From Spirochaetales bacterium (GTDB taxonomy: Bacteria > Spirochaetota > Spirochaetia > DSM-27196 > Salinispiraceae), in contig JAACWS010000013.1 in the NCBI GenBank assembly GCA_009991955.1, forward strand, positions 1 through 64,000: DNA of 64,000 nt. Direction: 5' to 3'. The first letter of the stretch is position 1. The number at the start of each line of letters is the position of its first letter. The notes beneath the pieces were generated by a model. The model was not told the origin of the DNA. It ran no database searches and saw only the letters and a program-made list of their open reading frames with translations. Below, in pieces: positions 1 to 64,000 of the stretch. Position numbers and translations under genes: made by a program.

Positions 1-73
1 CCCCTCAACCTACTACCGGCTCCCCAATCCCGTCAGATTGAGGATAACCCCTTCCGCCCAACCACGTAAATCA

Positions 74-172
74 TACCATCTCTAAAATCTATTATTCTGG
101 CCAAGTTGGTCATTGCACCGCAATGACTTAAGAGCGAGGGATATCCTAGAAACATGGTTTTTAGAGGTCCCC
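74..172 (+). repeat. Dispersed structured repeat, copy 1
   Basis: This is a copy of the ~97-bp intergenic family. The right end TTTTAGAGGTCCCC (159-172) is canonical. The left end keeps CTCTAAAA (80-87) but has lost the GGGG tip, so the closing stem is shortened. The central hairpin GTCATTG-CACCG-CAATGAC at about 109-127 is intact and followed by the conserved TTAAG. I see no good -10 box just before the left end, so this may be a decaying copy. Confidence 0.85.
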
Positions 173-201
173 ATAAGCTAAGTATAGAGAAAAACCTTCT
201 C

Positions 202-230
202 GAGACAAGGGGCGGGAGGTATGGTATCTT
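202..230 (+). promoter_or_regulatory. Candidate deoA promoter at edge of repeat copy 2
   Basis: GAGACA (202-207) and TATCTT (225-230) are 17 nt apart. Transcription would begin at about 237-239, the first bases of repeat copy 2. Both hexamers match consensus at four of six positions, so this is moderate support only. Confidence 0.4.
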
Positions 231-238
231 TAGGCTTC

Positions 239-338
239 GGGCACCTCTAACCTCTAGGGTTCTGGCTCCGTTGGTTATTGCAACCCAATAGCTTAAGATC
301 GCGGGGATAGTAAGAACAAAAGTTTTTGGCCGTGTCCG
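239..338 (+). repeat. Dispersed structured repeat, copy 2 (deoA leader)
   Basis: A diverged copy lying between a candidate promoter and the deoA ribosome-binding site, so it would form most of the deoA 5' leader. The closing stem changed on both arms: GGGCAC at the left pairs with GTGTCC at the right, and the fourth pair is C-G where other copies have G-C. The central hairpin reads GTTATTG/CAATAGC instead of GTCATTG/CAATGAC, so one C-G pair became T-A and one T-A became a G-T wobble. These paired changes argue that the fold is kept. Confidence 0.75.
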
Positions 339-368
339 TTTCTCTAGTTACCGAAAGGAGTGTCCACC

Positions 369-1736
369 GTGAGAGCCCTCGATTTGATTACAAAAAAAAG
401 AAGTGGCGAATTCCACACCCGCGCAGAACTTGGTTTTCTTATTAATGGCTACGTAGCGGGTGAAATCCCCGAATACCAAATTTCTGCGTGGCTTATGGCG
501 GTTTTTTTTCAGGGGATGACACCGGGAGAAACAAAGGATCTTACGGAAATAATGATTGAATCCGGGGAAGTAATCGAACTTACCGGTGTAAAGGGCCCTT
601 TTGTAGATAAACATAGCACCGGGGGAGTAGGAGACAAGGTTTCGTTGATTCTTGCCCCAATGGTGGCCGCCTGTGGGGTGCCAATTCCGATGATGAGCGG
701 AAGGAGTCTTGGTCACACCGGTGGGACTCTGGATAAACTCGAGAGTATCCCCGGTTATTCAACTGCCTTGAGCCCCGAACGATTTCGAGAAATCATCGGT
801 CGGGTCGGTTTTGCGATGACCGGCCAGTCGAAGGCAATTGTCCCCGCCGACCGACTTCTTTACGCCCTGCGGGATACTACTGCAACCGTCGAGTCGGTTC
901 CCCTCATTACCGGTAGCATTCTGAGTAAAAAGTTTGCCGAAGGTTCCGACGCCCTCATTTTTGATGTTAAAACTGGTCCCGGGGCCTTTATGAAGACCCC
1001 TGAAGAAGCGCGGGCCCTGGCTACCAGTCTAACTGCCACGGGAAAAGAACTGGGCAAAAAAATTGTTGCGGTCCTCACCCGCATGGAAGAACCCCTTGGG
1101 ACTGCGGTGGGCAATTTTCTTGAAGTTGAAGAAACCCTCTCCTGCCTCAAACCCAATTCTGACGCGTGGAAAAAGGTCTCGAAACCCGATGGATCCCTAG
1201 GGTTCAAGGGTCCATCGGCTCAACTCATGGAGGTAACTCTGCGACTGGGCGGATGGATGCTCGTTGCTGGAGAGAAAAGCACCACAATCGATGAGGGAAT
1301 AGAACGGTGTGTCCAAGCGCTCGAGTCTGGCGACGCCTTGAAGCGATTTGAAGAAAATGTGGTTCTTCAGGGAGGGGATCTCGAAGAGCTCTATAGGCGG
1401 GTGGGGAAGTGGCGTGCACCGGTTATGGTCGAAGTGATAGCTCCCTCGGACGGATGGATTGGGTCTATAGATGCGTATTCGGTCGGTATGGCCGGGGTGT
1501 ATTTGGGGGCCGGTAGGAGTAAGAATACCGATCCGGTCCATCCCCACGTAGGTATTGAAGTACTTCACCGGGTTGGCAATCGAGTAAGAAAAGGGAATGT
1601 TCTTTTTCGCCTCTGGGCTACCCGGGAGCAGGAGGCCAAACAAGCCCAATCCCTCTTGGCCACCTGCTTTACCATTGCAACCCAGGAAGTACCCGAGGTT
1701 GCGTCGATGATTCTTGAGGAAATAGCCGCCCTATGA
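369..1736 (+). CDS. deoA: Pyrimidine-nucleoside (thymidine) phosphorylase
   Basis: Cleaves thymidine or other pyrimidine nucleosides with phosphate to free base and (deoxy)ribose-1-phosphate; a cytosolic salvage enzyme. The 455-residue protein has the family order: helical N-terminal domain, phosphate-binding KHSTGGVGDK (about 81-90), the GRSLGHTGGTLDKLE signature (about 111-125) and a C-terminal alpha/beta domain. I chose the GTG at 369 because AAAGGAG (354-360) lies 8 nt upstream and MRALDLI matches how family members begin; the GTG at 360 lies inside that ribosome-binding site. Its stop overlaps the recJ start (ATGA at 1733-1736), implying translational coupling. The leader contains a copy of the dispersed repeat. 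Thymidine versus uridine preference cannot be read from the sequence. Confidence 0.95.
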   Translation: MRALDLITKKRSGEFHTRAELGFLINGYVAGEIPEYQISAWLMAVFFQGMTPGETKDLTEIMIESGEVIELTGVKGPFVDKHSTGGVGDKVSLILAPMVAACGVPIPMMSGRSLGHTGGTLDKLESIPGYSTALSPERFREIIGRVGFAMTGQSKAIVPADRLLYALRDTTATVESVPLITGSILSKKFAEGSDALIFDVKTGPGAFMKTPEEARALATSLTATGKELGKKIVAVLTRMEEPLGTAVGNFLEVEETLSCLKPNSDAWKKVSKPDGSLGFKGPSAQLMEVTLRLGGWMLVAGEKSTTIDEGIERCVQALESGDALKRFEENVVLQGGDLEELYRRVGKWRAPVMVEVIAPSDGWIGSIDAYSVGMAGVYLGAGRSKNTDPVHPHVGIEVLHRVGNRVRKGNVLFRLWATREQEAKQAQSLLATCFTIATQEVPEVASMILEEIAAL

Positions 1737-3850
1737 TTTGGGACTTACCCGAAATATCGAAAGATGAACTGGACACCCTTGTAGGCCGCTTTTCCTGTGA
1801 CCCCCTTGCTGCGGCGGTGCTTTTGCGCCGGGGAATTAATCGTCCCGAGAACTTGCGGTACTTTTTTGACGATGATCTGAAAAGTCTCCACAACCCTTTT
1901 CTCTTTACCGATATGGTCGATACGGTCGACAGAATTCTCTTGGCTAAAGATGAGGGCGAGCGGGTACTTGTTTTTGGGGATAGGGATGTCGACGGAATAA
2001 CTGCTACAACCCTGATGGTTTCCCGCTTGGAAGAAATGGGTCTCGAAGTCTACTGGCAAATTCCCCTTGGAGACGAACACTACGGACTCACCGAGGAAGC
2101 GGTGCGGCAGTTTGCAGAAAAAGATGGAACCCTCATTATTACCGTTGACTGTGGTATTACCTCGGTGAAAGAGGTAGATACAGCCCAGGCATTGGGAATA
2201 GATACCATAATTATTGACCATCACGAGCCTCAAGATATTCTTCCCGAAGCAGTAGCAATTATTGATCCAAAACTCGACGACTCGGGCTACCCCTTTACCG
2301 GCCTCTGTGGGGCTTCCTTGGTCGGTAAGGTACTGTGGGCCCTTCGGTTTGCCCAAACCGATTTATATCGCCAGCGTTTCACCTTGCTCAATGTTCGCCC
2401 AGGCAACGAATCGATAATCTTTGAAGCCCTAAAAATTGAAAACCTGGTCGAGATCGAAAGGTTAGTCGAAACCTTGGTTCCCGGCCTCGTTCGGCCAGAG
2501 GATACCCGTCTGGTGAGCTTCCTCAAAGAAGAGGTCATTTTTCTTTACGATGAGAAGCCCCAGGTACGCCTTTTGCGGCAGGTCTTTGGAAACGACACAC
2601 AAATTGGTGTCACCGACATGGCTCCTGAGATTGCCAAGGTCTATCCCAGTTTGTCTGGCATGAGTCTTTTACGTATGCTTCAAGGTAGCAAGTTAGCAAA
2701 GTTCGCCCAACGCCCCCCCCTGGAGGTCGAAGCCTTTCATCAATTAATTACAACCTTTGTCCTCTCAAAATACCCTCAACTCTTGAAGCAGATGACCGAA
2801 GACTTGGATCTGATGAGCCTGGGAATCGTTTCGGATATGATGCCGATGGTCGACGAGAACCGAATCCTCGTGAAACACGGTCTACAAGTCCTGGAATCGA
2901 CGCCGCGGCCGGGCCTTCGGGAGCTACTCTCTGCCAACAAGCTCCTGGGAAAGCCAATTTCGGCTATGGATGTAGGGTGGAAGGTGGGGCCAGTTATTAA
3001 TTCTACCGGAAGAATGGGAAAGCCCGATTTGGCGGTAAAATTATTATTGGCAAAGGATAGCGACGGTGGCGAAATAGGTATCTTGCTGAAAGAGGTACTT
3101 TCCTTGAACGAGACCCGGAAGAACCTGGGGTCTCAAGCCTGGGATAGGGTCTATCCCAAAGCTCACGAGAGTAAGAAGCATTTCCAAGGTAGATTTCTCT
3201 TGGTCCGCGATGACTCGGTACATAGGGGAATTACCGGTATTTTGGCCGGTCGGCTTTCCCGGGAGTTCAACGCTCCTGCGGCGGTTGTTGCATTTCTAGG
3301 CGATAGAGCGGTAGGGTCTATCCGTTCGGCGAGGGGATTCTCTGCCACCGGGTTTCTTTCTCATTTTGAAGATCTTTTCGAAAATTGGGGAGGTCACAAG
3401 GCTGCCGGGGGATTCAGTCTTCCGAGTCATCGATACGACGAATTTTCATCTCGTATCTCCCGAGTTCTTGATTTGGTACCCCTCGATGAAGATGAAGAAG
3501 AGAAAATTCTCATCGACCTCAAGGTTCCGGCCCAGCGGATGGATCCAAGTCTTGAGGAACTTGAATTGAGTCTTCAACCCCAAGGGCAAGAGTTTGGTAG
3601 AGTGGTATACATGGCTACCGGAGCGCTCATTGAAGATATTCAGTTTATGGGGAAGGGTCAGGAACACGTGAAATTGACTCTCGGTTTAGGAAACCATAAG
3701 TGGCCCGCAATAATGTGGAATTCGGCGGATCGAGTGAAACGAGACATTCACCTGAGGTCAAAAGTAGATATCGTATTCAATCTAGAGAGGAACTTCTGGG
3801 GTACGAATAAGACCCTACAACTCCATGTGCTCGATATTCGAGGCACCTAA
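1733..3850 (+). CDS. recJ: Single-stranded-DNA exonuclease RecJ with internal insertion
   Basis: A DHH-family 5'-3' exonuclease acting on single-stranded DNA in recombination and mismatch repair. The first motif reads DRDVDG (about 83-88) in place of the usual DYDADG-like sequence, IDHHEP is at about 161-166, and the DHHA1-type GGHKAAGGFSL lies near residue 560. The two halves of the DHH core are normally close together, but here about 145 residues (roughly 209-355) intervene. The insertion begins with a pattern resembling a DnaQ-type exonuclease (IIFEALKIEN followed by ETLVPG), although acidic catalytic residues are not evident. At 705 residues it is longer than typical RecJ. It overlaps deoA by 4 nt and is followed by an M23 peptidase gene. 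Confidence 0.92.
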   Translation: MIWDLPEISKDELDTLVGRFSCDPLAAAVLLRRGINRPENLRYFFDDDLKSLHNPFLFTDMVDTVDRILLAKDEGERVLVFGDRDVDGITATTLMVSRLEEMGLEVYWQIPLGDEHYGLTEEAVRQFAEKDGTLIITVDCGITSVKEVDTAQALGIDTIIIDHHEPQDILPEAVAIIDPKLDDSGYPFTGLCGASLVGKVLWALRFAQTDLYRQRFTLLNVRPGNESIIFEALKIENLVEIERLVETLVPGLVRPEDTRLVSFLKEEVIFLYDEKPQVRLLRQVFGNDTQIGVTDMAPEIAKVYPSLSGMSLLRMLQGSKLAKFAQRPPLEVEAFHQLITTFVLSKYPQLLKQMTEDLDLMSLGIVSDMMPMVDENRILVKHGLQVLESTPRPGLRELLSANKLLGKPISAMDVGWKVGPVINSTGRMGKPDLAVKLLLAKDSDGGEIGILLKEVLSLNETRKNLGSQAWDRVYPKAHESKKHFQGRFLLVRDDSVHRGITGILAGRLSREFNAPAAVVAFLGDRAVGSIRSARGFSATGFLSHFEDLFENWGGHKAAGGFSLPSHRYDEFSSRISRVLDLVPLDEDEEEKILIDLKVPAQRMDPSLEELELSLQPQGQEFGRVVYMATGALIEDIQFMGKGQEHVKLTLGLGNHKWPAIMWNSADRVKRDIHLRSKVDIVFNLERNFWGTNKTLQLHVLDIRGT

Positions 3851-3873
3851 AGCATGGGGTGGTTTGATTGGCG

Positions 3874-4827
3874 ATGAAACAACAAAAGCAAAGACTGACT
3901 CTCGTTCTTTTTTTTCTCGTCCTCTCTCTTGGATCAGCCCAAAACCTTCCGGTAGTTTTTGAATCGGTAGAGGGGCGAAGCGAAATTCGTCCTGGGGAGG
4001 TAGTAGTTCTTCAGGTTTTCGGAACCAAGTACGAGAAAATTGAAGTAGCCCTCTACGATTCATCAAATAGAGTGCTCACCAGGGTTCCAGGATATGTCCG
4101 AGAGACCGAGGGTCTTGGGTACGCATTTCTGCCGATACCGAACACAATCAATGCTGGGTACTACAGAATCGATGTGATATTAAATGTACTGGGAGGTCAG
4201 AAGTCCACAATCCATCGAATTATTCGGGTATCCCCCCGGACCTTTCCTGAGGAAAGAATTACCCTCACCCGGGAGTTAACAAACGTAAGAACCGCTAACC
4301 CTAGCCTCCGGGCAAGAGAATCCGAGATCCTGGGGCAGGTTCTTTTTACTCCGAATCCGAAAAACTGGTTTTGGACCGATAGGTTTATTAGTCCTCTGGA
4401 GAACATTCGAAGAACAGCCGACTATGGTGCCCGAAGACTCTTTCTCTACGATGACGGAACCTCGGCGACCAGTATTCATGGGGGGAGAGATTACGGGGGA
4501 CCTATTGGTACACCAGTAATGGCTCCCGGGGCAGGAAGGGTCGTTTTTAGTGGATACCGACAGGTAACGGGCTGGACTATTGTTCTGGAACACTTACCGG
4601 GAATTTTTACCCTTTATTATCACTTGGATTCGCTGGTAACCACCATTGGACAGGTTGTTGCCCAGGGTGAGAAAATTGGTGAATTAGGAAGCACCGGTTT
4701 AGCCACCGGACCCCATCTGCATTGGGAGGCCCGGGTGCTCATTGATACGGTCGATCCAGAATTTTTTATCCAAGTCCCCTTGCTTGACAACACCTATCGC
4801 ATTTTCTACAATGGTGAGATTCAGTAA
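3874..4827 (+). CDS. Exported M23 (LytM/peptidoglycan endopeptidase-like) protein
   Basis: Begins with a Sec signal peptide (lysine/arginine-rich start, then LTLVLFFLVLSLGSAQ), so it acts in the periplasm. The N-terminal half looks like a beta-rich domain of unknown role. The C-terminal third is an M23 metallopeptidase domain with the zinc-binding HGGRD (H202, D206) and HLHW (H281, H283). With its ligands present it is probably an active peptidoglycan endopeptidase, but it could instead be an activator of one. The start is uncertain: ATG at 3874 or an in-frame TTG at 3868, both behind a weak GGGGTGG. It follows recJ by about 20 nt and precedes rpsU by 6 nt, consistent with one transcript. Confidence 0.88.
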   Translation: MKQQKQRLTLVLFFLVLSLGSAQNLPVVFESVEGRSEIRPGEVVVLQVFGTKYEKIEVALYDSSNRVLTRVPGYVRETEGLGYAFLPIPNTINAGYYRIDVILNVLGGQKSTIHRIIRVSPRTFPEERITLTRELTNVRTANPSLRARESEILGQVLFTPNPKNWFWTDRFISPLENIRRTADYGARRLFLYDDGTSATSIHGGRDYGGPIGTPVMAPGAGRVVFSGYRQVTGWTIVLEHLPGIFTLYYHLDSLVTTIGQVVAQGEKIGELGSTGLATGPHLHWEARVLIDTVDPEFFIQVPLLDNTYRIFYNGEIQ

Positions 4828-4830
4828 AGA

Positions 4831-4848
4831 AAGGTGGTGATTCCAATA
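4831..4848 (+). promoter_or_regulatory. Extended Shine-Dalgarno of rpsU preceding an ATA codon
   Basis: AAGGTGGTGATT matches the full anti-Shine-Dalgarno complement AAGGAGGTGATC at ten of twelve positions. From its GGTGG core to ATA (4846) is 8 nt, an ideal spacing. The competing GTG codons lie within the site. This decides the start of rpsU if AUA can be used. Confidence 0.55.
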
Positions 4849-5055
4849 GCTCAAATACGACTCGATGAAGGCGAAAACCTGGAAAAGGCAATAAAGCGCT
4901 TCAAACGGATGGTAGAGAAAGAAGGCATTATTCGTGAATGGAAAAAACGCGAGTACTTTGAAAAGCCTTCCACCATCAAAAATCGAAAGAAAAAAGCACT
5001 CGTCCGAAAACTTCAGAAGAAAGTTCGGAAAATGCAACAGATGAAAGCATACTAG
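4834..5055 (+). CDS. rpsU: 30S ribosomal protein S21
   Basis: A small lysine/arginine-rich protein. The family core [18 protein letters not shown] is followed by [11 protein letters not shown] and a basic C-terminal tail, the usual S21 pattern. S21 sits on the 30S platform near the anti-Shine-Dalgarno end of 16S rRNA. The coordinates use the first canonical start (GTG 4834, with another GTG at 4837). However, both GTGs lie inside AAGGTGGTGATT (4831-4842), an almost complete complement of the 16S rRNA tail, so initiation there is unlikely. The next in-frame codon at normal spacing is ATA (4846-4848), which would give [10 protein letters not shown], a typical S21 beginning. The real product may therefore be 69 residues from an AUA start. 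A strong terminator follows. Confidence 0.93.
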
Positions 5056-5095
5056 GGTTTTTTCTTGGTTCGGCGATGTCCGATCAGAATTTGGC

Positions 5096-5121
5096 GCTCC
5101 TCCCTCGAGGAGCTTTTTTTT
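5096..5121 (+). terminator. Rho-independent terminator after rpsU
   Basis: A perfect 7-bp stem, GCTCCTC (5096-5102) with GAGGAGC (5107-5113), has a 4-nt loop and is followed by eight T (5114-5121). It closes the deoA-recJ-M23-rpsU transcript. Confidence 0.92.
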
Positions 5122-5245
5122 GCTTTTTCCTTCTAAGGGTGCCTCTGGCTACTACTCCAACGAACACAAGAATGAGGATTCCAGGGGCCCTCTAGGTCAC
5201 TGGGGAAAAATAACCGGGAAGAAGAAGTCGAAAGGAGAATTCTTG

Positions 5246-5779
5246 GTGCCCAAAGCTCAACTACAATCGATTTTTTTCCTCGTTCTTTTTCTTGGGAGCT
5301 GTACGGGAAGTCCGCCGGAAATAATCGAGTTGTCCGGCGGAATTTTTTGGGATGGCAGAAGCGAGTCCCTCATACCGACCCACCTCGCAATCGAAGTGTT
5401 GGCAATAGAAAGGAATGGAATCGGTGACATTGAATCGGTGGAAGTTTCCCATCGGGGGCGAGAGTTGTCATGGCTGATCCCCATTGGAGACCTCTCGATA
5501 GAGGAAGGGCCAAGGGGTCTCACCCTCCTGCTTCCTCTCCTGGGATATGAGACTTTGGGGACCGAAGAACCAACTCCCTTACCCTTAGGTAATTACGAGG
5601 TCAAAGTCACAGATCTCGGGGGGGCTCAAGCTCTCGGAACTTTTTTCCTCTCCCCTGAGCTACCACCCGAGAGAAGGGTTCGTTTTGAAGGGAACTTCCC
5701 ATGGGACTTCAGTTTGTACACAACTTCCCGGCAGTCGGAATGGATTTACGGCGCACCGACCCTATCGACGGGAGAATAG
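5246..5779 (+). CDS. Putative lipoprotein of unknown function
   Basis: I do not recognise a family. The 177-residue protein starts at GTG 5246, 8 nt after AAAGGAG (5231-5237). It has a short lipoprotein signal (PKAQLQSIFFLVLFLGSC) with lipobox LGSC, so the mature protein should be acylated at this cysteine and membrane-anchored. The rest is probably beta-rich, with an immunoglobulin-like feel (alternating hydrophobic strands, glycine/proline turns), and has no catalytic motif I can name. The gene sits alone after the rpsU terminator, and its 3' end overlaps the convergent ParB-like gene by 18 nt. No promoter stood out. Confidence 0.7.
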   Translation: MPKAQLQSIFFLVLFLGSCTGSPPEIIELSGGIFWDGRSESLIPTHLAIEVLAIERNGIGDIESVEVSHRGRELSWLIPIGDLSIEEGPRGLTLLLPLLGYETLGTEEPTPLPLGNYEVKVTDLGGAQALGTFFLSPELPPERRVRFEGNFPWDFSLYTTSRQSEWIYGAPTLSTGE

Positions 5780-6658
5780 GCTGGCGATCTTACGCCAGAG
5801 TCCCCCAGCAAACTTCCTCTTGAAGTCTGCCGCAGCCGCAGCGGGCGAGATTTCTTGTCCGTATTGTTCTTTCAGAAAGTGCCAGTGCTTAACCAGCCAC
5901 ATGTAGAGGTCCGACTCTGTTCGCTCGGGAAAATACCCGAGCAAATTTGAGCTCACAACATGATCAATAATCGGAAGGTATACTTCCTGGTACCAAAGGA
6001 TGACGGCTTCTTCGAAGGAAATCTCCTCTCTTAGGTCGAGGTTTGTATAATATTTATGCTCGTATATATGCTTAAGGAGTTCTTCGTAGCGCCCGGGAGC
6101 GGTAAAGCTAATATCAAAACCTGGGAGAATTTCTTCGATCTTTGTAAACTCAAAGAACCGTCTCCGTTCGTAACAGACTATTTCTTTTAAAATCCGACTC
6201 TTTGTCATTTCGGGGGAAATTACGATGTCCGAGTCGAGGGAGGTTACCTCGGCGTCGATCATTTTTGCCCCTTGCATCTTGGCTACCGAAACTCGGTGGT
6301 TTCCATCCCTGACAAAGTATACTCCACCTACTTCGTATAACTGAATCGGCGGAAGGATGACGTCGGTGAGGTGGGCTTTATCGATGCTTACCCAGCGATT
6401 TCGCAAGTGTTCTTTTTTCGGGAGGAATTCTTTACTAAAATCCTGGTATCGGCCCTCGCTACCAACAATTTTATCCAGGTCTATAGTCTGAATTCCCCTG
6501 TAGCTTTCGCCTCGAGTAGGAATGATTTTACGCATTTCATCCAGGCTAAGGAGTTTTTCCCTCTCGGGTTTGATCAAGTTGAGCACATGGGAGACAAATG
6601 CTCGGGCCTTCGCCCGATTGAAGTCTTCCCGTGCCGCGCCATCGATATAATTTCCCAT
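5762..6658 (-). CDS. ParB/sulfiredoxin-fold domain protein
   Basis: The N-terminal half carries a ParB/sulfiredoxin-like nucleotide-binding fold, shown by DGNHRVSVAK (about 118-127) after a strand predicted by VGGVYFV; this is the signature of ParB-like CTPase/nuclease-fold domains. The C-terminal half is helical, with aromatic-rich stretches such as MWLVKHWHFLKEQYG, and I do not recognise it. It is not chromosomal ParB: there is no parA neighbour and no obvious helix-turn-helix. The gene follows the metallophosphoesterase gene by 3 nt on the same strand, so they are probably co-transcribed with the TPR gene at 7339-8694. The biological role is unknown. Confidence 0.7.
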   Translation of the reverse strand: MGNYIDGAAREDFNRAKARAFVSHVLNLIKPEREKLLSLDEMRKIIPTRGESYRGIQTIDLDKIVGSEGRYQDFSKEFLPKKEHLRNRWVSIDKAHLTDVILPPIQLYEVGGVYFVRDGNHRVSVAKMQGAKMIDAEVTSLDSDIVISPEMTKSRILKEIVCYERRRFFEFTKIEEILPGFDISFTAPGRYEELLKHIYEHKYYTNLDLREEISFEEAVILWYQEVYLPIIDHVVSSNLLGYFPERTESDLYMWLVKHWHFLKEQYGQEISPAAAAADFKRKFAGGLWRKIASLFSRR

Positions 6659-6661
6659 AGG

Positions 6662-7330
6662 CTAGGCCTCCAATTCTAGGACGTAGTGATCATATACATT
6701 TACTATGTGGGTTTGATGAAAGTGTATATGGCGTTCCTCGTTAGGATTATATAAATGAACATGACCGTGGAGCATATACCGAGGTCTAAAGGTCTTGAGG
6801 AACCAGCGGAAAGAGATAAATCCCCTATGGCAGTCATCTTCCCGGTCTCCAAGCTGCCTTGGGGGGGAGTGGGCAAGGAAAATGTCCAGATATCTCCCAT
6901 GGACAATCTTATTCCACACCAAACGGGGAATGAGACGAAAAATTTTCCAGTACATTTCCCGGTCAGTAAACTGGTTTTCTCCGCCATTGTAAAGAATACT
7001 GCCTCCCAGACCTACAATAAGGAGTTTGCCTTTGGCCTTTACGCACTTGCCGCCAATGTAGGTTGAACCATAGAAATTCTTCAGGTATCCCGCCCCTTCG
7101 GCGCCCTCGGTCAAATTATTTCCAGGATTCTTAAAGAGTTGAAGTTTCCGTAGGTTGTGATTCCCAAAAACAAAGTAGATTGGCTTATTCAAGGTCGCAG
7201 AAATAAATCCCAGGTAGTCCATTGGCAAATCGCCTGCTCCTAGGACAAAATCGACATCTCGAAACCGTTGCTTTGCGTTTGGTGAATACACCAAGGGGTC
7301 TATATGGTCTGCGACACACAGTATTTTCAT
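6662..7330 (-). CDS. Calcineurin-like metallophosphoesterase
   Basis: The 222-residue protein has the metallophosphoesterase motifs in order: D-H near the N-terminus (VADHIDP, D8/H9), GAGD (D34), GNHN (56-59), LAHSPP and GHVHLYN. These ligate the two metals, so it should be an active phosphoesterase. The substrate cannot be predicted; relatives hydrolyse phosphodiesters, nucleotides or phosphoproteins. No signal peptide is visible, so it is cytosolic. It lies between the TPR gene (8 nt upstream) and the ParB-fold gene (3 nt downstream), and the three probably form one operon. Confidence 0.85.
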   Translation of the reverse strand: MKILCVADHIDPLVYSPNAKQRFRDVDFVLGAGDLPMDYLGFISATLNKPIYFVFGNHNLRKLQLFKNPGNNLTEGAEGAGYLKNFYGSTYIGGKCVKAKGKLLIVGLGGSILYNGGENQFTDREMYWKIFRLIPRLVWNKIVHGRYLDIFLAHSPPRQLGDREDDCHRGFISFRWFLKTFRPRYMLHGHVHLYNPNEERHIHFHQTHIVNVYDHYVLELEA

Positions 7331-7338
7331 GGTTTGAA

Positions 7339-8694
7339 TTACTCTGTACTTGGCTTTTTGAGAATTTTCTGCAGCATATCCTTATCGTGGAGTTCTATAG
7401 GGCGGTTTTCCGCAAACAGTTGGGCCATTTTGGTAAATGTCGATGAGGCAACAACAATTCCTCGCGATACATTGTTAGTCCTTAGTAGTTCGTTAAAGTC
7501 TCGAAGGGTAGCTTCGTCTACTGGATCGGTCACTCGCAAGAAATGAATGAGCTTGGGGACCGATCTTTGATTTCGCCACTTGGTTTGTCGTTCCTCTGCG
7601 ATTACCTGGCAACCATCGGGTATCGATTTTAAATCTTGTATTGTCAAATTGAGGTTTGCAGCTGCGGTTTTGCAAAGCTCTACAAACTCATCGTTTCCTG
7701 CGGTTAAAAAATCCTTGAGTACATCATCGGTACGGAGGTCTTGAAAGTTGGTTAGCTTCTGGGCAACGTCTCGGTAATCGGTCTTAACTGCGTATATCTG
7801 TTCCCATTGTTCTATTGCTTCTTCTATCTTGCGGTCTTGCTCGTAAATCATTCCCAGAAGATACCGGGCAAAGAGTACTTCGGCGGCTCCAGGGCTGGTC
7901 GAGAGCTTTATCGCCCGATGAAGCTCGCTTTCGGCCCTCGTCATGTCTCCCGAGTACATGTAGCAGTGACCCCGCTCTGCCAAGGCTTTTACTTTGAAAT
8001 TGCTATCCTTGGCTGCTTTCTCAAAAGACCCAAGGGCCGAGATATATTCTTTTTCTTCTTTTTGAATTTTTCCCAAGAAAAAGTGGGCCTGGGAATTTTC
8101 CGGCTGTATTTTGACCGACTTTTCGAGGGACTGCTTTGCCTCGGCTGGTCTACGAGCCCTAAACATGAGCGATCCAAGGCGGCTATGGGCGTTCGCATGC
8201 CGATCGTCTAACGATATAGCTTTTTTGAAGTAGGGTAGGGCCTTATCCGGTCGTTCTCGTTGTTCAAAAAGAAGCCCTGTTTGGTAGTAGAACTCGGCAT
8301 TGTTCGGATCGGATCGTAGGAGCAACAAATACTCCTTGAGGGCTTCCTCGGGCTGATTAAATTTGGCATAGAGTTCGGCAATTTTCGTACGAAACGGTAC
8401 TTCTCTCACCAGTCCGTCGAATTTTCCAATCTGATTAACTGCTCGTAGTTCCATGAGAGCGAGTTCGGGTTTACCGTCCTCTAAATAACTCAGTCCCAAT
8501 AAATAGTGGGCATCGGCATTTCGGGGATCTTTTAACAAAATCTGCTTGGCCAACTTAATTGCAGTAGAAAATTTTCGTTGTTTATACATCTTCTCTATAC
8601 CACTAACCTTCTTAGGTGCGAGGATAGAACTGACGATAAGAATAATACCAATGATAAGAGCAATCCCAACTGCTATAATAGGAATAATGACCAT
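7339..8694 (-). CDS. Membrane-anchored TPR protein with Mrr-like C-terminal region
   Basis: The protein begins with one transmembrane helix (IIPIIAVGIALIIGIILIVSSIL), followed by at least six tetratricopeptide repeats (for example NADAHYLLGLSYLEDGKPELAL and NAEFYYQTGLLFEQRERPDKAL). The helix probably anchors the repeats on the cytoplasmic face. The last ~100 residues end in GIVVASSTFTKMAQLFAE followed by IELHDKDML, resembling the end of Mrr-type restriction-endonuclease-like folds; clear D...ExK catalytic residues are not seen, so that domain may be inactive. Its start codon overlaps the divergent TPR gene. There is no Shine-Dalgarno, but TTGACA and TATCCT lie just upstream, suggesting an almost leaderless mRNA. 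It leads the operon with the phosphoesterase and the ParB-fold protein. Confidence 0.8.
   Translation of the reverse strand: MVIIPIIAVGIALIIGIILIVSSILAPKKVSGIEKMYKQRKFSTAIKLAKQILLKDPRNADAHYLLGLSYLEDGKPELALMELRAVNQIGKFDGLVREVPFRTKIAELYAKFNQPEEALKEYLLLLRSDPNNAEFYYQTGLLFEQRERPDKALPYFKKAISLDDRHANAHSRLGSLMFRARRPAEAKQSLEKSVKIQPENSQAHFFLGKIQKEEKEYISALGSFEKAAKDSNFKVKALAERGHCYMYSGDMTRAESELHRAIKLSTSPGAAEVLFARYLLGMIYEQDRKIEEAIEQWEQIYAVKTDYRDVAQKLTNFQDLRTDDVLKDFLTAGNDEFVELCKTAAANLNLTIQDLKSIPDGCQVIAEERQTKWRNQRSVPKLIHFLRVTDPVDEATLRDFNELLRTNNVSRGIVVASSTFTKMAQLFAENRPIELHDKDMLQKILKKPSTE
8674..8679 (+). promoter_or_regulatory. -10 box 7 nt before the divergent TPR gene
   Basis: TATAAT (8674-8679) is followed by 7 nt and ATG at 8687, a leaderless geometry. 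No good -35 box is seen at 16-18 nt. It lies inside the coding start of the opposite gene. Confidence 0.5.
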
Positions 8695-9559
8695 GTTATT
8701 TTCAAGGATACATGATAGGGTATCGAGGTGTCAAATTAGATTAAGTCCATCTCTACCCTTACCCAAGTCATTTGGAGTCTTTTTCATCCTGTTTCTATTT
8801 CCCGTACTAATAACAGCAGCCCAACCGACCTCGGCCTACGAGCTGGGTGTCGAGGCATACGTACATAACCGACCAGCTGAGGCCGCGGGATATTTTGAGT
8901 CTGCATTAGATTCCGGGAATACAAAGGCTGAAACCTACCTCTATCTTGGGATAGTATACGAGCAGATGGGACTTTACGGCCGGGCGATAGAAATTCTTGA
9001 CCAAGCAAAGAATAGGTTTCCCAATTTTGCCGCCCAAGTGTATTTTAACCAAGGAAATATCTATTTGGCCCAGGGGATGAAAGAAGAAAGTATAGCTTCC
9101 TATTCCCAAGCTATTTCCCAGCAACGAAGTTATTCCGCACCTTACCTGAATCGAGCGAATATCTTCGTTTCAATAGGGCAATTAGAGCCTGCGCTGTCGG
9201 ACTACCGCCTATTTCTGCAGTTTGATTCTTCTAGTCCCCTTGCTCCCCAAGTACGGCAGATGATTGCGGCTATCGAAAGCGAATTTGCCGCCCGAGAGGC
9301 TGCCGAACTAGCTCAGCAGGCCGAGGAGAGAATTAGGGAAATAGAACGTCAGGCCGAGACAGAAAGGCAGCAAAGGGAGGCCGAGGCCCAGGCTCGGGAG
9401 GCTCAAAGCCAGGCCCAAGCGGCAGAAGATCGTCGACGAGATCTGTTGAACTCGGTGTTTAATAGCCTTGGAGCCGCATCCTCGACGGCTACCGGACTTG
9501 GTGCAGGGGCCGACTCGGTAATAAATGTAGACGAAGAAATCACTATCGATAGTGATTGA
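8687..9559 (+). CDS. Exported TPR and coiled-coil protein
   Basis: A long basic N-terminal region leads into a hydrophobic stretch (FGVFFILFLFPVLITAA) that could be a signal peptide or anchor. Three to four TPRs follow (ELGVEAYVHNRPAEAAGYFESAL and so on), then an E/A/Q/R-rich coiled coil, and a short Gly/Ala tail ending in acidic residues. It is probably periplasmic or membrane-associated and mediates protein interactions. I start it at ATG 8687, which is 7 nt after TATAAT; ATG 8693 is the alternative, with AGGA upstream. The last codons lie in a 20-bp perfect palindrome. The next gene downstream is a larger protein of similar make-up, with a deleted repeat copy between them. Confidence 0.75.
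   Translation: MTMLFSRIHDRVSRCQIRLSPSLPLPKSFGVFFILFLFPVLITAAQPTSAYELGVEAYVHNRPAEAAGYFESALDSGNTKAETYLYLGIVYEQMGLYGRAIEILDQAKNRFPNFAAQVYFNQGNIYLAQGMKEESIASYSQAISQQRSYSAPYLNRANIFVSIGQLEPALSDYRLFLQFDSSSPLAPQVRQMIAAIESEFAAREAAELAQQAEERIREIERQAETERQQREAEAQAREAQSQAQAAEDRRRDLLNSVFNSLGAASSTATGLGAGADSVINVDEEITIDSD
8705..8734 (-). promoter_or_regulatory. Promoter of the TPR gene at 7339-8694
   Basis: On the minus strand, TTGACA (8734-8729) and TATCCT (8710-8705) are 18 nt apart. The -10 box ends 10 nt before the ATG, so the leader would be only about 3-4 nt. The promoter lies inside the coding start of the divergent gene. Confidence 0.6.
9538..9557. repeat. 20-bp perfect palindrome at gene end
   Basis: The palindrome has centre ATCGAT and arms AATCACT/AGTGATT. 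It spans the last codons and reaches the first base of the stop codon. There is no T-run, so it is not an ordinary terminator. The 12-bp core ACTATCGATAGT occurs again at 15384-15395 inside a FecR-domain gene. It could be an operator, an mRNA 3' hairpin or chance. Confidence 0.6.
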
Positions 9560-9562
9560 CCC

Positions 9563-9626
9563 GGGGACCTCCATAAGCTTGTTTTCTGGCTAAGTTGCTC
9601 GAAAATAGAGGTTTATGGAGGTCTCC
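9563..9626 (+). repeat. Internally deleted copy of the dispersed repeat
   Basis: The ends GGGGACCTCCATAA and TTATGGAGGTCTCC are complementary over 14 bp with one G-T, and the left inner part (TTTTCTGGCTAAGTTG) matches the family. The central GTCATTG hairpin and following TTAAG are missing, leaving 64 bp. Relative to the canonical ends, two base pairs have changed on both arms (T-A to C-G and A-T to T-A), so pairing rather than sequence is kept. It lies in the 93-bp gap between two TPR genes. Confidence 0.8.
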
Positions 9627-9652
9627 AATACCATCATTAGGAAAGTAGGATA

Positions 9653-11644
9653 ATGAGTCAAAGCAAAAAAAGAGTAATTATCGGCCTTAGTATTGCCCTC
9701 GGGTTCCTCGCCGCGGGAATAGGAGGATATTTCATCCTCACCTCGGGAACTGGAAGTGAAGAAGTAGCCGATGCCCAATCTCTACGAAAAGCGAACGCAC
9801 TTCAACTGGCTCGAGATTATTCGGAGCAAGGTGAATACGACCGGGCCCTGGGACTCCTAGAGCAAATCCTTCTGGACAATCCCCAAGACGCAGAGGTACG
9901 GGCTCTCTTAGATGGTATTATTGCCCTTCGTCGAGAGGCCCTAGCTCGGGCCCAGGCTGAAGCCCAAGCCAGAGATCAAAAAAATGCGCCTACCCCTACC
10001 CCAGAGCGACAAAATGCCGAACTTGACGCAGCCGAAGCCCAACGGGCAGCCGCCTTGGCGAGGGCCGCAGAGGCTGAGGCCCGAGAAAGAGAGGCCCTGG
10101 CAGCCCAACGAGAGTCCGAAGCCCAAATAGCCCGACAGCTCGCGGAACAACAGCAACGAGAAATCACCGCTCGCCAAGCTCAAGAATTGGCAGAGCGACA
10201 GGCGGAGGAAGAACGAATCGCTCGGCTCTCGGCTGAAGAGGCCGCAAAAGCCAGGCAACAACAAGATCTGCTTACCCAAGCTCGAGCATCCTTGTCCACC
10301 AAAGACTACGCCCGGGCAAAAACCCTTCTCAATCAAGCAATTCAAGTAAATCCCGCAAATGCCTTACCCTACGCCCGCATGGCCGAGGTATTCATTGAAG
10401 AAGACTCGAGTAATCGAATTAATCAGGATCAAGCCCGTACTTTTTCTGAACAGGCAAAGGACCGGGATCCAAACCTTTGGGAGTCTTATTATACCCTTGG
10501 TCGAGTGTACGCTGCCCAACGTCGGTATCCCGAGGCAATTGCCGAGTACGATCGAGCCCGAGTCCTTAATCCGGGAACTGGAAATGCTCGGGTACTCTTT
10601 GAACTGGGGAACGCCCAATTCTTATCTGGCCGATTTGCCGATGCACGGGTGAGCTATGAGGCAAGCATCCAGTTGGATAGTACAAACGAGAGGGCTTTTT
10701 TTAATCTTGGCTCTACCTATGAACGGTTAGAAAACCAAGATGCTGCCATTGATGCCTACCGAAGGGCCGTTGCAGTTAGGACAAATTACGCTACCGCTTA
10801 CAATAGAATAGGCGAAATTCAGCTATCTCAAGGGAACGCCGCCGGGGCCCTCGAAAATTTAAAACGAGCGGTAGATCTCGATCCATCTATGCGCCATGTA
10901 AGAAGCTACGCCCAGGTACTTTTCGAGGTAGGGCGGTATGAAGAATCCTACACCTCCTACGAGAACGTCTTAAAAGCCGAGCCAGATAATCCAATAAATA
11001 ACTACAATTTGGCAACCGTTCTTTTGGCCCTCGACCGCCCCGAGGAAGCCCTAGACTACGCCGCCAAGGCGGTACAACTCGATTCTGGTCGAGCAGAGTA
11101 TTCCTATACTCTGGGATTGGCGGCGAAGATGTTGGGGGGGTATCCCCAGGCCGAGGAGTTTTTTGTTCGTGCTATTCAGCAGAATCCCCAGTACCTCTTA
11201 CCTCGAATTGAACTCGGCGCCCTGTATATTGAACAGGAGTCGGCCGATCTTGCTCTTCTGGTACTTCAGGACGCAGAAAAAATTAACCAAAATAGTTTTG
11301 AGGTTCAATCGAACTTGGGTGCGGCTTATCGACTTTCAGGGGAGTATGACAAAAGTGTCGACTACCTAAGGAAGGCGATTCAAACGAGTCCCCAAGATCC
11401 AAACCTTCGGTATAGTTTGGCCCTTACTAGACTTCGGATGGAAGATCTTTCCGGTGCCGAAGAGTCTTTTGAATTGGCGATTGCCCTGGACGGCACCTTT
11501 TGGGCTGCCTACCATCGACTCGGAGAGGTGCTTATTGCCCTAGAAAACCCCGAGAGAGCCAAGGACGTCTTTTCCCAGCTGTTAGAACTTAATCCTCAGT
11601 ATTGGGATCGTGAGGTAGTCTCGGCCCTGTTAGAGGGCTTATAG
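9653..11644 (+). CDS. Membrane-anchored large TPR protein
   Basis: A 663-residue protein with one N-terminal transmembrane helix (VIIGLSIALGFLAAGIGGYFIL), a short TPR pair, a long A/E/Q/R-rich coiled coil (about 90-210), and then about eleven TPRs to the C-terminus (for example NERAFFNLGSTYERLENQDA). The topology suggests a scaffold tethered to the inner membrane, with the repeats either in the periplasm or the cytoplasm. A ribosome-binding region with AGGA motifs precedes ATG 9653. The domain order resembles the preceding gene, so the two may act together. The 3' end faces mutL with an 8-bp gap and no visible terminator. The partner is unknown. Confidence 0.82.
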   Translation: MSQSKKRVIIGLSIALGFLAAGIGGYFILTSGTGSEEVADAQSLRKANALQLARDYSEQGEYDRALGLLEQILLDNPQDAEVRALLDGIIALRREALARAQAEAQARDQKNAPTPTPERQNAELDAAEAQRAAALARAAEAEAREREALAAQRESEAQIARQLAEQQQREITARQAQELAERQAEEERIARLSAEEAAKARQQQDLLTQARASLSTKDYARAKTLLNQAIQVNPANALPYARMAEVFIEEDSSNRINQDQARTFSEQAKDRDPNLWESYYTLGRVYAAQRRYPEAIAEYDRARVLNPGTGNARVLFELGNAQFLSGRFADARVSYEASIQLDSTNERAFFNLGSTYERLENQDAAIDAYRRAVAVRTNYATAYNRIGEIQLSQGNAAGALENLKRAVDLDPSMRHVRSYAQVLFEVGRYEESYTSYENVLKAEPDNPINNYNLATVLLALDRPEEALDYAAKAVQLDSGRAEYSYTLGLAAKMLGGYPQAEEFFVRAIQQNPQYLLPRIELGALYIEQESADLALLVLQDAEKINQNSFEVQSNLGAAYRLSGEYDKSVDYLRKAIQTSPQDPNLRYSLALTRLRMEDLSGAEESFELAIALDGTFWAAYHRLGEVLIALENPERAKDVFSQLLELNPQYWDREVVSALLEGL

Positions 11645-11652
11645 ACCGACGT

Positions 11653-13422
11653 TTAGGTTCTTCCTACAAACTGGAATAATTCTTCTTGGCTCAACTCAAA
11701 CCAAATCGGCCGACCGTGAGGACATCGAGGATTTTCCATACCCAAAACTCGATCGATAATTTCAAATGCTCTCGATTCTTCCAAGGGGTCGCCGTCCATA
11801 ATCGCCGCCCGACACGACATGCGGGCGTAGAGCTGTCGTTCCAAGTCCTCGAGGTTGCCCCTAAATGAACGAAAAAACCCTTGAATCAGTTCTTCCTGCC
11901 CTTCTAGAAGGCTGGGGATTTTGGTGAACTCCACCTTCGATCCTCGCACTTCTCCGTCGAACCCAAGTCTCTTGAGTTCACCTACGAGTTGGTCTACCGT
12001 TTCATTGTTGGTATCTAACTCGATGACTAAGGGTACCAAAAGGTTTTGGGATATCGGATGGGCCCGGTGGTTGTCAAAGAGGATCTTTTCATGGGCTGCG
12101 TGTTGATCGATGAGTAAGAGTTTGTCCTGGTATTCAACCACCAAAAAGAGACGGAAGATTTGGCCGAGATAACGAAAGGTTACGGGACCTTGAACACGTG
12201 CAGAGGGCTGCAAAATTCCCGGGAGGATGGAGGTTTGAGGAGGGAGCGATTGCGACCAAGGATTCGTGGGCTCAGATGCAGAAAAGTCCTGGTTCGAAGG
12301 TGGGGTGTACCGGACAGTTAGGTCAAAGGGGACCCTGGACTTGGGTTGCCACAGGTCTGATTGGGAGGCTCGTTGCTGAGAATACAGGGTCTTGTGGGCC
12401 GAGCGCATGAGATGATCCTGGAGAGTTCGGCTTACCGCGTGGTGAATTTCTTGGAGATTCTGAAAGCGGGCCTCCCGTTTTGCCGGGTGGATATTAAAAT
12501 CGACCGTATCAGGATCAACTTGCAAAAAGAGAAATGCCGCGGGAAATGAGCCTCCAGGAAGAAATCCGTGGTACCCGTATTCAAGGGCTTGCATAAGAGA
12601 GTACTCGCTAATTCGTCGATTATTGACGTAAACCTGAAGAAGTTTACGGTCCTTTCTGATTACTCCCGGGCTACCGACGACAATTTTGAACTGGAAACTA
12701 GTACCCCTTCCCCCAAGTTGACTAAAAAGGACAGCTGATCCAAGGTCGGGGAAAGCCTCGAGTACCCGGTGGACCAGGTCTTGGTCGCCGATTTGAGGCA
12801 AAAAATGGAGTTTTTGCTGGTCGTTTGAGAGAAACACAAATTCCTTTTCTGGGAAAGGCAGGCATTTTTCGATGAATGTAGTTTTTGCCAAGGTGGCTTC
12901 GGTAGCGGCCCGTTTAAGGAATTTTTTTCTTCCCGGGAGATTAAAAAAAATGTCTTCTACCCGAACTCGAGTACCTTGAGGCCAAGGGGTTCTTCTTACT
13001 GGACTCGGAGTGCCGGCCTCGATGTGAACTTCGTATCCCTCATTGAGCTCTTTCGCATTACTGGCTATAGAGATTCGACTAATAGCGGAAATACTTGAGA
13101 GAGCTTCTCCCCGAAACCCCAGGGAACGAACCCGAAGTAAATCGTCTTCGTGGGAAATTTTACTCGTGGCATGGGAAAGAAAACAAAGGGAAAGGTCGTT
13201 GGGGGGCATACCAATTCCATTATCGGTGACCGTTATTGAGGCTACCCCACCATCTTCCAGGGCAACCTCTATTTTGCTGGCTCCACTGTCCAGGGAGTTA
13301 TCCATTAGCTCCCGAACAACAGAGTAGGGCCGGTCTATAACCTCCCCTGCGGCAATTTTACGAGCAACCTCATCCCGAAGAACTTGAATTGTTCTCCGGG
13401 ATGGGTCTGAAGTTGTTTCCAT
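11653..13422 (-). CDS. mutL: DNA mismatch repair protein MutL (endonuclease-type)
   Basis: The GHKL ATPase domain begins at once: VARKIAAGEVIDRP, then RELMDNSLDSGA (catalytic E38, metal-binding N42) and DNGIGM. The C-terminal dimerisation domain carries the nicking-endonuclease motifs: DQHAAHE, SCRAAIM, CPHGRP and a final FVGR. This indicates a MutL that nicks the daughter strand itself, as in bacteria lacking MutH. In the first motif, DQHA(x2)E(x4)E, the last position is D (DQHAAHEKILFD), a conservative change. Length (589) is normal. TTGAAA and TACCCT lie just upstream, the latter 8 nt before ATG, with no Shine-Dalgarno, so the mRNA is probably leaderless. The gene follows the FecR/barrel gene on the same strand by 14 nt. 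Confidence 0.96.
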   Translation of the reverse strand: METTSDPSRRTIQVLRDEVARKIAAGEVIDRPYSVVRELMDNSLDSGASKIEVALEDGGVASITVTDNGIGMPPNDLSLCFLSHATSKISHEDDLLRVRSLGFRGEALSSISAISRISIASNAKELNEGYEVHIEAGTPSPVRRTPWPQGTRVRVEDIFFNLPGRKKFLKRAATEATLAKTTFIEKCLPFPEKEFVFLSNDQQKLHFLPQIGDQDLVHRVLEAFPDLGSAVLFSQLGGRGTSFQFKIVVGSPGVIRKDRKLLQVYVNNRRISEYSLMQALEYGYHGFLPGGSFPAAFLFLQVDPDTVDFNIHPAKREARFQNLQEIHHAVSRTLQDHLMRSAHKTLYSQQRASQSDLWQPKSRVPFDLTVRYTPPSNQDFSASEPTNPWSQSLPPQTSILPGILQPSARVQGPVTFRYLGQIFRLFLVVEYQDKLLLIDQHAAHEKILFDNHRAHPISQNLLVPLVIELDTNNETVDQLVGELKRLGFDGEVRGSKVEFTKIPSLLEGQEELIQGFFRSFRGNLEDLERQLYARMSCRAAIMDGDPLEESRAFEIIDRVLGMENPRCPHGRPIWFELSQEELFQFVGRT

Positions 13423-13430
13423 AGAACTCG

Positions 13431-13459
13431 AGGGTACTAGAGTCCTATCTTGGTTTCAA
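13431..13459 (-). promoter_or_regulatory. Candidate mutL promoter (leaderless)
   Basis: On the minus strand, TTGAAA (13459-13454), 17 nt, TACCCT (13436-13431), then 8 nt to ATG. The -35 box is good and the -10 box poor. It overlaps the end of the upstream gene. Confidence 0.4.
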
Positions 13460-15656
13460 GAGTCACGGTTGGACCATATTTTGGTCTTCCGTTAGCATTG
13501 TACTGAACAACCCCGGTTTCTGGGTCCCGTTGGATCGAGGTCCCAATGGTCAGGACCAGGTCCATAATCGGCGAGATTTCTACGCCAATGTTTCCCTTAA
13601 CTACCGCATTCTCGTCAAAAAGGGCAAAGTCGTCGTCGTAGAAGACCTCGCGGAACTTAACCCGGTCGTACTGCACTCCACCCGAGAGCCCCAAAGGAAG
13701 AAGTCCCTTGTCTATTTGAACTCCAATGTGGAAGTAGTCATCGGCCGAGAGGTTCGCACTCCCCGCTCCAATGACCCATGGCCAACGGTACCCGATGTTC
13801 ACATCCAGGAGGGGCAGAATATTCACCGTACCACTCCCGTAAATTCCAGCTCGGGGTACTACATTCGCACCACCGGGATCGGCAAGGTTCTGAAGCACCA
13901 GCTCTGTTCGTTCTGCCCGGAGTCGATCATAGGGTTGATTGTAGAAGCTGGGGAAGAACGAACCGTGGTAGTACTGGAACTCTAATCGATAGTCGACAAT
14001 GAAGAGTTTACCCATGACCCCGGTTTGAATACCATAGTTTCGTAGCTCCAGGTTTTCAATCAGTGAGTCGAATCTGAATCCCGAGGCTACATTGTTGGTA
14101 CCGATTGTTACCGAGTTCTGTATGTAGGGAACCATTACACCAAAATCTGCGAAGAGCAGAAGGTCGACTAACTCCATATTAAGAATGGGAATGCCCACAT
14201 CGGCGGCGAAGTTGAAGAACATAGGATCTGCCGTTACAGCGGCTTCTTTGAGAGCGCTGTTGTCTTGACCAACAAATACGTTAGCGTCCTGTGCTTTGGC
14301 AGCTTTCAATTCTCGCGCAGGGTTAATATCTGCAGCCGCACTAAGCCCTACTCCCAGAGGGAATCGCGTACCTAAGGGTCTCCACACCAGCCTCGCACCA
14401 AAAATTTCTGGTTCGGCAAGGTCATTGGTGAGGAGTTCTATCCCAAGACCATCGGTGTTTACTCCCAGGTTGAGCCCGAGTCGACGGATTGCGGGGAAGT
14501 CCGCATCGTTGGCGTAACCATTAATGAGAATTCCGTGTCCAAGGGTCATCGACTCGATATTTCCCAATTTTATGAAGAACCGATCGCCGTAGTCTCCAAT
14601 TTCGAGGTACTTGATTTTTAAAACCAGGTCTCGCAAGACGTCGAGGACGATGTTGGGAACGTTGTCCCCCTGGTCGGTACCAAAACTCCACTCGTCGTTG
14701 CCCTGCCCACGATACCAGGTGCTTCGATCGAAGAGATCGTCGGTGTAGATAATTGGAAGATAGAGTTGGGTTCTAAAGGATCCTGTTTCGAACTTAGGTT
14801 GGAAAATAGCTTTTCCGTAGGTATCGCCGTTGATAGTTACCGAGCCAACTTCAAGTCCCAAAAATTCTAAGATCCGATCGGTTAAGGCGTTTCCAGAAGG
14901 GCTCGAATCTGAAGATTCAGTTTCCTGAGCGGTTTCGGCTGGCTGGTCCGTCGAAGAAGATTCGTCTGCTTGTTCGTTATCTTTTTGGTCCTCTTCTCCT
15001 TCGTCCCCTTCGGGATTTTTGCCCGGTACTTCTTGGGGGTTGAGAGCGACAAATTGAAGAGATTCGAGGAAAGGAGCCAACAATGCAGGATCGGGTATGA
15101 AAGCTTCAAAGACTGGTGCGAAGGTATTTGCTGCCTGTCCGGCACCTAAGAGAAGGCTTTGATTCGTAAGGGAGTTCGTAAATTCGACAGATCCCTCCAG
15201 GACAAAGAGTTGGTCTGCTTGGCCCGGAACAACATTCATTCCAAAGTCGGTCCCTCGAACTCCACCTACAGCTGTAGCTGTTCGGAATCGATAGTCGGCC
15301 CCAGCACTGCGGGCAGCCACTGTCCGGACTCGACCCTGGGCAACGGTAAACTCCGTCGACGTAGAGTCCCCCCGTCCTTGGATACTATCGATAGTAAAAG
15401 ACGTACCCGAAGCGAGGCGCATAATTGTGCCATTAGGATTCAATCGAAGTTCGGCACTTCCCGCTCCAGTTTCGATCCGGAACCCCGGGCCTAGTTCTTC
15501 GCCAAAATTAAAGTCTAGTTTCTCAAACCCCGTCTCATCCCAGATTCGAATACCAAAATCGAAGTATTCGAGGACTGCCGCAGGGGTTTGTGCCCCCAGA
15601 AAGCCGACCAGAAGTATGAGAAAGGTTGTTAGGATGACGCTTTTCTTTCTCGTCAT
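13437..15656 (-). CDS. FecR-domain protein with C-terminal outer-membrane barrel-like region
   Basis: It has a Sec signal peptide (ILTTFLILLVGFLGAQ), then a FecR-type beta domain at about 50-165 (ELRLNPNGTIMRLASGT, TVAQGRVRT, AVGGVRGTDFGM, VLEGSVEF). An acidic, serine-rich linker (about 215-255, many E/D/S/Q) follows, then about 480 residues of alternating strands with many aromatic and glycine positions, typical of an outer-membrane beta barrel. FecR domains in this context probably bind ligands or peptidoglycan in the periplasm; no sigma-factor gene is nearby, so the iron-signalling role of E. coli FecR should not be assumed. AAGGAGG lies 8-14 nt before the ATG. It follows the barrel gene 15675-17087 by 18 nt, and the barrels share features (KLGNIESMTLGHG versus KLGSIDDATVGNG). 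Confidence 0.75.
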   Translation of the reverse strand: MTRKKSVILTTFLILLVGFLGAQTPAAVLEYFDFGIRIWDETGFEKLDFNFGEELGPGFRIETGAGSAELRLNPNGTIMRLASGTSFTIDSIQGRGDSTSTEFTVAQGRVRTVAARSAGADYRFRTATAVGGVRGTDFGMNVVPGQADQLFVLEGSVEFTNSLTNQSLLLGAGQAANTFAPVFEAFIPDPALLAPFLESLQFVALNPQEVPGKNPEGDEGEEDQKDNEQADESSSTDQPAETAQETESSDSSPSGNALTDRILEFLGLEVGSVTINGDTYGKAIFQPKFETGSFRTQLYLPIIYTDDLFDRSTWYRGQGNDEWSFGTDQGDNVPNIVLDVLRDLVLKIKYLEIGDYGDRFFIKLGNIESMTLGHGILINGYANDADFPAIRRLGLNLGVNTDGLGIELLTNDLAEPEIFGARLVWRPLGTRFPLGVGLSAAADINPARELKAAKAQDANVFVGQDNSALKEAAVTADPMFFNFAADVGIPILNMELVDLLLFADFGVMVPYIQNSVTIGTNNVASGFRFDSLIENLELRNYGIQTGVMGKLFIVDYRLEFQYYHGSFFPSFYNQPYDRLRAERTELVLQNLADPGGANVVPRAGIYGSGTVNILPLLDVNIGYRWPWVIGAGSANLSADDYFHIGVQIDKGLLPLGLSGGVQYDRVKFREVFYDDDFALFDENAVVKGNIGVEISPIMDLVLTIGTSIQRDPETGVVQYNANGRPKYGPTVTLETKIGL

Positions 15657-15674
15657 AGGTGTACCCTCCTTGGG

Positions 15675-17087
15675 TTAAAAGGAAATAGTCGTTTCGATCC
15701 GGGAAGTCGATTCCCAGTTCTGACCAGTTCCTGAATTCGGGTTGTACCGAATGTCATAGATGAGATTGATTTGGGCAGGTCCTGTTTTGTAACCAATACC
15801 GGCACCAATTACCGAGTCTTCGGCACTTATGAAGTCTGACCAGCTATCAATGGCCCTCTTCTCGTAGCTTCCCATTATACTAAATCCTGCCAGCAGGTCT
15901 GGAGATACAAAGAGCTTTCCTCGGAGAACAGGGTCGAGTTGGGGATTGTTATCCGGATTCGAGAACGAACCTTCTATACTGGCATCGAAGGTGAATAGTC
16001 CATCGGCCAGAAACATTCCAAGGGTAGCGAACCACCCTGCGTAGGAGGGAGTACTGGCAAATCCATTGTACACTTCCCATTTTTTCGAGCGGTACAGGTC
16101 GTAGCTCTGGTCAAAGTACACGGGAATGAAGTTTTCTCCCAGGACCCGAATTTGGGCACCAAAGTTCATTACCTTTAACAATCGCCCCCCAGCCCCGATC
16201 ATCCACCCCGGATTACTCCGTTGAAGAACGAGGTCGGTGAAGGTGGCTAAAGAGATGATATCGGTGTTCAAGATAGGTACTCGAATATCGATACCACCGA
16301 TAACAACCGACTCCGTGCCATTGTTATTCGAGGCATCTGAGTCGTTAGTCGTATCTCCCCAAAAACTTGAGTAAGCGTTTGTAGCCGTAGGCTCGCTGAC
16401 CCGTAATTCTTTAAAATCTTGTTCTTCGTAATAGAAGGGATTTAGGTCAGCAGCCACGGTAACACCAAACTGGGCGGTCTCGATTATTGGTACACCGGTC
16501 CAAGCAAGCGGTCTGGTATAAAGGCGAGCACCAATAAGATTAAATGCAGCAAGGTTCGACACAAAGGTTTCTATGCCTAGATAAGGGAAGTCGAAAAGCA
16601 TTGCATCAAAATCGAGGCTAAGACCAACAATTCTTCGCTGGGGCATAAACAAACTATTCGAATAGTTACCAATGATAAAACCATTACCCACGGTTGCATC
16701 ATCTATTGAGCCAAGCTTAACAAATAAGGGTTCGCCTTTCGTTCCATACCGAATATAACGAAATATGGGTAGGTAAAGATCGAGAAACGAGGTGCCCAAG
16801 GTCGTGCTTGGAACCCAGTCTTCTTCGCGAATCGAGAAACCCGAATTTCCGCTTGCATCGGAGAAACGATAATTAATGGTTAAGTCCAGTCCGATTCCAA
16901 ATTTTCCTAGTGATAGGTCTGGCTGGAGCCGCAAATTCTGCCAGGTAGTAAGTTCACCCGTTGTAGGGTCAGTAAAAGAACTAACCCCTAATCCTAGGTC
17001 CATATTAAACCCAAGACCCGAATCCTGGGCGTAAAGGAAACCGCCAAGAAATAGGGCGATCACGATTATCCATATATTTTTTTTCAT
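15675..17087 (-). CDS. Outer-membrane beta-barrel protein, paralogous to its neighbour
   Basis: The signal peptide (IWIIVIALFLGGFLYAQ) is followed by about 450 residues of short alternating beta strands ending in phenylalanine (RIETTISF), the usual C-terminal signal for outer-membrane barrels. Segments such as FVKLGSIDDATVGNGFIIGNYSN align by eye with the barrel part of the downstream FecR protein, so both probably belong to one family. AAAGGAGG sits 12-19 nt upstream of ATG. TATACT (17125-17120) with a weak -35 gives a leader of about 26 nt. It probably forms an operon with the FecR/barrel gene. Function unknown; a porin or surface protein is possible. Confidence 0.75.
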   Translation of the reverse strand: MKKNIWIIVIALFLGGFLYAQDSGLGFNMDLGLGVSSFTDPTTGELTTWQNLRLQPDLSLGKFGIGLDLTINYRFSDASGNSGFSIREEDWVPSTTLGTSFLDLYLPIFRYIRYGTKGEPLFVKLGSIDDATVGNGFIIGNYSNSLFMPQRRIVGLSLDFDAMLFDFPYLGIETFVSNLAAFNLIGARLYTRPLAWTGVPIIETAQFGVTVAADLNPFYYEEQDFKELRVSEPTATNAYSSFWGDTTNDSDASNNNGTESVVIGGIDIRVPILNTDIISLATFTDLVLQRSNPGWMIGAGGRLLKVMNFGAQIRVLGENFIPVYFDQSYDLYRSKKWEVYNGFASTPSYAGWFATLGMFLADGLFTFDASIEGSFSNPDNNPQLDPVLRGKLFVSPDLLAGFSIMGSYEKRAIDSWSDFISAEDSVIGAGIGYKTGPAQINLIYDIRYNPNSGTGQNWESTSRIETTISF

Positions 17088-17119
17088 TGTTCCAGTCCTC
17101 CTTTCGGGACAACAGCTAA

Positions 17120-17148
17120 AGTATACTAAATTAGTGGGGATATTTCAT
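17120..17148 (-). promoter_or_regulatory. Promoter of the barrel gene at 15675-17087
   Basis: On the minus strand, ATGAAA (17148-17143), 17 nt and TATACT (17125-17120). The ATG is at 17087 behind AAAGGAGG, so this is a conventional leadered transcript. Confidence 0.5.
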
Positions 17149-17157
17149 ATAGGGGCT

Positions 17158-20100
17158 TTAGAGTTCCAGAAGAATTTCTACTCCAATTCGACCACCAATA
17201 TGATGGGACCACTTTTCCTGGCCGGTTGTTAGGGTTCCTCGCCATCCAAGTTCGACAAATCCCCTAAAGTATCCAGTATAAGGAAGGGTAAGTATTGTTT
17301 CGTGAATGAGGTACATCGACGAAAGGGGCCTTGATGGACTCCAGGGTACGAAGTCCGCTGAACCCAAGTAACCTTGGTCGGAATTTTTTGCCCCTTCCTC
17401 GAACCAGCCAAGGCTTTCTGGGTCGCTGCCGAGACTTCGCGAGCCCCAGGTTCCTTGGACCTGGAAGGTGATTCCTTCGTTATGAACTAGTTGCCATTCT
17501 TCGTTTTGGGTCAGAGGAAGAATGGTCTCGGGGGTAGGAGGTAGAGGCGATGACCAGGGGAAACCAGCTTTTAGGTTGGCCGCTAAACCGTAGGAGTCGG
17601 CAATAGTTAGGTCGAAGGACTGGCTCAGGCTGAGGGTGTAGGGTAGATACTCGGAACCCAAACCCGGAACCTGGACTTGGTTTTGAATTAGATCTGCTCG
17701 GCCCAAGCCGTAGAACCTGGCTCCTAGAGCAAGGGTAGTCCCGTGAATTGGCCGTAAGCTGTCACCAAAGGAGAGGGTCCGCCAGCCCAGGTCCAGGGTG
17801 TACTCGTCGGAGCTGAAGGTTGTTGATTTGGGCAAGAGCCCTTGGGTGCCAAACATGTTAATCGGGGTAAACCCGACTCGGGCAGCCCATGATCGCTGGT
17901 CTGGGGGGGCTTCGACCCCAGTATCGGTCTTCCGAGCGGTCTCCAGGGCAACGAATGACGGCAGGTACAGGTCTGCGACCGTTCCCCCGATCCGGCGTCG
18001 AAGGGTTACCGACAACCGGGGCTCAGAAAAATAGGACAGAAACTCCTGGGGCAGACCGGCGATAAACGCATCCTCTTCCCAGGGACTCACCAGATCCCAA
18101 AGGGGAAGCGAAATAAGGGCCTGGGGCAGCAGCGCGGCCCGAGTGGCCAAGAGCGAAAAATCAGCCCGAAGATTTAAGAAATCGTTTCCCCCGGACCTCG
18201 CACTCCCCCGACGACTATAGGCAAAACTCCAGCTTAGGTCCGAATCACTCCCTACAGAAAGTTCGATGTCCTGAGTTGCTCCTAGAACCCAAGGTGACTC
18301 GTTTCCCAGGGCCTGAGAACCTTCGGCTTTCCAGCCCAATTCGAGGGTGATTCCTGATTCCGGCCGAAAGGTGTGAGTGGTCCCCAAGCCATATCTTCGA
18401 CCGTCGGTCAGAGAGCGTGGGACAAAATCCAAAAGCCCATACCCTTCTAACCAATCCTTGGGATACTCGTTTACAAAGGGGAAGTCCCGGGGAAGGGCAG
18501 TCTGACCGTGGGAGAGGGTTGTAGAAGTCGCATATTGATTTTCTGCTCCCAGGGTAAAACCAAGTTCGAAATCGATAGTTCGCTGAAGCCCACCACTTCC
18601 TCGAACAACATCTGCCGTTGTTTCAATATTCCAGGGATCGCCGGGTCCAATACGGGCCGCCATAGAGCTTTCTGCCTGGCCACTGGTGCCGGTTCCCAGG
18701 TTCTGGGGAACCCAGGCGAATCGGTCATCGTAGGAAAACCATGGAACGATACCTGCCAATCCTAGTCCGTGGCCCGCTCGGGTTAATTGGGGTCCTGTAT
18801 CGAGTTGAAATTCGCCTAAGATTTCGGTTCGTACACCCAAAAGTGTTAGGCCTGCCGAGCCTCCGAGGGTTCCAAGGCTGGGAGACTCAGATACCTGGCC
18901 GGTTATACGTCCTTCTATCCATGGGGCCCCCAGGACCATAAGACCTCCTGGGGTCGAAAATCCCTCTTGGGTTTCTACCCGGCCCTCGGCGACGAATTGG
19001 GCACTGGCCTGGGTTCGGGGGAAAAAGGCGGTTACCTGGTGGAGCTGGAAGGTTCCTGCTGGGGTTAGGGCTGTTGTTGTGTGGGTTGCTTTTAGGGTGA
19101 TTCCTTGAGTTGTTTTTGGCAGGGAGTGGCTTCCCTCGGCCAGGGTAAGGGCCTTGGGGTTGGTTCCTTGGGTTTGATAGAACGTCCATCGGCCTGTATT
19201 TAAGTTTGTTTCGAGTAAGTACCAACCGGTGTCGGTCGTCAAGGTCGAAAGCCCCAGGTTCAAGTTCCCCGGGACATTGTAGGGACGTAGTTCCAGATCA
19301 TAATCCCCCGAGTCAATGTAAAAGAGCATACCAAAGCCCTCGTAATCGGGCAGATCGGGAGTACTCACCCCCAGGGTCCACAGGGACTGGCCAATTGTCG
19401 ACGGGGTTACGTTTTCCCATTTCACCGTATAGCCGCCGGAGATACCGGTACTTCCCCCAGGCACCTCGGAATAGTAGGGGGGAGGATCAGAAGATACCCC
19501 GGCGCTTGTTGTAAGACTCGCGCCACTTTCGCCGGTCAGGGCCCCTGCTCGAGGGTAGATGAGCCGAAGATCTCCAAAGGCCGCCGACAAGGCGAGGGTG
19601 TCCCCGTCGGTGGTTGGGGGAGATTGGGCTACCGCAATAATACGAATTTCTGCGGCACTGTAGTTCCAGTTTACGTTTCCCGCCGATCCGGCTACTTCGG
19701 CGATGTAGCGGGCTACTTCGGGGCCTAGGGGTTTCCGGAAGTCCTTTTTCTCGGCACTTATGGTTCCTAGGTAGAAGGTCTGGATCGGAGCCGAGTCTCG
19801 GGTTTCTAAAAATCTGTCTCTGTTGAGGTCCTCGGTAGGTGAATCGGGGGCAAAACCGAGGTCGTACTCTTCTTGCCAGTTATTTCCCGAGACTTGGACC
19901 AGACCTCGCCCGGTCGATGCAGTCGGGCGGGAGGAAAGGGAGCCATCGGTGTTCGAATTATTGTTGGAATCTTCATCAAGCCGTCCTATTTGAAGGTAGA
20001 AGTGCACCGGGCTTAGGGGAACGGGCATCGAGTCGGCACCGGCGGCTGCTCCCCAACGAAGGGCGATTTCTTGAGGTATACCAGATTGAAGCAGGGGGAT

Positions 20101-22566
20101 GGGCATCTGGAAGGCAGCCCAGGTTTCATCGCTATCGGTGGCCCCCGTACCTTCAAACACGATGTCTGCCCGATACCCAATTCCGGAAAATTGGGGACCC
20201 GTTCCCGAGGTTGCCAATACCGGGTAGGGCCCGGCCTCGATGATGCCCGAACTGGGGTTGTCCAGTTCGCTGGCTTTGGCCGAAGGCAGGGTTGGGTTTG
20301 TGCTTGTGAGCGGGAGGGGATCGGCTACCGAACCAGGGTAGGATTGGGCCCAGAGAATCGGGGCTCGGTTGTCAGAGCTTATGGTAGGAAAGACGAATCC
20401 AGTACCATCAGACCCGTCAAGCATCGTCGAAGACGGCACGCCGCCTAATCCAACCCGATTGGCATCGATGAATAACGATTGAAAGCTCGAGCCAACCCCC
20501 AAATAGTGCCGAGCATCGTAGCTATTGGGCCGCTGAACCCGACCCTGGGCCTGGGCCTTGAACCAGCCCGCTGGACCATCGATAGCGAACTGAACAATAC
20601 CCTCGGTGTACATTGGGGAAGCAGGAGATGAAGCGGTGGTAGGGTCCTGCCAGGTCTCCTGAACCGAAAAAGGAATCGAACCGGAAATTCCAAGATCTAA
20701 GGTACTCGTGTAATCCTCGGTATCGAGGAGGGTAAATTGATGTTGGGTGCCCGCGGTAAAGGCTGTATCCAGGCCTAAAGGATTATTTCCCGAATAAGTC
20801 ACCCGGATGAGCTCATTTGTTCCGGGCGGAGGAGTAAGAATGAGCTGGCCGGTTTCTTCATCGAACCGAAATCGAGCCTCCGATTGTTGGTTTCCGAGGG
20901 TTCTGGTTACTGAAAGGGATCCGGGATTGAATTCTTTGCCCAAGGAAATGACTGAAGTGGAAGTGGTACTTTCGGAACTCAAGAATTGGGGAATTAGAAC
21001 ACTTCCCCGGGTTTCGGAGGGAGTAAAATACTCGAAGCTCCCTCCGGCTACTACTGCTTCGAGAGGCCAACGCTGGGCCCAGGCGGTTGACCCTTGAAGG
21101 GGGAAGATTCGAAGATTCTCATCTCTCACCTGGGTCAGAAGGTCCAGGCTGCTGTAGCCTGCCTCGGACCCCAGGGCACCTGAAGCCGCCGGTCCAGGCT
21201 GATAGAGCCCCGGTACCAGTGGGGATTCGGTTTCGGTATTCGCACTGGTTCCAGTTCCCGTTGGCGCAGGGTAGTACCCCAAGACTTCGAAGGGAGAAAA
21301 CCGTCCGGGATCGTAGAGGAGTATCCCATTTCGGCTCCCACCGTCGAAGAATTGGATTCTCTCTATTCCAAGGGGGACTCCAAGTTTGTTACCTGGATTT
21401 TCCTGGCCGTCGAGTCTATCTAAAATTAGATTTTCGAAATCCGAACCCGCGGTATTATTCCACTCAACTTCCGCGGCCGTCCTATCCAACTGCCCCACCA
21501 ACCCTGGTTTCAAAGCCAAAAAGGGCAGATGTTCGGCCCCGGGGCTTCCGGGAACCAAACTATCGGGCAGTTCGATGATCACCATTCCCCGGGAAGGGGA
21601 GGAAAGAGCCAAAAATCCCGAAGGACCGGATAACAAATAGTCAGACCCGGGATTCAGGGGCCGAAAGTAAGCCGACCGAGCCAGGGGCAGCGTTCCAGAT
21701 TCCCAGCTTACCGCCCCGGGGGCATCGGCCTCGGACTCAACCCAGACCCGTACTTGGGAAGTCGCGGCCACGGGAATCCGATAGGGAAGCAAGAAGTAGC
21801 GGCCCCGCACGGTCGCTCCGGCATTCAGGGAATTTTCGACGATCTCCCGGTTACCCAAGAAGGTCCGAACCTGGGGGTCCCGGGTTTCTATGCGCATAAA
21901 CAGGTCGTGGGTACCGAGGTTCGAGCGGAAGGAGCTGACAATTCCCGGCGAACCGTCTCGAACCGCCAGGGAAGGAAGTAAGGGGCCCGATGCCACCCCA
22001 ATGCCGTGGGTGCCAGCCCACAGTTTCTGGAGCCAATATTCAGGATCGAGGGCCGAAAATCCTATCATAAACCGATTATCTTCAAATTCGTCCCGGAAAT
22101 TTATTTCCACAAAAAACTGGGCGTCGATCCACAAACTCAGAAGCAGGTCTACGGTGTTCGTGAAAGGTATGGTTTCCAGACCCGCCATGGGGCCGGTAGT
22201 CACTAGGGTTCCCCGTTCGGTTGGTGTCCAGCGAATTCCAAATCCCTGGGCCAACTGGCTTTTCCAGGTACCAAAGAGAAGGAGATCGACCCGCGTATCT
22301 TCGAGCGACAGGTCTATCAGGGCTGGGGAGGCCTCGGGTTCTAAATATTCGGCGATGCCTGGGGGTAGGGGACGGTCGGGAGGAAAAAGCTCTTCAAGTC
22401 CAAGTCGGGGGTTGGAAAGGGGAACACTTTCTAAAGACGCCCCATCGCCGGGTACTCTCTCGTCATTGGTTTCTGGACTGCCGACTGTCTGGGCAGATCC
22501 GATTCCAATCACCAAAGAGAGAAAAATTAGAGATAGTGAGAGGTGGCGGAATCGATTAATCAGCAT
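17158..22566 (-). CDS. Giant exported protein, probably outer-membrane or surface
   Basis: I do not recognise this 1802-residue protein. It has a signal peptide (LSLSLIFLSLVIGIGSAQ). It is rich in Gly, Ser, Thr and Pro with many short predicted beta strands, and its last ~400 residues look barrel-like. A segment near the middle (DLNRDRFLETRDS) resembles a calcium-binding loop. Overall size and make-up recall large translocation or adhesin-type outer-membrane proteins such as SprA, but this is only a resemblance. The start has a perfect TATAAT 8 nt before the ATG and no Shine-Dalgarno, so it is probably leaderless. It is the first of three same-strand envelope genes, though the next has its own promoter. 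Many antisense open frames inside it are shadows. Confidence 0.8.
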   Translation of the reverse strand: MLINRFRHLSLSLIFLSLVIGIGSAQTVGSPETNDERVPGDGASLESVPLSNPRLGLEELFPPDRPLPPGIAEYLEPEASPALIDLSLEDTRVDLLLFGTWKSQLAQGFGIRWTPTERGTLVTTGPMAGLETIPFTNTVDLLLSLWIDAQFFVEINFRDEFEDNRFMIGFSALDPEYWLQKLWAGTHGIGVASGPLLPSLAVRDGSPGIVSSFRSNLGTHDLFMRIETRDPQVRTFLGNREIVENSLNAGATVRGRYFLLPYRIPVAATSQVRVWVESEADAPGAVSWESGTLPLARSAYFRPLNPGSDYLLSGPSGFLALSSPSRGMVIIELPDSLVPGSPGAEHLPFLALKPGLVGQLDRTAAEVEWNNTAGSDFENLILDRLDGQENPGNKLGVPLGIERIQFFDGGSRNGILLYDPGRFSPFEVLGYYPAPTGTGTSANTETESPLVPGLYQPGPAASGALGSEAGYSSLDLLTQVRDENLRIFPLQGSTAWAQRWPLEAVVAGGSFEYFTPSETRGSVLIPQFLSSESTTSTSVISLGKEFNPGSLSVTRTLGNQQSEARFRFDEETGQLILTPPPGTNELIRVTYSGNNPLGLDTAFTAGTQHQFTLLDTEDYTSTLDLGISGSIPFSVQETWQDPTTASSPASPMYTEGIVQFAIDGPAGWFKAQAQGRVQRPNSYDARHYLGVGSSFQSLFIDANRVGLGGVPSSTMLDGSDGTGFVFPTISSDNRAPILWAQSYPGSVADPLPLTSTNPTLPSAKASELDNPSSGIIEAGPYPVLATSGTGPQFSGIGYRADIVFEGTGATDSDETWAAFQMPIPLLQSGIPQEIALRWGAAAGADSMPVPLSPVHFYLQIGRLDEDSNNNSNTDGSLSSRPTASTGRGLVQVSGNNWQEEYDLGFAPDSPTEDLNRDRFLETRDSAPIQTFYLGTISAEKKDFRKPLGPEVARYIAEVAGSAGNVNWNYSAAEIRIIAVAQSPPTTDGDTLALSAAFGDLRLIYPRAGALTGESGASLTTSAGVSSDPPPYYSEVPGGSTGISGGYTVKWENVTPSTIGQSLWTLGVSTPDLPDYEGFGMLFYIDSGDYDLELRPYNVPGNLNLGLSTLTTDTGWYLLETNLNTGRWTFYQTQGTNPKALTLAEGSHSLPKTTQGITLKATHTTTALTPAGTFQLHQVTAFFPRTQASAQFVAEGRVETQEGFSTPGGLMVLGAPWIEGRITGQVSESPSLGTLGGSAGLTLLGVRTEILGEFQLDTGPQLTRAGHGLGLAGIVPWFSYDDRFAWVPQNLGTGTSGQAESSMAARIGPGDPWNIETTADVVRGSGGLQRTIDFELGFTLGAENQYATSTTLSHGQTALPRDFPFVNEYPKDWLEGYGLLDFVPRSLTDGRRYGLGTTHTFRPESGITLELGWKAEGSQALGNESPWVLGATQDIELSVGSDSDLSWSFAYSRRGSARSGGNDFLNLRADFSLLATRAALLPQALISLPLWDLVSPWEEDAFIAGLPQEFLSYFSEPRLSVTLRRRIGGTVADLYLPSFVALETARKTDTGVEAPPDQRSWAARVGFTPINMFGTQGLLPKSTTFSSDEYTLDLGWRTLSFGDSLRPIHGTTLALGARFYGLGRADLIQNQVQVPGLGSEYLPYTLSLSQSFDLTIADSYGLAANLKAGFPWSSPLPPTPETILPLTQNEEWQLVHNEGITFQVQGTWGSRSLGSDPESLGWFEEGAKNSDQGYLGSADFVPWSPSRPLSSMYLIHETILTLPYTGYFRGFVELGWRGTLTTGQEKWSHHIGGRIGVEILLEL

Positions 22567-22574
22567 TTTGGGGC

Positions 22575-22603
22575 ATTATACGACCATGGCTTGTTATTGC
22601 AAA
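22575..22603 (-). promoter_or_regulatory. Promoter of the 1802-residue protein (leaderless)
   Basis: On the minus strand, TTTGCA (22603-22598), 17 nt, TATAAT (22580-22575), then 8 nt to ATG at 22566. Transcription should begin at or within about two bases of the start codon. Confidence 0.65.
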
Positions 22604-22618
22604 CGAATATGGTATTAT
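22591..22618 (+). promoter_or_regulatory. Promoter of the voltage-sensor gene
   Basis: TTGTTA (22591-22596), 16 nt and TATTAT (22613-22618), with ATG at 22635 after AAAGGGGG. It overlaps the divergent promoter of the giant gene, so the two could interfere with each other. Confidence 0.55.
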
Positions 22619-22634
22619 TTCCAAAGGGGGACTC

Positions 22635-23552
22635 ATGAGCACACGACCACATTCGCGTTCGCATATCTGGGAAGGCCTACTCTTTTCCGTGCTTATCCTT
22701 TCCCTACTCCAAACCTTCGTAGAGGACTTGGGGACCGTGGCTTTATGGCCATGGTATCTGCGTCGTTGGCTTGTTTTCTCGGCCCTCGTTTTTGATAGCA
22801 TCTTTACCCTTGAGTTTACTGCCCGGGCATTCGTTTCACAGTATCAGGGTCGATTTTCTCCCTATATTCGAAAAGAATTTGGTTGGGTCGATTTTCTGGC
22901 TTCTGTTCCACTGCTTATTTTAGATTCGGGCCCACGTTTCCTTTCGGTTATTTCCGGGGCACCGTTCTTTTCGATCCTCGTTGGAGGATTGGCAACCCTG
23001 CGACTCGTTCGGCTCATTCGTATGATAAGACTTTTGCGGCTACTGCGTTTGGTTCGGGCAACCGCTGGTATACCGAGTCGAAGGGTTGAGGGGGCTCAAG
23101 GGCCGCTTACGACCATGACCGCTCTCATTTTGGGTGGACTTGTTTTTGGGAGTATAGGGTTTGCCGTCCTGGAAACCAGTGCGGGTTTTCGTGGTGTCAT
23201 GCCTCTGAATGAGGCCTATCTGAAGACAATTACCCAAGAGGTTATCCGAGTACAGTCCGAGTCACCGAGTTCAGACGAGGCTCTCCAGGGACTGGCCAGT
23301 CGACATCCAGTCCTTCTTGGTGTCAACGAGGGAGGACGCACTGTCTACCTCCGGCATTCGCCCGAGGATAACGCTCGTCTTTTTGGTGTTTTCGACTATG
23401 TTCGAATATCTGAGGGGGATACAGAAATCTATCTGAGCCTCATGGAGATTAACACCGGGGGAGCCAGAGATAGTTTGCTCCTTTTTTTCCTGGGGATTGT
23501 TCTTCTCCAACTCATTATTTTTGGTTTTGTTCCTATCCGGGGACGTCAATAA
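22635..23552 (+). CDS. Voltage-sensor-type ion transport protein without canonical K+ filter
   Basis: The N-terminal half looks like a four-helix voltage-sensor domain. The fourth helix is striking, with seven arginines at every third position (123, 126, 129, 132, 135, 138, 141) separated by hydrophobic pairs. Two further transmembrane helices (about 158-180 and 280-300) flank an extracytoplasmic segment of about 100 residues. This segment has no TVGYG-like potassium filter. It may be a non-potassium or non-conducting member of the ion-transport family. AAAGGGGG lies 7 nt before ATG 22635. It precedes the DUF503 gene by 35 nt in the same direction. The ion and role are unknown. Confidence 0.78.
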   Translation: MSTRPHSRSHIWEGLLFSVLILSLLQTFVEDLGTVALWPWYLRRWLVFSALVFDSIFTLEFTARAFVSQYQGRFSPYIRKEFGWVDFLASVPLLILDSGPRFLSVISGAPFFSILVGGLATLRLVRLIRMIRLLRLLRLVRATAGIPSRRVEGAQGPLTTMTALILGGLVFGSIGFAVLETSAGFRGVMPLNEAYLKTITQEVIRVQSESPSSDEALQGLASRHPVLLGVNEGGRTVYLRHSPEDNARLFGVFDYVRISEGDTEIYLSLMEINTGGARDSLLLFFLGIVLLQLIIFGFVPIRGRQ

Positions 23553-23582
23553 ACCTCTATTGAGTAGGAGCATTGAGAGGTT
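23552..23582 (+). promoter_or_regulatory. Hairpin covering the DUF503 ribosome-binding site
   Basis: AACCTCT (23552-23558) pairs perfectly with AGAGGTT (23576-23582). The second arm contains the AGAGG Shine-Dalgarno, 7 nt before the ATG at 23588. The stem would hide the site and lower translation unless opened. The arms resemble the CCTCT/AGAGG core of the dispersed repeat and may be a remnant. Confidence 0.5.
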
Positions 23583-23587
23583 CGTGA

Positions 23588-23878
23588 ATGGTAGTTTCCA
23601 TGATTCAGTTTGTTATAGAACTCGAGGGTGTTACCTCGCTCAAAGAGAAACGAGGAATTCTTAAGTCCCTCAAAGAACGGATAATCCATAAATTCCGGGT
23701 CTCCGCCGCCGAGGTTGATCTCCAGGAAAGCCTCACCTATGGTCAACTGGGCATTGCATTAGTTTCGAACTCCCGGAGTTTTGGAGAGGGAGTGATGAAC
23801 AAAATTCTTACTTTTGCAGAAAACGAGGTTTCCGGCCGGATACAAGACGTAGAAATCTACAGTCAAGACTACACCTAG
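23588..23878 (+). CDS. DUF503 / YlxP-like protein
   Basis: A 96-residue protein matching the DUF503 family by eye: SLKEKRGILKSLKERI near residue 17, FRVSAAEVDLQ, then LGIALVSNSR. In many bacteria ylxP sits near infB/rbfA and is linked to ribosome assembly or translation, but no biochemical role is settled and that context is absent here. The start MVVSMIQF fits the family. The ribosome-binding site lies in a 7-bp hairpin. It lies downstream of the voltage-sensor gene and converges with the ComFB-domain gene. Confidence 0.85.
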   Translation: MVVSMIQFVIELEGVTSLKEKRGILKSLKERIIHKFRVSAAEVDLQESLTYGQLGIALVSNSRSFGEGVMNKILTFAENEVSGRIQDVEIYSQDYT

Positions 23879-23903
23879 GGTACTCTCCCAGACCTTTTCT
23901 GAC

Positions 23904-24623
23904 TTATTGCATCGGGTCATCGATACCCGCGGGTATCAGAAAGAGATCCTGAAGGTGGAGGTCTCCCTTCGGTTTTAGAGCTGTCGATGTCCCGAGAGGT
24001 CCGGAACGAAGGGTTAGGTTGAAAAAGTGCACAAAAGGTTCGTACTCTTCAGATTTTATTTGGAGCTCTACCTCAAAACTTCGTTCCACTTCGCTCTTGT
24101 CCGATGGTATCGGTTTTGGCCAGAAAAGGTAGGTTCCCGGGGTGTTGTCCACTACCGAATAGGGATTCGGCCAACGGGAATCGAGCATCTGTACGAGTTT
24201 TCCATCGATGCGAAATTCGATATCCACATTGATTACCGGCGAGAAGGTTATGCCATTGAGGACTCGTCCCTTGATGAGGGGAAAATCAAAATATACTCCC
24301 CCGGGAGAAAGTTTCATCTCTGGCTCGTCTATGTCGGTGTAAAAGCTCCGGCGAATGGACGTAACCCTCCGTAGGCCCTCGTGGCAAAGGGTGACAACAT
24401 CGACCTGCAGCTGGGGGTTATCGTTATAGTCCGATTCGAGGTAGGCAAAACCTCGGCCCGAGGTAACGTACCGCTGGGGAATTCGGTTCAAGACGTAGCA
24501 GGCCACATCGAGTCGACACTGCTCGCTAGTACAATAGCTATTTTTGCCGGACTTTTCATCGGCTTCACAAATTTCGTGAAGGGTCTGGAGAACCTTGTCC
24601 TCCATGAGATTACGGATTTCCAT
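23904..24623 (-). CDS. ComFB-domain protein (candidate cyclic-dinucleotide receptor)
   Basis: The first ~95 residues match the late-competence ComFB domain: MEIRNLMEDKVLQTLHEIC, then four cysteines across the region (including YCTSEQCRLDVACYVLN) and PQRYVTSGRGFAY. ComFB proteins in cyanobacteria have been reported to bind c-di-GMP and c-di-AMP, so a receptor role is plausible here. The remaining ~145 residues are a beta-rich domain I do not recognise. I start it at ATG 24623, with GGGGG upstream, rather than at 24671, because that ATG begins the ComFB domain. It overlaps the upstream gene by 14 nt, indicating coupling. PilZ and EAL proteins lie within 10 kb. Confidence 0.8.
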   Translation of the reverse strand: MEIRNLMEDKVLQTLHEICEADEKSGKNSYCTSEQCRLDVACYVLNRIPQRYVTSGRGFAYLESDYNDNPQLQVDVVTLCHEGLRRVTSIRRSFYTDIDEPEMKLSPGGVYFDFPLIKGRVLNGITFSPVINVDIEFRIDGKLVQMLDSRWPNPYSVVDNTPGTYLFWPKPIPSDKSEVERSFEVELQIKSEEYEPFVHFFNLTLRSGPLGTSTALKPKGDLHLQDLFLIPAGIDDPMQ

Positions 24624-25068
24624 ACTCGTTTTCCCCCTGTAACTGACCAGCAAAATCAAAGAGTTCTGCAATCATGGTAATACAAGACCGAAGATCACGA
24701 ACTGTTTCTTTGAAAGCGTAGTAATTGAGCCCGGCAAAGTAAAGCTTGGAGAAAACAGAGAGGACGATTTCCTCATCATCCATTCCAAGGGTGAAATAAC
24801 AGCCGTACTCGTAGGTAATACCCATGACTTCCTCGATACTTCGGCGGATCCTTTCTTGTAAACTCCGAGAAAAGCCAAAGGTGTACCCAATTTCCAGATA
24901 TTTACTTTGGCTATCCACGGTGAGACCAAAAAGATAGTCGTCTTGGGAAAATATCGATGCCCCGTAGCCATCTTCGGCAATTTCTTCCGGTTCTACGTCG
25001 TAGCCCAGTTCTTTTACGAGTATTTCGACTCGGCGGATTCGCTCTCGCATGAGCTTGGAACTATTCAT
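24610..25068 (-). CDS. Small conserved-looking cytosolic protein, unknown
   Basis: A 152-residue acidic protein without signal or membrane segment. The alpha/beta pattern (two helices around a five-strand sheet, with GLTVDSQSKYLEIGYTFGF in the centre) is reminiscent of YbjN or type III chaperone folds, but no motif settles it. The start at ATG 25068 is fixed by the neighbouring repeat: GAGGT of the repeat end (25082-25078) is the only ribosome-binding site, and upstream ATGs lie within the repeat itself. It overlaps the ComFB gene by 14 nt and is probably co-expressed with it, so it may serve the same signalling pathway. Confidence 0.7.
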   Translation of the reverse strand: MNSSKLMRERIRRVEILVKELGYDVEPEEIAEDGYGASIFSQDDYLFGLTVDSQSKYLEIGYTFGFSRSLQERIRRSIEEVMGITYEYGCYFTLGMDDEEIVLSVFSKLYFAGLNYYAFKETVRDLRSCITMIAELFDFAGQLQGENEYGNP

Positions 25069-25073
25069 AAGTT

Positions 25074-25172
25074 GGGGACCTCTAAAATCAGTTATTCCGG
25101 CCAAGTTGGTCATTGCACCGCAATGACTTAAGAATGGGGGATACCCTAGAAAAAAGGTTTTTAGAGGTCCCC
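25074..25172 (+). repeat. Dispersed structured repeat, best-preserved copy
   Basis: The ends GGGGACCTCTAAAA (25074-25087) and TTTTAGAGGTCCCC (25159-25172) are perfectly complementary over 14 bp. The centre holds GTCATTG-CACCG-CAATGAC followed by TTAAG. The copy fills the gap between two minus-strand genes. On the minus strand its last arm provides the AGAGGT ribosome-binding site of the 25068 gene, so closing the element would hide that site. No clear target duplication is visible. Confidence 0.92.
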
Positions 25173-25181
25173 AGTACTAAA

Positions 25182-25210
25182 AGCCTATCCCAGATTGACC
25201 GGGAACGCAA
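25182..25210 (-). promoter_or_regulatory. Candidate promoter at the edge of the repeat (25068 gene)
   Basis: On the minus strand, TTGCGT (25210-25205), 17 nt, TAGGCT (25187-25182), then 9 nt to the repeat edge at 25172. The transcript of the small unknown gene would then carry the whole repeat as its leader. Confidence 0.35.
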
Positions 25211-26495
25211 GTTCTTCAATTTCACTGCCTAAGTCGATAGGTCCCCGGATCTTGGAATACATGTCAACGATTCGTTGGGGCATCGCAAGCCGAATAATCC
25301 GCAGGGTTTGGGTAAAGTCTTCAACTACCCGAGGGGTAAAGACTGTTTTGGTCCCCGGATAAGTAATTTCATCCCCTTTTTTATTCAGTATCGGCATTTG
25401 AATTTCGAAAGACACCGCTTCGGGAATATCGAGTACCAGGTCGTGTTCTTCAAGGGGAATTTGGAGCAAAGTTTGGATTTTTTTTCGTAATTGGCTCTCT
25501 GCCCAACTTCTTTCGGCCATTTTGGTTAGTCTCTGGTGGTGGGGATTCTTGGGGTCGAAGGCCGTTTCACCCGCCAAGCCAAAGAGTATACCTTTCTGGA
25601 CATCTTCGATGAGGCGGAAGGCGGGGACTCCTTTTTTGCTGGTTAGAGAACTGTAAAAGGTTTCGTCATCCAGGTGATACAGTTCTGAAGGCTCGATAGA
25701 CCCCTGGCCAAGACCAAGGTGGAGGGCTTTCTTAATCATTCCAGTAGCGAGACGTACGGTCCTATGCCAATATACCGATCGGTACATGAGATATTTGCTA
25801 AAGAGTAGATGTTCTAACCCAGAAATACCCTGCTCTTCGAGGGCAATGCCCCCCGAGGGAGCAGGCTGAATGCGCGAAAGGATATAGTCTATATCCTGGG
25901 TACCGTAGGGCACGCCACAGAAATAGGCGTCCCGGGTTAGGTAATCTAACTTGTCGGGGTCAAGAGGCCCAGAAAGTATATGTCGAAAAAAGTGCACCTC
26001 CCAGTCGGTCGATTCGATATCCGAGTCCACAATTGCCGCAACCTTTCGGGGTTCGGTTCCTACTTCCTCCTTTATAACCCGGGCAAGGGGTTCAGAAAGC
26101 ACCATTTCGGCGGTAAGAACCTCGTGTTCCTTTAGCGGGAGCTCCTTGAGGCTATGGGTAAAGGGAAAATGACCTAGGTCGTGAACCAGGGCTGCAGTCA
26201 AGAAAGCCTTGCCACCCTCGAGAGTAAAGTGTGGGCACCGGGGACTGGTAAGGAGTTTTTGGAGGATTCGCCGGGCGAGGTAGAATACCCCCATGCTATG
26301 GTTAAATCGGGTGTGGGTAGCACCGGGGTATACCAAATAACTCGGTCCCAGTTGTTTAATTCGGGAAAGTTGTTGAAACTGGGGAGTTCTGGTAACCAAC
26401 AGGAGTCCAGGTGTAAAATAGATATGGTGCCAAACTGGATCTCGCAAGGGTATAGTAAAGTTGTTTTCGAGGTAATCACGTAAATTCTGTGTCAT
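25185..26495 (-). CDS. HD-domain phosphohydrolase (dGTPase-like)
   Basis: A cytosolic 436-residue HD-superfamily metal-dependent hydrolase. HTRFNHSMGV supplies the first histidine, ALVHDLGHFPFTHS the HD pair and a further histidine, and an aspartate follows in DPDKLDYLTRDAYFCG. This arrangement is typical of the dGTPase/SAMHD1-like branch, whose members hydrolyse dNTPs, so a role in nucleotide pools is plausible but not shown. Directly before ATG lie TAGACA and TAGTCT with no Shine-Dalgarno, suggesting a leaderless mRNA. A copy of the dispersed repeat lies upstream and another just downstream. Confidence 0.88.
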   Translation of the reverse strand: MTQNLRDYLENNFTIPLRDPVWHHIYFTPGLLLVTRTPQFQQLSRIKQLGPSYLVYPGATHTRFNHSMGVFYLARRILQKLLTSPRCPHFTLEGGKAFLTAALVHDLGHFPFTHSLKELPLKEHEVLTAEMVLSEPLARVIKEEVGTEPRKVAAIVDSDIESTDWEVHFFRHILSGPLDPDKLDYLTRDAYFCGVPYGTQDIDYILSRIQPAPSGGIALEEQGISGLEHLLFSKYLMYRSVYWHRTVRLATGMIKKALHLGLGQGSIEPSELYHLDDETFYSSLTSKKGVPAFRLIEDVQKGILFGLAGETAFDPKNPHHQRLTKMAERSWAESQLRKKIQTLLQIPLEEHDLVLDIPEAVSFEIQMPILNKKGDEITYPGTKTVFTPRVVEDFTQTLRIIRLAMPQRIVDMYSKIRGPIDLGSEIEELAFPVNLG

Positions 26496-26501
26496 ATTCC
26501 C

Positions 26502-26530
26502 AGACTACCCGGTTGGTGGTTTTCTGTCTA
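26502..26530 (-). promoter_or_regulatory. Promoter of the HD gene (leaderless)
   Basis: On the minus strand, TAGACA (26530-26525), 17 nt, TAGTCT (26507-26502), then 6 nt to ATG at 26495. The -35 box matches consensus at five of six positions and the -10 box at three. Confidence 0.45.
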
Positions 26531-26541
26531 TTCTCTGGTGA

Positions 26542-26638
26542 GGGACCTCTAAAAACTTTGATTCTAGTCTATCCCGCGGTCATAAGTCATTGCGGTGCAA
26601 TGACCAGCTCGGCCAGCAAAATAGATTTGAGAGGTCCA
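26542..26638 (-). repeat. Dispersed structured repeat, inverted copy
   Basis: The reverse complement aligns with the family: CCTCT-rich ends, GTCATTG-CACCG-CAATGAC with CTTA after it, and GTTTTTAGAGGTCCC at the far end. It lies between the divergent HD gene and the membrane protein gene at 26722. On the plus strand TATTCT (26529-26534) is exactly 7 nt before the element, the same geometry seen at fabV, but no -35 box is evident. Confidence 0.88.
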
Positions 26639-26721
26639 CTGGCGAATCATTTTTTGCTATAGTATAGTTCATCGGGCGATTGGTAGAAAAACCTAGATAT
26701 CCCAAAAGGAAAACACGTGTT

Positions 26722-27285
26722 ATGAACCTATGGGCACCCCTAATAACCCGAATAGTAAGTCGCCCTGGACTGAGCCGATCTGGGACATATTTTGGGGTCA
26801 TAATCCTTGGACTTGGGCTAGTAGTAAGTTTTTTCTACGGACAAAATGGATTAACCCAGGCATTTGAGGACGAAAAGCTTTTTGCCCTTCTCGATTTGCC
26901 CTTTGTCCCCCCCTTGCACCGAGGTGAACAGCCCATCGTGAACATAAAGAATCTCTCCAACGACCTCCAAGATTCCTATTCTCGGGTTCGCAGGGCCTTG
27001 AATGGAGAGCCTTTTTCTGTGAATAACGGTCGAGATGGGCTTTTTGGAGGAGTATTTTACGACCTGGTTCGGAGGGATTTTGAATCACTTCTTCCGATTT
27101 TGAGGAAGTTACAAGAAGTTCGAGTGCTAAAAGCCTATGAAAATGACTCAAAAGAGCGTAGTTGGTTTCAAATTGTCCTCTTTTCTGAGCCCGAAACCCT
27201 TCACCTCGTTGTATATTTAGAAAAGGAAGAAAATCTATGGCAAATAACCGGGGTCGATACTGCCTCCTCGAATTGGGAAGAATAG
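26722..27285 (+). CDS. Single-pass membrane protein of unknown function
   Basis: I do not recognise a family. The 187-residue protein has an N-terminal transmembrane helix (GTYFGVIILGLGLVVSFFYG) and a ~145-residue domain beyond it, probably periplasmic, of mixed alpha/beta character with no catalytic motif. I start it at ATG 26722, behind AAAGGA at 26705-26710 (11 nt, rather far); an upstream TTG at 26680 is possible. Overlapping TATAGT boxes at 26658-26668 may be the promoter. The PilZ gene starts 3 nt after its stop, so the two are probably co-transcribed and the protein may act in the same signalling pathway. Confidence 0.7.
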   Translation: MNLWAPLITRIVSRPGLSRSGTYFGVIILGLGLVVSFFYGQNGLTQAFEDEKLFALLDLPFVPPLHRGEQPIVNIKNLSNDLQDSYSRVRRALNGEPFSVNNGRDGLFGGVFYDLVRRDFESLLPILRKLQEVRVLKAYENDSKERSWFQIVLFSEPETLHLVVYLEKEENLWQITGVDTASSNWEE

Positions 27286-27288
27286 CCG

Positions 27289-28533
27289 ATGGCCCATGAA
27301 ATAAAACGAATAGAAAAAGAGTTCGTTTTTAAAACCGTATCCGATGAAGGAGCCGCTGTTTCTGTTCACGTGCGAACCCATCGATACAGGGGTGTTTTTG
27401 ATCCCGTCCATGGGACAAAAATCATTCTCACTATGGAAGAACAACTCACCAAAGAAGTCTTACCCAAGAGGGTGACGTTATTTTTTTTCTTTCGTAGTAC
27501 TCCAATGACCTGCAAGTGTATTGTTCAGTCGATCGAAGGACAAAAAATTCATTTGGAAATGCCCGATCGGGTGTATCGTGATCTTGGCCGGAGTTATGAG
27601 CGGGTCCAACCCGAGGGAAATATTGGGGTAAGTGTTTTACTCGATGGGCAAAGTTTTAAACTCGATTTTCCCAGTTCCGAGTCCTATTACGAAGTTACCG
27701 CACCTCCTTCTTTGGATATAGACTTTAATCCGGCAAAAATTGCCCAGCTTATTCAAGGGTTTCGCGACAAGGTTGCAACTATGGGCTCTGAGAATAAAAT
27801 CATCATGTTCCGAGAACGCAAACAGGAGACGGTTGCAGAAAAACTCATTACGGTCAGCGGCAAGACCCTGTTGCTTCCTTTCGATTCTCTTCGGCAATTT
27901 ACTGACCTCCACCCTAAACAGCGAAACCTGCTCATTACCCAAGACGATCTTATTCGTCTCTTTCGCGAAATAGACATGGACCCGATGACCGGGGTGAATA
28001 CCCTTCGGGCCTACATGGAAAAACGAAAATCTCAGAAGGTATGGCAAGAAATCTACAGTCCTATTCTTTACCGGGAATACGTCGTAGGATACATTCTCTT
28101 GGTAAGGGGAGACGTTCATACTGGTGGCGTGAGTCCCGAGACCCTCGAGTTCCTCATACAGTTTTCTCGTCTATTGGCCTATGCGCTCAAGCAAAACGGA
28201 TATTTCAAAGAAATTCCGGTCCAAGCGGAGTTCAATAATTCCGATCTCATCGATATTTCTGGTTCGGGTATGCTGTTTTCCTACCCCCTCGACGGGCCAG
28301 AACTTAGTCTTTTCATGGATATCGACATTAAGGTGACAACAGACCCGCGGAACGTACCTATTCGTGGACGAATAATGAGAATCTACAGGGACAGTCATAA
28401 TGTGTACGTTGGCCTACAATTTTTAGAACTGAACCAAGAAGATCACGAGTTTCTCCTCTCGTATCTTTACGGAGCCGATTACGATGGAAAAATTGAAGTA
28501 AACGCCCCCGGTTTTGGAGAGGAAGAGGCCTAG
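27289..28533 (+). CDS. PilZ-type c-di-GMP receptor candidate with internal GAF-like domain
   Basis: The N-terminal ~100 residues look like a PilZN/YcgR-like beta domain. RSYER (101-105) fits the RxxxR c-di-GMP motif. The partner motif (D/N)xSxxG appears only at 322-327 (DISGSG), followed by the usual PilZ strands (GRIMRIYRDSHNVYVGLQFLEL). The residues between (about 140-306) resemble a GAF domain, with EIYSPILYREYVVGYILLVR and a closing helix. I infer a PilZ split by a GAF-like insertion, or a shared-motif coincidence. The protein resembles the spirochaetal DUF1577 group. It is cytosolic, 414 residues, and sits 3 nt after a membrane protein gene and 1 nt before the next gene. Confidence 0.75.
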   Translation: MAHEIKRIEKEFVFKTVSDEGAAVSVHVRTHRYRGVFDPVHGTKIILTMEEQLTKEVLPKRVTLFFFFRSTPMTCKCIVQSIEGQKIHLEMPDRVYRDLGRSYERVQPEGNIGVSVLLDGQSFKLDFPSSESYYEVTAPPSLDIDFNPAKIAQLIQGFRDKVATMGSENKIIMFRERKQETVAEKLITVSGKTLLLPFDSLRQFTDLHPKQRNLLITQDDLIRLFREIDMDPMTGVNTLRAYMEKRKSQKVWQEIYSPILYREYVVGYILLVRGDVHTGGVSPETLEFLIQFSRLLAYALKQNGYFKEIPVQAEFNNSDLIDISGSGMLFSYPLDGPELSLFMDIDIKVTTDPRNVPIRGRIMRIYRDSHNVYVGLQFLELNQEDHEFLLSYLYGADYDGKIEVNAPGFGEEEA

Positions 28534-28534
28534 A

Positions 28535-31300
28535 GTGATTTATCTCTTCCTAGAACTACCCTTCGTTACTCAGCTTGAACAACTTCCAGAGACGTCGCTT
28601 CAGGAGTGGCAAGGGGAGTTAGAAGGCGCTGTAGCCGGTAGATGTGAATTATTCCGGAGAACTTCAACTTCGACCTGGGTTCTTAGTTTTCCCCATGTAA
28701 AGGCGAGCCATACCCAGGTTGCGGTAGAGGGGCTACGAGCGGCGATGGCAGTTATGGAGGATTGGAAACCAAGAATTCTAGTCTATCATGGTATTATCGT
28801 GGCCTCGGAAAAACTTGACCAAGCTTCAAAGAGCTTTGAAGACTTTCGTTTACTCTTGCCTCGCCAGAACCACTTTTGGGCCGATAGTACATCGGTGGAA
28901 TTGCTAGGAGCGGAATTTTCTTTCGTTTCCCGGGATAGGGGTCTGTTTCAATTAGATCTCGCCAAAGGAAGGCCCCGACCCCAGGAAGTATTGCCCGAAG
29001 TTACGAGAATTTCGCCAGCGATCGACGATTGGTTTTGGAATAACCCCGATTCGGTAGCTCTTTTCTTGGCAGGACAAAGGGAATATGCTCGAGATTACGC
29101 ACGGCAATTGACCCAGCATTCCCCAACAAAAATTGATGGTGGTACCTTTTACCTTTGGGGCGAGCAAACTAAAGAACCAACCCTCGACCCCCTAATACGC
29201 GCCCTCCGAGCGTGGATCGACTCAGGAAAGTTGGTAGGTGGTAGCCCATCGAAAATTGCACCTTTTTTCTCGCCTTTGTCAAAAGAGCAAGATTCTATTT
29301 CGGTGGAACCGGAAGATTTTTTGTCGAGAGTTCTCGAAACTTATTTTTCAGACCTTGTCGTCGAGTTTTCTCGGGCCCCAGTCCTCATCTTTGTCGACGG
29401 TTGGGCCTTTTTCTCCGAGCGTCTGCGAGAAATAATGGTTCGCTGGCTCTCGCTTGTAACCGAAAGAACTTCCACCAAGATTGTTGTTTGTTTAGGCAGT
29501 GAGCCTCAAGAAGAATTTGAGCGCGAAATGCGACTCTTAAGGGTCCACAGCCAGGTAAAATTACTTTCACTTCACGAGGTTGCAGAGCCCTTTGTAGAAA
29601 GATACTCTCGACTGGACGAAAGTTCTCGGGTTCTTTTAGAAATTCTAAGCATTTGTGATGGAATGTTTAACCTTGACCATCTGGCTCACTTTGCCGAAAT
29701 TTTTGGCATAAATAAACTTTTGGTTCCACAAATGATGAAAGACCTATCCCACCATGGATTGGTCTATACCAGCGATATAGTTGCCGCGACAGGAAAGCCC
29801 ATCGTCCGGAAATCGGTACAAAATACCGTCGCTGATTTTACTCTTTCCCAGTGGGAAGCTGGGTCAATGGTCCTGCTAGGAGCTCATATCCGCCTTGCTT
29901 TTACCGAAGCTGAGGACTGGAAAGCCCTTTTGCGTCTGGGGTACCTGGTGTCTCTTATTGGAAATGCTGAACTGCTCGAATTCATAATTCGACTTCTCGA
30001 GGCTCGAGGGTACCGTGACCGGGAGACGGGGGATGTATACGAAGTCCTGGCCCGGTTGTTGAAAGGGGAGTTGCAGCTTCTGTCGAATCAAATCGATGAG
30101 GCTGATCGTAGTTCACTCGCCCTCGATCAAACCCCCTTTCATGAAGACTGGGAATCAATTGATGGGTATCGGTGCCTTTTAAATAGTCGAATAAGCTATT
30201 CTCTTCATCGCTGGGACACAGGAGTTCAAGAGGTAAAGAATTCCTTAGTGATTTTTCAAAAGCTCGAAGATCAGTTAGGAAGATTTTTGGGGCTTATGGT
30301 CTACGGAGAAATAATCTTTGCCAAGAATAAACTTCAGGATGCCAAGGAGTATTTTCAGATTGCGACTCGGCAGGCCGAAGACCTGGGATTGGGATGGTTA
30401 GTTACCCTCTCCAGAGTGTACGAGCTCTTAGCAAATTGTGCCCATGGATTTCATAGTCGAAGTCTCAATTTTTTTGCGGGAGAAGAACCCCTGGATCAGA
30501 GACTCTACAGGATTGGCTTGACCCGTTGGGCCTACACGGCTCGCTTTTATTGGGGACGAATTCTCCAACTTCTTGGCGACTATCCCCAGGCCCAAGAAGT
30601 ATTTAGCCTCGATGGTCTTCCAACCGGTTCAATTGAACTTACAAAATGGGAAGGTACAGAACCGTGGAAACACCTCATGAGCGTCTGGGCTGCCCGAAAT
30701 CGATCGTTCATCGATCCGGTAAAAGGACTCCAGGAATTAGAATTTTGTTCCCAGGAGTATCCGGAGTACGCATTTTTCTTCGCAGAATCTGCATTTCTCA
30801 ATCAACAAACCGAAAAAGCCCTACAAATTCTCACTACTCCTCGGGCTGAACTACCTCTCGACCATGTGATGGTAATATGGCGGCCCCAACCTTTTGGGGG
30901 CTATACCCTCTTAGAAGATCACTTTATTGGAAATGCCGTAGGATTTCGGGTCGTCGATAATTTGACAAGTGGCTTTACAGGGTTTCTACGTGCCCAGGTT
31001 GGCCAGGTGCAAGAGGGTTCCCAGGAGCTATTTCAGTTGTGTCGTCAGCGTACCCTTGCCCAAGGAGACCCCTTCTATCATTGGTACTTGAGCTGGTACG
31101 AGTCTGTATTACAAATGTTAAACAACACGGTATACGAAGCATCGGTTGAGGATCACAGTACAGTACTAGGTAGGGCCATAAAAGCGATGCAAGAACGATC
31201 GGCTAAAATTGAAGACCCGGCCCATAGGCGGATTTTTTTATCTCTTGAAATGGTCAATAAACAACTCATCGCCAAGGGGCGTAAGCACAACCTTATTTGA
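28535..31300 (+). CDS. Degenerate AAA/STAND-like regulator with TPR-like helices
   Basis: A 921-residue cytosolic protein. The first ~150 residues have the strand/helix pattern of a class III cyclase domain but lack its metal aspartates. The next ~250 resemble an AAA/STAND ATPase: where the P-loop should be is LFLAGQREYARDYARQ, without GxxxxGK(S/T), while a Walker-B-like LIFVDGW remains. The rest is helical repeat, TPR-like (EIIFAKNKLQDAKEYFQIA). I infer a non-hydrolysing descendant of cyclase-ATPase-TPR signalling proteins. The GTG at 28535 is preferred because GGAAGAGG (28521-28528) lies 6 nt upstream, whereas the TTG at 28514 lies in the upstream gene. It follows the PilZ gene by 1 nt, so they probably act together. 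Confidence 0.65.
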   Translation: MIYLFLELPFVTQLEQLPETSLQEWQGELEGAVAGRCELFRRTSTSTWVLSFPHVKASHTQVAVEGLRAAMAVMEDWKPRILVYHGIIVASEKLDQASKSFEDFRLLLPRQNHFWADSTSVELLGAEFSFVSRDRGLFQLDLAKGRPRPQEVLPEVTRISPAIDDWFWNNPDSVALFLAGQREYARDYARQLTQHSPTKIDGGTFYLWGEQTKEPTLDPLIRALRAWIDSGKLVGGSPSKIAPFFSPLSKEQDSISVEPEDFLSRVLETYFSDLVVEFSRAPVLIFVDGWAFFSERLREIMVRWLSLVTERTSTKIVVCLGSEPQEEFEREMRLLRVHSQVKLLSLHEVAEPFVERYSRLDESSRVLLEILSICDGMFNLDHLAHFAEIFGINKLLVPQMMKDLSHHGLVYTSDIVAATGKPIVRKSVQNTVADFTLSQWEAGSMVLLGAHIRLAFTEAEDWKALLRLGYLVSLIGNAELLEFIIRLLEARGYRDRETGDVYEVLARLLKGELQLLSNQIDEADRSSLALDQTPFHEDWESIDGYRCLLNSRISYSLHRWDTGVQEVKNSLVIFQKLEDQLGRFLGLMVYGEIIFAKNKLQDAKEYFQIATRQAEDLGLGWLVTLSRVYELLANCAHGFHSRSLNFFAGEEPLDQRLYRIGLTRWAYTARFYWGRILQLLGDYPQAQEVFSLDGLPTGSIELTKWEGTEPWKHLMSVWAARNRSFIDPVKGLQELEFCSQEYPEYAFFFAESAFLNQQTEKALQILTTPRAELPLDHVMVIWRPQPFGGYTLLEDHFIGNAVGFRVVDNLTSGFTGFLRAQVGQVQEGSQELFQLCRQRTLAQGDPFYHWYLSWYESVLQMLNNTVYEASVEDHSTVLGRAIKAMQERSAKIEDPAHRRIFLSLEMVNKQLIAKGRKHNLI

Positions 31301-31306
31301 CCCTGC

Positions 31307-31323
31307 GGGGACCTCCTAAAATC
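31307..31323 (+). repeat. Solo end of the dispersed repeat
   Basis: GGGGACCTCCTAAAATC matches the canonical left end GGGGACCTCTAAAATC with one extra C. No right end or central hairpin follows. The tRNA promoter -35 box begins at 31325, 1 nt beyond it. Confidence 0.65.
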
Positions 31324-31324
31324 G

Positions 31325-31353
31325 TTGACATAAAATGGGTACCTGGGTATAGT
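31325..31353 (+). promoter_or_regulatory. tRNA-Met promoter
   Basis: A perfect TTGACA (31325-31330), 17-nt spacer and TATAGT (31348-31353). Transcription should begin near 31360, about 13 nt before the tRNA. It is the best sigma70-type promoter in the window. Confidence 0.88.
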
Positions 31354-31372
31354 CTCCCTCGTCTTATCGTAT

Positions 31373-31445
31373 GGCGGCGTAGCTCAGTAGGTAGAGCAAA
31401 CGGCTCATATCCGTTCGGTCAGGGGTTCAAATCCCTTCGCCGCTA
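31373..31445 (+). tRNA. tRNA-Met (anticodon CAT, probably elongator)
   Basis: The cloverleaf folds by eye: acceptor GGCGGCG with CGCCGCT (one G-T at the end), D stem GCTC/GAGC, anticodon stem AACGG/CCGTT with loop CTCATAT, T stem AGGGG/CCCTT and loop TTCAAAT. Discriminator A at 31445; CCA is not encoded. It lacks the initiator features (three G-C pairs beside the anticodon loop and an unpaired first base pair), so elongator Met is likely. A CAT anticodon could also be tRNA-Ile2 with lysidine, though the body resembles Met. A T-run follows directly, and a fuller terminator lies at 31475-31520. Confidence 0.93.
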
Positions 31446-31450
31446 TTTTT

Positions 31451-33169
31451 TTAAGCACAGCCATTTTGTTGAACAGGGCTCTGGTGATTAGAAATAACCC
31501 TGGAGCCCTTGTTTTTTTTTGTCGCATTTTTCAACCCCGATGCCTCCTGCCTAAATTCAGCGAACGAAGAAAACTTCTTGCCCTCATTGGTAACTATACT
31601 GCAGAAGATCTGTGGCCGATGGAGTTCAGTGAAAACTTGAGAGAACTCCTGTAGTATTTCTTCACACACCAGACGCGAGTTTTTTGGTCTTGTTACGACG
31701 ACAAAATCATCGTTTCCGAGGTGTCCCACAAAACCCAAGCTTGTAGGCTCAATTCTCTTTACTACTCGGCCAATGACTTCTCCCAGAAGCGAAATGACTT
31801 TATCGCCTTTGACCCTCCCATATTCTTCGTTATATCCTTTGAAGTTAACTATATCGATTGAGCATATTTCAATGGGAATCGATTGCGAAATCATAGAGTC
31901 TACCCTACGCTTCACATATTCCGTGCCCGGAAAGCCCGTTAGAGGATTTGCCCCCCAGGCAAGTTTGAGACTATTGTCTGTGACGGTTCGTAAAATTTCG
32001 CTAACGCTTACTGTACCAATATATTTGCCACTTCGGGTAACACAAAGGTCATCATACCGGAACAAAGGAGATCGAATTTGGATTTGTTTTGCTACCTTTT
32101 CGACGGGCATATAATGGGGAACTATAAGGACATCGGTTTCGATGATCGCTTGAACCGTTCGGTAGTAATTAAGGCTCATACCATACCCAAAACGGCCGAC
32201 CATATGGTTTTCCATGAACCGATGTCGATTCAGTAAACCGACTATTTTTTGACCATCGAGCACTGGAAAACACAGGGTAGTGGAGGACCCTTGAAAGGTC
32301 TCAAGGGCTTTCAATGTTCGGTCGTGGACTTGAAGAGGCATCACCCACTGGGTTATTTGTGCTACGGTCGTTACCTCGTTGTTTGCCGGGGAACGGGCCA
32401 ATGGAGGCGAATGAGTGAAGGTCTCAGGAGCGATAACTTCGAGGGGATTTTTTTCCGGCCGGGCGAAGAAGAAACCTTGGACAAGTTCAATTCCAAAATC
32501 CCTACAGATTTCGAGATCCGAAAGACTTTCAATTCCCTCGGCGATGACTTCTATTCCATTTCTGTGACAAATTGTGGCGATTGAATCTATTAGGTTCTTG
32601 TAAAAGGTCCGTTTGTTATCTTGAGAGAAAAAGTGTTTATCAATTTTGACAAAGTCCGGTTCAAGAATCGACAACATTTTGAGTCCACCGTATCCGGCAC
32701 CGAAGTCATCGATCGCAACCCTCATCCCGGCCTCTCGTAGGGGAAATAGGCTCTCGGTAAAGCTCTGCATATCCGTCACCAACTCGTGCTCGGTAATTTC
32801 GAGGACAACATTGTGCAGATCTATATTGTCCAAGAAGCTGGTTCCCTTTTCTAAGATGGTCGAAGGGTTAATGTTTAAAAATAGAGATTTCGACCCGGTG
32901 GGACTACACGAAGAACGAAAGTTTGAAATTGAATGTAAGACCAGATGGGTATCAACTTGAGCAGCCTGTCCGATATGGCGGACGTAGAAGAAGAATTCTT
33001 CGATAGAGTCGAAGGGTTGGTTTCCGGTAACCCTGCACAAGGACTCATACCCATAGATATCTTTCGATCGTAAACTCACGATGGGTTGATAAAATGAACT
33101 CAGCCGCCCCGAGGATAGTAAGGATTCGAGCAATTCGGGTGAATAAAGTAGTCCTTGTCGTGTCCTCAC
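31451..33169 (-). CDS. EAL-CBS-GGDEF protein (c-di-GMP phosphodiesterase candidate)
   Basis: The order is an EAL domain (about 1-245), two CBS motifs (about 260-395) and a GGDEF domain (about 400-525). The EAL motif reads ESL, but LFLNINP, EITEHE, DDFGAGY, KIDK and EVIAEGIE are all present, so hydrolysis of c-di-GMP is likely. The GGDEF motif reads GNDDF and is probably inactive as a cyclase, perhaps a GTP-sensing or regulatory domain. No membrane segment, so cytosolic. I chose the GTG at 33169 because GGAGG lies 5 nt upstream; an upstream TTG at 33181 sits before that site. The last ~15 codons overlap the tRNA terminator, and the C-terminus is basic. A repeat copy separates it from nrdR. Confidence 0.9.
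   Translation of the reverse strand: MRTRQGLLYSPELLESLLSSGRLSSFYQPIVSLRSKDIYGYESLCRVTGNQPFDSIEEFFFYVRHIGQAAQVDTHLVLHSISNFRSSCSPTGSKSLFLNINPSTILEKGTSFLDNIDLHNVVLEITEHELVTDMQSFTESLFPLREAGMRVAIDDFGAGYGGLKMLSILEPDFVKIDKHFFSQDNKRTFYKNLIDSIATICHRNGIEVIAEGIESLSDLEICRDFGIELVQGFFFARPEKNPLEVIAPETFTHSPPLARSPANNEVTTVAQITQWVMPLQVHDRTLKALETFQGSSTTLCFPVLDGQKIVGLLNRHRFMENHMVGRFGYGMSLNYYRTVQAIIETDVLIVPHYMPVEKVAKQIQIRSPLFRYDDLCVTRSGKYIGTVSVSEILRTVTDNSLKLAWGANPLTGFPGTEYVKRRVDSMISQSIPIEICSIDIVNFKGYNEEYGRVKGDKVISLLGEVIGRVVKRIEPTSLGFVGHLGNDDFVVVTRPKNSRLVCEEILQEFSQVFTELHRPQIFCSIVTNEGKKFSSFAEFRQEASGLKNATKKNKGSRVISNHQSPVQQNGCA
31475..31520 (+). terminator. Terminator of tRNA-Met, inside the opposite gene's 3' end
   Basis: A stem of ten pairs (two G-T), AGGGCTCTGG (31475-31484) with CCTGGAGCCCT (31500-31509 region), has a 15-nt loop and is followed by a T-run (31512-31520). 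It overlaps the last codons of the EAL gene on the other strand. Confidence 0.75.
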
Positions 33170-33237
33170 AGGTTCCTCCAAATTCGAGGCTACTAGAGAA
33201 TTATGAGTTTTTTGTGAGGAAGGAGTATCAAGTGTAT

Positions 33238-33333
33238 GGGCACCTCCTGAAATTCCTTCTTCTGTGAGGTCGGCCCGTATAAGTCATTGGGGTACAATGG
33301 TCGAACCACACAAAAATGCTTCAGAGGTCTCCC
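33238..33333 (-). repeat. Dispersed structured repeat, diverged inverted copy
   Basis: The reverse complement aligns at both ends (GGGAGACCTCTGAA ... TTCAGGAGGTGCCC) and in the centre (CATTG-TACCC-CAATGACTTA). The outer arms carry a paired A-T to G-C change, and single bulges are tolerated. It fills the gap between nrdR and the EAL gene, and the nrdR stop codon lies at its edge. Confidence 0.78.
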
Positions 33334-33785
33334 TATCGAATCTTTTGTATTTCTTCAATGAATCCCTCGAGGTTCTCGAACTTTCTGTACACCGAGGCAA
33401 AACGAATATAGGCAACATCGTCGAGTTGTTGCAGTTCAGACAACACGAGGTCGCCTAGACTTCGACTGGGAAGCTCGTTATTGGACTTTGTTATAAGGGC
33501 TGATTTGTCTTCGATAGTATTTAGGAGGGACTCAATTTGGTCCTGACTTATATTTCGTTTTTCTACTGCTCGTTGAATTCCTCGTTCAAGCTTTTCTCTG
33601 CTAAAGGGCTCTCTACGTCCGTTTGTTTTTACTACCATTAATATTCGTTCTTCGATTCGTTCATAACTAGTAAACCGATAACCGCAGGATAGGCACTCCC
33701 GACGGCGGCGTACACTTGTACCTTCTGCGAGGCTACGAGACTCTATAACCTTGTCTTCGAGTTCTCCACAATGGGGACATTTCAT
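33333..33785 (-). CDS. nrdR: Transcriptional repressor NrdR
   Basis: The ribonucleotide-reductase repressor. The N-terminal zinc ribbon has two cysteine pairs (CPHC at 3-6 and CLSC at 31-34) with RRRRE between them, and an ATP-cone domain follows (about 48-138, VVKTNGRREPFSREKLERGI). NrdR senses ATP/dATP and represses nrd genes through NrdR boxes; no nrd gene is in the window. Length (150) is normal. ATG 33785 has TTGCGC and TAGACT just upstream and only a poorly spaced GGAG, so the message is probably leaderless. The gene lies downstream of ilvC but is separated by a terminator. Confidence 0.97.
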   Translation of the reverse strand: MKCPHCGELEDKVIESRSLAEGTSVRRRRECLSCGYRFTSYERIEERILMVVKTNGRREPFSREKLERGIQRAVEKRNISQDQIESLLNTIEDKSALITKSNNELPSRSLGDLVLSELQQLDDVAYIRFASVYRKFENLEGFIEEIQKIR

Positions 33786-33791
33786 GGCTCC

Positions 33792-33821
33792 AGTCTAAAC
33801 CGATAGGTCCGACGGGCGCAA
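33792..33821 (-). promoter_or_regulatory. nrdR promoter (leaderless)
   Basis: On the minus strand, TTGCGC (33821-33816), 18 nt, TAGACT (33797-33792), then 6 nt to ATG at 33785. It sits between the ilvC terminator and nrdR. Each box matches consensus at four of six positions. Confidence 0.45.
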
Positions 33822-33823
33822 TC

Positions 33824-33858
33824 AAAAAAAAGGGGCTTTGCCCTAGCAAAACCCCCTT
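33824..33858 (-). terminator. ilvC terminator
   Basis: On the minus strand, AAGGGGGTTTTGC and GCAAAGCCCCTT pair with two mismatches around a 4-nt loop, followed by eight T (plus-strand A-run 33824-33831). It ends the ilvC message before nrdR. Confidence 0.88.
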
Positions 33859-33894
33859 AAAAATCGAATACTTGGTCTGGGGACCTTCTAGGTT

Positions 33895-35420
<1,526 letters not shown>

Positions 35421-35429
<9 letters not shown>

Positions 35430-35450
35430 ATGAAATATATGGGATACTAT
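35421..35450 (+). promoter_or_regulatory. ilvY promoter (nearly leaderless)
   Basis: TTGCGT (35421-35426), 18 nt, TACTAT (35445-35450), then 9 nt to ATG 35460. No Shine-Dalgarno is visible before ATG. Confidence 0.4.
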
Positions 35451-35459
35451 ATTGCTGAA

Positions 35460-36314
35460 ATGGAAACAAGAGATTTGGAATGTTTTGTCACCTTGGCTGA
35501 ACTCCTCCATTTTGGAAAGACTGCCCACCAAATGAATACCAGTCCCTCGGCCCTGAGTAGAATTATCCAGCGACTGGAAGAAGAAATAGGGGTCGAGCTC
35601 TTTGTGAGGGATAATCGATCAACTATCCTAACCGAAGCGGGCCAGGCCTTTTTACCCCGGGCCCGGAGTATTTTAAGCCAGTGGACTCTGGCCCGAAGCG
35701 AGTTTTCTCGGCTTGAAGCTAACGCCCGGGGAGAACTTCGTATTTTTGCAACCGTCACCGCCTGCTACTCCCTCCTTCCGCCCTTTTTGCAGCCCTTTCG
35801 AAACTCTTTTCCTCGGATCGATGTCCGGGTCCTAACCGGGGACTCGGCCGGGGGGATTGAAATGGTCCTGGCTGAACAGACCGACCTAGCAATTGTACCA
35901 ATTCCCCCAGTACCTGTGCCTAGGGTGAAATTCTATTTCCTTGGCACGACGCCCCTGGTGTTTGTTGGTCCCACGGGAGAGCCCGAGGTGTCCGACTGGA
36001 CAAAGACTCCGGTAATTCTGCCCGAGGCCGGGGTAATCCGAACCATGATCGACGATTGGTTTCGTAAAAAGTTCATTCGGCCCCGGATTTACGCTCAGGT
36101 GCGGGGCAATGAAGCAGTTTTAGCCCTGGTGCACCTTGGATTTGGCCTCGGGTTTGTCCCCGAACTGGTGGTTCAGAACTCGCCCCTCGCCCAGGGACTA
36201 TCGTTCTTGCCACCCTTGGAAGGTATGGAGGCTCTTCCTCTGGGAATTGCCTACCTGGCTACCAAAGAAAGCTCGCCACTCCTTCGAGCATTCCTACAAA
36301 ATCCAGTACCCTAG
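35460..36314 (+). CDS. ilvY: LysR-family regulator, IlvY-like
   Basis: A helix-turn-helix activator that in E. coli senses acetolactate/acetohydroxybutyrate and switches on ilvC. The N-terminus METRDLECFVTLAELLHFG, then SPSALSRIIQRLEEEIG and FVRDNR, matches IlvY by eye better than generic LysR. A periplasmic-binding-fold effector domain follows to the end. I chose ATG 35460 because it matches the IlvY N-terminus and lies 9 nt after TACTAT; the longer open frame includes the promoter. The divergent neighbour is ilvC, which supports the assignment. Its 3' end overlaps the ECF permease gene by 21 nt on the other strand. Confidence 0.9.
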   Translation: METRDLECFVTLAELLHFGKTAHQMNTSPSALSRIIQRLEEEIGVELFVRDNRSTILTEAGQAFLPRARSILSQWTLARSEFSRLEANARGELRIFATVTACYSLLPPFLQPFRNSFPRIDVRVLTGDSAGGIEMVLAEQTDLAIVPIPPVPVPRVKFYFLGTTPLVFVGPTGEPEVSDWTKTPVILPEAGVIRTMIDDWFRKKFIRPRIYAQVRGNEAVLALVHLGFGLGFVPELVVQNSPLAQGLSFLPPLEGMEALPLGIAYLATKESSPLLRAFLQNPVP

Positions 36315-37058
36315 ACTAAACAAAAAGAAAATCACCAGGAATCCAATACCGTAAACGAATGGAGTAGGTTGGAGGCTTTCTTCAACGGCTAAGTTCGAAG
36401 GGATCTTTAGTCGTTCGGCCCCCCTAAGTGTAAGAGCTTGAGAGACCTCGGTACTCCACACCGCAGATTCCCGAAGCATTCCCAGGCTCGTTACTCTGGC
36501 AACCAGAAGTGGTCGACGACCCGGGCGAATCCCCCGAAGTCGCAAGGCCCGGGAAAGTTCTTTACCAGAGCTAAGAAGGTGCGGGAGGGCAGAAAAGAGA
36601 ATCATGCTAGCAAGAGAAAAAAATTGGGCTCGGTGAGGGGAAAACAGTCCCAAAACAAGAGATAGGCTTTGGCGAATTTCGCGGTGAGAAACATTGAAGG
36701 TAAAGATGTAGACAAGTGCGAGGCTTACCACGAGACGGGTGGTAATAAGGCCAGACTCGCTCAAGATCCGGGGCCACACGGTGGAAATCTCCCCGGGGGG
36801 GAAAAAAAGTATTTCCGAAAACTTCGTAATAAATACCAGAATGAAAAGCCAACGAATCCGCCCCAATGAGATAAAAAGATCCCCTAGACCTCCGGCCCAG
36901 AGCGGAAGGAGAACTGAAATCACTACAACTTGTATTGAGAGGCTTCTCCAATCCCCTAGGAAAATAAGTACACTTGCGACCAAGTACCCACCGAGGAGAA
37001 GCAGGGACGGTACCCGAGAAAGGGGTGTCCCCGAAGGATAAGAACCTAGGCCAGCCAT
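36294..37058 (-). CDS. bioN: ECF transporter T component (BioN/EcfT-like)
   Basis: A polytopic membrane protein (254 residues, about five to six helices) of the energy-coupling-factor transporter class. It carries the two Ala-Arg-Gly-type coupling motifs, ALRLRGIRPGRR and ALTLRGAERL, which bind the ATPase. It overlaps the ATPase gene by 13 nt and follows the BioY gene, so it serves in a biotin-type module. Its 3' end overlaps the ilvY-like gene by 21 nt on the other strand. ATG 37058 is taken as start. Confidence 0.88.
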   Translation of the reverse strand: MAGLGSYPSGTPLSRVPSLLLLGGYLVASVLIFLGDWRSLSIQVVVISVLLPLWAGGLGDLFISLGRIRWLFILVFITKFSEILFFPPGEISTVWPRILSESGLITTRLVVSLALVYIFTFNVSHREIRQSLSLVLGLFSPHRAQFFSLASMILFSALPHLLSSGKELSRALRLRGIRPGRRPLLVARVTSLGMLRESAVWSTEVSQALTLRGAERLKIPSNLAVEESLQPTPFVYGIGFLVIFFLFSLGYWIL

Positions 37059-37795
37059 GACATTTCCTCAATTTTACCCGGCGGACGGCGTACCCCATGG
37101 TCTTCGACATGGGGCAAAACCCGGGACGGTAGACCATCAGCGACTACCCGCCCCTGGCCGATTACTAACAGTCGATCTGCCAAGGCAAGAATTTGATCCA
37201 AATGGTGGGTAACGGCGAGAATCCCCTTACCTTGCGACTTGAGATCGATGAGGATCCGTAAAAGATCTTGTACCCCCGGATAGTCCAGGCCATTAAAGGG
37301 CTCATCAAGCAGTATAAACTCCGGTTTCATGGCCAACACACTGGCTAAACTTAATCGGCGAAGTTCTCCCCCCGAGAGGGTGGCAGGATCTTGTTTGTGG
37401 TGATCAACAAGTCCCGCCCACCGTAAGAGTTTCTCGCATTCAAATTTCTGAGTTGCCCTATCGAGGCCGAGAATTTCTAGACTTAACAGAATATCTTCTT
37501 CGACTGTTTGACCCAAGATTTGGGTTCGAGGATTCTGGGTAACAATACCAACCCCCTGCCCAAGGGACTTGTAGGCCCGGGGAAAGGGGACCCCCCCGAG
37601 CAGGACCCTTCCTTCCTGGGGCCGATGGAGTCCAGTAAGCACCTGGAGTAACAGAGATTTACCTGAACCGTTGGCCCCCACCATAACCGATAGCTCACCG
37701 GTCATGAGGTCGAGGTGTATTTCTTGGAGAAGCTTTTTTTGGGATAGCCTATCGAGCCAAAGACTTACCCCTTCTACCCGGAGACTTAATCCCAC
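37046..37795 (-). CDS. bioM: ECF transporter ATPase (BioM-like)
   Basis: The ATP-binding subunit: Walker A VGANGSGKS, Q-loop VTQNPRTQ, signature LSGGELRRLS and Walker B FILLDEPFNGLD, in 249 residues. It powers the BioY substrate-binding protein through the T component. GTG at 37795 is the start; the gene overlaps BioY by 10 nt and bioN by 13 nt, so the three are translationally linked. No second ATPase is encoded beside it, so the module is probably a dedicated one with an ATPase homodimer. Confidence 0.93.
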   Translation of the reverse strand: MGLSLRVEGVSLWLDRLSQKKLLQEIHLDLMTGELSVMVGANGSGKSLLLQVLTGLHRPQEGRVLLGGVPFPRAYKSLGQGVGIVTQNPRTQILGQTVEEDILLSLEILGLDRATQKFECEKLLRWAGLVDHHKQDPATLSGGELRRLSLASVLAMKPEFILLDEPFNGLDYPGVQDLLRILIDLKSQGKGILAVTHHLDQILALADRLLVIGQGRVVADGLPSRVLPHVEDHGVRRPPGKIEEMSWLA

Positions 37796-38373
37796 GTTCG
37801 AAAGAGTGCCAATCCCCGGGGAGCGACAAACCCCAAGACGAGGATCTTCAGAAGGTCACCGACCAAAAACGGTACAATACCAAAGGCGACCGCACTTTCC
37901 CACGACAGGTTGTTTACCGCCCTGAGCCAGGGAGCTCCGACTGCATATACGGCCAGGGTTCCTGCAAGACCTGCAACTAGGGCCCCGAGGCGTAGAAGGT
38001 TAGGGGTAGCTTCGAATCGCCGAAAGAGCAAAAATACCCCACCGCTTACCCCAGCCGATAGGATAAAACCAAGGAGGTACCCACCGGTCGGGCCTAAAAG
38101 CCTACCGAGGCCACTTGCTCCCTGGGCAAAAACTGGAAGTCCCACCAAACCCAAAAGTACATAGAAGGCCGTAGCAGCCATGCCTTTCTTGGGGCCCAAG
38201 AACATTCCTGCAAGCATAACAAAGAGGGTCTGGAGACTCACGGGCACCGGCGATAGGGGAAGGGGAACCGATAAATAGGACCCAAGGGTGATGAGTGCGG
38301 CAAAGAGACCAACCCGAACAGGGGTTTGGAAAAAGGATGGCCCTTGGTTTTCAGGAGAAGATTGTTCAATCAT
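37786..38373 (-). CDS. bioY: Biotin transporter substrate-binding protein BioY
   Basis: The S component of the ECF module: 195 residues with about six transmembrane helices. SLYVPLPLSPVPVSLQTLFV-like sequence near residue 40 (here LSVPLPLSPVPVSLQTLFV) and GPTGGYLLGF are BioY signatures. It probably takes up biotin. I chose ATG 38373 because TTGACA and TGTACT lie just upstream, 7 nt before it, giving a leaderless message; the longer open frame would start inside the divergent dacA region. It is followed by the ATPase and T component in one operon. Confidence 0.94.
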   Translation of the reverse strand: MIEQSSPENQGPSFFQTPVRVGLFAALITLGSYLSVPLPLSPVPVSLQTLFVMLAGMFLGPKKGMAATAFYVLLGLVGLPVFAQGASGLGRLLGPTGGYLLGFILSAGVSGGVFLLFRRFEATPNLLRLGALVAGLAGTLAVYAVGAPWLRAVNNLSWESAVAFGIVPFLVGDLLKILVLGFVAPRGLALFRTWD

Positions 38374-38380
38374 GGTTCGA

Positions 38381-38409
38381 AGTACACCGGGAAAGAACTG
38401 GTATGTCAA
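38381..38409 (-). promoter_or_regulatory. bioY promoter (leaderless)
   Basis: On the minus strand, a perfect TTGACA (38409-38404), 17 nt, TGTACT (38386-38381), then 7 nt to ATG at 38373. No Shine-Dalgarno is present. I see no BirA-type palindrome. Confidence 0.6.
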
Positions 38410-38421
38410 GGCAAAACCACG

Positions 38422-38427
38422 TATAGT
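38422..38427 (+). promoter_or_regulatory. -10 box 7 nt before dacA
   Basis: TATAGT (38422-38427) is followed by 7 nt and ATG 38435. No clear -35 box. It again suggests a leaderless start. Confidence 0.45.
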
Positions 38428-38434
38428 CGTCGCC

Positions 38435-39754
38435 ATGAATTTTAAGATGCTCATGCTAACGTGGGTTCTTGGGTTAGGGGTTATTAATGGTTCCCTTACG
38501 GCTCAATCCTCGATCTATACCGGGTACCCCCAGGTAAACGGCGAGTTCCCAATAAATGAATTCAAGTGGGCTCCAGAATTTTTCCCGAGAGTTCCTGGGC
38601 TTCCCGAAATCCAGGGTCCTATTGGTATCCTCTACGACCACGAAAGTGGCATCGTTCTTTACGAAAAGAATATCGATGAACCGATACCCCCGGCGTCTCT
38701 CACGAAACTTATGACCCTTCATCTTTTGCGATCGAGTGCGGAAGAACAGGGTCTCGGGCTAGATGACGAGGTACAGTACTCCGAAGCAGCCTATGCGGTG
38801 AATGCACCGCCCCGTTCGAGCCTGATGTTTCTGGAGGCTGGGCACCGTACAACTCTGCGGGACCTACTCTTGGGTCTGGCGGTGAGCTCGGGGAACGACG
38901 CTGCAATTGCCGCAGCCGAGGTTGCCAGTGGATCGGTTGCCCGCTTTGTAGATCAAATGAATCAAGAAGCTGGGCGGTTAGGCCTACAAAACACCTATTT
39001 CGAAGAACCCTCGGGTTACAGCCAGTATAACCTGACCACTGCCCGAGATTTTGCCCGGTTCTTGGGATACTACCTGCACCGATGGCCCGAGTCCCTGGGG
39101 CTTTATCATTCGGCGTTGAACTTCACCTATCCCCGACGAGAAAACCTGACCCTCGGTGCTACGAGCCGCTTCTTAGGGGTGACCCAACCTAATCGAAACG
39201 GCCTGGTAGGAAGCTACGAGGGAGCAGACGGACTCAAGACCGGATACATCGAAGAGTCGGGGTACAACCTTGCCTTTACTGCGGAACGAGATGGATTTCG
39301 GTTGGTCGGCCTCGTTTTAGGAGTCCAGGCACCTACACCGATCGAGGGAAGCCTCATTCGGCAAGTGGACGCCCAAAAGCTCTTGGATTTTGGTTTTCAG
39401 AATTTTGTACCCCGAACCCTTACCCTACCGGGAAGCCAGGAGATACGCCTGTGGAAAGGAGAACAAAAATCCCTCTTTCTTGAAGAGCAACAGGTCAGGC
39501 TTCCCCTACCAATAAATTTGAGCCAAATCGAGATTCGAAGGACGCTACCCTCGGAACTTCAAGCCCCCCTGACCCAAGGTGGCATCCTGGGGTATCAAGA
39601 AATAGCCAATTCCCAAGGGGTCGTCCTCGGGACAATTCCCTTGAGGATTCCCCGGAGTATCGGCGAGAGTAGGGGGATAGGTTTAGAATGGGATCGTTTG
39701 GTCCTCTTTGTCCGAGAATTCTTCGGCATTCCTCAACCCCTGGGGCTTGAATAG
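38435..39754 (+). CDS. dacA: D-alanyl-D-alanine carboxypeptidase (PBP5-like)
   Basis: A periplasmic serine DD-peptidase trimming the terminal D-Ala of peptidoglycan stem peptides. The signal peptide (MLMLTWVLGLGVINGSLTAQ) is followed by SLTKLM (catalytic SxxK), SSGND (SxN) and KTGY (KTG), the complete S11-family triad. The C-terminal part (about 330-440) is the usual beta-domain with hydrophobic, possibly membrane-associated stretches. Length 439 is normal. ATG 38435 lies 7 nt after TATAGT and is divergent from bioY; the longer upstream frame runs through bioY and is not real. Confidence 0.93.
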   Translation: MNFKMLMLTWVLGLGVINGSLTAQSSIYTGYPQVNGEFPINEFKWAPEFFPRVPGLPEIQGPIGILYDHESGIVLYEKNIDEPIPPASLTKLMTLHLLRSSAEEQGLGLDDEVQYSEAAYAVNAPPRSSLMFLEAGHRTTLRDLLLGLAVSSGNDAAIAAAEVASGSVARFVDQMNQEAGRLGLQNTYFEEPSGYSQYNLTTARDFARFLGYYLHRWPESLGLYHSALNFTYPRRENLTLGATSRFLGVTQPNRNGLVGSYEGADGLKTGYIEESGYNLAFTAERDGFRLVGLVLGVQAPTPIEGSLIRQVDAQKLLDFGFQNFVPRTLTLPGSQEIRLWKGEQKSLFLEEQQVRLPLPINLSQIEIRRTLPSELQAPLTQGGILGYQEIANSQGVVLGTIPLRIPRSIGESRGIGLEWDRLVLFVREFFGIPQPLGLE

Positions 39755-39762
39755 GTACCGGA

Positions 39763-40146
39763 TTAGTCTCGCATTGCAATAGCTTCGATTTCGATTGGCG
39801 AACCCTTGGGCAAAGCTGCGACCTGAATTGTCGAGCGTGCCGGGTAGGGAGCCGAAAAGTAGCCTTCGTAAGCCTGGTTCATTTCTGCAAAATCCCCCAG
39901 ATCCGTGAGAAATACGGTGGTTTTCACGACATGCTCTAGTCCCAGGCCCTCGAGAGCCAAGAGACCCTTTATTGCTTCGAGAACCAGTTTGCACTTTTCT
40001 CCCAGCGGGACTTTTGCAATGTCTCCGGTCGACGGGTCCATGGGCAGTTGGCCAGATACAAAAACCATTGAAGAATGGGCCACCGCCGAAGAGTAGGGCC
40101 CCAGGGCCTTACCACCAATTGAAAGAGCTCTTTTCGTTGTTGCCAT
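39763..40146 (-). CDS. ridA: RidA family enamine/imine deaminase
   Basis: A 127-residue YjgF/YER057c/UK114 member: GPYSSAVAHSSMVFVSGQLPMDPSTG, then TTVFLTDLGDFAEMNQAYEGYF, and near the end YPARSTIQVAALPKGSPIEIEAIA, with the catalytic arginine in ARSTIQV. It hydrolyses reactive enamines/imines released by PLP enzymes such as threonine dehydratase. I start it at ATG 40146, behind AAAGGAA, rather than at an upstream ATG at 40173. It lies 9 nt from the convergent dacA end. Confidence 0.95.
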   Translation of the reverse strand: MATTKRALSIGGKALGPYSSAVAHSSMVFVSGQLPMDPSTGDIAKVPLGEKCKLVLEAIKGLLALEGLGLEHVVKTTVFLTDLGDFAEMNQAYEGYFSAPYPARSTIQVAALPKGSPIEIEAIAMRD

Positions 40147-40202
40147 TGTTGTTCCTTTGGGTAATTTTCCCAAATGCCCTAGTTCCCAGAGGCTCCCGAG
40201 TC

Positions 40203-41186
40203 CTAATGTATAGATGTGAGAGCTTTAATGTATTGAAGACGATCGTATTGCTGGGGATTGTCACTTTTTTCCCGGCAAAGTAGCCCAATTAATTCGTCGG
40301 TCGACCGGTAACTATGGGCTTCCATCCAGTCGGTGAGGGTCTGAACCATCTTTCCAATGATTGGGTATCCGTGTTTGTACACTGTCGAGCAGACCTGTAC
40401 CACATTTGCCCCGGATAGCAACATCTTCACCAAGGTTTCTCCATCGTGGACCCCCGTCGAGGCGGCCAGTTCGATGCCTGCGGTACCGTAGAGAAAACTA
40501 ATCCACCGCAAAGAGTTATTGTATTCTTGGGGATTTGAAAACTGCACCCCCGCGGTAAGGCTCATATTTTCTATATCGACATCCAGTTGGTAAAATCGAT
40601 TGAACAAGACAAGGGCTTTCGCCCCAGCTTTGCGAATTTCCCCGGCCAGGTGGGGTATGGCACTAAAATTTGGCCCAATCTTCACCGAAAACGGAATTGA
40701 CAGGTTTTGGGCTACCTTTTCCACGATTGCCAAGGTATGACGCTCGACCGAAAGACCCGTATCTGCGAGGGTACGAGGCAAATATGAAACATTGACTTCC
40801 AGGCCGTCGGCCCCCGATTTCGAAAGTTGGGTCGCATATTCACCCCACCATCGGGTACTTACGCAGTTGATACTGGCAATTACCGGTATTTGGGCTTCTT
40901 TTTTTGCTTGACTTATAAGGTCCAAATAGGCATTTGGACCCAGTTGCATACCGAGCCCTGAAAGGTATTCGCTGGCCTCGGGGTGGCTTAGGGTGTCGGC
41001 GTCGGCAGTTTGAACGCTGAGATCTGCATCAATTTGTTCTTCAAAAAGACTTTTGAGTACTACGGCTCCGGCTCCGGCGCTCGCCGCTTTTTTTACCCCT
41101 TCTAGAGTACCTGTGAGGGATGAACTTGAAACAATTACCGGATTCCGCAGGGGGATTCCCATGTAAGTTACGCTTGTGTTGGTCAT
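40203..41186 (-). CDS. Dihydroorotate dehydrogenase-like flavoprotein
   Basis: A 327-residue TIM-barrel protein resembling class 1 dihydroorotate dehydrogenase: MTNTSVTYMGIPLRNPVIVSS at the start, then VIASINCVSTRWWGEYATQL, VKIGPNFSAI and VLFNRFYQLD. FMN binding is likely. The annotation is kept general because homologues like this occur alone, outside pyr operons, and no pyr gene is nearby; the catalytic base normally Cys or Ser is not evident. It may act on another dihydropyrimidine. GGAAGG lies upstream of ATG 41186. It is divergent from the FAD oxidoreductase. Confidence 0.8.
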   Translation of the reverse strand: MTNTSVTYMGIPLRNPVIVSSSSLTGTLEGVKKAASAGAGAVVLKSLFEEQIDADLSVQTADADTLSHPEASEYLSGLGMQLGPNAYLDLISQAKKEAQIPVIASINCVSTRWWGEYATQLSKSGADGLEVNVSYLPRTLADTGLSVERHTLAIVEKVAQNLSIPFSVKIGPNFSAIPHLAGEIRKAGAKALVLFNRFYQLDVDIENMSLTAGVQFSNPQEYNNSLRWISFLYGTAGIELAASTGVHDGETLVKMLLSGANVVQVCSTVYKHGYPIIGKMVQTLTDWMEAHSYRSTDELIGLLCREKSDNPQQYDRLQYIKALTSIH

Positions 41187-41244
41187 GGTTGCTTCCTTCC
41201 ATCCATTAGTATAGCCTAGGCCCTAGAGGGGATCAAGGAGAATG

Positions 41245-42396
41245 ATGGCATCGAAAATGGGTGGTACAACGGTGATAGTTGGAGCGGGAATTGCGGGGTT
41301 AAGCACGGCTAAGACCTTGCGACAGCTTGGCTCGACCGAAAGAATCGTATGGTTGGGTGGGGAGCCCGGTTTACCCTATAAGCGAACTCAACTTTCGAAA
41401 AATCTTTACCGACCTTTAGACCGGGGAGAATTTGCCATGATTGGTAGCGATGAACTGATCTCCCTGGATATCGAGTATCTTTCTCCGGTTCGGGTTGAGA
41501 AAATCGACTCGGTCAAGAAAAAAATTTTCTATCGACAATCGCCTGCCGACCCCAAAAGTTCGAGCGAAATGCTGGCCTATTCGTCGTTAGTTCTTGCTCT
41601 TGGTTCGATTCCTCTCGTCGATCCGGGCTACTATTTTGAAGAAGACTTTCTCAACCTCCAACGGACCCTGGACGGCACTTCCCGGCAGGTTCGAGTTTTT
41701 GGTTCCGGAGTTCTTGGGGTGGAATTAGCCGAACAAATTACCCGGAGGGGTCACAAGGTTACGATCACCTGCCGGGGGAGGTATCCAATGGCCAGGGAAC
41801 TTCCGAATCCCCTCGGTAACCGACTCCTTGGACTTTTGGCCGACCACGGTGTCGATATTTCTTTCGGAGTCACTTCTCCTAATCTCGATCCGGATTCTCT
41901 GGTCCTATCGGCGCTCGGGGTCCAGCCCCAAACTCTTCTTGCCCAGAGCTCGGGTCTCCACGTTGGTGCGGGCATAAAGGTAAATTCCTTTCTCGAAACT
42001 TCGGTAGAGCATGTTTACGCCGTTGGGGATTGTGCCGAGCACGAAGATGGAAGTATTTCTCACTTGTGGCATCAGGCGGAAGAACAAGGAGAGTATGCCG
42101 CGAAGAGAATCTGGGGAGAGTCTACTCCCTTTACGCCCCAAATTTTTCGTACTAAGGCAGAGTTTTTCGGCCAGAGAGTCTTTTCCTCGGGCATTATTCA
42201 CCAGAGTCCCGAGGTCGACAAGGGGGATGTTTTCGAAATGTGGTCCAACGCTGGCCTCGATTTTTGGGCAAGATTTCGGAATGAGAGACTCATTGGACTT
42301 TCGTTTATTGGCGACTGGCCGAAGGATTTCGGCAAATGGGCATTACAAGGGGTGCGGGAGGGATGGACCAGGGAAGGGGTAAAAAAATCCCTCTGA
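41245..42396 (+). CDS. NAD(P)/FAD-dependent oxidoreductase (rubredoxin-reductase-like)
   Basis: A 383-residue two-dinucleotide-fold flavoprotein. [13 protein letters not shown] near the N-terminus binds [16 protein letters not shown] near residue 155 binds NAD(P)H, and [10 protein letters not shown] is the C-terminal FAD motif. It resembles rubredoxin/ferredoxin reductases. The redox partner is not encoded next to it, but the adjacent downstream superoxide dismutase suggests oxidative-stress defence. ATG 41245, behind AAGGAG, is preferred to the ATG directly before it. It precedes sod by 52 nt, with a possible promoter for sod between them. Confidence 0.83.
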
Positions 42397-42400
42397 TTCC

Positions 42401-42429
42401 TGGACGATTGGTCTAAACATGAGTACTTT
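42401..42429 (+). promoter_or_regulatory. Candidate sod promoter
   Basis: TGGACG (42401-42406), 17 nt and TACTTT (42424-42429). ATG 42449 has AAAGGAG upstream. Modest match. Confidence 0.35.
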
Positions 42430-42448
42430 AGTCGTAAAGGAGAAACAT

Positions 42449-43063
42449 ATGGCTTTTACGACACCCGACTTACCTTACGGCTACGATGCCCTCGAGCCCC
42501 ACATCGACACCACAACCATGCAGGTTCATCATGATAAGCACCACACAGGGTACACCACAAAGTTAAACGCAGCGGTTGAAGGTACAGAGTATGCAAACTG
42601 GACCATCGAAGACATCATTAAGAAATTAGGAACCCTTCCCGCAAACATAAAGGGAGCTGTTCAGAACAACGGCGGTGGTCATTTGAACCATTCCATGTTC
42701 TGGCAGTTGCTTGCTCCAAAAGGTAAGGGCGGTGGCGGCGAGCCAACCGGTGCCTTGGCCGACGATATTAAGGCCACCTTCGGTTCATTCCAAGAGTTTG
42801 TTACCCAATTTTCTAACGCTGCAGCCAATCGTTTTGGATCCGGCTGGGCCTGGTTAGTCGTTAACGGTGGTAAACTTGAAGTAGTATCTACCGCCAACCA
42901 AGACAATCCCCTCACCGAAGGCAAAACACCTATCTTGGGCCTTGATGTATGGGAACACGCCTACTACCTCAAATATCAAAATCGGCGCCCCGAGTACGTC
43001 GAAAATTTCTTCCACGTGGTACATTGGGAGAAGGTGGCAGATCTTTATAAGGCTGCTAAGTAA
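42449..43063 (+). CDS. sodA: Superoxide dismutase (Fe/Mn family)
   Basis: Converts superoxide to hydrogen peroxide and oxygen in the cytosol. The metal ligands lie in [21 protein letters not shown], and [11 protein letters not shown] (Asp and His). GGGHLNH and NQDNPL look more like the manganese-using type, but metal choice cannot be settled by eye. The 204-residue length is normal. ATG 42449 with AAAGGAG at 42435-42441 decides the start; an ATG at 42419 adds an unlikely extension. Terminated by a strong hairpin. Confidence 0.96.
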
Positions 43064-43084
43064 AGTATTTTCTTGTAAGGAAAT

Positions 43085-43116
43085 AATAAAACCCCAGTGT
43101 AGGCTGGGGTTTTATT
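43085..43116 (+). terminator. Terminator after sod
   Basis: A perfect 13-bp stem (AATAAAACCCCAG at 43085-43097 with CTGGGGTTTTATT at 43104-43116) and 6-nt loop, A-rich before and T-rich within the 3' arm. It can work in both directions. The sufS -35 box starts at its last base pair. Confidence 0.9.
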
Positions 43117-43144
43117 GCCCACCCATCGCGATCCTTGGTATACT
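43115..43144 (+). promoter_or_regulatory. sufS promoter (leaderless)
   Basis: TTGCCC (43115-43120), 18 nt, TATACT (43139-43144), then 7 nt to ATG 43152. No Shine-Dalgarno before ATG. Confidence 0.6.
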
Positions 43145-43151
43145 CTAGCCC

Positions 43152-44402
43152 ATGAGTATGAACCGGACTGCAATTTTGGAAGATTTTCCAATCTTATCGT
43201 CGACCATGAGGGGAAAACCCTTTACCTACCTCGATAGCGCTGCAACAAGCCTAACCCCCGAACAAGTCGTTCAGGCTATGAGCCGTTACTACCTAGAATA
43301 CGGTGTTAACGTCCACCGAGGTGTTTACGAGTTTAGCGAAAGAGCGACCCGAGAATACGAAGAAGTAAGGAAAAAGACCGAAAAGTTTCTTGGTCTCCTT
43401 CCCCATAGTCCCGGAAAATCCCCCCTGGGACATGTTATTTTTACCAAGAGTACTACCGAAGCTTCCAATTTACTCGCCTACAGCTACGGACGAGCCAAGC
43501 TCAGATCTGGGGAGGAAATTCTAACCACCGAGACCGAACACCACTCCACCCTGGTTCCCTGGCACCCGGTGTGCGAAAAGACCGGGGCAATCTTGAAAAC
43601 AGTTCCTATTAGTCCCCAAGGGACTTTCACCCTGGACGACTTTGCCTCTCGTCTGACCCCGCGGACCAAGATAGCGGTCTTTTCTGCTATGTCAAACGTT
43701 ACAGGCTTCATGCCCCCAATCAAAGAAATGATTCAACGGGCCAAAGAAGTCGGGGCTCTTACGATCGTCGACGGTGCCCAGTATGTTAGTCACCATGGGG
43801 TTAACGTTGAAGAACTTGGATGCGATTTTCTGTATTTTAGCGCCCATAAAATGTTGGGACCCACGGGTCTCGGGGTTTTGTATGGGCGGACCGAAATTCT
43901 CGAGACCATGGAGCCCTTCCTCTACGGCGGAAACATGATTCTTAAGGTCAGCGATTTTGCCTCAACCTACCACCCCCTGCCCGAAAAATTTGAAGCAGGA
44001 ACTCCACCCATAGCCGAAGTACTTGGTTTTGGTGCGGCCCTCGATTATCTGTCGAATATTCGTATGGATACTATTCGAGACCAAGAGAAACGGCTCTTGA
44101 CCTACGGTTTAGAAATGGCCTCCAAGCGGCCATGGATGAAGGTTCTGGGGCCAAAGAATCCCGAAATCCAGGGTGCAATTATGAGTTTTAATGTCGAGGG
44201 GGTTCACAGCCACGATCTGGGTACCCTACTAGACAGCCAGGGGATTGCCGTTCGAACCGGTGTTCATTGTGCCCAACCTTTAATGGAACATCTCAGGGTT
44301 GGCGGGGGGGCTGTACGAGCGAGCATGTATTTCTATAACACCGAAAAAGATATTGACACCCTCTTTGAAGGTATTGAACGGGCGAAGGAAATCTTCGGGT
44401 AG
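43152..44402 (+). CDS. sufS: Cysteine desulfurase SufS
   Basis: A PLP-dependent group II cysteine desulfurase delivering sulfur for Fe-S clusters. ATSLTPEQVVQAM and NVHRGVYEFSERAT are family hallmarks, YFSAHKMLGPTG holds the PLP lysine, and RTGVHCAQPLMEHL contains the active-site cysteine. Length 416 is typical. ATG 43152 is favoured because TATACT is 7 nt upstream; ATG 43158 is the alternative. The gene is followed 6 nt later by sufU, forming the SufS-SufU pair used when SufE is absent. Confidence 0.96.
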   Translation: MSMNRTAILEDFPILSSTMRGKPFTYLDSAATSLTPEQVVQAMSRYYLEYGVNVHRGVYEFSERATREYEEVRKKTEKFLGLLPHSPGKSPLGHVIFTKSTTEASNLLAYSYGRAKLRSGEEILTTETEHHSTLVPWHPVCEKTGAILKTVPISPQGTFTLDDFASRLTPRTKIAVFSAMSNVTGFMPPIKEMIQRAKEVGALTIVDGAQYVSHHGVNVEELGCDFLYFSAHKMLGPTGLGVLYGRTEILETMEPFLYGGNMILKVSDFASTYHPLPEKFEAGTPPIAEVLGFGAALDYLSNIRMDTIRDQEKRLLTYGLEMASKRPWMKVLGPKNPEIQGAIMSFNVEGVHSHDLGTLLDSQGIAVRTGVHCAQPLMEHLRVGGGAVRASMYFYNTEKDIDTLFEGIERAKEIFG

Positions 44403-44408
44403 GAACCT

Positions 44409-44822
44409 ATGAGCTCACTCATGGAAATGTATCGAAATCCTCGCTATCGCGGAGTGCTTGAGGACTACAACCGTTCATCGACCGAAATCAATCGCTCCTG
44501 TGGGGACTCGGTTACCCTCTACCTGCGGGTAAATTCCCAGGGGATAGTAGAGGAACTGCAATTTGCAGGGGAGGGGTGTAGCCTCTCCCAGTCCAGTGCC
44601 GAGTTAGCCTGTCGGCTCGCCCGCGGACTTACGTGTGCCCAAGTAGTATCCCTATCCCAATCGTTTATCCGTTTTCTACTGGCCGAACCGGACCAGCCTG
44701 TAGAATCGAACTTACCCCAGGAGTTTTCCTACTACAATGACCTGCGTCGATATCCAATGAGACAGAAGTGTGCCCTCATGGCCTGGGAGATTTTGGAAAA
44801 CCTCTGTGTAGCCCAAGGGTAA
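44409..44822 (+). CDS. sufU: Fe-S scaffold/sulfur transfer protein SufU
   Basis: A 137-residue IscU-fold protein. The three conserved cysteines are in [19 protein letters not shown] and [10 protein letters not shown]; the Gly-Glu-Gly-Cys loop and the longer spacing between the second and third indicate SufU rather than IscU. It receives persulfide from SufS through zinc. It follows sufS by 6 nt and must be co-transcribed with it. No sufBCD genes are in the window. Confidence 0.94.
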
Positions 44823-44856
44823 GGATTTTGATATAGTGTATCCGAAAGGAGAGATC

Positions 44857-45603
44857 ATGTATAAACTGGTAGTAATTCGACATGGCGAAAGCGACTGGAA
44901 CCGGGAAAATCGTTTTACAGGATGGACAGATGTAGACCTCTCGGAAAAAGGAGTAGAAGAAGCTCGTTCAGGGGGTAAACTACTCAAAAGCGAAGGTTTT
45001 ACCTTTGATATTGCCTATAATTCCCTCTTAAAAAGAGCGATCAAGACCCTAAACATTGTATTAGAAGAAATGGACCTGTTGTGGATACCGGTTGTCAAAG
45101 ACTGGCGTCTGAATGAGCGGCACTACGGTGCACTCCAGGGATTGAACAAAGCAGAAACCGCAGAAAAACACGGAGAAGAACAGGTAACTATCTGGCGTCG
45201 AAGCTACGATGTACCACCACCGGCCCTCACAGTCGATGATCCCCGCTATCCGGGAAACGATCCTCGATACTCCAATGTAGATAAGAAAGACCTACCCTTG
45301 ACCGAGTGTCTCAAGGATACGGTCGACCGCTTTTTGCCCCTCTGGCACGACGAGATCGCACCGGTTATTCGCTCGGGTAAAAAGGTCGTAATCGCCGCCC
45401 ACGGAAATAGTCTTCGAGCCCTGGTTAAGTATTTAGATAACATGAGTGAAGACGAAATTCTCAAACTAAATATTCCGACCGGTACCCCCTTGGTGTACGA
45501 GCTCGACAAAAACCTAAAACCCTTAAAGCACTATTACCTTGGAGATCAAGAAGCTATTGCTGCGGCAATGAATGCCGTGGCGAATCAAGGAAAGAAATCG
45601 TAA
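44857..45603 (+). CDS. gpmA: 2,3-bisphosphoglycerate-dependent phosphoglycerate mutase
   Basis: Interconverts 3- and 2-phosphoglycerate in glycolysis. The phosphohistidine motif is [16 protein letters not shown] (starting at residue 7), with [13 protein letters not shown] and [12 protein letters not shown] completing the active site. The 248-residue length is normal. ATG 44857 is chosen because AAAGGAG (44845-44851) lies 5 nt upstream; the frame open from 44836 lies over the promoter. TATAGT (44832-44837) is a possible -10 box. A short GC hairpin follows. Confidence 0.97.
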
Positions 45604-45615
45604 TATCCAATGGAA

Positions 45616-45635
45616 CCGGCCTTTTTCTGGGCCGG
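45616..45635 (+). terminator. Weak hairpin between gpmA and purU
   Basis: CCGGCC (45616-45621) pairs with GGCCGG (45630-45635) across an 8-nt T-rich loop. No T-run follows directly, so termination is doubtful; it may partly separate gpmA from purU. Confidence 0.35.
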
Positions 45636-45673
45636 CTACCTATTTCTCCCATAACCTTCGCCTAGGAGTGGTC

Positions 45674-46540
45674 ATGCAAACCAAGTCTCCGGACACCGCT
45701 ATACTGCTTTTGTCGTGCCTCGATACCCAAGGCATTGTCAGTGATGTAAGCCACTTTATATTCACCTACGGGGGAAATATCCTTGATTCTAACCAACACT
45801 CGGACGTGCAGACTCATACATTTTTTATGCGGGTAGAGTGGGAACTCTCAAAATTCAAAATCCCCCAGGAGAAAATTGCCCAGGCTTTTGAACCAATAGC
45901 CCTCAAGTTTGGAATGAACTTTAAAATTCAGTTTTCGAATACCCTGACCCGATTGGCAATTTTTGTAAGTCAATACGATCATTGCCTCTATGACCTCATC
46001 CTTCGAAACCGAGAGGGCGAGACCCACGCCGAAATCTGTCTCATCATTGGTAATCATCCTCAAATGAAAGAAATTGCCGACTCATTCGGTTTACCCTTTC
46101 ATTACACCCCTATGACAAAAGAGACAAAAGACGAAGTAGAGAACCAACAAATTGCTTTGTTGAAGGAACACCAAATTGATTTGGTAGTCCTCGCCCGGTA
46201 CATGCAAATTCTGTCTCCTCGGTTTATCGAAGAGTTTCCGAACACTATTATCAATATCCACCACAGCTTTCTTCCCGCATTTATTGGGGCTAAGCCCTAC
46301 CATCAGGCCTACGCTCGAGGGGTCAAAATCATCGGTGCAACCAGTCACTATGTAACCCAGGAACTCGACCAAGGGCCAATCATTGAGCAAGACGTAACCC
46401 GTATAAGCCATAGAGATTCGGTTCGCACCCTGGTGATAAAGGGTCGTAACCTGGAAAAAATAGTTCTCAGTAAGGCGGTCAAGCTCCACCTGGAACACCG
46501 GGTACTACCCCATGGCAATAAAACAGTGGTTTTCGAATGA
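45674..46540 (+). CDS. purU: Formyltetrahydrofolate deformylase
   Basis: Hydrolyses 10-formyl-THF to formate and THF, balancing one-carbon pools. The N-terminal ~80 residues form an ACT-like domain (AILLLSCLDTQGIVSDVSHF), and the C-terminal formyltransferase-fold domain has the conserved NIHHSFLPAF and GATSHYVTQELDQGPIIEQD. 288 residues, normal. The start ATG 45674, with AGGAG at 45665-45669, replaces a longer frame beginning in gpmA. It overlaps the next gene by ATGA, indicating coupling. Confidence 0.96.
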   Translation: MQTKSPDTAILLLSCLDTQGIVSDVSHFIFTYGGNILDSNQHSDVQTHTFFMRVEWELSKFKIPQEKIAQAFEPIALKFGMNFKIQFSNTLTRLAIFVSQYDHCLYDLILRNREGETHAEICLIIGNHPQMKEIADSFGLPFHYTPMTKETKDEVENQQIALLKEHQIDLVVLARYMQILSPRFIEEFPNTIINIHHSFLPAFIGAKPYHQAYARGVKIIGATSHYVTQELDQGPIIEQDVTRISHRDSVRTLVIKGRNLEKIVLSKAVKLHLEHRVLPHGNKTVVFE

Positions 46541-47100
46541 ACTGGGAAATAGAAATTAAGGCCCATGTAGATGATCCCGTTGAAATCGAGAAACGAATCC
46601 TCTCTTTGGGTGCTCGACCAATAAGAGCCTATCAAAAAGTTGATCAGTACTACGAAATTCCCGAAAAGTCAGGAGAGGTCGGCGATGGAGTAAAGGATTT
46701 TCGTCTAAGAATCGATGGCGATAAAGCCCTGGTAACCTTCAAGGACAAAAAACGCAAAGAAGGCCTGGAAATGAACAGAGAAGGGGAGTTTACCGTCAGT
46801 GACCCGGAAATGTTCAAGGTTTTTGTAAGCCGAATTGGGGCTCGACCTAGAATCGAAAAACGAAAACGGGGGAAGGCCTATCGGCTAAGGGATTTACTGC
46901 TCGAGCTCAGCGAAGTCACCGGACTAGGATTTTTTGTCGAAATAGAAGCAATATTCCAATCGGATCATGAACTGAAGGACCCAAGTTTTATCGATGCTAC
47001 CGAGCTACGGTTATTCCAGGTCCTCGATACCCTGGGTATTCCTCGAGACCGGGTCGAAGCTCGGCCCTATACCCTCATGTTGAGTGAACTCAAGACCTAA
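46537..47100 (+). CDS. CYTH-domain protein (CyaB/class IV adenylate cyclase-like)
   Basis: A 187-residue triphosphate-tunnel protein. EIEIKA near the N-terminus is the ExExK metal motif, followed by DFRLRIDGDKALVTFKDK and FVEIEAIF; these place triphosphate and divalent metal in the tunnel. Such proteins act as class IV adenylate cyclases (CyaB) or triphosphatases such as thiamine-triphosphatase. Without data the activity cannot be chosen; the c-di-GMP genes elsewhere in the window do not decide it. It overlaps purU by 4 nt and the convergent adenosine deaminase by 11 nt. Confidence 0.85.
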   Translation: MNWEIEIKAHVDDPVEIEKRILSLGARPIRAYQKVDQYYEIPEKSGEVGDGVKDFRLRIDGDKALVTFKDKKRKEGLEMNREGEFTVSDPEMFKVFVSRIGARPRIEKRKRGKAYRLRDLLLELSEVTGLGFFVEIEAIFQSDHELKDPSFIDATELRLFQVLDTLGIPRDRVEARPYTLMLSELKT

Positions 47101-48304
47101 CATCGTGCTCCTTGGCTACTCGATCGTACATATCGATAACCTTTCGCACCCACTTTCGTTTTTCGGGATAAGGATGGAAGTAAAAACTTCTTTTGAACCC
47201 ATATACAATAATATTTCTTAATTCTTTAGGGCCTATAGCAAAGGTATCCAAGGCGAGTTTGAGTTCATCTGTAACCGTCGTATGACTGACTAGTCGGTTA
47301 TCGGTACAGAGGGTGATAGAGAGATTGTTCTCTAACATCCGTCCCAAGGAATGGTTTTGAATGGAGCCTCGAATAGCCGGAACGGTTTGTAGATTGCTAG
47401 TTAAACACACCTCAAGGGTCGTGCGACGATCGGCGATATAATCTACAAGGCCCCGAATATACGTTTCCTTATTCGTTACCTGGGGACTTTTCACCGAACT
47501 TTCATCGAAGAGGTGGAGTCCGTGGCCAATTCTGTCCGCATGAAGGTCGGTTACGGCCTGAAAAATACTTTCTGCCCCGTAGGCTTCTCCGGCGTGAACT
47601 GTTTTCTTAAGAAATGATTTATGAATGAGGTCGTAGCTGTCTTCGTGAGCACTCGCTGGGTAGCCGTATTCACTGCCGGCCAGGTCGAATGCAACCAGCT
47701 GAATATTAGAGGTTTTACTCAAGGTTACTGCGGCCTTCGCCAATTCTAAGGAAGCGTAACGAATTACTTCCTTCTCAGTGGAAAACCGGTGGGCCCTTGT
47801 AAAATCTCGGTAATACTCGGAAAAATGTTGGTTGAAGTAGCGCATAGCACACACAATTATTCCAAACTCAAACTCTGGGTCCTGGGGATCTAGATTCTGG
47901 TTGATTTCGCTTTTTCCCCGACGAAGTCCCTTATCAACCGCTTCCATAACTTGACCAAAATCGAGGGTACTCGACATATGGAGCTGAGGAGCAAATCGCA
48001 CTTCTAAATATTTGACCCCTTCAGCAGCATTATCTAAGGCCAATTCGTAGGCTACTCGCTCGAGGCTTTCAAAGTCTTGCATGACTGCCGTCGTATAAGC
48101 GAACCCTTGGAGGTATTCTTCGAGGTTTTTGTAGTGGGGTTTAAAAACCAGTTCATTGAGTCCTTCGAGGGTATACGAAGGGAGGCTGACCCGTTTTTGA
48201 TGGGCGAGATCGATGAGGGTCTGGAGGCGTAAACTCCCATCCAAGTGAACATGAAGGTCAGTTTTGGGTAGAGCTTTCAAAAAATCATCCGTATACCACG
48301 CCAT
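47090..48304 (-). CDS. add: Adenosine deaminase
   Basis: A metal-dependent deaminase of the amidohydrolase TIM-barrel family converting adenosine to inosine. KTDLHVHLDGSL contains the two zinc histidines, HAGEAYG the third histidine and catalytic glutamate, DRIGHGLHL a further histidine, and CTDNR the metal aspartate. 404 residues is slightly longer than usual, with inserts in the middle. Adenosine versus adenine preference is uncertain. AAGGAGG lies 5 nt before ATG 48304. It lies downstream of murD on the same strand. Confidence 0.91.
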   Translation of the reverse strand: MAWYTDDFLKALPKTDLHVHLDGSLRLQTLIDLAHQKRVSLPSYTLEGLNELVFKPHYKNLEEYLQGFAYTTAVMQDFESLERVAYELALDNAAEGVKYLEVRFAPQLHMSSTLDFGQVMEAVDKGLRRGKSEINQNLDPQDPEFEFGIIVCAMRYFNQHFSEYYRDFTRAHRFSTEKEVIRYASLELAKAAVTLSKTSNIQLVAFDLAGSEYGYPASAHEDSYDLIHKSFLKKTVHAGEAYGAESIFQAVTDLHADRIGHGLHLFDESSVKSPQVTNKETYIRGLVDYIADRRTTLEVCLTSNLQTVPAIRGSIQNHSLGRMLENNLSITLCTDNRLVSHTTVTDELKLALDTFAIGPKELRNIIVYGFKRSFYFHPYPEKRKWVRKVIDMYDRVAKEHDVRS

Positions 48305-48354
48305 AGATCCTCCTTGTGAATGTCTAGTGCTCTAAACCGTGGGGAAGGCACTAT

Positions 48355-49797
48355 TTAAAGCCCTTGCAGTCTATTTTGAACCAGTGCCCTGAACTTGTTC
48401 CCCCGATCAAACTCGTTGAGAAACTTACCAAAACTTGCACATCCAGGACTGAAAACCAGAGTACGTTCATTTTCTGGAGATTGGGACGCTGCATTCATTC
48501 CACGATCCAAACACTCTTCGAGGGTTTCGAACGGTCCCTCAAGTCTATCTGGGCCAAAACCAGCTTCCCGGAAGGTTTGCATGATTTTGCCCGAGGCTGT
48601 TCCCCCCAGAACCGAAATCGAGGAACACCGATTCGTGAGGCTACCGAGGGCCCGAAAATCCAGATCCTTGTCGGTGCCCCCACAAATAAGGTGAATAGGC
48701 CCGGAAAAACTTGTTGTTGCGGCGACAACGGCCTCAGGAATAGTAGCCGCAGAATCATTATACACCCTCACCCCGTCTAAAGTACCCACAAATTCTAATC
48801 GATGGGGGATGCCCCCAAAGGAGCAAAGGCCCTGGCGAATACTCTCCCCATCAATTCCCTGCTGGAGCATACCTATGGCAGCCACACCTAAATTAATCTT
48901 CTGATGATCGCCGGGAACTTGGACCTCGGAGGGGACGAGTTCGATCGGTGCTCCTTCGGAATAGGGAGCCCGATACAACCCCCGACCTTCATCCAACCAG
49001 AGTCGACCGAGGGATCCAGGATAATTCTGTACCGCTTCCCATTTTGATCCAACCACCATTCCCTGAACGCCCCGAGGAAGCCTGCTCAAAAAGCGGTTCG
49101 TCCATTCCCCTTGGTCGGCAAAAAAACACGCCCACGTTTCTGGCCGTTGTTGGAGAAATATGCGTTCTTTGTCCTGGACGTAAGCCTCCATCTCACCGTA
49201 GTAGTCTTGGTGATCTCGATGGATATTCGTTATTGCGGAAAACTGCAGGGAAAGATTCGTTGCACTCATCAAAAGATCGCCGAGCTGAAAACTCGAAAGC
49301 TCAAGAACCACCGGGGTGTTCGGCGTTTTCTCTATCTCGGTCAAAAAACCAAGAGGACTTACGGTTATGTTTCCCCCCAGCCGGGTCGAGGGGATAACTG
49401 TCCTTAGCCCGTGGGCCAGGGCCGAAGAGGTGGAAGATTTACCCTTGGTTCCGGTTATACCCAAAACAGGACCCTTATACAACGATAGAAAGACCGAAAT
49501 GTCGGTGTGTACGGCCTTTGCAGCCTGCAAAAATGGGTTGTTTCGTTTTACGGCGGGATTTTTTATCACCAAGTCTGCCGTGGCAAAGTCGTCAATTCGA
49601 TGTTCACCGAGGACAAAATCGATAGCAAAATCCCCCAGCGCATCGATTGAGGGTTTCAATATTTCGGACTTACGAAGATCGGTCACGAGTACCCGCGCAC
49701 CGGCTTTCGCAAAAAAACGAGCGGACTCAATACCTCCTCCATGGAGCCCCAGACCCATAATGGTGACCTTCATTCCCGAAAGGTCACGCAGGTTCAT
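48355..49797 (-). CDS. murD: UDP-N-acetylmuramoylalanine-D-glutamate ligase MurD
   Basis: Adds D-glutamate to UDP-MurNAc-L-Ala in peptidoglycan precursor synthesis. MGLGLHGGGIESARFF begins the UMP-binding domain, GITGTKGKSSTSS is the ATP P-loop, and the ligand-carboxylating FNDSAATIPEA-like region appears as VYNDSAATIPEAV. Domain order and 480 residues fit. It overlaps the upstream unknown gene by 14 nt, so they are co-transcribed from the promoter at 50745. Confidence 0.95.
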   Translation of the reverse strand: MNLRDLSGMKVTIMGLGLHGGGIESARFFAKAGARVLVTDLRKSEILKPSIDALGDFAIDFVLGEHRIDDFATADLVIKNPAVKRNNPFLQAAKAVHTDISVFLSLYKGPVLGITGTKGKSSTSSALAHGLRTVIPSTRLGGNITVSPLGFLTEIEKTPNTPVVLELSSFQLGDLLMSATNLSLQFSAITNIHRDHQDYYGEMEAYVQDKERIFLQQRPETWACFFADQGEWTNRFLSRLPRGVQGMVVGSKWEAVQNYPGSLGRLWLDEGRGLYRAPYSEGAPIELVPSEVQVPGDHQKINLGVAAIGMLQQGIDGESIRQGLCSFGGIPHRLEFVGTLDGVRVYNDSAATIPEAVVAATTSFSGPIHLICGGTDKDLDFRALGSLTNRCSSISVLGGTASGKIMQTFREAGFGPDRLEGPFETLEECLDRGMNAASQSPENERTLVFSPGCASFGKFLNEFDRGNKFRALVQNRLQGL

Positions 49798-50737
49798 AGG
49801 AAATCTCGTATTCTCTCATATCGTTGTCATTCAAATATAGTCGAACCTGGATCTCCTCGAAAGGTTGCCGCCATTGGGCTGGTACTTTATCGTAGAGTTC
49901 CCGATATAGGGGAAGGTCTTCGGAAAATTCGGAGCTTTTTAACTCGGCTTCTATTTTTCGGCTGTGGGCCATGAGAAATTCTCGCCCCCGATGAACAACC
50001 GATAAGAACTTTTTTCGTCCCTCACTGTCCAGGAAGGCAACCGAATGGCAAACCGCCCGGTATTTGCAGGTAAAGGGGTAGTAGGGATAGAGTCGTTTTC
50101 CCTTTGGGATAAATAGCTTTGAGAAAAACTTTGTCAATTCTCGGTCCAGCCAAATTCCTTGAACAAAATACCCCCTTCCAGTTTCGCCAATCCAAGTTTC
50201 CGATACCGTTTGACTCACGGAAAGGATTCGGGTTTTGTCTTCTTTCACCTCAATCGACTCTAAGGGGATGAAATCAGACTCCACAATGAGGCGGTCGGTC
50301 TGGTAGGTCGGGCTGAGGTCATTGGTACCTGCCTCAAGGACTTGGTGGCGGGAGGGGTGATAGGTAAGGTCGATCCTCAACAGATAGACGTAGTGTTGTT
50401 CACCCGCCCGGTATAACTTGTAGAATGCCGGTCGTAGGTGGTCTCGGGGGTCAAAGTAGTAGGTAAGTCCCTCGGTAATGGGCCCAGCTAGATGGTGAAA
50501 CTCCTCAATAACTCTCCTAATCCCCTGGCGATAAGCTTCTGTCGGTTCTTTTCGATGAAAAGGATGGTGTATAGGTAGGCTAGAAACGGTGAGGGGTTCA
50601 GAAAACTGAATGAAAAACTCCTCATTTTGGTTGAAGTGTAGGGTGTACTTTTTTTCTCTATTAGACGGTTTTTGGATGATATCTTGGATGTCGCCCAAGG
50701 GAGGACTAATCGTAAGTTTCGCGTCGCCGTATTCCAT
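49784..50737 (-). CDS. Conserved-looking protein of unknown function
   Basis: I do not recognise a family. The 317-residue protein has no signal peptide or membrane segment, is rich in aromatic and basic residues, and has a middle region with repeated TYHPSRHQV-like beta strands and a C-terminal helical part (SEFSEDLPLYRELYDK). I start it at ATG 50737, because TATATT lies 7 nt upstream and no Shine-Dalgarno is present; longer frames run into the divergent promoter. It overlaps murD by 14 nt and may therefore relate to cell-wall synthesis, but that is only positional inference. Confidence 0.7.
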   Translation of the reverse strand: MEYGDAKLTISPPLGDIQDIIQKPSNREKKYTLHFNQNEEFFIQFSEPLTVSSLPIHHPFHRKEPTEAYRQGIRRVIEEFHHLAGPITEGLTYYFDPRDHLRPAFYKLYRAGEQHYVYLLRIDLTYHPSRHQVLEAGTNDLSPTYQTDRLIVESDFIPLESIEVKEDKTRILSVSQTVSETWIGETGRGYFVQGIWLDRELTKFFSKLFIPKGKRLYPYYPFTCKYRAVCHSVAFLDSEGRKKFLSVVHRGREFLMAHSRKIEAELKSSEFSEDLPLYRELYDKVPAQWRQPFEEIQVRLYLNDNDMREYEISYEPA

Positions 50738-50744
50738 CGTCGAA

Positions 50745-50773
50745 AATATACCGAAGGGAAACGAAGTGTGCAA
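50745..50773 (-). promoter_or_regulatory. Promoter of the unknown-murD transcript (leaderless)
   Basis: On the minus strand, TTGCAC (50773-50768), 17 nt, TATATT (50750-50745), then 7 nt to ATG 50737. The -10 box matches at five of six positions, the -35 box at three. Confidence 0.5.
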
Positions 50774-50801
50774 TCCGAATCGTTCTTTGACCGCCGTTTG
50801 A

Positions 50802-50830
50802 TTGAATCCACCTTCGATTTGGGTTAGTAT
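50802..50830 (+). promoter_or_regulatory. Promoter of the FecR-domain gene
   Basis: TTGAAT (50802-50807), 17 nt and TAGTAT (50825-50830). The ATG at 50853 follows a GAGGAGA site, so this transcript is leadered, in contrast to the divergent neighbour. Confidence 0.65.
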
Positions 50831-50852
50831 GTAGAGAAGATGAGGAGAACCT

Positions 50853-52064
50853 ATGACCCTACGAAATCGGTTCGCAGTAACCAGCATTTTTTTGATTCTC
50901 CTAACGACCTCCCTCTACGGCCAAACCAGTGATGGTACTTTTGGAGTAATTTTGTACGCTGAGGGGTGTGGTTTCACTATTTTTCGTGAGGGGGACATCC
51001 TTACCTTTAGCCCCGATACGTCTGATGTCTTAGGAACTCCCCTTTTTGAAGGGGACATGATTCAGACCGAAGGGGGAACCTTTCTGGAACTACAACTACT
51101 ACCGGGGCGAAATATTCTAAAAATTGCCGAGAACACCAGCTTTCAAATCCGAAGTCTGGGAGGAGTACAAGGTTCGTCAATGGAACTCATCTATGGACGA
51201 GTCAGGGCTCAAGTGGACCGGGTTGCACAAGCTCCCTTTGAGATTCGAGGACGTTCGGCGGTAGCAGGAGTTCGTGGTACCGATTTTGGTTTCGACTATA
51301 CTATTCCCCGAGGTAACTCCGGCGAACCAGTGACCCAAGTATATGCTTTTGCAGGATCGGTCGAAGTTACCGCCCTTACAAGACGGGTAGGTGAGAGTCT
51401 CTCCCAGCCTCTCGATAGTTCCGGGACGCAGGCTCCTCCGGCGGAACAAACGGTCGAGATTGTAGAAAGTACACCCGTACTCCTTGGCCCAAATCAGATG
51501 GTTCAGGTGAGAGACCAGGTTGTCCGGTCCGATGAAGAAATCCTCGCTCCCGAGCAAGTCCCGGTTTCCCCCGATGTTCAGACTTTTTGGAACGATAACC
51601 CGATTACTATTGTACCCCTTTCGACCGATGAGCTCGATACTCGGTATCCGGCGCTCAAGATTAAAATACTTGAATCCCGCAGCGAGGCTCTTATCGAAAA
51701 GGCTCAACAGAGTTTGAGAACCGGCGAGGTAACCGCGGAGGAAGTCCAAGCCCAGATCGACGCACTCAGATTGCCCGAACCGAGCCTTGCCGACTCGATA
51801 CCGGTCCTGAGTCCCGTTGGGGCGACGAGGATTCTCCCCCAGCGCGGTGCTCAAGTGTATGTAAGAAATTCTGCCCGTACCCTGGGCACAATTTTCACCG
51901 GCCTCGGCGCTTTTTCGGCGGTAAGTTCTGGTGTTGTACTGCTCTGGGGTGAGACCTTTCTGGGTATTCCGTCGGATTCGGTGAACGGGACAAGTTTGGG
52001 ACTTTTTTTAGGGGGAATAGGAGGCTTAGTTATCGGCCTCCCCCTTTATTTATTGAATCTTTAG
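50853..52064 (+). CDS. Exported FecR-domain protein with C-terminal membrane helices
   Basis: It has a signal peptide (VTSIFLILLTTSLYGQ) and a FecR-type domain at about 30-175 (LFEGDMIQTEGGTFLELQL, ELIYGRVRAQV, AVAGVRGTDFGFD, VYAFAGSVEV), similar in pattern to the FecR part of the 13437-15656 protein. A ~150-residue linker follows, and two hydrophobic helices near the C-terminus (IFTGLGAFSAVSSGVVLLWG and a second glycine-rich one) would return it to the inner membrane. It is a periplasmic sensor or anchor candidate. Its stop overlaps the convergent pseudokinase gene by 4 nt. A GAGGAGA site precedes ATG. Confidence 0.8.
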   Translation: MTLRNRFAVTSIFLILLTTSLYGQTSDGTFGVILYAEGCGFTIFREGDILTFSPDTSDVLGTPLFEGDMIQTEGGTFLELQLLPGRNILKIAENTSFQIRSLGGVQGSSMELIYGRVRAQVDRVAQAPFEIRGRSAVAGVRGTDFGFDYTIPRGNSGEPVTQVYAFAGSVEVTALTRRVGESLSQPLDSSGTQAPPAEQTVEIVESTPVLLGPNQMVQVRDQVVRSDEEILAPEQVPVSPDVQTFWNDNPITIVPLSTDELDTRYPALKIKILESRSEALIEKAQQSLRTGEVTAEEVQAQIDALRLPEPSLADSIPVLSPVGATRILPQRGAQVYVRNSARTLGTIFTGLGAFSAVSSGVVLLWGETFLGIPSDSVNGTSLGLFLGGIGGLVIGLPLYLLNL

Positions 52065-53506
52065 TCCGGAAGGATTGACGAAATTAACCAGGCATCCCGA
52101 GATCGTCGAAGGGTGAGGACTTCACGTACCCGGCTAATTTCTACCCCAGGACCGGGGGGTGTGGCTTCCATACCCTCTCCTGGACCATCTTCGGGAAAAT
52201 CTGGAACGTAAAAATCGTATTGGACCCGGACCTCCAGTTCTTCACCCTGGGGATTTATTTCCAGGATCTGAAGATTCTCAATGCCGAAGACTATAATCGA
52301 GTCTTCGAGACCCGATCGACCTTGAGCCTCCCACTCCTCGGGGGTTAGTACAGGGTCGCGCATTTCGTAGGCCTGACGTACCCGGGCGGTTGCAAAGAGC
52401 TGGACTACCATTTGTCGAAATTCTTTCGCCGCTCCGTCCAGGACTAAACGATCGAGAAGTTCGGCGTCGAGGTTCGTGGCAGCGGCGTAGAACTCTTCTA
52501 CTACTGTTTCGGGTTCCCACCCCACCGACGGTGGGGGGCTCAGAACCCGGGTTAAAATCGTATTTCCAAGGCTTATTACAAAGATGGCTCCTACAAGACC
52601 CGCTAATAGTGCACTCCGATTTTTCCGAACTTTTTCCCGCCATCGAAACCAACCACTGGCAAGCTTCCATCGGGACTCGAGTTTTTTTCGCGATCGTTCG
52701 TTTTCGGGAGACCGATCGGAAGATGCCGGAGAATACGGACGAGACAAGTCAGCCTCGAGGGTACCTAGAAGGGCAATATGGTCTTTTGTCCCCTTCTTGA
52801 GGAGTGCTTCAATGAGTTTTTCCAGATTGGAGGGCAAACCCGCCAGGTATAAGCCCATGGGTTTAAAAAGCTGGGCTTTTTTTTGTTGGGATATCTCCAT
52901 AAGATCATCCACCGTGGTAGAAGAGAGGTGAAAGGGAAATTCTGTGGTCAGAGTTTCGTACACTAGAGAACCAAGAAGGTAACCGTAGCGGACTGCAAAA
53001 TTGGGTTTCGTGCTTTTCCCGATGGCCGGTGGCTCGGTGAGGTAGCGAAATACTTGTTGCTCAACATCACTTAAGTTATGAAGAATTGTTCGGCTCCAGA
53101 GTTCCGGAAGCACTAATACCCCCTCATTCTCCAGGAAGAATAACGAGAAACCCCCTAAAGGACCTTCGTAATGAGGACCTACAGTGTCTTCGAGTTGGGA
53201 ATAACAACGAGCAAGGGTCATGAGACGACGAATTTTTTCACTCCTCTCCAACGACGTCCAAGGGAGTAGCTGACGAGCCTCGATCCAAGGGCCAAGGATG
53301 AGAAAGGTATGGTTAAGTTCAATTACCCGTTCGGCCCTCCAGGTCTCTATCCGACCTGGAAAAATTATGAGAGCCTCTTTGGTAGTTGTAAACGAAAGAT
53401 TTTTTAGCCCATGACCCTGGGATGGTATCGGCGTATGAATACCGAGGTAGGTACCGTCATTGTCTTCAATCTTGAAGAGCATCGACGAAAGAGGGGTAGC
53501 GACCAA
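52061..53506 (-). CDS. Degenerate protein-kinase-like protein with one transmembrane helix
   Basis: The first ~230 residues have the length and strand/helix order of a bacterial serine/threonine kinase (HTFLILGPWIEARQLLPW, then LGSLVYETLTTEFPF near the end of the C-lobe), but no GxGxxG, VAIK, HRD or DFG motif. I therefore call it pseudokinase-like, with low certainty. A basic region and one transmembrane helix (SALLAGLVGAIFVISLGNTIL) follow, then a periplasmic domain of about 150 residues with an NTF2-like look. A TTG start at 53506 is chosen because AAAGGAGG lies 5 nt upstream. It faces the FecR gene tail to tail. Confidence 0.65.
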   Translation of the reverse strand: MVATPLSSMLFKIEDNDGTYLGIHTPIPSQGHGLKNLSFTTTKEALIIFPGRIETWRAERVIELNHTFLILGPWIEARQLLPWTSLERSEKIRRLMTLARCYSQLEDTVGPHYEGPLGGFSLFFLENEGVLVLPELWSRTILHNLSDVEQQVFRYLTEPPAIGKSTKPNFAVRYGYLLGSLVYETLTTEFPFHLSSTTVDDLMEISQQKKAQLFKPMGLYLAGLPSNLEKLIEALLKKGTKDHIALLGTLEADLSRPYSPASSDRSPENERSRKKLESRWKLASGWFRWREKVRKNRSALLAGLVGAIFVISLGNTILTRVLSPPPSVGWEPETVVEEFYAAATNLDAELLDRLVLDGAAKEFRQMVVQLFATARVRQAYEMRDPVLTPEEWEAQGRSGLEDSIIVFGIENLQILEINPQGEELEVRVQYDFYVPDFPEDGPGEGMEATPPGPGVEISRVREVLTLRRSRDAWLISSILPD

Positions 53507-53527
53507 CGAAGCCTCCTTTTGGCGGCT

Positions 53528-54364
53528 TCAGTCTACACGAAAACAGGAATATTGAACTACCCGGTCTTCTTCTAACAATGGAGAAGTCTGGCAGCCAAGG
53601 ACTTTTAGCTCGTTTCGACCCAGGGATCGTAGAAAATCCAAAACCACAAGCCAGTTCCAAAAACTCGAGGGGACTAGGTCATATTCCTCGGAATCTAAGT
53701 CGGGAAATCCCCCCGAATAGTGTAAAAGAAAGTGTTGAATTTTTGTCCCCAGGACCTCGGTTTCTTGAGGCTTTCCTAATCGAGTAGTATTGGAAACCCC
53801 AACGATGAGCGAAGTCCCACCAATTTCCTGCTGGGCAATAGCGAGGGCAGAGGTTAGGGTTTTAGCTATCCTTATCGTGCTATCGTGTTGCACGAGGAGC
53901 GGTACTAGGGGGATATCTTGGTAGAGAAAATGAAGAAAAGGCAGTAGATACTCGATCGTATATTCTTGGAGGTGAGGGGTCTCGTCGAGGAATATGCTCA
54001 TCGAAGAGGTTGTGAGGGAATCGCAGAACTCTCGATCGACCCGCGATTTTCCGAGAGGGCTTACAAAGACGCTTGAAACAGGAAGTTTTATTCCCGGGGC
54101 CCCGGGGGAGAGCTCGGGTGACAGAATAACGACCCTCTCGGGGGAAGGAAAGCCCGAAAGCTGGGCGAAAGCCCCACCAAGGAGTTCACCACAGTACTCA
54201 TATCCGCCATGGGGTACCAACAATCCCCGGGGAGGTGTGGACCAAAGAGTTTCATACCCAGTAGTCCACTCAGACATCCGGCCGGCGATTAGGGCCGCAA
54301 GTTCGTTTTTGTTCGAGGGGTAGAAGATGTCCTCAAAATGGGGATGCCGTACGAGGTTGGCCAT
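53528..54364 (-). CDS. MEMO-like (AmmeMemoRadiSam system B-type) protein
   Basis: A 278-residue protein of the MEMO1 fold: LLVPHGGYEYCGELLGGAFAQL matches the PHAGY motif of MEMO proteins, VVILSPELSPG the next loop, and HLQEYTIEYLLPFLHFL the conserved glutamate helix. The second histidine motif normally GPSH is changed. In other bacteria MEMO genes accompany AMMECR1 and a radical SAM gene; neither is next to it here. The function is unknown (a metal-dependent dioxygenase relation has been proposed for the family). TTGCAG and AATACT, 7 nt before ATG, suggest a leaderless message. Confidence 0.75.
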   Translation of the reverse strand: MANLVRHPHFEDIFYPSNKNELAALIAGRMSEWTTGYETLWSTPPRGLLVPHGGYEYCGELLGGAFAQLSGFPSPERVVILSPELSPGAPGIKLPVSSVFVSPLGKSRVDREFCDSLTTSSMSIFLDETPHLQEYTIEYLLPFLHFLYQDIPLVPLLVQHDSTIRIAKTLTSALAIAQQEIGGTSLIVGVSNTTRLGKPQETEVLGTKIQHFLLHYSGGFPDLDSEEYDLVPSSFWNWLVVLDFLRSLGRNELKVLGCQTSPLLEEDRVVQYSCFRVD

Positions 54365-54371
54365 AGGTACA

Positions 54372-54400
54372 AGTATTGGTCAGGTACGAAGAATCTGCAA
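54372..54400 (-). promoter_or_regulatory. Promoter of the MEMO-like gene (leaderless)
   Basis: On the minus strand, TTGCAG (54400-54395), 17 nt, AATACT (54377-54372), then 7 nt to ATG 54364. No Shine-Dalgarno. Confidence 0.45.
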
Positions 54401-54402
54401 GT

Positions 54403-55866
54403 CTAGGAATTACTCCTACCGCTGGAAAAAAGCCGGTCAATTCGCCCCTTATCGAGTTTAATAGAGAGGTTTTTTTCCTGGGTAGGGAGCACCAAACCTA
54501 GTTTGCCGTCCTTCGGGCGACGTAAATATTTGACCTGGGTATAGTAAAGATCGGCCGAGCCATTGTTTCGGGCTTTGGAATAGAAGAGTGCCAAAGTACC
54601 AGCATCTAAAAGCACCTCGAGGGGAATCGATTTCCCCTTTTGGGTTCGAATAAAGACGTATCCGCCTGGATAGTCCCGAGTATGGAACCACAGATCGTTC
54701 CCCCGGGTAACCCGTCGTAAGAGATAGTCGTTTTCTTTCGCCGTTCTTCCAACGAGGAAGGTAAAGCCACCGCTGGAAAAAACAAGTCCTGGGGTTTCTG
54801 TATCGGTCTTATTTTCTTTTCCGGTGGGAATACTCAGCCTCTGGGAAACCCGGGCATACATTTCGGAAAGCCTAGGGAGGTCACAATTTTCTTCTACTTC
54901 GAGGAGGTTGTATTGGACTTCTTCAAGCTGACGTCGGAGATTTTCCCGTTCTTCGTTCATGCGTTCCCGCCCATTTCGGGCCCGCTTAGCCAGGTGAAAG
55001 TATCGTTCTGCGTTTTCTTGTACCGTTCGGCGGGGATCAAGGGGTATATGTACCGTGGTTCCTGGATTCCACCAGTCCTCGACCTCTACCTCCTCTCCTC
55101 GAAGGGGTAGATTTTTCGCCTGGTTTTTGAGGAGTTCGCCCCATAGCTGGTGTTTTTCTTCTTCATCGTATTCTGCTTCTCTAGAGAGAAGGCCACGAAG
55201 GCGACCTTCCAGAGCATTCTCCCTGGCTCCGAGCAAACGAAAGACCCGCTCTTTGAGGTCCGAATACTCTTGTTCCTGCTCTTTGTTTCTGTACCAGCTA
55301 TCGAGACAGGAGTTGAAACTCCTATTTCTTTCTTTTATGGGCACAGTCGTTTCGAGTAGTTCTTGCCTAAGAGGAAATTTCTCATAAACTGCCGTTGGAT
55401 TTTGGTCCGAGGGAAGAGAGAAAGTTCCACCAGAGACCTCGAGTTTTCCCGGTCTGCGGTATTGGGTGTCTAAGATCTGGTACGATTCGTCGGTCACCAG
55501 AAAATTCGATGCTCCTCCCCAAAGGCGGACGATGCATCGGGTTACTTCTTCTCCTCGATGAACTGTAAGTTCCACAATACGGTCTCCGAGCACTTGTTTA
55601 ACCGAAACTATTTTTCCGCCTTTTAGTCGAGAACGAAGGAACTCTGCAAACCTCTGGGTTTTTTTTGGTTTTTTTGGCCCCTGCCAAGTCTGGTGAATCC
55701 TGGACAGCCCAGGGGAGAGGCAAATTCTCAACCAGAAAGTTTCTCCTGGTCGGTGTAACTGGAAGAAGAGGTTTGGATAGTCCGGTTGCACAACTTGTTG
55801 AATGAGAGAACCGGTCAAGGGCAATTCCTCAAGGATCTTGGTGAGTTCGACCGCTCGAATACTCAT
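54403..55866 (-). CDS. NFACT family protein (RqcH/FbpA-like)
   Basis: The 487-residue protein has the NFACT-N domain at the start, a central coiled coil (about 290-340, RARNGRERMNEERENLRRQLEE) and an NFACT-R domain near residue 385-470 (LVGRTAKENDYLLRRVTRGNDLWFHTRDYPGGYVFIR). RqcH recruits tRNA-Ala to obstructed 50S subunits and adds alanine tails for degradation; older annotations call it a fibronectin-binding protein. Conserved D/R residues of the NFACT-N active face were not checked. ATG 55866 overlaps the folC stop (ATGA), so the two genes are coupled. Confidence 0.9.
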   Translation of the reverse strand: MSIRAVELTKILEELPLTGSLIQQVVQPDYPNLFFQLHRPGETFWLRICLSPGLSRIHQTWQGPKKPKKTQRFAEFLRSRLKGGKIVSVKQVLGDRIVELTVHRGEEVTRCIVRLWGGASNFLVTDESYQILDTQYRRPGKLEVSGGTFSLPSDQNPTAVYEKFPLRQELLETTVPIKERNRSFNSCLDSWYRNKEQEQEYSDLKERVFRLLGARENALEGRLRGLLSREAEYDEEEKHQLWGELLKNQAKNLPLRGEEVEVEDWWNPGTTVHIPLDPRRTVQENAERYFHLAKRARNGRERMNEERENLRRQLEEVQYNLLEVEENCDLPRLSEMYARVSQRLSIPTGKENKTDTETPGLVFSSGGFTFLVGRTAKENDYLLRRVTRGNDLWFHTRDYPGGYVFIRTQKGKSIPLEVLLDAGTLALFYSKARNNGSADLYYTQVKYLRRPKDGKLGLVLPTQEKNLSIKLDKGRIDRLFSSGRSNS

Positions 55867-57188
55867 TTCAATAGCCACCGTGATGCTTCACCGAGAAGGT
55901 AAAAGGAACCGGAAATGACGAGAGGGCAGTCCTTTTCTTTACGACTTTGCAGGCCCTTTTCAATCGCTTGAATCGTGTCAAGCTCCAAGTATACTGCAGG
56001 TGAACCTACAAAGAGCTCTTGGGCCCGAGCGGCGAGGGATGGGGGATTGCTGACCTTAAAAGTACCTGGGGTAGTAATCCAGATTTCCCGGGCCCTTGAA
56101 CCTAGGGTCCGTAGAATACCCTCGGAATTCTTTCCTTCTACGATTCCCAGCACCAAGACGAATCCCCCCGGGGTCAGGGATCTAAGATTTTCTACTAATA
56201 ATCTGGCTGACTCTTCGGTATGGGCTCCGTCGAGGATGATAGGTGCCCGAGTATCGGGCAAAAAACGGACTTCCATTCGCCCGGGAATTCTGCATTCTGC
56301 GAGGGCTCGAAACCATCGGTATTTTTCCGAAGGACCAAAGAGAAAATCGAGGATCCGGGCGGAAAAGATTGTATTGAACAGGTGGATTTTTCCCGGCACT
56401 ACCGATTCCCATGTTTCTCCTTCAAAGTTCGTGGTACTACCTTCCCAGGTGAGAGAGACTTCCTGCGAAAGGTGATTCACCCCGAATTGTTCTGCATTTT
56501 TTCCCAGGGGAAAGGTCAGCCGGCAACCTTTCTCGGCACTTACCGTTTCGAGAACTATCAAAGCTTCGGGATTCTGAGGAAACGAGAACACCGGAACCCC
56601 GGATTTAATAATACCGGCTTTTTCTTTGGCTATATGGGTCATTGTCGGGCCAAGGATATCGGTATGCTCTAATTCGAGGGTTGTTACTATGCTCGCTTCG
56701 GGGATTACTAAATTTGTCGCATCCAGACGGCCGCCCAACCCTACTTCTATTACCGCCAGGTCACAATTTTCATCCCGAAATAGGAGAAAAGCCAAGAGAG
56801 TCAAGAGTTCAAAGGTAGTCGGCTCTCCTTCGAAGGCCTTGGGTGTCCTTGCCAAGGTATTTCGAAGATATTGAATTTTCTCGATATAGATAGCCTCGGG
56901 AAAAAAGTCACCCCCAAGGGTAATTCGTTCCCGATAGTCAACGATGTGGGGAGAACGATACAGGCCAACCTTCTTTCCAAGAGCACCAATTCCCCGGGCC
57001 AAGAGGGTTGCGACCGATCCCTTGCCTTTGGATCCAGCGATGTGAATCATTGGAAGAGCCCGGTGGGGATTTTCGAACAGCCCGAGAAGTTTTTCCATTC
57101 GATCCAGTCGATACTCTCTCGAGTCTACTGGCCGACGTTCAAAATTAGTAAAACCTTCGATCCATCGAAATTCTTCTTCAACACCCAT
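55863..57188 (-). CDS. folC: Folylpolyglutamate/dihydrofolate synthase FolC
   Basis: Adds glutamates to folates. MIHIAGSKGKGSVATLL is the P-loop, and ATNLVIPEASIVTTLELEHTDILG is the family's folate-site motif, with the lysine in AKEKAGIIKSG. 441 residues, normal. Whether it also has dihydrofolate synthase activity cannot be said. It follows hisD by 16 nt and overlaps the NFACT gene by 4 nt, so hisD-folC-NFACT form one operon. Confidence 0.95.
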   Translation of the reverse strand: MGVEEEFRWIEGFTNFERRPVDSREYRLDRMEKLLGLFENPHRALPMIHIAGSKGKGSVATLLARGIGALGKKVGLYRSPHIVDYRERITLGGDFFPEAIYIEKIQYLRNTLARTPKAFEGEPTTFELLTLLAFLLFRDENCDLAVIEVGLGGRLDATNLVIPEASIVTTLELEHTDILGPTMTHIAKEKAGIIKSGVPVFSFPQNPEALIVLETVSAEKGCRLTFPLGKNAEQFGVNHLSQEVSLTWEGSTTNFEGETWESVVPGKIHLFNTIFSARILDFLFGPSEKYRWFRALAECRIPGRMEVRFLPDTRAPIILDGAHTEESARLLVENLRSLTPGGFVLVLGIVEGKNSEGILRTLGSRAREIWITTPGTFKVSNPPSLAARAQELFVGSPAVYLELDTIQAIEKGLQSRKEKDCPLVISGSFYLLGEASRWLLK

Positions 57189-57204
57189 GGTGTGCCGACC
57201 CGGC

Positions 57205-58506
57205 CTATCGGTCTTTCAAGGCCGCAGCGTGGCGAGGAAACCCTTCGTATTCGGAGAGGGCAATGACGTGATCCTTGAGTCCCTTGTAACCCTCGGGGGT
57301 TACCTGTACTACGCTGGAGTAGGTTAGAAAGTCCCGCACCGAGACACCGGACCAGGTTTTTGCGTACCCACCGGTAGGTAAGACCGCATTTGCCCCGGTT
57401 AAATAGTTGGCTGCCGAGAAGGGGAGAGATGAACCCAAAAGAATTTCCCCCGCGTGGGCGACAAGCCCCAAGGAGTCCCAAGGTGAGGCGGTTTGGATAG
57501 AAAGGTGTTCGGGGGCATAGGTATTTATTACTTCCCCACAGGCCCGAGGCGAGTCGGTAAGAATTATTCCGCCATACCCCTGGGCTGAGAACACCTGGGT
57601 CAAGAACTCCTTTCGGGGCTCGGGGGTCTGGCGGATCATATCGGGCAGCAGTTCCTGAACCCTTTTTCCCAATTCCGCGCAGTCGGTGACCAAGAGGGCA
57701 GAGGAGTCGGCGCCATGCTCGGCTTCGATGAGCAGGTCTAAACAGATCTGCCGGGGATTTGCGGTACAGTCGGCCCAAAGAATAGACTCACTAGGACCTG
57801 CAGGAAGGCCGGGATCGAGACGGCCAGCCAGAAGTCGTTTTGCAGCGGTTACATACTGGCTCCCGGGTCCTACGACCTTCAAAACCCGGGGAATCGACTC
57901 GGTTCCGTAGGCGAGGGCGGCGATACCCTGGGCTCCACCAACTCGAAATACATCGCGTACGCCAATTTTATCTGCAGCGTAGAGGCATGCAGGGTCGAGT
58001 GATCCACCCGGGCCCGGGGGAGTAAGGACCACAATCGTCTTTACCCCGGCCAATTTGGCAGGTATTGCCAGCATGTAGAGCATAGAAGGAAAAGACCCCC
58101 TTCCTCGGGGCACGTACAGACCAACAGAATCTATAGCCCTTGCCCGCTCACCGGCCAAAATGCCCGGACGAATTTCGTGAAAATCCATAGATCGGGGAAC
58201 CTGGGACTCATGGAATCGGGTGACATTTTCTATAGCATAATCGAGGGCGGCCATGACCTTCGGATCCAAAATCCGCCGGGCTTCGTCGAATTCTTCATCC
58301 TTGGCCCTTAGGGGGATGTTGTCGAGATCGACCGAATCAAAACGGCCAGTGAATTCTCGAAGTGCCCGGTCACCGGACTCTTTTACCTCTCGAATAATGG
58401 TAGCCACCGACTCCTGAACCAACGATATGTCGGTTTCTGATCGGCTAAGAATACGGTCTTTATCTGCCCGGGCTATTAAGGACCAGTGGTAGGATGGTAT
58501 AGTCAT
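57205..58506 (-). CDS. hisD: Histidinol dehydrogenase
   Basis: Catalyses the last two oxidations of histidine synthesis with NAD and zinc. VGLYVPRGRGSFPSMLYM, VGGAQGIAALAYGTESIP, AGPSE and the C-terminal GLVAHAGEILLG are family hallmarks. The zinc-binding Gln/His/Asp positions were not counted individually. 433 residues, normal. No other his gene is nearby; instead it heads an operon with folC. GATACT is 8 nt before ATG and no Shine-Dalgarno is visible, so it is probably leaderless. Confidence 0.95.
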   Translation of the reverse strand: MTIPSYHWSLIARADKDRILSRSETDISLVQESVATIIREVKESGDRALREFTGRFDSVDLDNIPLRAKDEEFDEARRILDPKVMAALDYAIENVTRFHESQVPRSMDFHEIRPGILAGERARAIDSVGLYVPRGRGSFPSMLYMLAIPAKLAGVKTIVVLTPPGPGGSLDPACLYAADKIGVRDVFRVGGAQGIAALAYGTESIPRVLKVVGPGSQYVTAAKRLLAGRLDPGLPAGPSESILWADCTANPRQICLDLLIEAEHGADSSALLVTDCAELGKRVQELLPDMIRQTPEPRKEFLTQVFSAQGYGGIILTDSPRACGEVINTYAPEHLSIQTASPWDSLGLVAHAGEILLGSSLPFSAANYLTGANAVLPTGGYAKTWSGVSVRDFLTYSSVVQVTPEGYKGLKDHVIALSEYEGFPRHAAALKDR

Positions 58507-58514
58507 AGAACAAC

Positions 58515-58542
58515 AGTATCATGAATGGGGATTTTCGGTCCA
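58515..58542 (-). promoter_or_regulatory. hisD promoter (leaderless)
   Basis: On the minus strand, TGGACC (58542-58537), 16 nt, GATACT (58520-58515), then 8 nt to ATG 58506. Confidence 0.4.
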
Positions 58543-58576
58543 CGTTTGGGCCTGTTCAGCACTCAGATCAGAATTC

Positions 58577-58605
58577 TTGAATCCCATTCAGAAATACGAT
58601 ATAGT
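58577..58605 (+). promoter_or_regulatory. fabV promoter
   Basis: TTGAAT (58577-58582), 17 nt and TATAGT (58600-58605). Transcription would begin at about 58612, the first base of the dispersed repeat, making that repeat the fabV leader. Confidence 0.65.
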
Positions 58606-58610
58606 TGGGT

Positions 58611-58710
58611 AGGGAACCTCTACAATCTAGTTTTCGGGCCTTGATGGTCATTGCACCGCAATGACTTAAGAGCGCGGGCCTATTTGGAACAAAGGTTTTT
58701 AGAGGCCCCC
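58611..58710 (+). repeat. Dispersed structured repeat, fabV leader copy
   Basis: The ends GGGAACCTCTACAA and TTTTTAGAGGCCCCC pair except for small mismatches, and the central GTCATTG-CACCG-CAATGAC-TTAAG is unchanged. It starts at the predicted transcription start and ends 16 nt before the AGGAGG site of fabV. The transcript would therefore open with this structure. Confidence 0.9.
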
Positions 58711-58737
58711 GGAGAAAAAACGAACGAGGAGGGAATC

Positions 58738-59913
58738 GTGGTAATAAAACCAATGATCCGCAGTAACATTTGTATGAACGCTCACCCAGTCGGGTGCGAA
58801 AAAGAAGTCCAAGACCAAATAGTCTACCTTAAGAAACAACCAAAACTCATCAATGGACCCAAGAAGGTTCTTATCATCGGTTCTTCAACGGGGTATGGAT
58901 TGGCAAGCCGGATTAGCGTTGCCTATGGTTCGGGGGCCCAAACCCTAGGGGTGGCCTTCGAGCGCGAAGCCTCGGAAAAACGTACTGCTTCCATGGGATG
59001 GTATAACACTATCGCTTTTGAAGCCCAAGCAAAAGTCGATGGTTTGTACGCCGAAAGCATCAATGGTGACGCCTTTGGAAACGAAATCAAGGCCGAGACA
59101 GTAGCAAAACTAAAGGCCGATTTAGGTCAGGTAGACCTGGTTGTCTACAGCTTGGCCAGTCCTGTTCGGACCGATCCGGCAACCGGAATTCAATATAAAT
59201 CGGTTCTCAAGCCAATTGGTGAATCCTTCGAAGCAAAATCGATGAATCCCGAGACCGGAGAAATCAAAGAATTTAGCATTGAACCGGCTAGTGAAGATGA
59301 GGTAGTACACACGATAAAGGTTATGGGGGGCGAAGATTGGAAACTTTGGATCCAGGCTCTGCTCAAAGCGGGTGTACTAGCGCCGGGAGCTAAAACCGTC
59401 GCCTACTCATATATAGGACCCGAGGTAACCCGAGCGGTCTACCGGGACGGAACTATTGGAAAGGCCAAAGAAGATCTGGAACATACCGCTGCCAGCCTTA
59501 CCGCCCTCCTAAAACGGGTCGAGGGCCAGGCATTTGTCTCGGTTAATAAAGCCCTGGTTACCCGGGCGAGCGCTGTTATTCCAGTCGTACCTTTGTATCT
59601 CGCGCTTCTTTTTCAGGTGATGAAGAAAGAAGGCATTCACGAAGGGTGTATCGAGCAAATGTACCGCCTCTTTTCTCAGAGACTTTATGCCGGAAAAACA
59701 GTTCCAACCGATGACCAAGGGAGAATTCGCCTCGACGATTGGGAGCTTCGTGAGGATGTTCAGGCAAAAGTGAACAAACTGTGGACCCAGGTCAACAGTG
59801 CAAATATTGGTGAACTTGGTGATGTAGAAGGATACCACGACGACTTCTTACGGATTCACGGATTTGGCCGCCCGGATATTGACTACGATGCTGAGGTAGA
59901 TCCGATTCGATGA
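58738..59913 (+). CDS. fabV: Trans-2-enoyl-CoA reductase (FabV/TER)
   Basis: Reduces crotonyl-CoA or enoyl-ACP with NADH. MVIKPMIRSNICMNAHPVGC at the start, LASPVRTDP and the Tyr-x8-Lys active site (YRDGTIGKAK) match the Treponema denticola enzyme by eye. 391 residues, normal. I use GTG 58738 because AGGAGG (58727-58732) is 5 nt upstream and the N-terminus matches; the longer frame runs into the repeat. The leader carries the dispersed repeat. It overlaps rnz by ATGA. It may serve either fatty-acid or butyrate-type metabolism. Confidence 0.97.
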   Translation: MVIKPMIRSNICMNAHPVGCEKEVQDQIVYLKKQPKLINGPKKVLIIGSSTGYGLASRISVAYGSGAQTLGVAFEREASEKRTASMGWYNTIAFEAQAKVDGLYAESINGDAFGNEIKAETVAKLKADLGQVDLVVYSLASPVRTDPATGIQYKSVLKPIGESFEAKSMNPETGEIKEFSIEPASEDEVVHTIKVMGGEDWKLWIQALLKAGVLAPGAKTVAYSYIGPEVTRAVYRDGTIGKAKEDLEHTAASLTALLKRVEGQAFVSVNKALVTRASAVIPVVPLYLALLFQVMKKEGIHEGCIEQMYRLFSQRLYAGKTVPTDDQGRIRLDDWELREDVQAKVNKLWTQVNSANIGELGDVEGYHDDFLRIHGFGRPDIDYDAEVDPIR

Positions 59914-60848
59914 CCATGGAAGCGTTTATTCTGGGGTGTGGAGGTTCCATGCCCCTTCCTCATCGCCATCTGACGAGTCTCTTGCTCCGTCGGGATGGTA
60001 ATTCTTTTCTTTTTGATTGTGGCGAGGGTACCCAGGTGTCCTTGCGGCGGCTCAATCTAAAGTGGAAAGGCATCCACGCAATTTTCATTAGCCATACCCA
60101 CGCAGATCATATTACCGGACTACCGGGAATACTCATGCTTTCTAGCCAAGTTGAACGGACCGAGCCCCTGTACCTTATTGGTCCCCCAAGACTTAAGGAG
60201 TACGTTGAGGCCTCGCGGAAAACCCTAGAGATGCATATCAACTACCCGGTAATCGTTCAAGAAATTGAAGACCCAAGCCGGGTCCAGGTGGTGTTCGAGG
60301 GTGAGGGCTACAGGGTCCGATCCTTTCCCCTTGTTCATACCCGGGTGTGTGTAGGGTATACCTTCGAAGAAATTCCTCGCCCAGGACTTTTTTATCCCGA
60401 GTTGGCCGAAGAGGCTCAGGTACCACGGGGTCCACTCTGGGGACTTCTTCAGAAGGGAGAAAGTGTTCAATTATCCGATGGTCGGGTCGTCCAACCATCC
60501 CAGGTAATGGGTGAACCCCGAAAGGGACGCAAGGTAAGTTATGTAACCGATACCCTGCCTTTGGAGTATATTTCTACCGAGGTTGCAAACTCAGACTACC
60601 TCTTCTGTGAAGGGATGTTTGACGACACCCAAGAACAGACTGCAAAAGAAAAACGACATATGACCGCCCGGCAGGCAGGAATTCTCGCCCGTAAAGCTGG
60701 GGGTGTTAAAAACCTGGGACTCTTCCACTACTCACCGAGGTATACCGATAGAGAACTCCTGGTTCTTCAAGAGGAAGCCCAACAAGAATTTCCCCAGGCC
60801 TTCCTTACAAAGGATCGTTTTTCATGCCCTATACCCTACGAGGAGTAG
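59910..60848 (+). CDS. rnz: Ribonuclease Z
   Basis: A metallo-beta-lactamase-fold tRNA 3' endonuclease. GSMPLPHRHLTSLLL, FDCGEGTQ, ISHTHADHITGLPGIL (metal histidines) and the later VTDTLP, CEGMFDD and HMTARQAG (H with the conserved Ala) follow the family order. 312 residues, normal. The tRNA in this window lacks encoded CCA, consistent with RNase Z processing. The ATG overlaps the fabV stop (ATGA), and the ABC gene follows by 3 nt. Confidence 0.95.
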   Translation: MTMEAFILGCGGSMPLPHRHLTSLLLRRDGNSFLFDCGEGTQVSLRRLNLKWKGIHAIFISHTHADHITGLPGILMLSSQVERTEPLYLIGPPRLKEYVEASRKTLEMHINYPVIVQEIEDPSRVQVVFEGEGYRVRSFPLVHTRVCVGYTFEEIPRPGLFYPELAEEAQVPRGPLWGLLQKGESVQLSDGRVVQPSQVMGEPRKGRKVSYVTDTLPLEYISTEVANSDYLFCEGMFDDTQEQTAKEKRHMTARQAGILARKAGGVKNLGLFHYSPRYTDRELLVLQEEAQQEFPQAFLTKDRFSCPIPYEE

Positions 60849-60851
60849 TTC

Positions 60852-61823
60852 ATGGTTACTTTTTCCCAGGTCACAAAAAACTACGGTTCGTCCCGAGGAA
60901 TTCAAGATGTGAGTTTTTCCCTACCAACTGGTGAACTCCTCGGACTTTTAGGTCCAAACGGTGCGGGAAAGACAACAATAATGAAACTTATAACCGGCTT
61001 CCATTATCCAGAGAAGGGAAGTATCAAAGTAGGCGAACTTGACCTTAGACTCAATAGTCGGGGTGTCAAGGCGCTCATCGGCTATTTGCCCGAGAACGTG
61101 CCACTTTATCAAGAAATGCGGGTACGAGAGTATCTCGAGTACCTCGGTGGTGTCCGGTTGCCGGGAAAGGACCTAAAGTCTGCGGTCATGCGAGCAGCAG
61201 AATTGACGGGACTAACCTCCGTTTTGTCTCGGCAAATTGGCCATCTTTCGAAGGGCTACAAACAGCGGGTGGGTCTTGCCCAGGCAATCATTCATAAACC
61301 AAAATTACTCATCCTCGATGAACCCACCTCGGGGTTGGATCCGAATCAAATTTTAGAAATTAGAAAACTCATAAAAGAAATGGCTGGCGAGACGACTATT
61401 CTTTTTTCCACCCACATCCTTCAAGAGGTCGAGGCCTTGTGTTCCCAGGTAATGATTATTTCCGAAGGCTCCATGGTAGCCCAAGGAACTCCTGAGGCAA
61501 TCGCTTCTCAACTTCAAGGGAAGGCGGTGATACGGCTTTCTTTGTTGCCCGACACCAAAATTGAACCAAAGAAGATAAAAGCCGATCTGGAACATTACCT
61601 ACACCAAACGAGGGGTTCTTGGACGGTCGAGCAACAAAGTCCCCGCACTCCGACATACCTTCTGACTGCTCCAGCAGATTTCGAGGAACAAGAGGCTATC
61701 GCCCTCCTGTCGCCGTGGATTTGGAAAGGAAAGAAAACTGTGCTTGAGCTTTCAAGTAAAGGAACGGGGATCGAAGATCTTTTCTCGGCCCTTACAAAAT
61801 CTGGAGGAGAAAAGGCCCAATGA
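60852..61823 (+). CDS. ABC transporter ATPase (GldA-like)
   Basis: Walker A GPNGAGKT, Q-loop LPENVPLYQE, signature HLSKGYKQRVGLAQA and Walker B LLILDEPTSGLDP are all present in 323 residues. It is a type often paired with a Gld/NatB-like permease. SD GAGGAG lies close before ATG. It overlaps the permease gene by 4 nt. Likely a drug, lipid or Gld-type exporter or envelope system; gliding is not implied. It lies 3 nt after rnz. Confidence 0.93.
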   Translation: MVTFSQVTKNYGSSRGIQDVSFSLPTGELLGLLGPNGAGKTTIMKLITGFHYPEKGSIKVGELDLRLNSRGVKALIGYLPENVPLYQEMRVREYLEYLGGVRLPGKDLKSAVMRAAELTGLTSVLSRQIGHLSKGYKQRVGLAQAIIHKPKLLILDEPTSGLDPNQILEIRKLIKEMAGETTILFSTHILQEVEALCSQVMIISEGSMVAQGTPEAIASQLQGKAVIRLSLLPDTKIEPKKIKADLEHYLHQTRGSWTVEQQSPRTPTYLLTAPADFEEQEAIALLSPWIWKGKKTVLELSSKGTGIEDLFSALTKSGGEKAQ

Positions 61824-62539
61824 TATCCCTCTCGTTATTGAAGAAAGAACTACTTATTCATTTCACTTCCTCAAAAACCTACTTTGGGGGGGCGTTTTTT
61901 CTGGGCTTTACGGGGACCTGGTTTTTTGTAGTTCATCAGTTCTTTGCCCAAAATAGTGCAAGTTTTAGGGCTTACTTCGATGTTTTCCCCCTCGTATTCC
62001 TCGTTCTCATTCCTGTTCTTACCATGGGAATTTGGGCGGAAGAAAAAAAACAAGGAACCTATGAACTTCTCCTTACCCTTCCCGTGGGTGAGTGGCAGTT
62101 AGTTGGGGCCAAGTTTCTTGCCCTAGTAATGGTATTTGGGGTGATGTTGTTGGGTACGGTGCCTACGGTCATTTTGGTCCTTCCCTTTGGTGACTTTGAT
62201 CGGGGAGTCATTATAACCCAGTATCTAGGGAGCTTTTTTCTTGGACTCGCGGAGCTGTCATTGGGGCAATATATGTCCAGTCGGTCACAAAACCAGATGA
62301 CCGCCTTTCTATCGACCCTTGGCGTTCTTGTACTTTTTACCCTTCTCGATCGAATAGTTCTATCTCTTGGTTTTAATGGCCCGGGAGCGCAGTTTTTTCT
62401 CCAGGGTTCATTCACCTATCGCTACGGAAGCTTTGTTCGCGGAGTTATAGATACTCGGGATCTGGTATTTTTTGTGATTCTTACCTGGTCATTTCTCTTC
62501 TTGAATGGGCGTCAGCTTGTCCATGAGCGATGGAGGTAA
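61820..62539 (+). CDS. ABC-2-type permease (GldF-like)
   Basis: A 239-residue polytopic protein with about six helices, including LIPVLTMGIWAEEKKQGTYELLLTLPV, the ABC-2/GldF hallmark. It overlaps the ATPase by ATGA and is followed 4 nt later by a GldG-like gene, the GldA-F-G order. Substrate unknown. Confidence 0.9.
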   Translation: MISLSLLKKELLIHFTSSKTYFGGAFFLGFTGTWFFVVHQFFAQNSASFRAYFDVFPLVFLVLIPVLTMGIWAEEKKQGTYELLLTLPVGEWQLVGAKFLALVMVFGVMLLGTVPTVILVLPFGDFDRGVIITQYLGSFFLGLAELSLGQYMSSRSQNQMTAFLSTLGVLVLFTLLDRIVLSLGFNGPGAQFFLQGSFTYRYGSFVRGVIDTRDLVFFVILTWSFLFLNGRQLVHERWR

Positions 62540-62543
62540 GTTC

Positions 62544-64000
62544 ATGAATACTTACCTCGCCAAGAGCCTTCGATTCTTACTCACCTTACTCCCTCTCATT
62601 ATTGGGGTTTTGATCTTGGGGATTTCTGGACGGGCCTATGGCCGATTCGACCTCACTCGGGACAAAATCTACAGCCTATCACCGGTAACCCTCGAAATTA
62701 TCGAGCAGCTCTCGGACCCGATTGAGGTGCGCTACTACCTTTCTGCCCGTTTAGAACAAGAGGTTCCCGAGGTTCAACTCATTCGAGACCTTCTCCAGGA
62801 AATGGCAAGGGCGAATCCTCAATTCTTAACCTTTAGGGTTATTAATCCCGAAAACGATAGAACTCAAACTCCCGAAGATCTAGGTATTGCTCCCCAACAG
62901 TATCAGGTAGTAGAGGAGAACGAACAGAGAATCACGACCGTATACACCGGACTGGTTATTACCTATCGAGACGATTTTATGGCCTTGCCTCTGGTAATCG
63001 ATCCCCAGTCCCTTGAGTACGAGGTGCTAAGGGCAATTAAGGGCCTTACAGCTACCGATACTGCCCTTCGGCGGATAGGGGTTCTCTTTGGTGATAGCTC
63101 CTTGGCCCAAAGTTCTCAAGTTCTTTTGTCGTCCCTCGATTCCTTGGCTGAGGTGTCGGTACTGTCCCCCGGCGAAGACTTTCCCCCGGGGCTCACTGGT
63201 CTCTTGATTTTTGGACAACGAGAGTTGACCGGATCGGATTTTGAACGAATCTCAAATCATATGAGCCAAGGGAGGTCTGCACTTTTTGCTTTTGACTATC
63301 ATCGAGTAATTCTTGCCCAAGGTCTTGAGGCAATCGAAGGTGTATCGACCCCGGGTATCGAATTCCTTTCGAGTCTGGGAGTCGAACTCCTTCCCGAATG
63401 GGTCCTGGACACTCAAAATCGCCCGATACCAATCCAACAGGCCCAGGGTAGGGTGCTCGTTTCGTCTCTCGAACCCTACGACCTTTGGCCCCGGGCGTCT
63501 GGATTATCCGGGGAGTTTGGACACCCCACGATGAATCGTATTGGTGGAATCGACCTCTTTTGGGCTAGTCCTTTGGTCGTGTCTTCCAACGGACTCCTGG
63601 ACCCTGAGGGTTTTAGTCCTTTATTTTCTGCCAGTCAAAACGCGCGGATTATGGTGCCTCCTCTGACCCTGGACCCCCGAGCATTGCCCATCGGGGATCC
63701 GGTAATCGATGAACCCCCGGTCTTGGGTATATCCTACGAAGGAACTCTTGGTAATAGTGGAGAAGTTCGAGCAGTCTTTATTGGAGACCAAGATGTTTTC
63801 TCGGATTTACTACAAATTAATCAAAGTGACGATAATCTAATCTTTCTACAAAATGTAGTCGAATGGTTGCTTCGGGATGACGATCTGCTTTTGATACGAT
63901 CAAAACAGCCAAGAAATACCTCGTTAGAGATCGGGGACTCGACCGAACTTCGTGCCTTTTGGGCTTCGGTTGTAAGAATATTGGGTATTGTTCTTGGGCC
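62544..64000 (+). CDS. GldG-like ABC accessory protein (runs off the window)
   Basis: Read directly from ATG 62544, with GGAGG 7 nt upstream, the frame stays open to the window end (485 codons). An N-terminal helix (LTLLPLIIGVLILGISG) is followed by FDLTRDKIYSLSPVTLEII, the typical GldG start, and a large periplasmic domain (DRTQTPEDLGI, RITTVYTGLVITYRDD, GLLIFGQRELTGSDF). A second helix begins at the very end (VVRILGIVLG). The C-terminus is missing. It completes the GldA-F-G-type cluster. Periplasmic sugar or glycan binding is often proposed, but not shown here. Confidence 0.88.
   Translation, partial: MNTYLAKSLRFLLTLLPLIIGVLILGISGRAYGRFDLTRDKIYSLSPVTLEIIEQLSDPIEVRYYLSARLEQEVPEVQLIRDLLQEMARANPQFLTFRVINPENDRTQTPEDLGIAPQQYQVVEENEQRITTVYTGLVITYRDDFMALPLVIDPQSLEYEVLRAIKGLTATDTALRRIGVLFGDSSLAQSSQVLLSSLDSLAEVSVLSPGEDFPPGLTGLLIFGQRELTGSDFERISNHMSQGRSALFAFDYHRVILAQGLEAIEGVSTPGIEFLSSLGVELLPEWVLDTQNRPIPIQQAQGRVLVSSLEPYDLWPRASGLSGEFGHPTMNRIGGIDLFWASPLVVSSNGLLDPEGFSPLFSASQNARIMVPPLTLDPRALPIGDPVIDEPPVLGISYEGTLGNSGEVRAVFIGDQDVFSDLLQINQSDDNLIFLQNVVEWLLRDDDLLLIRSKQPRNTSLEIGDSTELRAFWASVVRILGIVLG

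Follow-up and report, generated by a model that had tools for sequence, protein, structure and literature searches.

A dispersed intergenic repeat of a Spirochaetales bacterium, very probably a MITE with IS5-family ends

The dispersed repeat analysed here is very probably a MITE that uses IS5-family ends and has no enzyme of its own; a few odd details aside, it is in most respects an ordinary mobile element. What looked like a new structured-RNA candidate becomes an IS5-type MITE, and it offers a worked case of paired substitutions, which are usually read as RNA structure, in transposon ends without RNA-type selection. For transposon biologists, two details would be of minor interest, namely the switch in duplication length between subfamilies and the MITE end as an apparent fixed IS110-type target.

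Copies and target duplications

The draft genome of the host (2.43 Mb, 90 contigs, 93% complete) contains at least 79 copies or fragments of the repeat, 64 of them near full length; this count from a profile search is a lower bound, as the search covered the stretches around BLAST, end-pattern, and covariance-model hits. With terminal inverted repeats of about 14 bp, a length of only about 99 bp, no coding capacity, and its 64 near full-length copies, the repeat has the features of a MITE. The end motif GGGGACCTCTANAA, allowing at most one mismatch, was found 66 times in the host genome and 5 times for the reversed control, and it occurred at most 6 times per genome across 40 related genomes. 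The abundance of the repeat is far above chance. BLASTN gave no match for the repeat in 40 relatives, of which one belongs to the same genus (57% complete) and the others to the same family or order, and the central-hairpin pattern had no matches among 84,980 named genomes. Nested and deleted copies both occur. In one copy on contig C40 (L054:3475-3707), the central hairpin is interrupted by about 130 bp, and the insert itself looks partly palindromic.

Of the 79 copies or fragments, 8 lie in the window, which is the whole 64,000-nucleotide stretch of DNA that was analysed (positions 1-64000); about 2 would be expected from the mean density. The seven copies and one solo end listed in the initial annotation were all confirmed, with boundaries shifted by at most 1-2 bases (Table 1). 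By inspection, all copies lie between the main ORFs, and their intergenic placement was thus confirmed as well.

Table 1. Copies of the MITE and related features in the window
Feature	Position	Strand	Observation
IS110-family insertion sequence end, fused to MITE terminal repeat	1..79		
MITE copy, subfamily A	74..172	+	First 6 bases replaced by IS110-family insertion sequence end
MITE copy, subfamily A	239..337	+	Flanks GCTTC / GTTTC, 4/5 matching; corrected boundary (337, not 338)
MITE copy, internal deletion	9563..9626	+	Both ends present, central hairpin gone
MITE copy, subfamily A	25074..25172	+	Sequence identical to copy C68:30715-30813, which has the duplication GTTTA/GTTTA
MITE copy, subfamily A	26541..26639	-	Covariance-model hit; flanks CGCCA / CACCA, 4/5 matching; corrected boundaries
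Solo terminal repeat GGGGACCTCCTAAAATC	31307..31323	+	No partner end recognised
Diverged MITE copy	33238..33332 (or 33333)	-	Put in subfamily B by end motif; corrected boundary
MITE copy, subfamily A	58612..58710	+	Flanks GGGTA / GGAGA, 3/5 matching; corrected boundary

The copies are transposed DNA, since target duplications flank them. When 35 copies were compared at a flank length of 5, 107 of 175 bases matched (shuffle mean 48.5, maximum 71 in 1000 shuffles), and length 5 alone stood out. With 61 copies, 162 of 305 bases matched at this length (null 81, maximum 106). The target-site duplications that mark a MITE are present in two subfamilies and differ in length between them. Subfamily A, the main one, has 5-bp duplications (137 of 225 bases matching, null 61, 0 of 2000 shuffles). 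Subfamily B, which ends in ...CTGGAATC and has the typical pair GGGCACCTCTGGAATC...GTTTCCAGAGGTGCCC, has 4-bp duplications (30 of 64 bases matching, null 18, 1 of 2000 shuffles) and no excess at 5 bp; it comprises only 16 copies, and A and B were told apart by a simple rule based on end motifs, which leaves the boundary between them soft.

IS5-family ends and autonomous relatives

The MITE ends, GGGnACCTCTnnAA, recur on an Aliarcobacter plasmid and in other genomes of the class, where they bound autonomous IS5-family elements; in the host genome such an end accompanies a truncated transposase. In one genome of the same class (G050), the end pattern occurs 56 times, as against 10 times for the reversed control, and two of the end pairs bound 1239-bp insertion sequences with a 338-aa transposase and the duplications TTAA and TAGA. 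The transposase belongs to the IS5 family (NCBIfam NF033581, E = 4.7e-82; Pfam DDE_Tnp_1 and DUF772). A 1210-bp element in a genome of the same order (G036) has its transposase divided between frames, and the Aliarcobacter faecis plasmid NZ_CP053838 carries an IS5-family element with the ends GGGTACCTCTAAAAAC / GGGAACCTCTAAAAAC and the duplication ATAT. In the host genome, the truncated IS5 transposase is at a contig end (C62:91-333) and is 57% identical over 81 residues; the end GGGCACCTCTCAAAAC lies about 90 bp upstream of it. The host draft, which is 93% complete, yielded no intact autonomous element that carries the MITE ends. Weak hits of the covariance model in other genomes were different elements with the ends of the MITE, except for one hit in G003, which was without these ends. 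Many end pairs in G050 surround independent elements of about 150 bp (L148-L159), and most of these have 4-bp duplications.

The IS5_4-type insertion sequences (NF033581; ends GGGnACCTCTAAAAAC; G050, G036, and NZ_CP053838) have the same terminal repeat as the MITE. Base 4 of the end varies among them, and at the left end of the MITE, too, this base varies most. Unlike the MITE, they are about 1.2 kb long, contain a transposase gene, and have 4-bp duplications where these were seen. They are probably the source of the MITE's transposase, and an IS5-type transposase is predicted to move the MITE copies in trans. Against this explanation stand the mismatch between the 4-bp duplications of the autonomous relatives and the 5-bp duplications of subfamily A, and the lack of an intact autonomous element among the sequences of the draft genome.

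The initial annotation had seen in the repeat more than transposase-binding ends and had known of no named family of this form. What argues against the first view is that the copies have target duplications and that autonomous IS5-family elements share their ends; the second view gives way to an IS5-type MITE. As for the ordinary MITE that it had named as the alternative, both duplications and autonomous elements were found, but the copies are diverged and not identical.

The Porphyromonas gingivalis MITEs BrickBuilt, MITE239, MITE464/PgRS, and MITE700 have ends matching the IS5 family, differing interiors, and duplications of variable length (PMC4596501). Like the MITE described here, they are non-coding and dispersed, with IS5-type ends and interiors that match nothing known (PMC4596501). 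In contrast, the MITE of this study has other end sequences. It measures about 99 bp, has a conserved palindrome at its centre, is present in 64 near full-length copies, and falls into two subfamilies, with duplications of 4 bp in one and 5 bp in the other.

Conservation, paired changes, and the RNA fold

Internal branches of the tree were taken as a stand-in for spreading lineages. On these branches, the ends had 1.14 and the centre 0.76 changes per site, as against 2.76 in the rest of the repeat (Fisher p ~4e-5 for the ends and ~3e-5 for the centre). On terminal branches, the values were 6.5 for the ends, 5.2 for the centre, and 6.6 for the rest. Since ends and centre are conserved on internal branches and hardly on terminal ones, most of the constraint falls in the spreading phase, and decay in resident copies is almost even, as it would be in a MITE. 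That the centre is as strongly conserved as the ends counts against the MITE explanation, since simple MITEs need no such centre. There is some chance, though a small one, that spread of the element requires the central palindrome GTCATTGC-ACC-GCAATGAC-TTAAG as a second cis-acting site, which was kept while the outer part switched between 4-bp and 5-bp lineages; the core would then be served by two transposases.

It seems rather unlikely that the interior palindrome of the MITE has been co-opted in some resident copies as a protein-binding site or an mRNA-processing hairpin. Conservation is highest in the centre (35-59), and in end-found copies its terminal-branch rate was 0.045, compared with 0.074-0.084 elsewhere outside the ends. 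In the full set, however, the terminal rate of the centre was nearly even with the rest (0.080 versus 0.100). Moreover, terminal branches contain some spreading-lineage time, and the initial searches were biased to copies with a conserved centre. Weak selection may act on the centre of resident copies.

Paired substitutions do exist, as the initial annotation had reported. Among 48 copies, 12 double changes preserved a Watson-Crick pair, compared with 1.7 (maximum 6) in 300 randomisations in which the substitutions of each column were put at random on the tree. With 65 copies and a null that additionally preserves the load of each branch, the terminal stem had 14 paired changes (null 1.9; reached in 0 of 200), while the central hairpin had 2 (null 0.64; reached in 21 of 200). 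The closing stem thus exceeds the phylogenetic null, and the hairpin does not. In a counting test, the named structure had more covariation than shuffles and slid versions. In an R-scape-like G-test, no individual pair was significant (best E = 3.3), the top-scoring column pairs were subfamily-diagnostic columns, and an excess at the level of the helix was confined to the terminal stem. RNAalifold on the alignment returned the central hairpin only, with a covariation term near nil.

The initial annotation had also argued for a kept fold, in RNA or as DNA palindromes; a kept RNA fold is not supported. If an RNA were under selection, G-U would be favoured on one strand. Changes to G-U (53) were about as frequent as changes to A-C (45, p = 0.48), and 214 changes broke a pair, compared with 16 that were compensated. 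Mutations on terminal branches destabilised both strands alike, about as much as random mutations. The RNA fold is unsupported because pairs are mostly broken, G-U is not preferred, and the damage on terminal branches is near random. A conserved structured RNA, in which the fold of a transcribed + strand would work, for example, as a processing site or riboregulator, is therefore very improbable. The paired changes of the closing stem agree with it, and the consensus + strand folds at -47 kcal/mol, compared with -39.4 for the reverse, but the better + strand fold is that of a single ancestral sequence and no independent evidence. The non-significant covariation of the central hairpin also argues against such an RNA, as do the target duplications, which mark mobile copies. 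An Rfam scan of the window found tRNA only, with no family match for the repeat.

For a MITE, the arms of the terminal stem would be kept matched in spreading lineages, and paired changes would result. This matching may come about because both ends must be recognised at transposition, or because template switching copies one arm of the palindrome onto the other. Resident copies would then decay almost neutrally. One proposal in the literature derives compensatory changes in hairpins from template switching during replication (PMC8794818).

Other elements at the MITE ends

A zinc-ribbon transposase gene (L042, C35:1-300, and L046, end of C89) has an internal-deletion junction that bears the MITE end GGGGACCTCTATAAT, in two copies. 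The insertion sequence of C35/C89 was considered as an autonomous partner of the MITE and rejected: the copy on C28 is without GGGGACCTCTATAAT, so the form on C35/C89 derives from another element by deletion.

Tn3-family elements start with GGGG, as the repeat does. Although 5-bp duplications are also found in Tn3-derived miniature elements, or TIMEs (PMC4133298), an origin of the repeat as a TIME is in effect refuted because its ends match those on IS5-family elements, they are about 14 bp long and not 38 bp as in TIMEs, and the Tn3 transposase (PF01526) on which TIMEs depend is absent from the genome.

At six sites, an insertion sequence end is fused at one fixed point to CTCTnnAA of the terminal repeat (the junction falls between GGGGAC and CTCT). 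Five of the junctions are in recognisable MITE copies and one is in a short end-like stretch. They are located at positions 1-79 of the window, at the ends of contigs C60, C33, C1, and C69, and at C68:31400-31484 (L017, L034, L004, L079, L045). Judging from these junctions, it looks as if an IS110-family element uses the terminal repeat of the MITE as its target. IS110/IS1111-type elements are known to target dispersed repeats, REPs among them (PMC1525189, PMC11187229). In both cases a dispersed intergenic palindrome serves as a fixed target, but here the apparent target is no REP; it is a MITE end, and the MITE has target duplications. The junction on C68 has retained an IS110-family reading frame (Pfam Transposase_20), and the start of the window lies inside another such insertion sequence.
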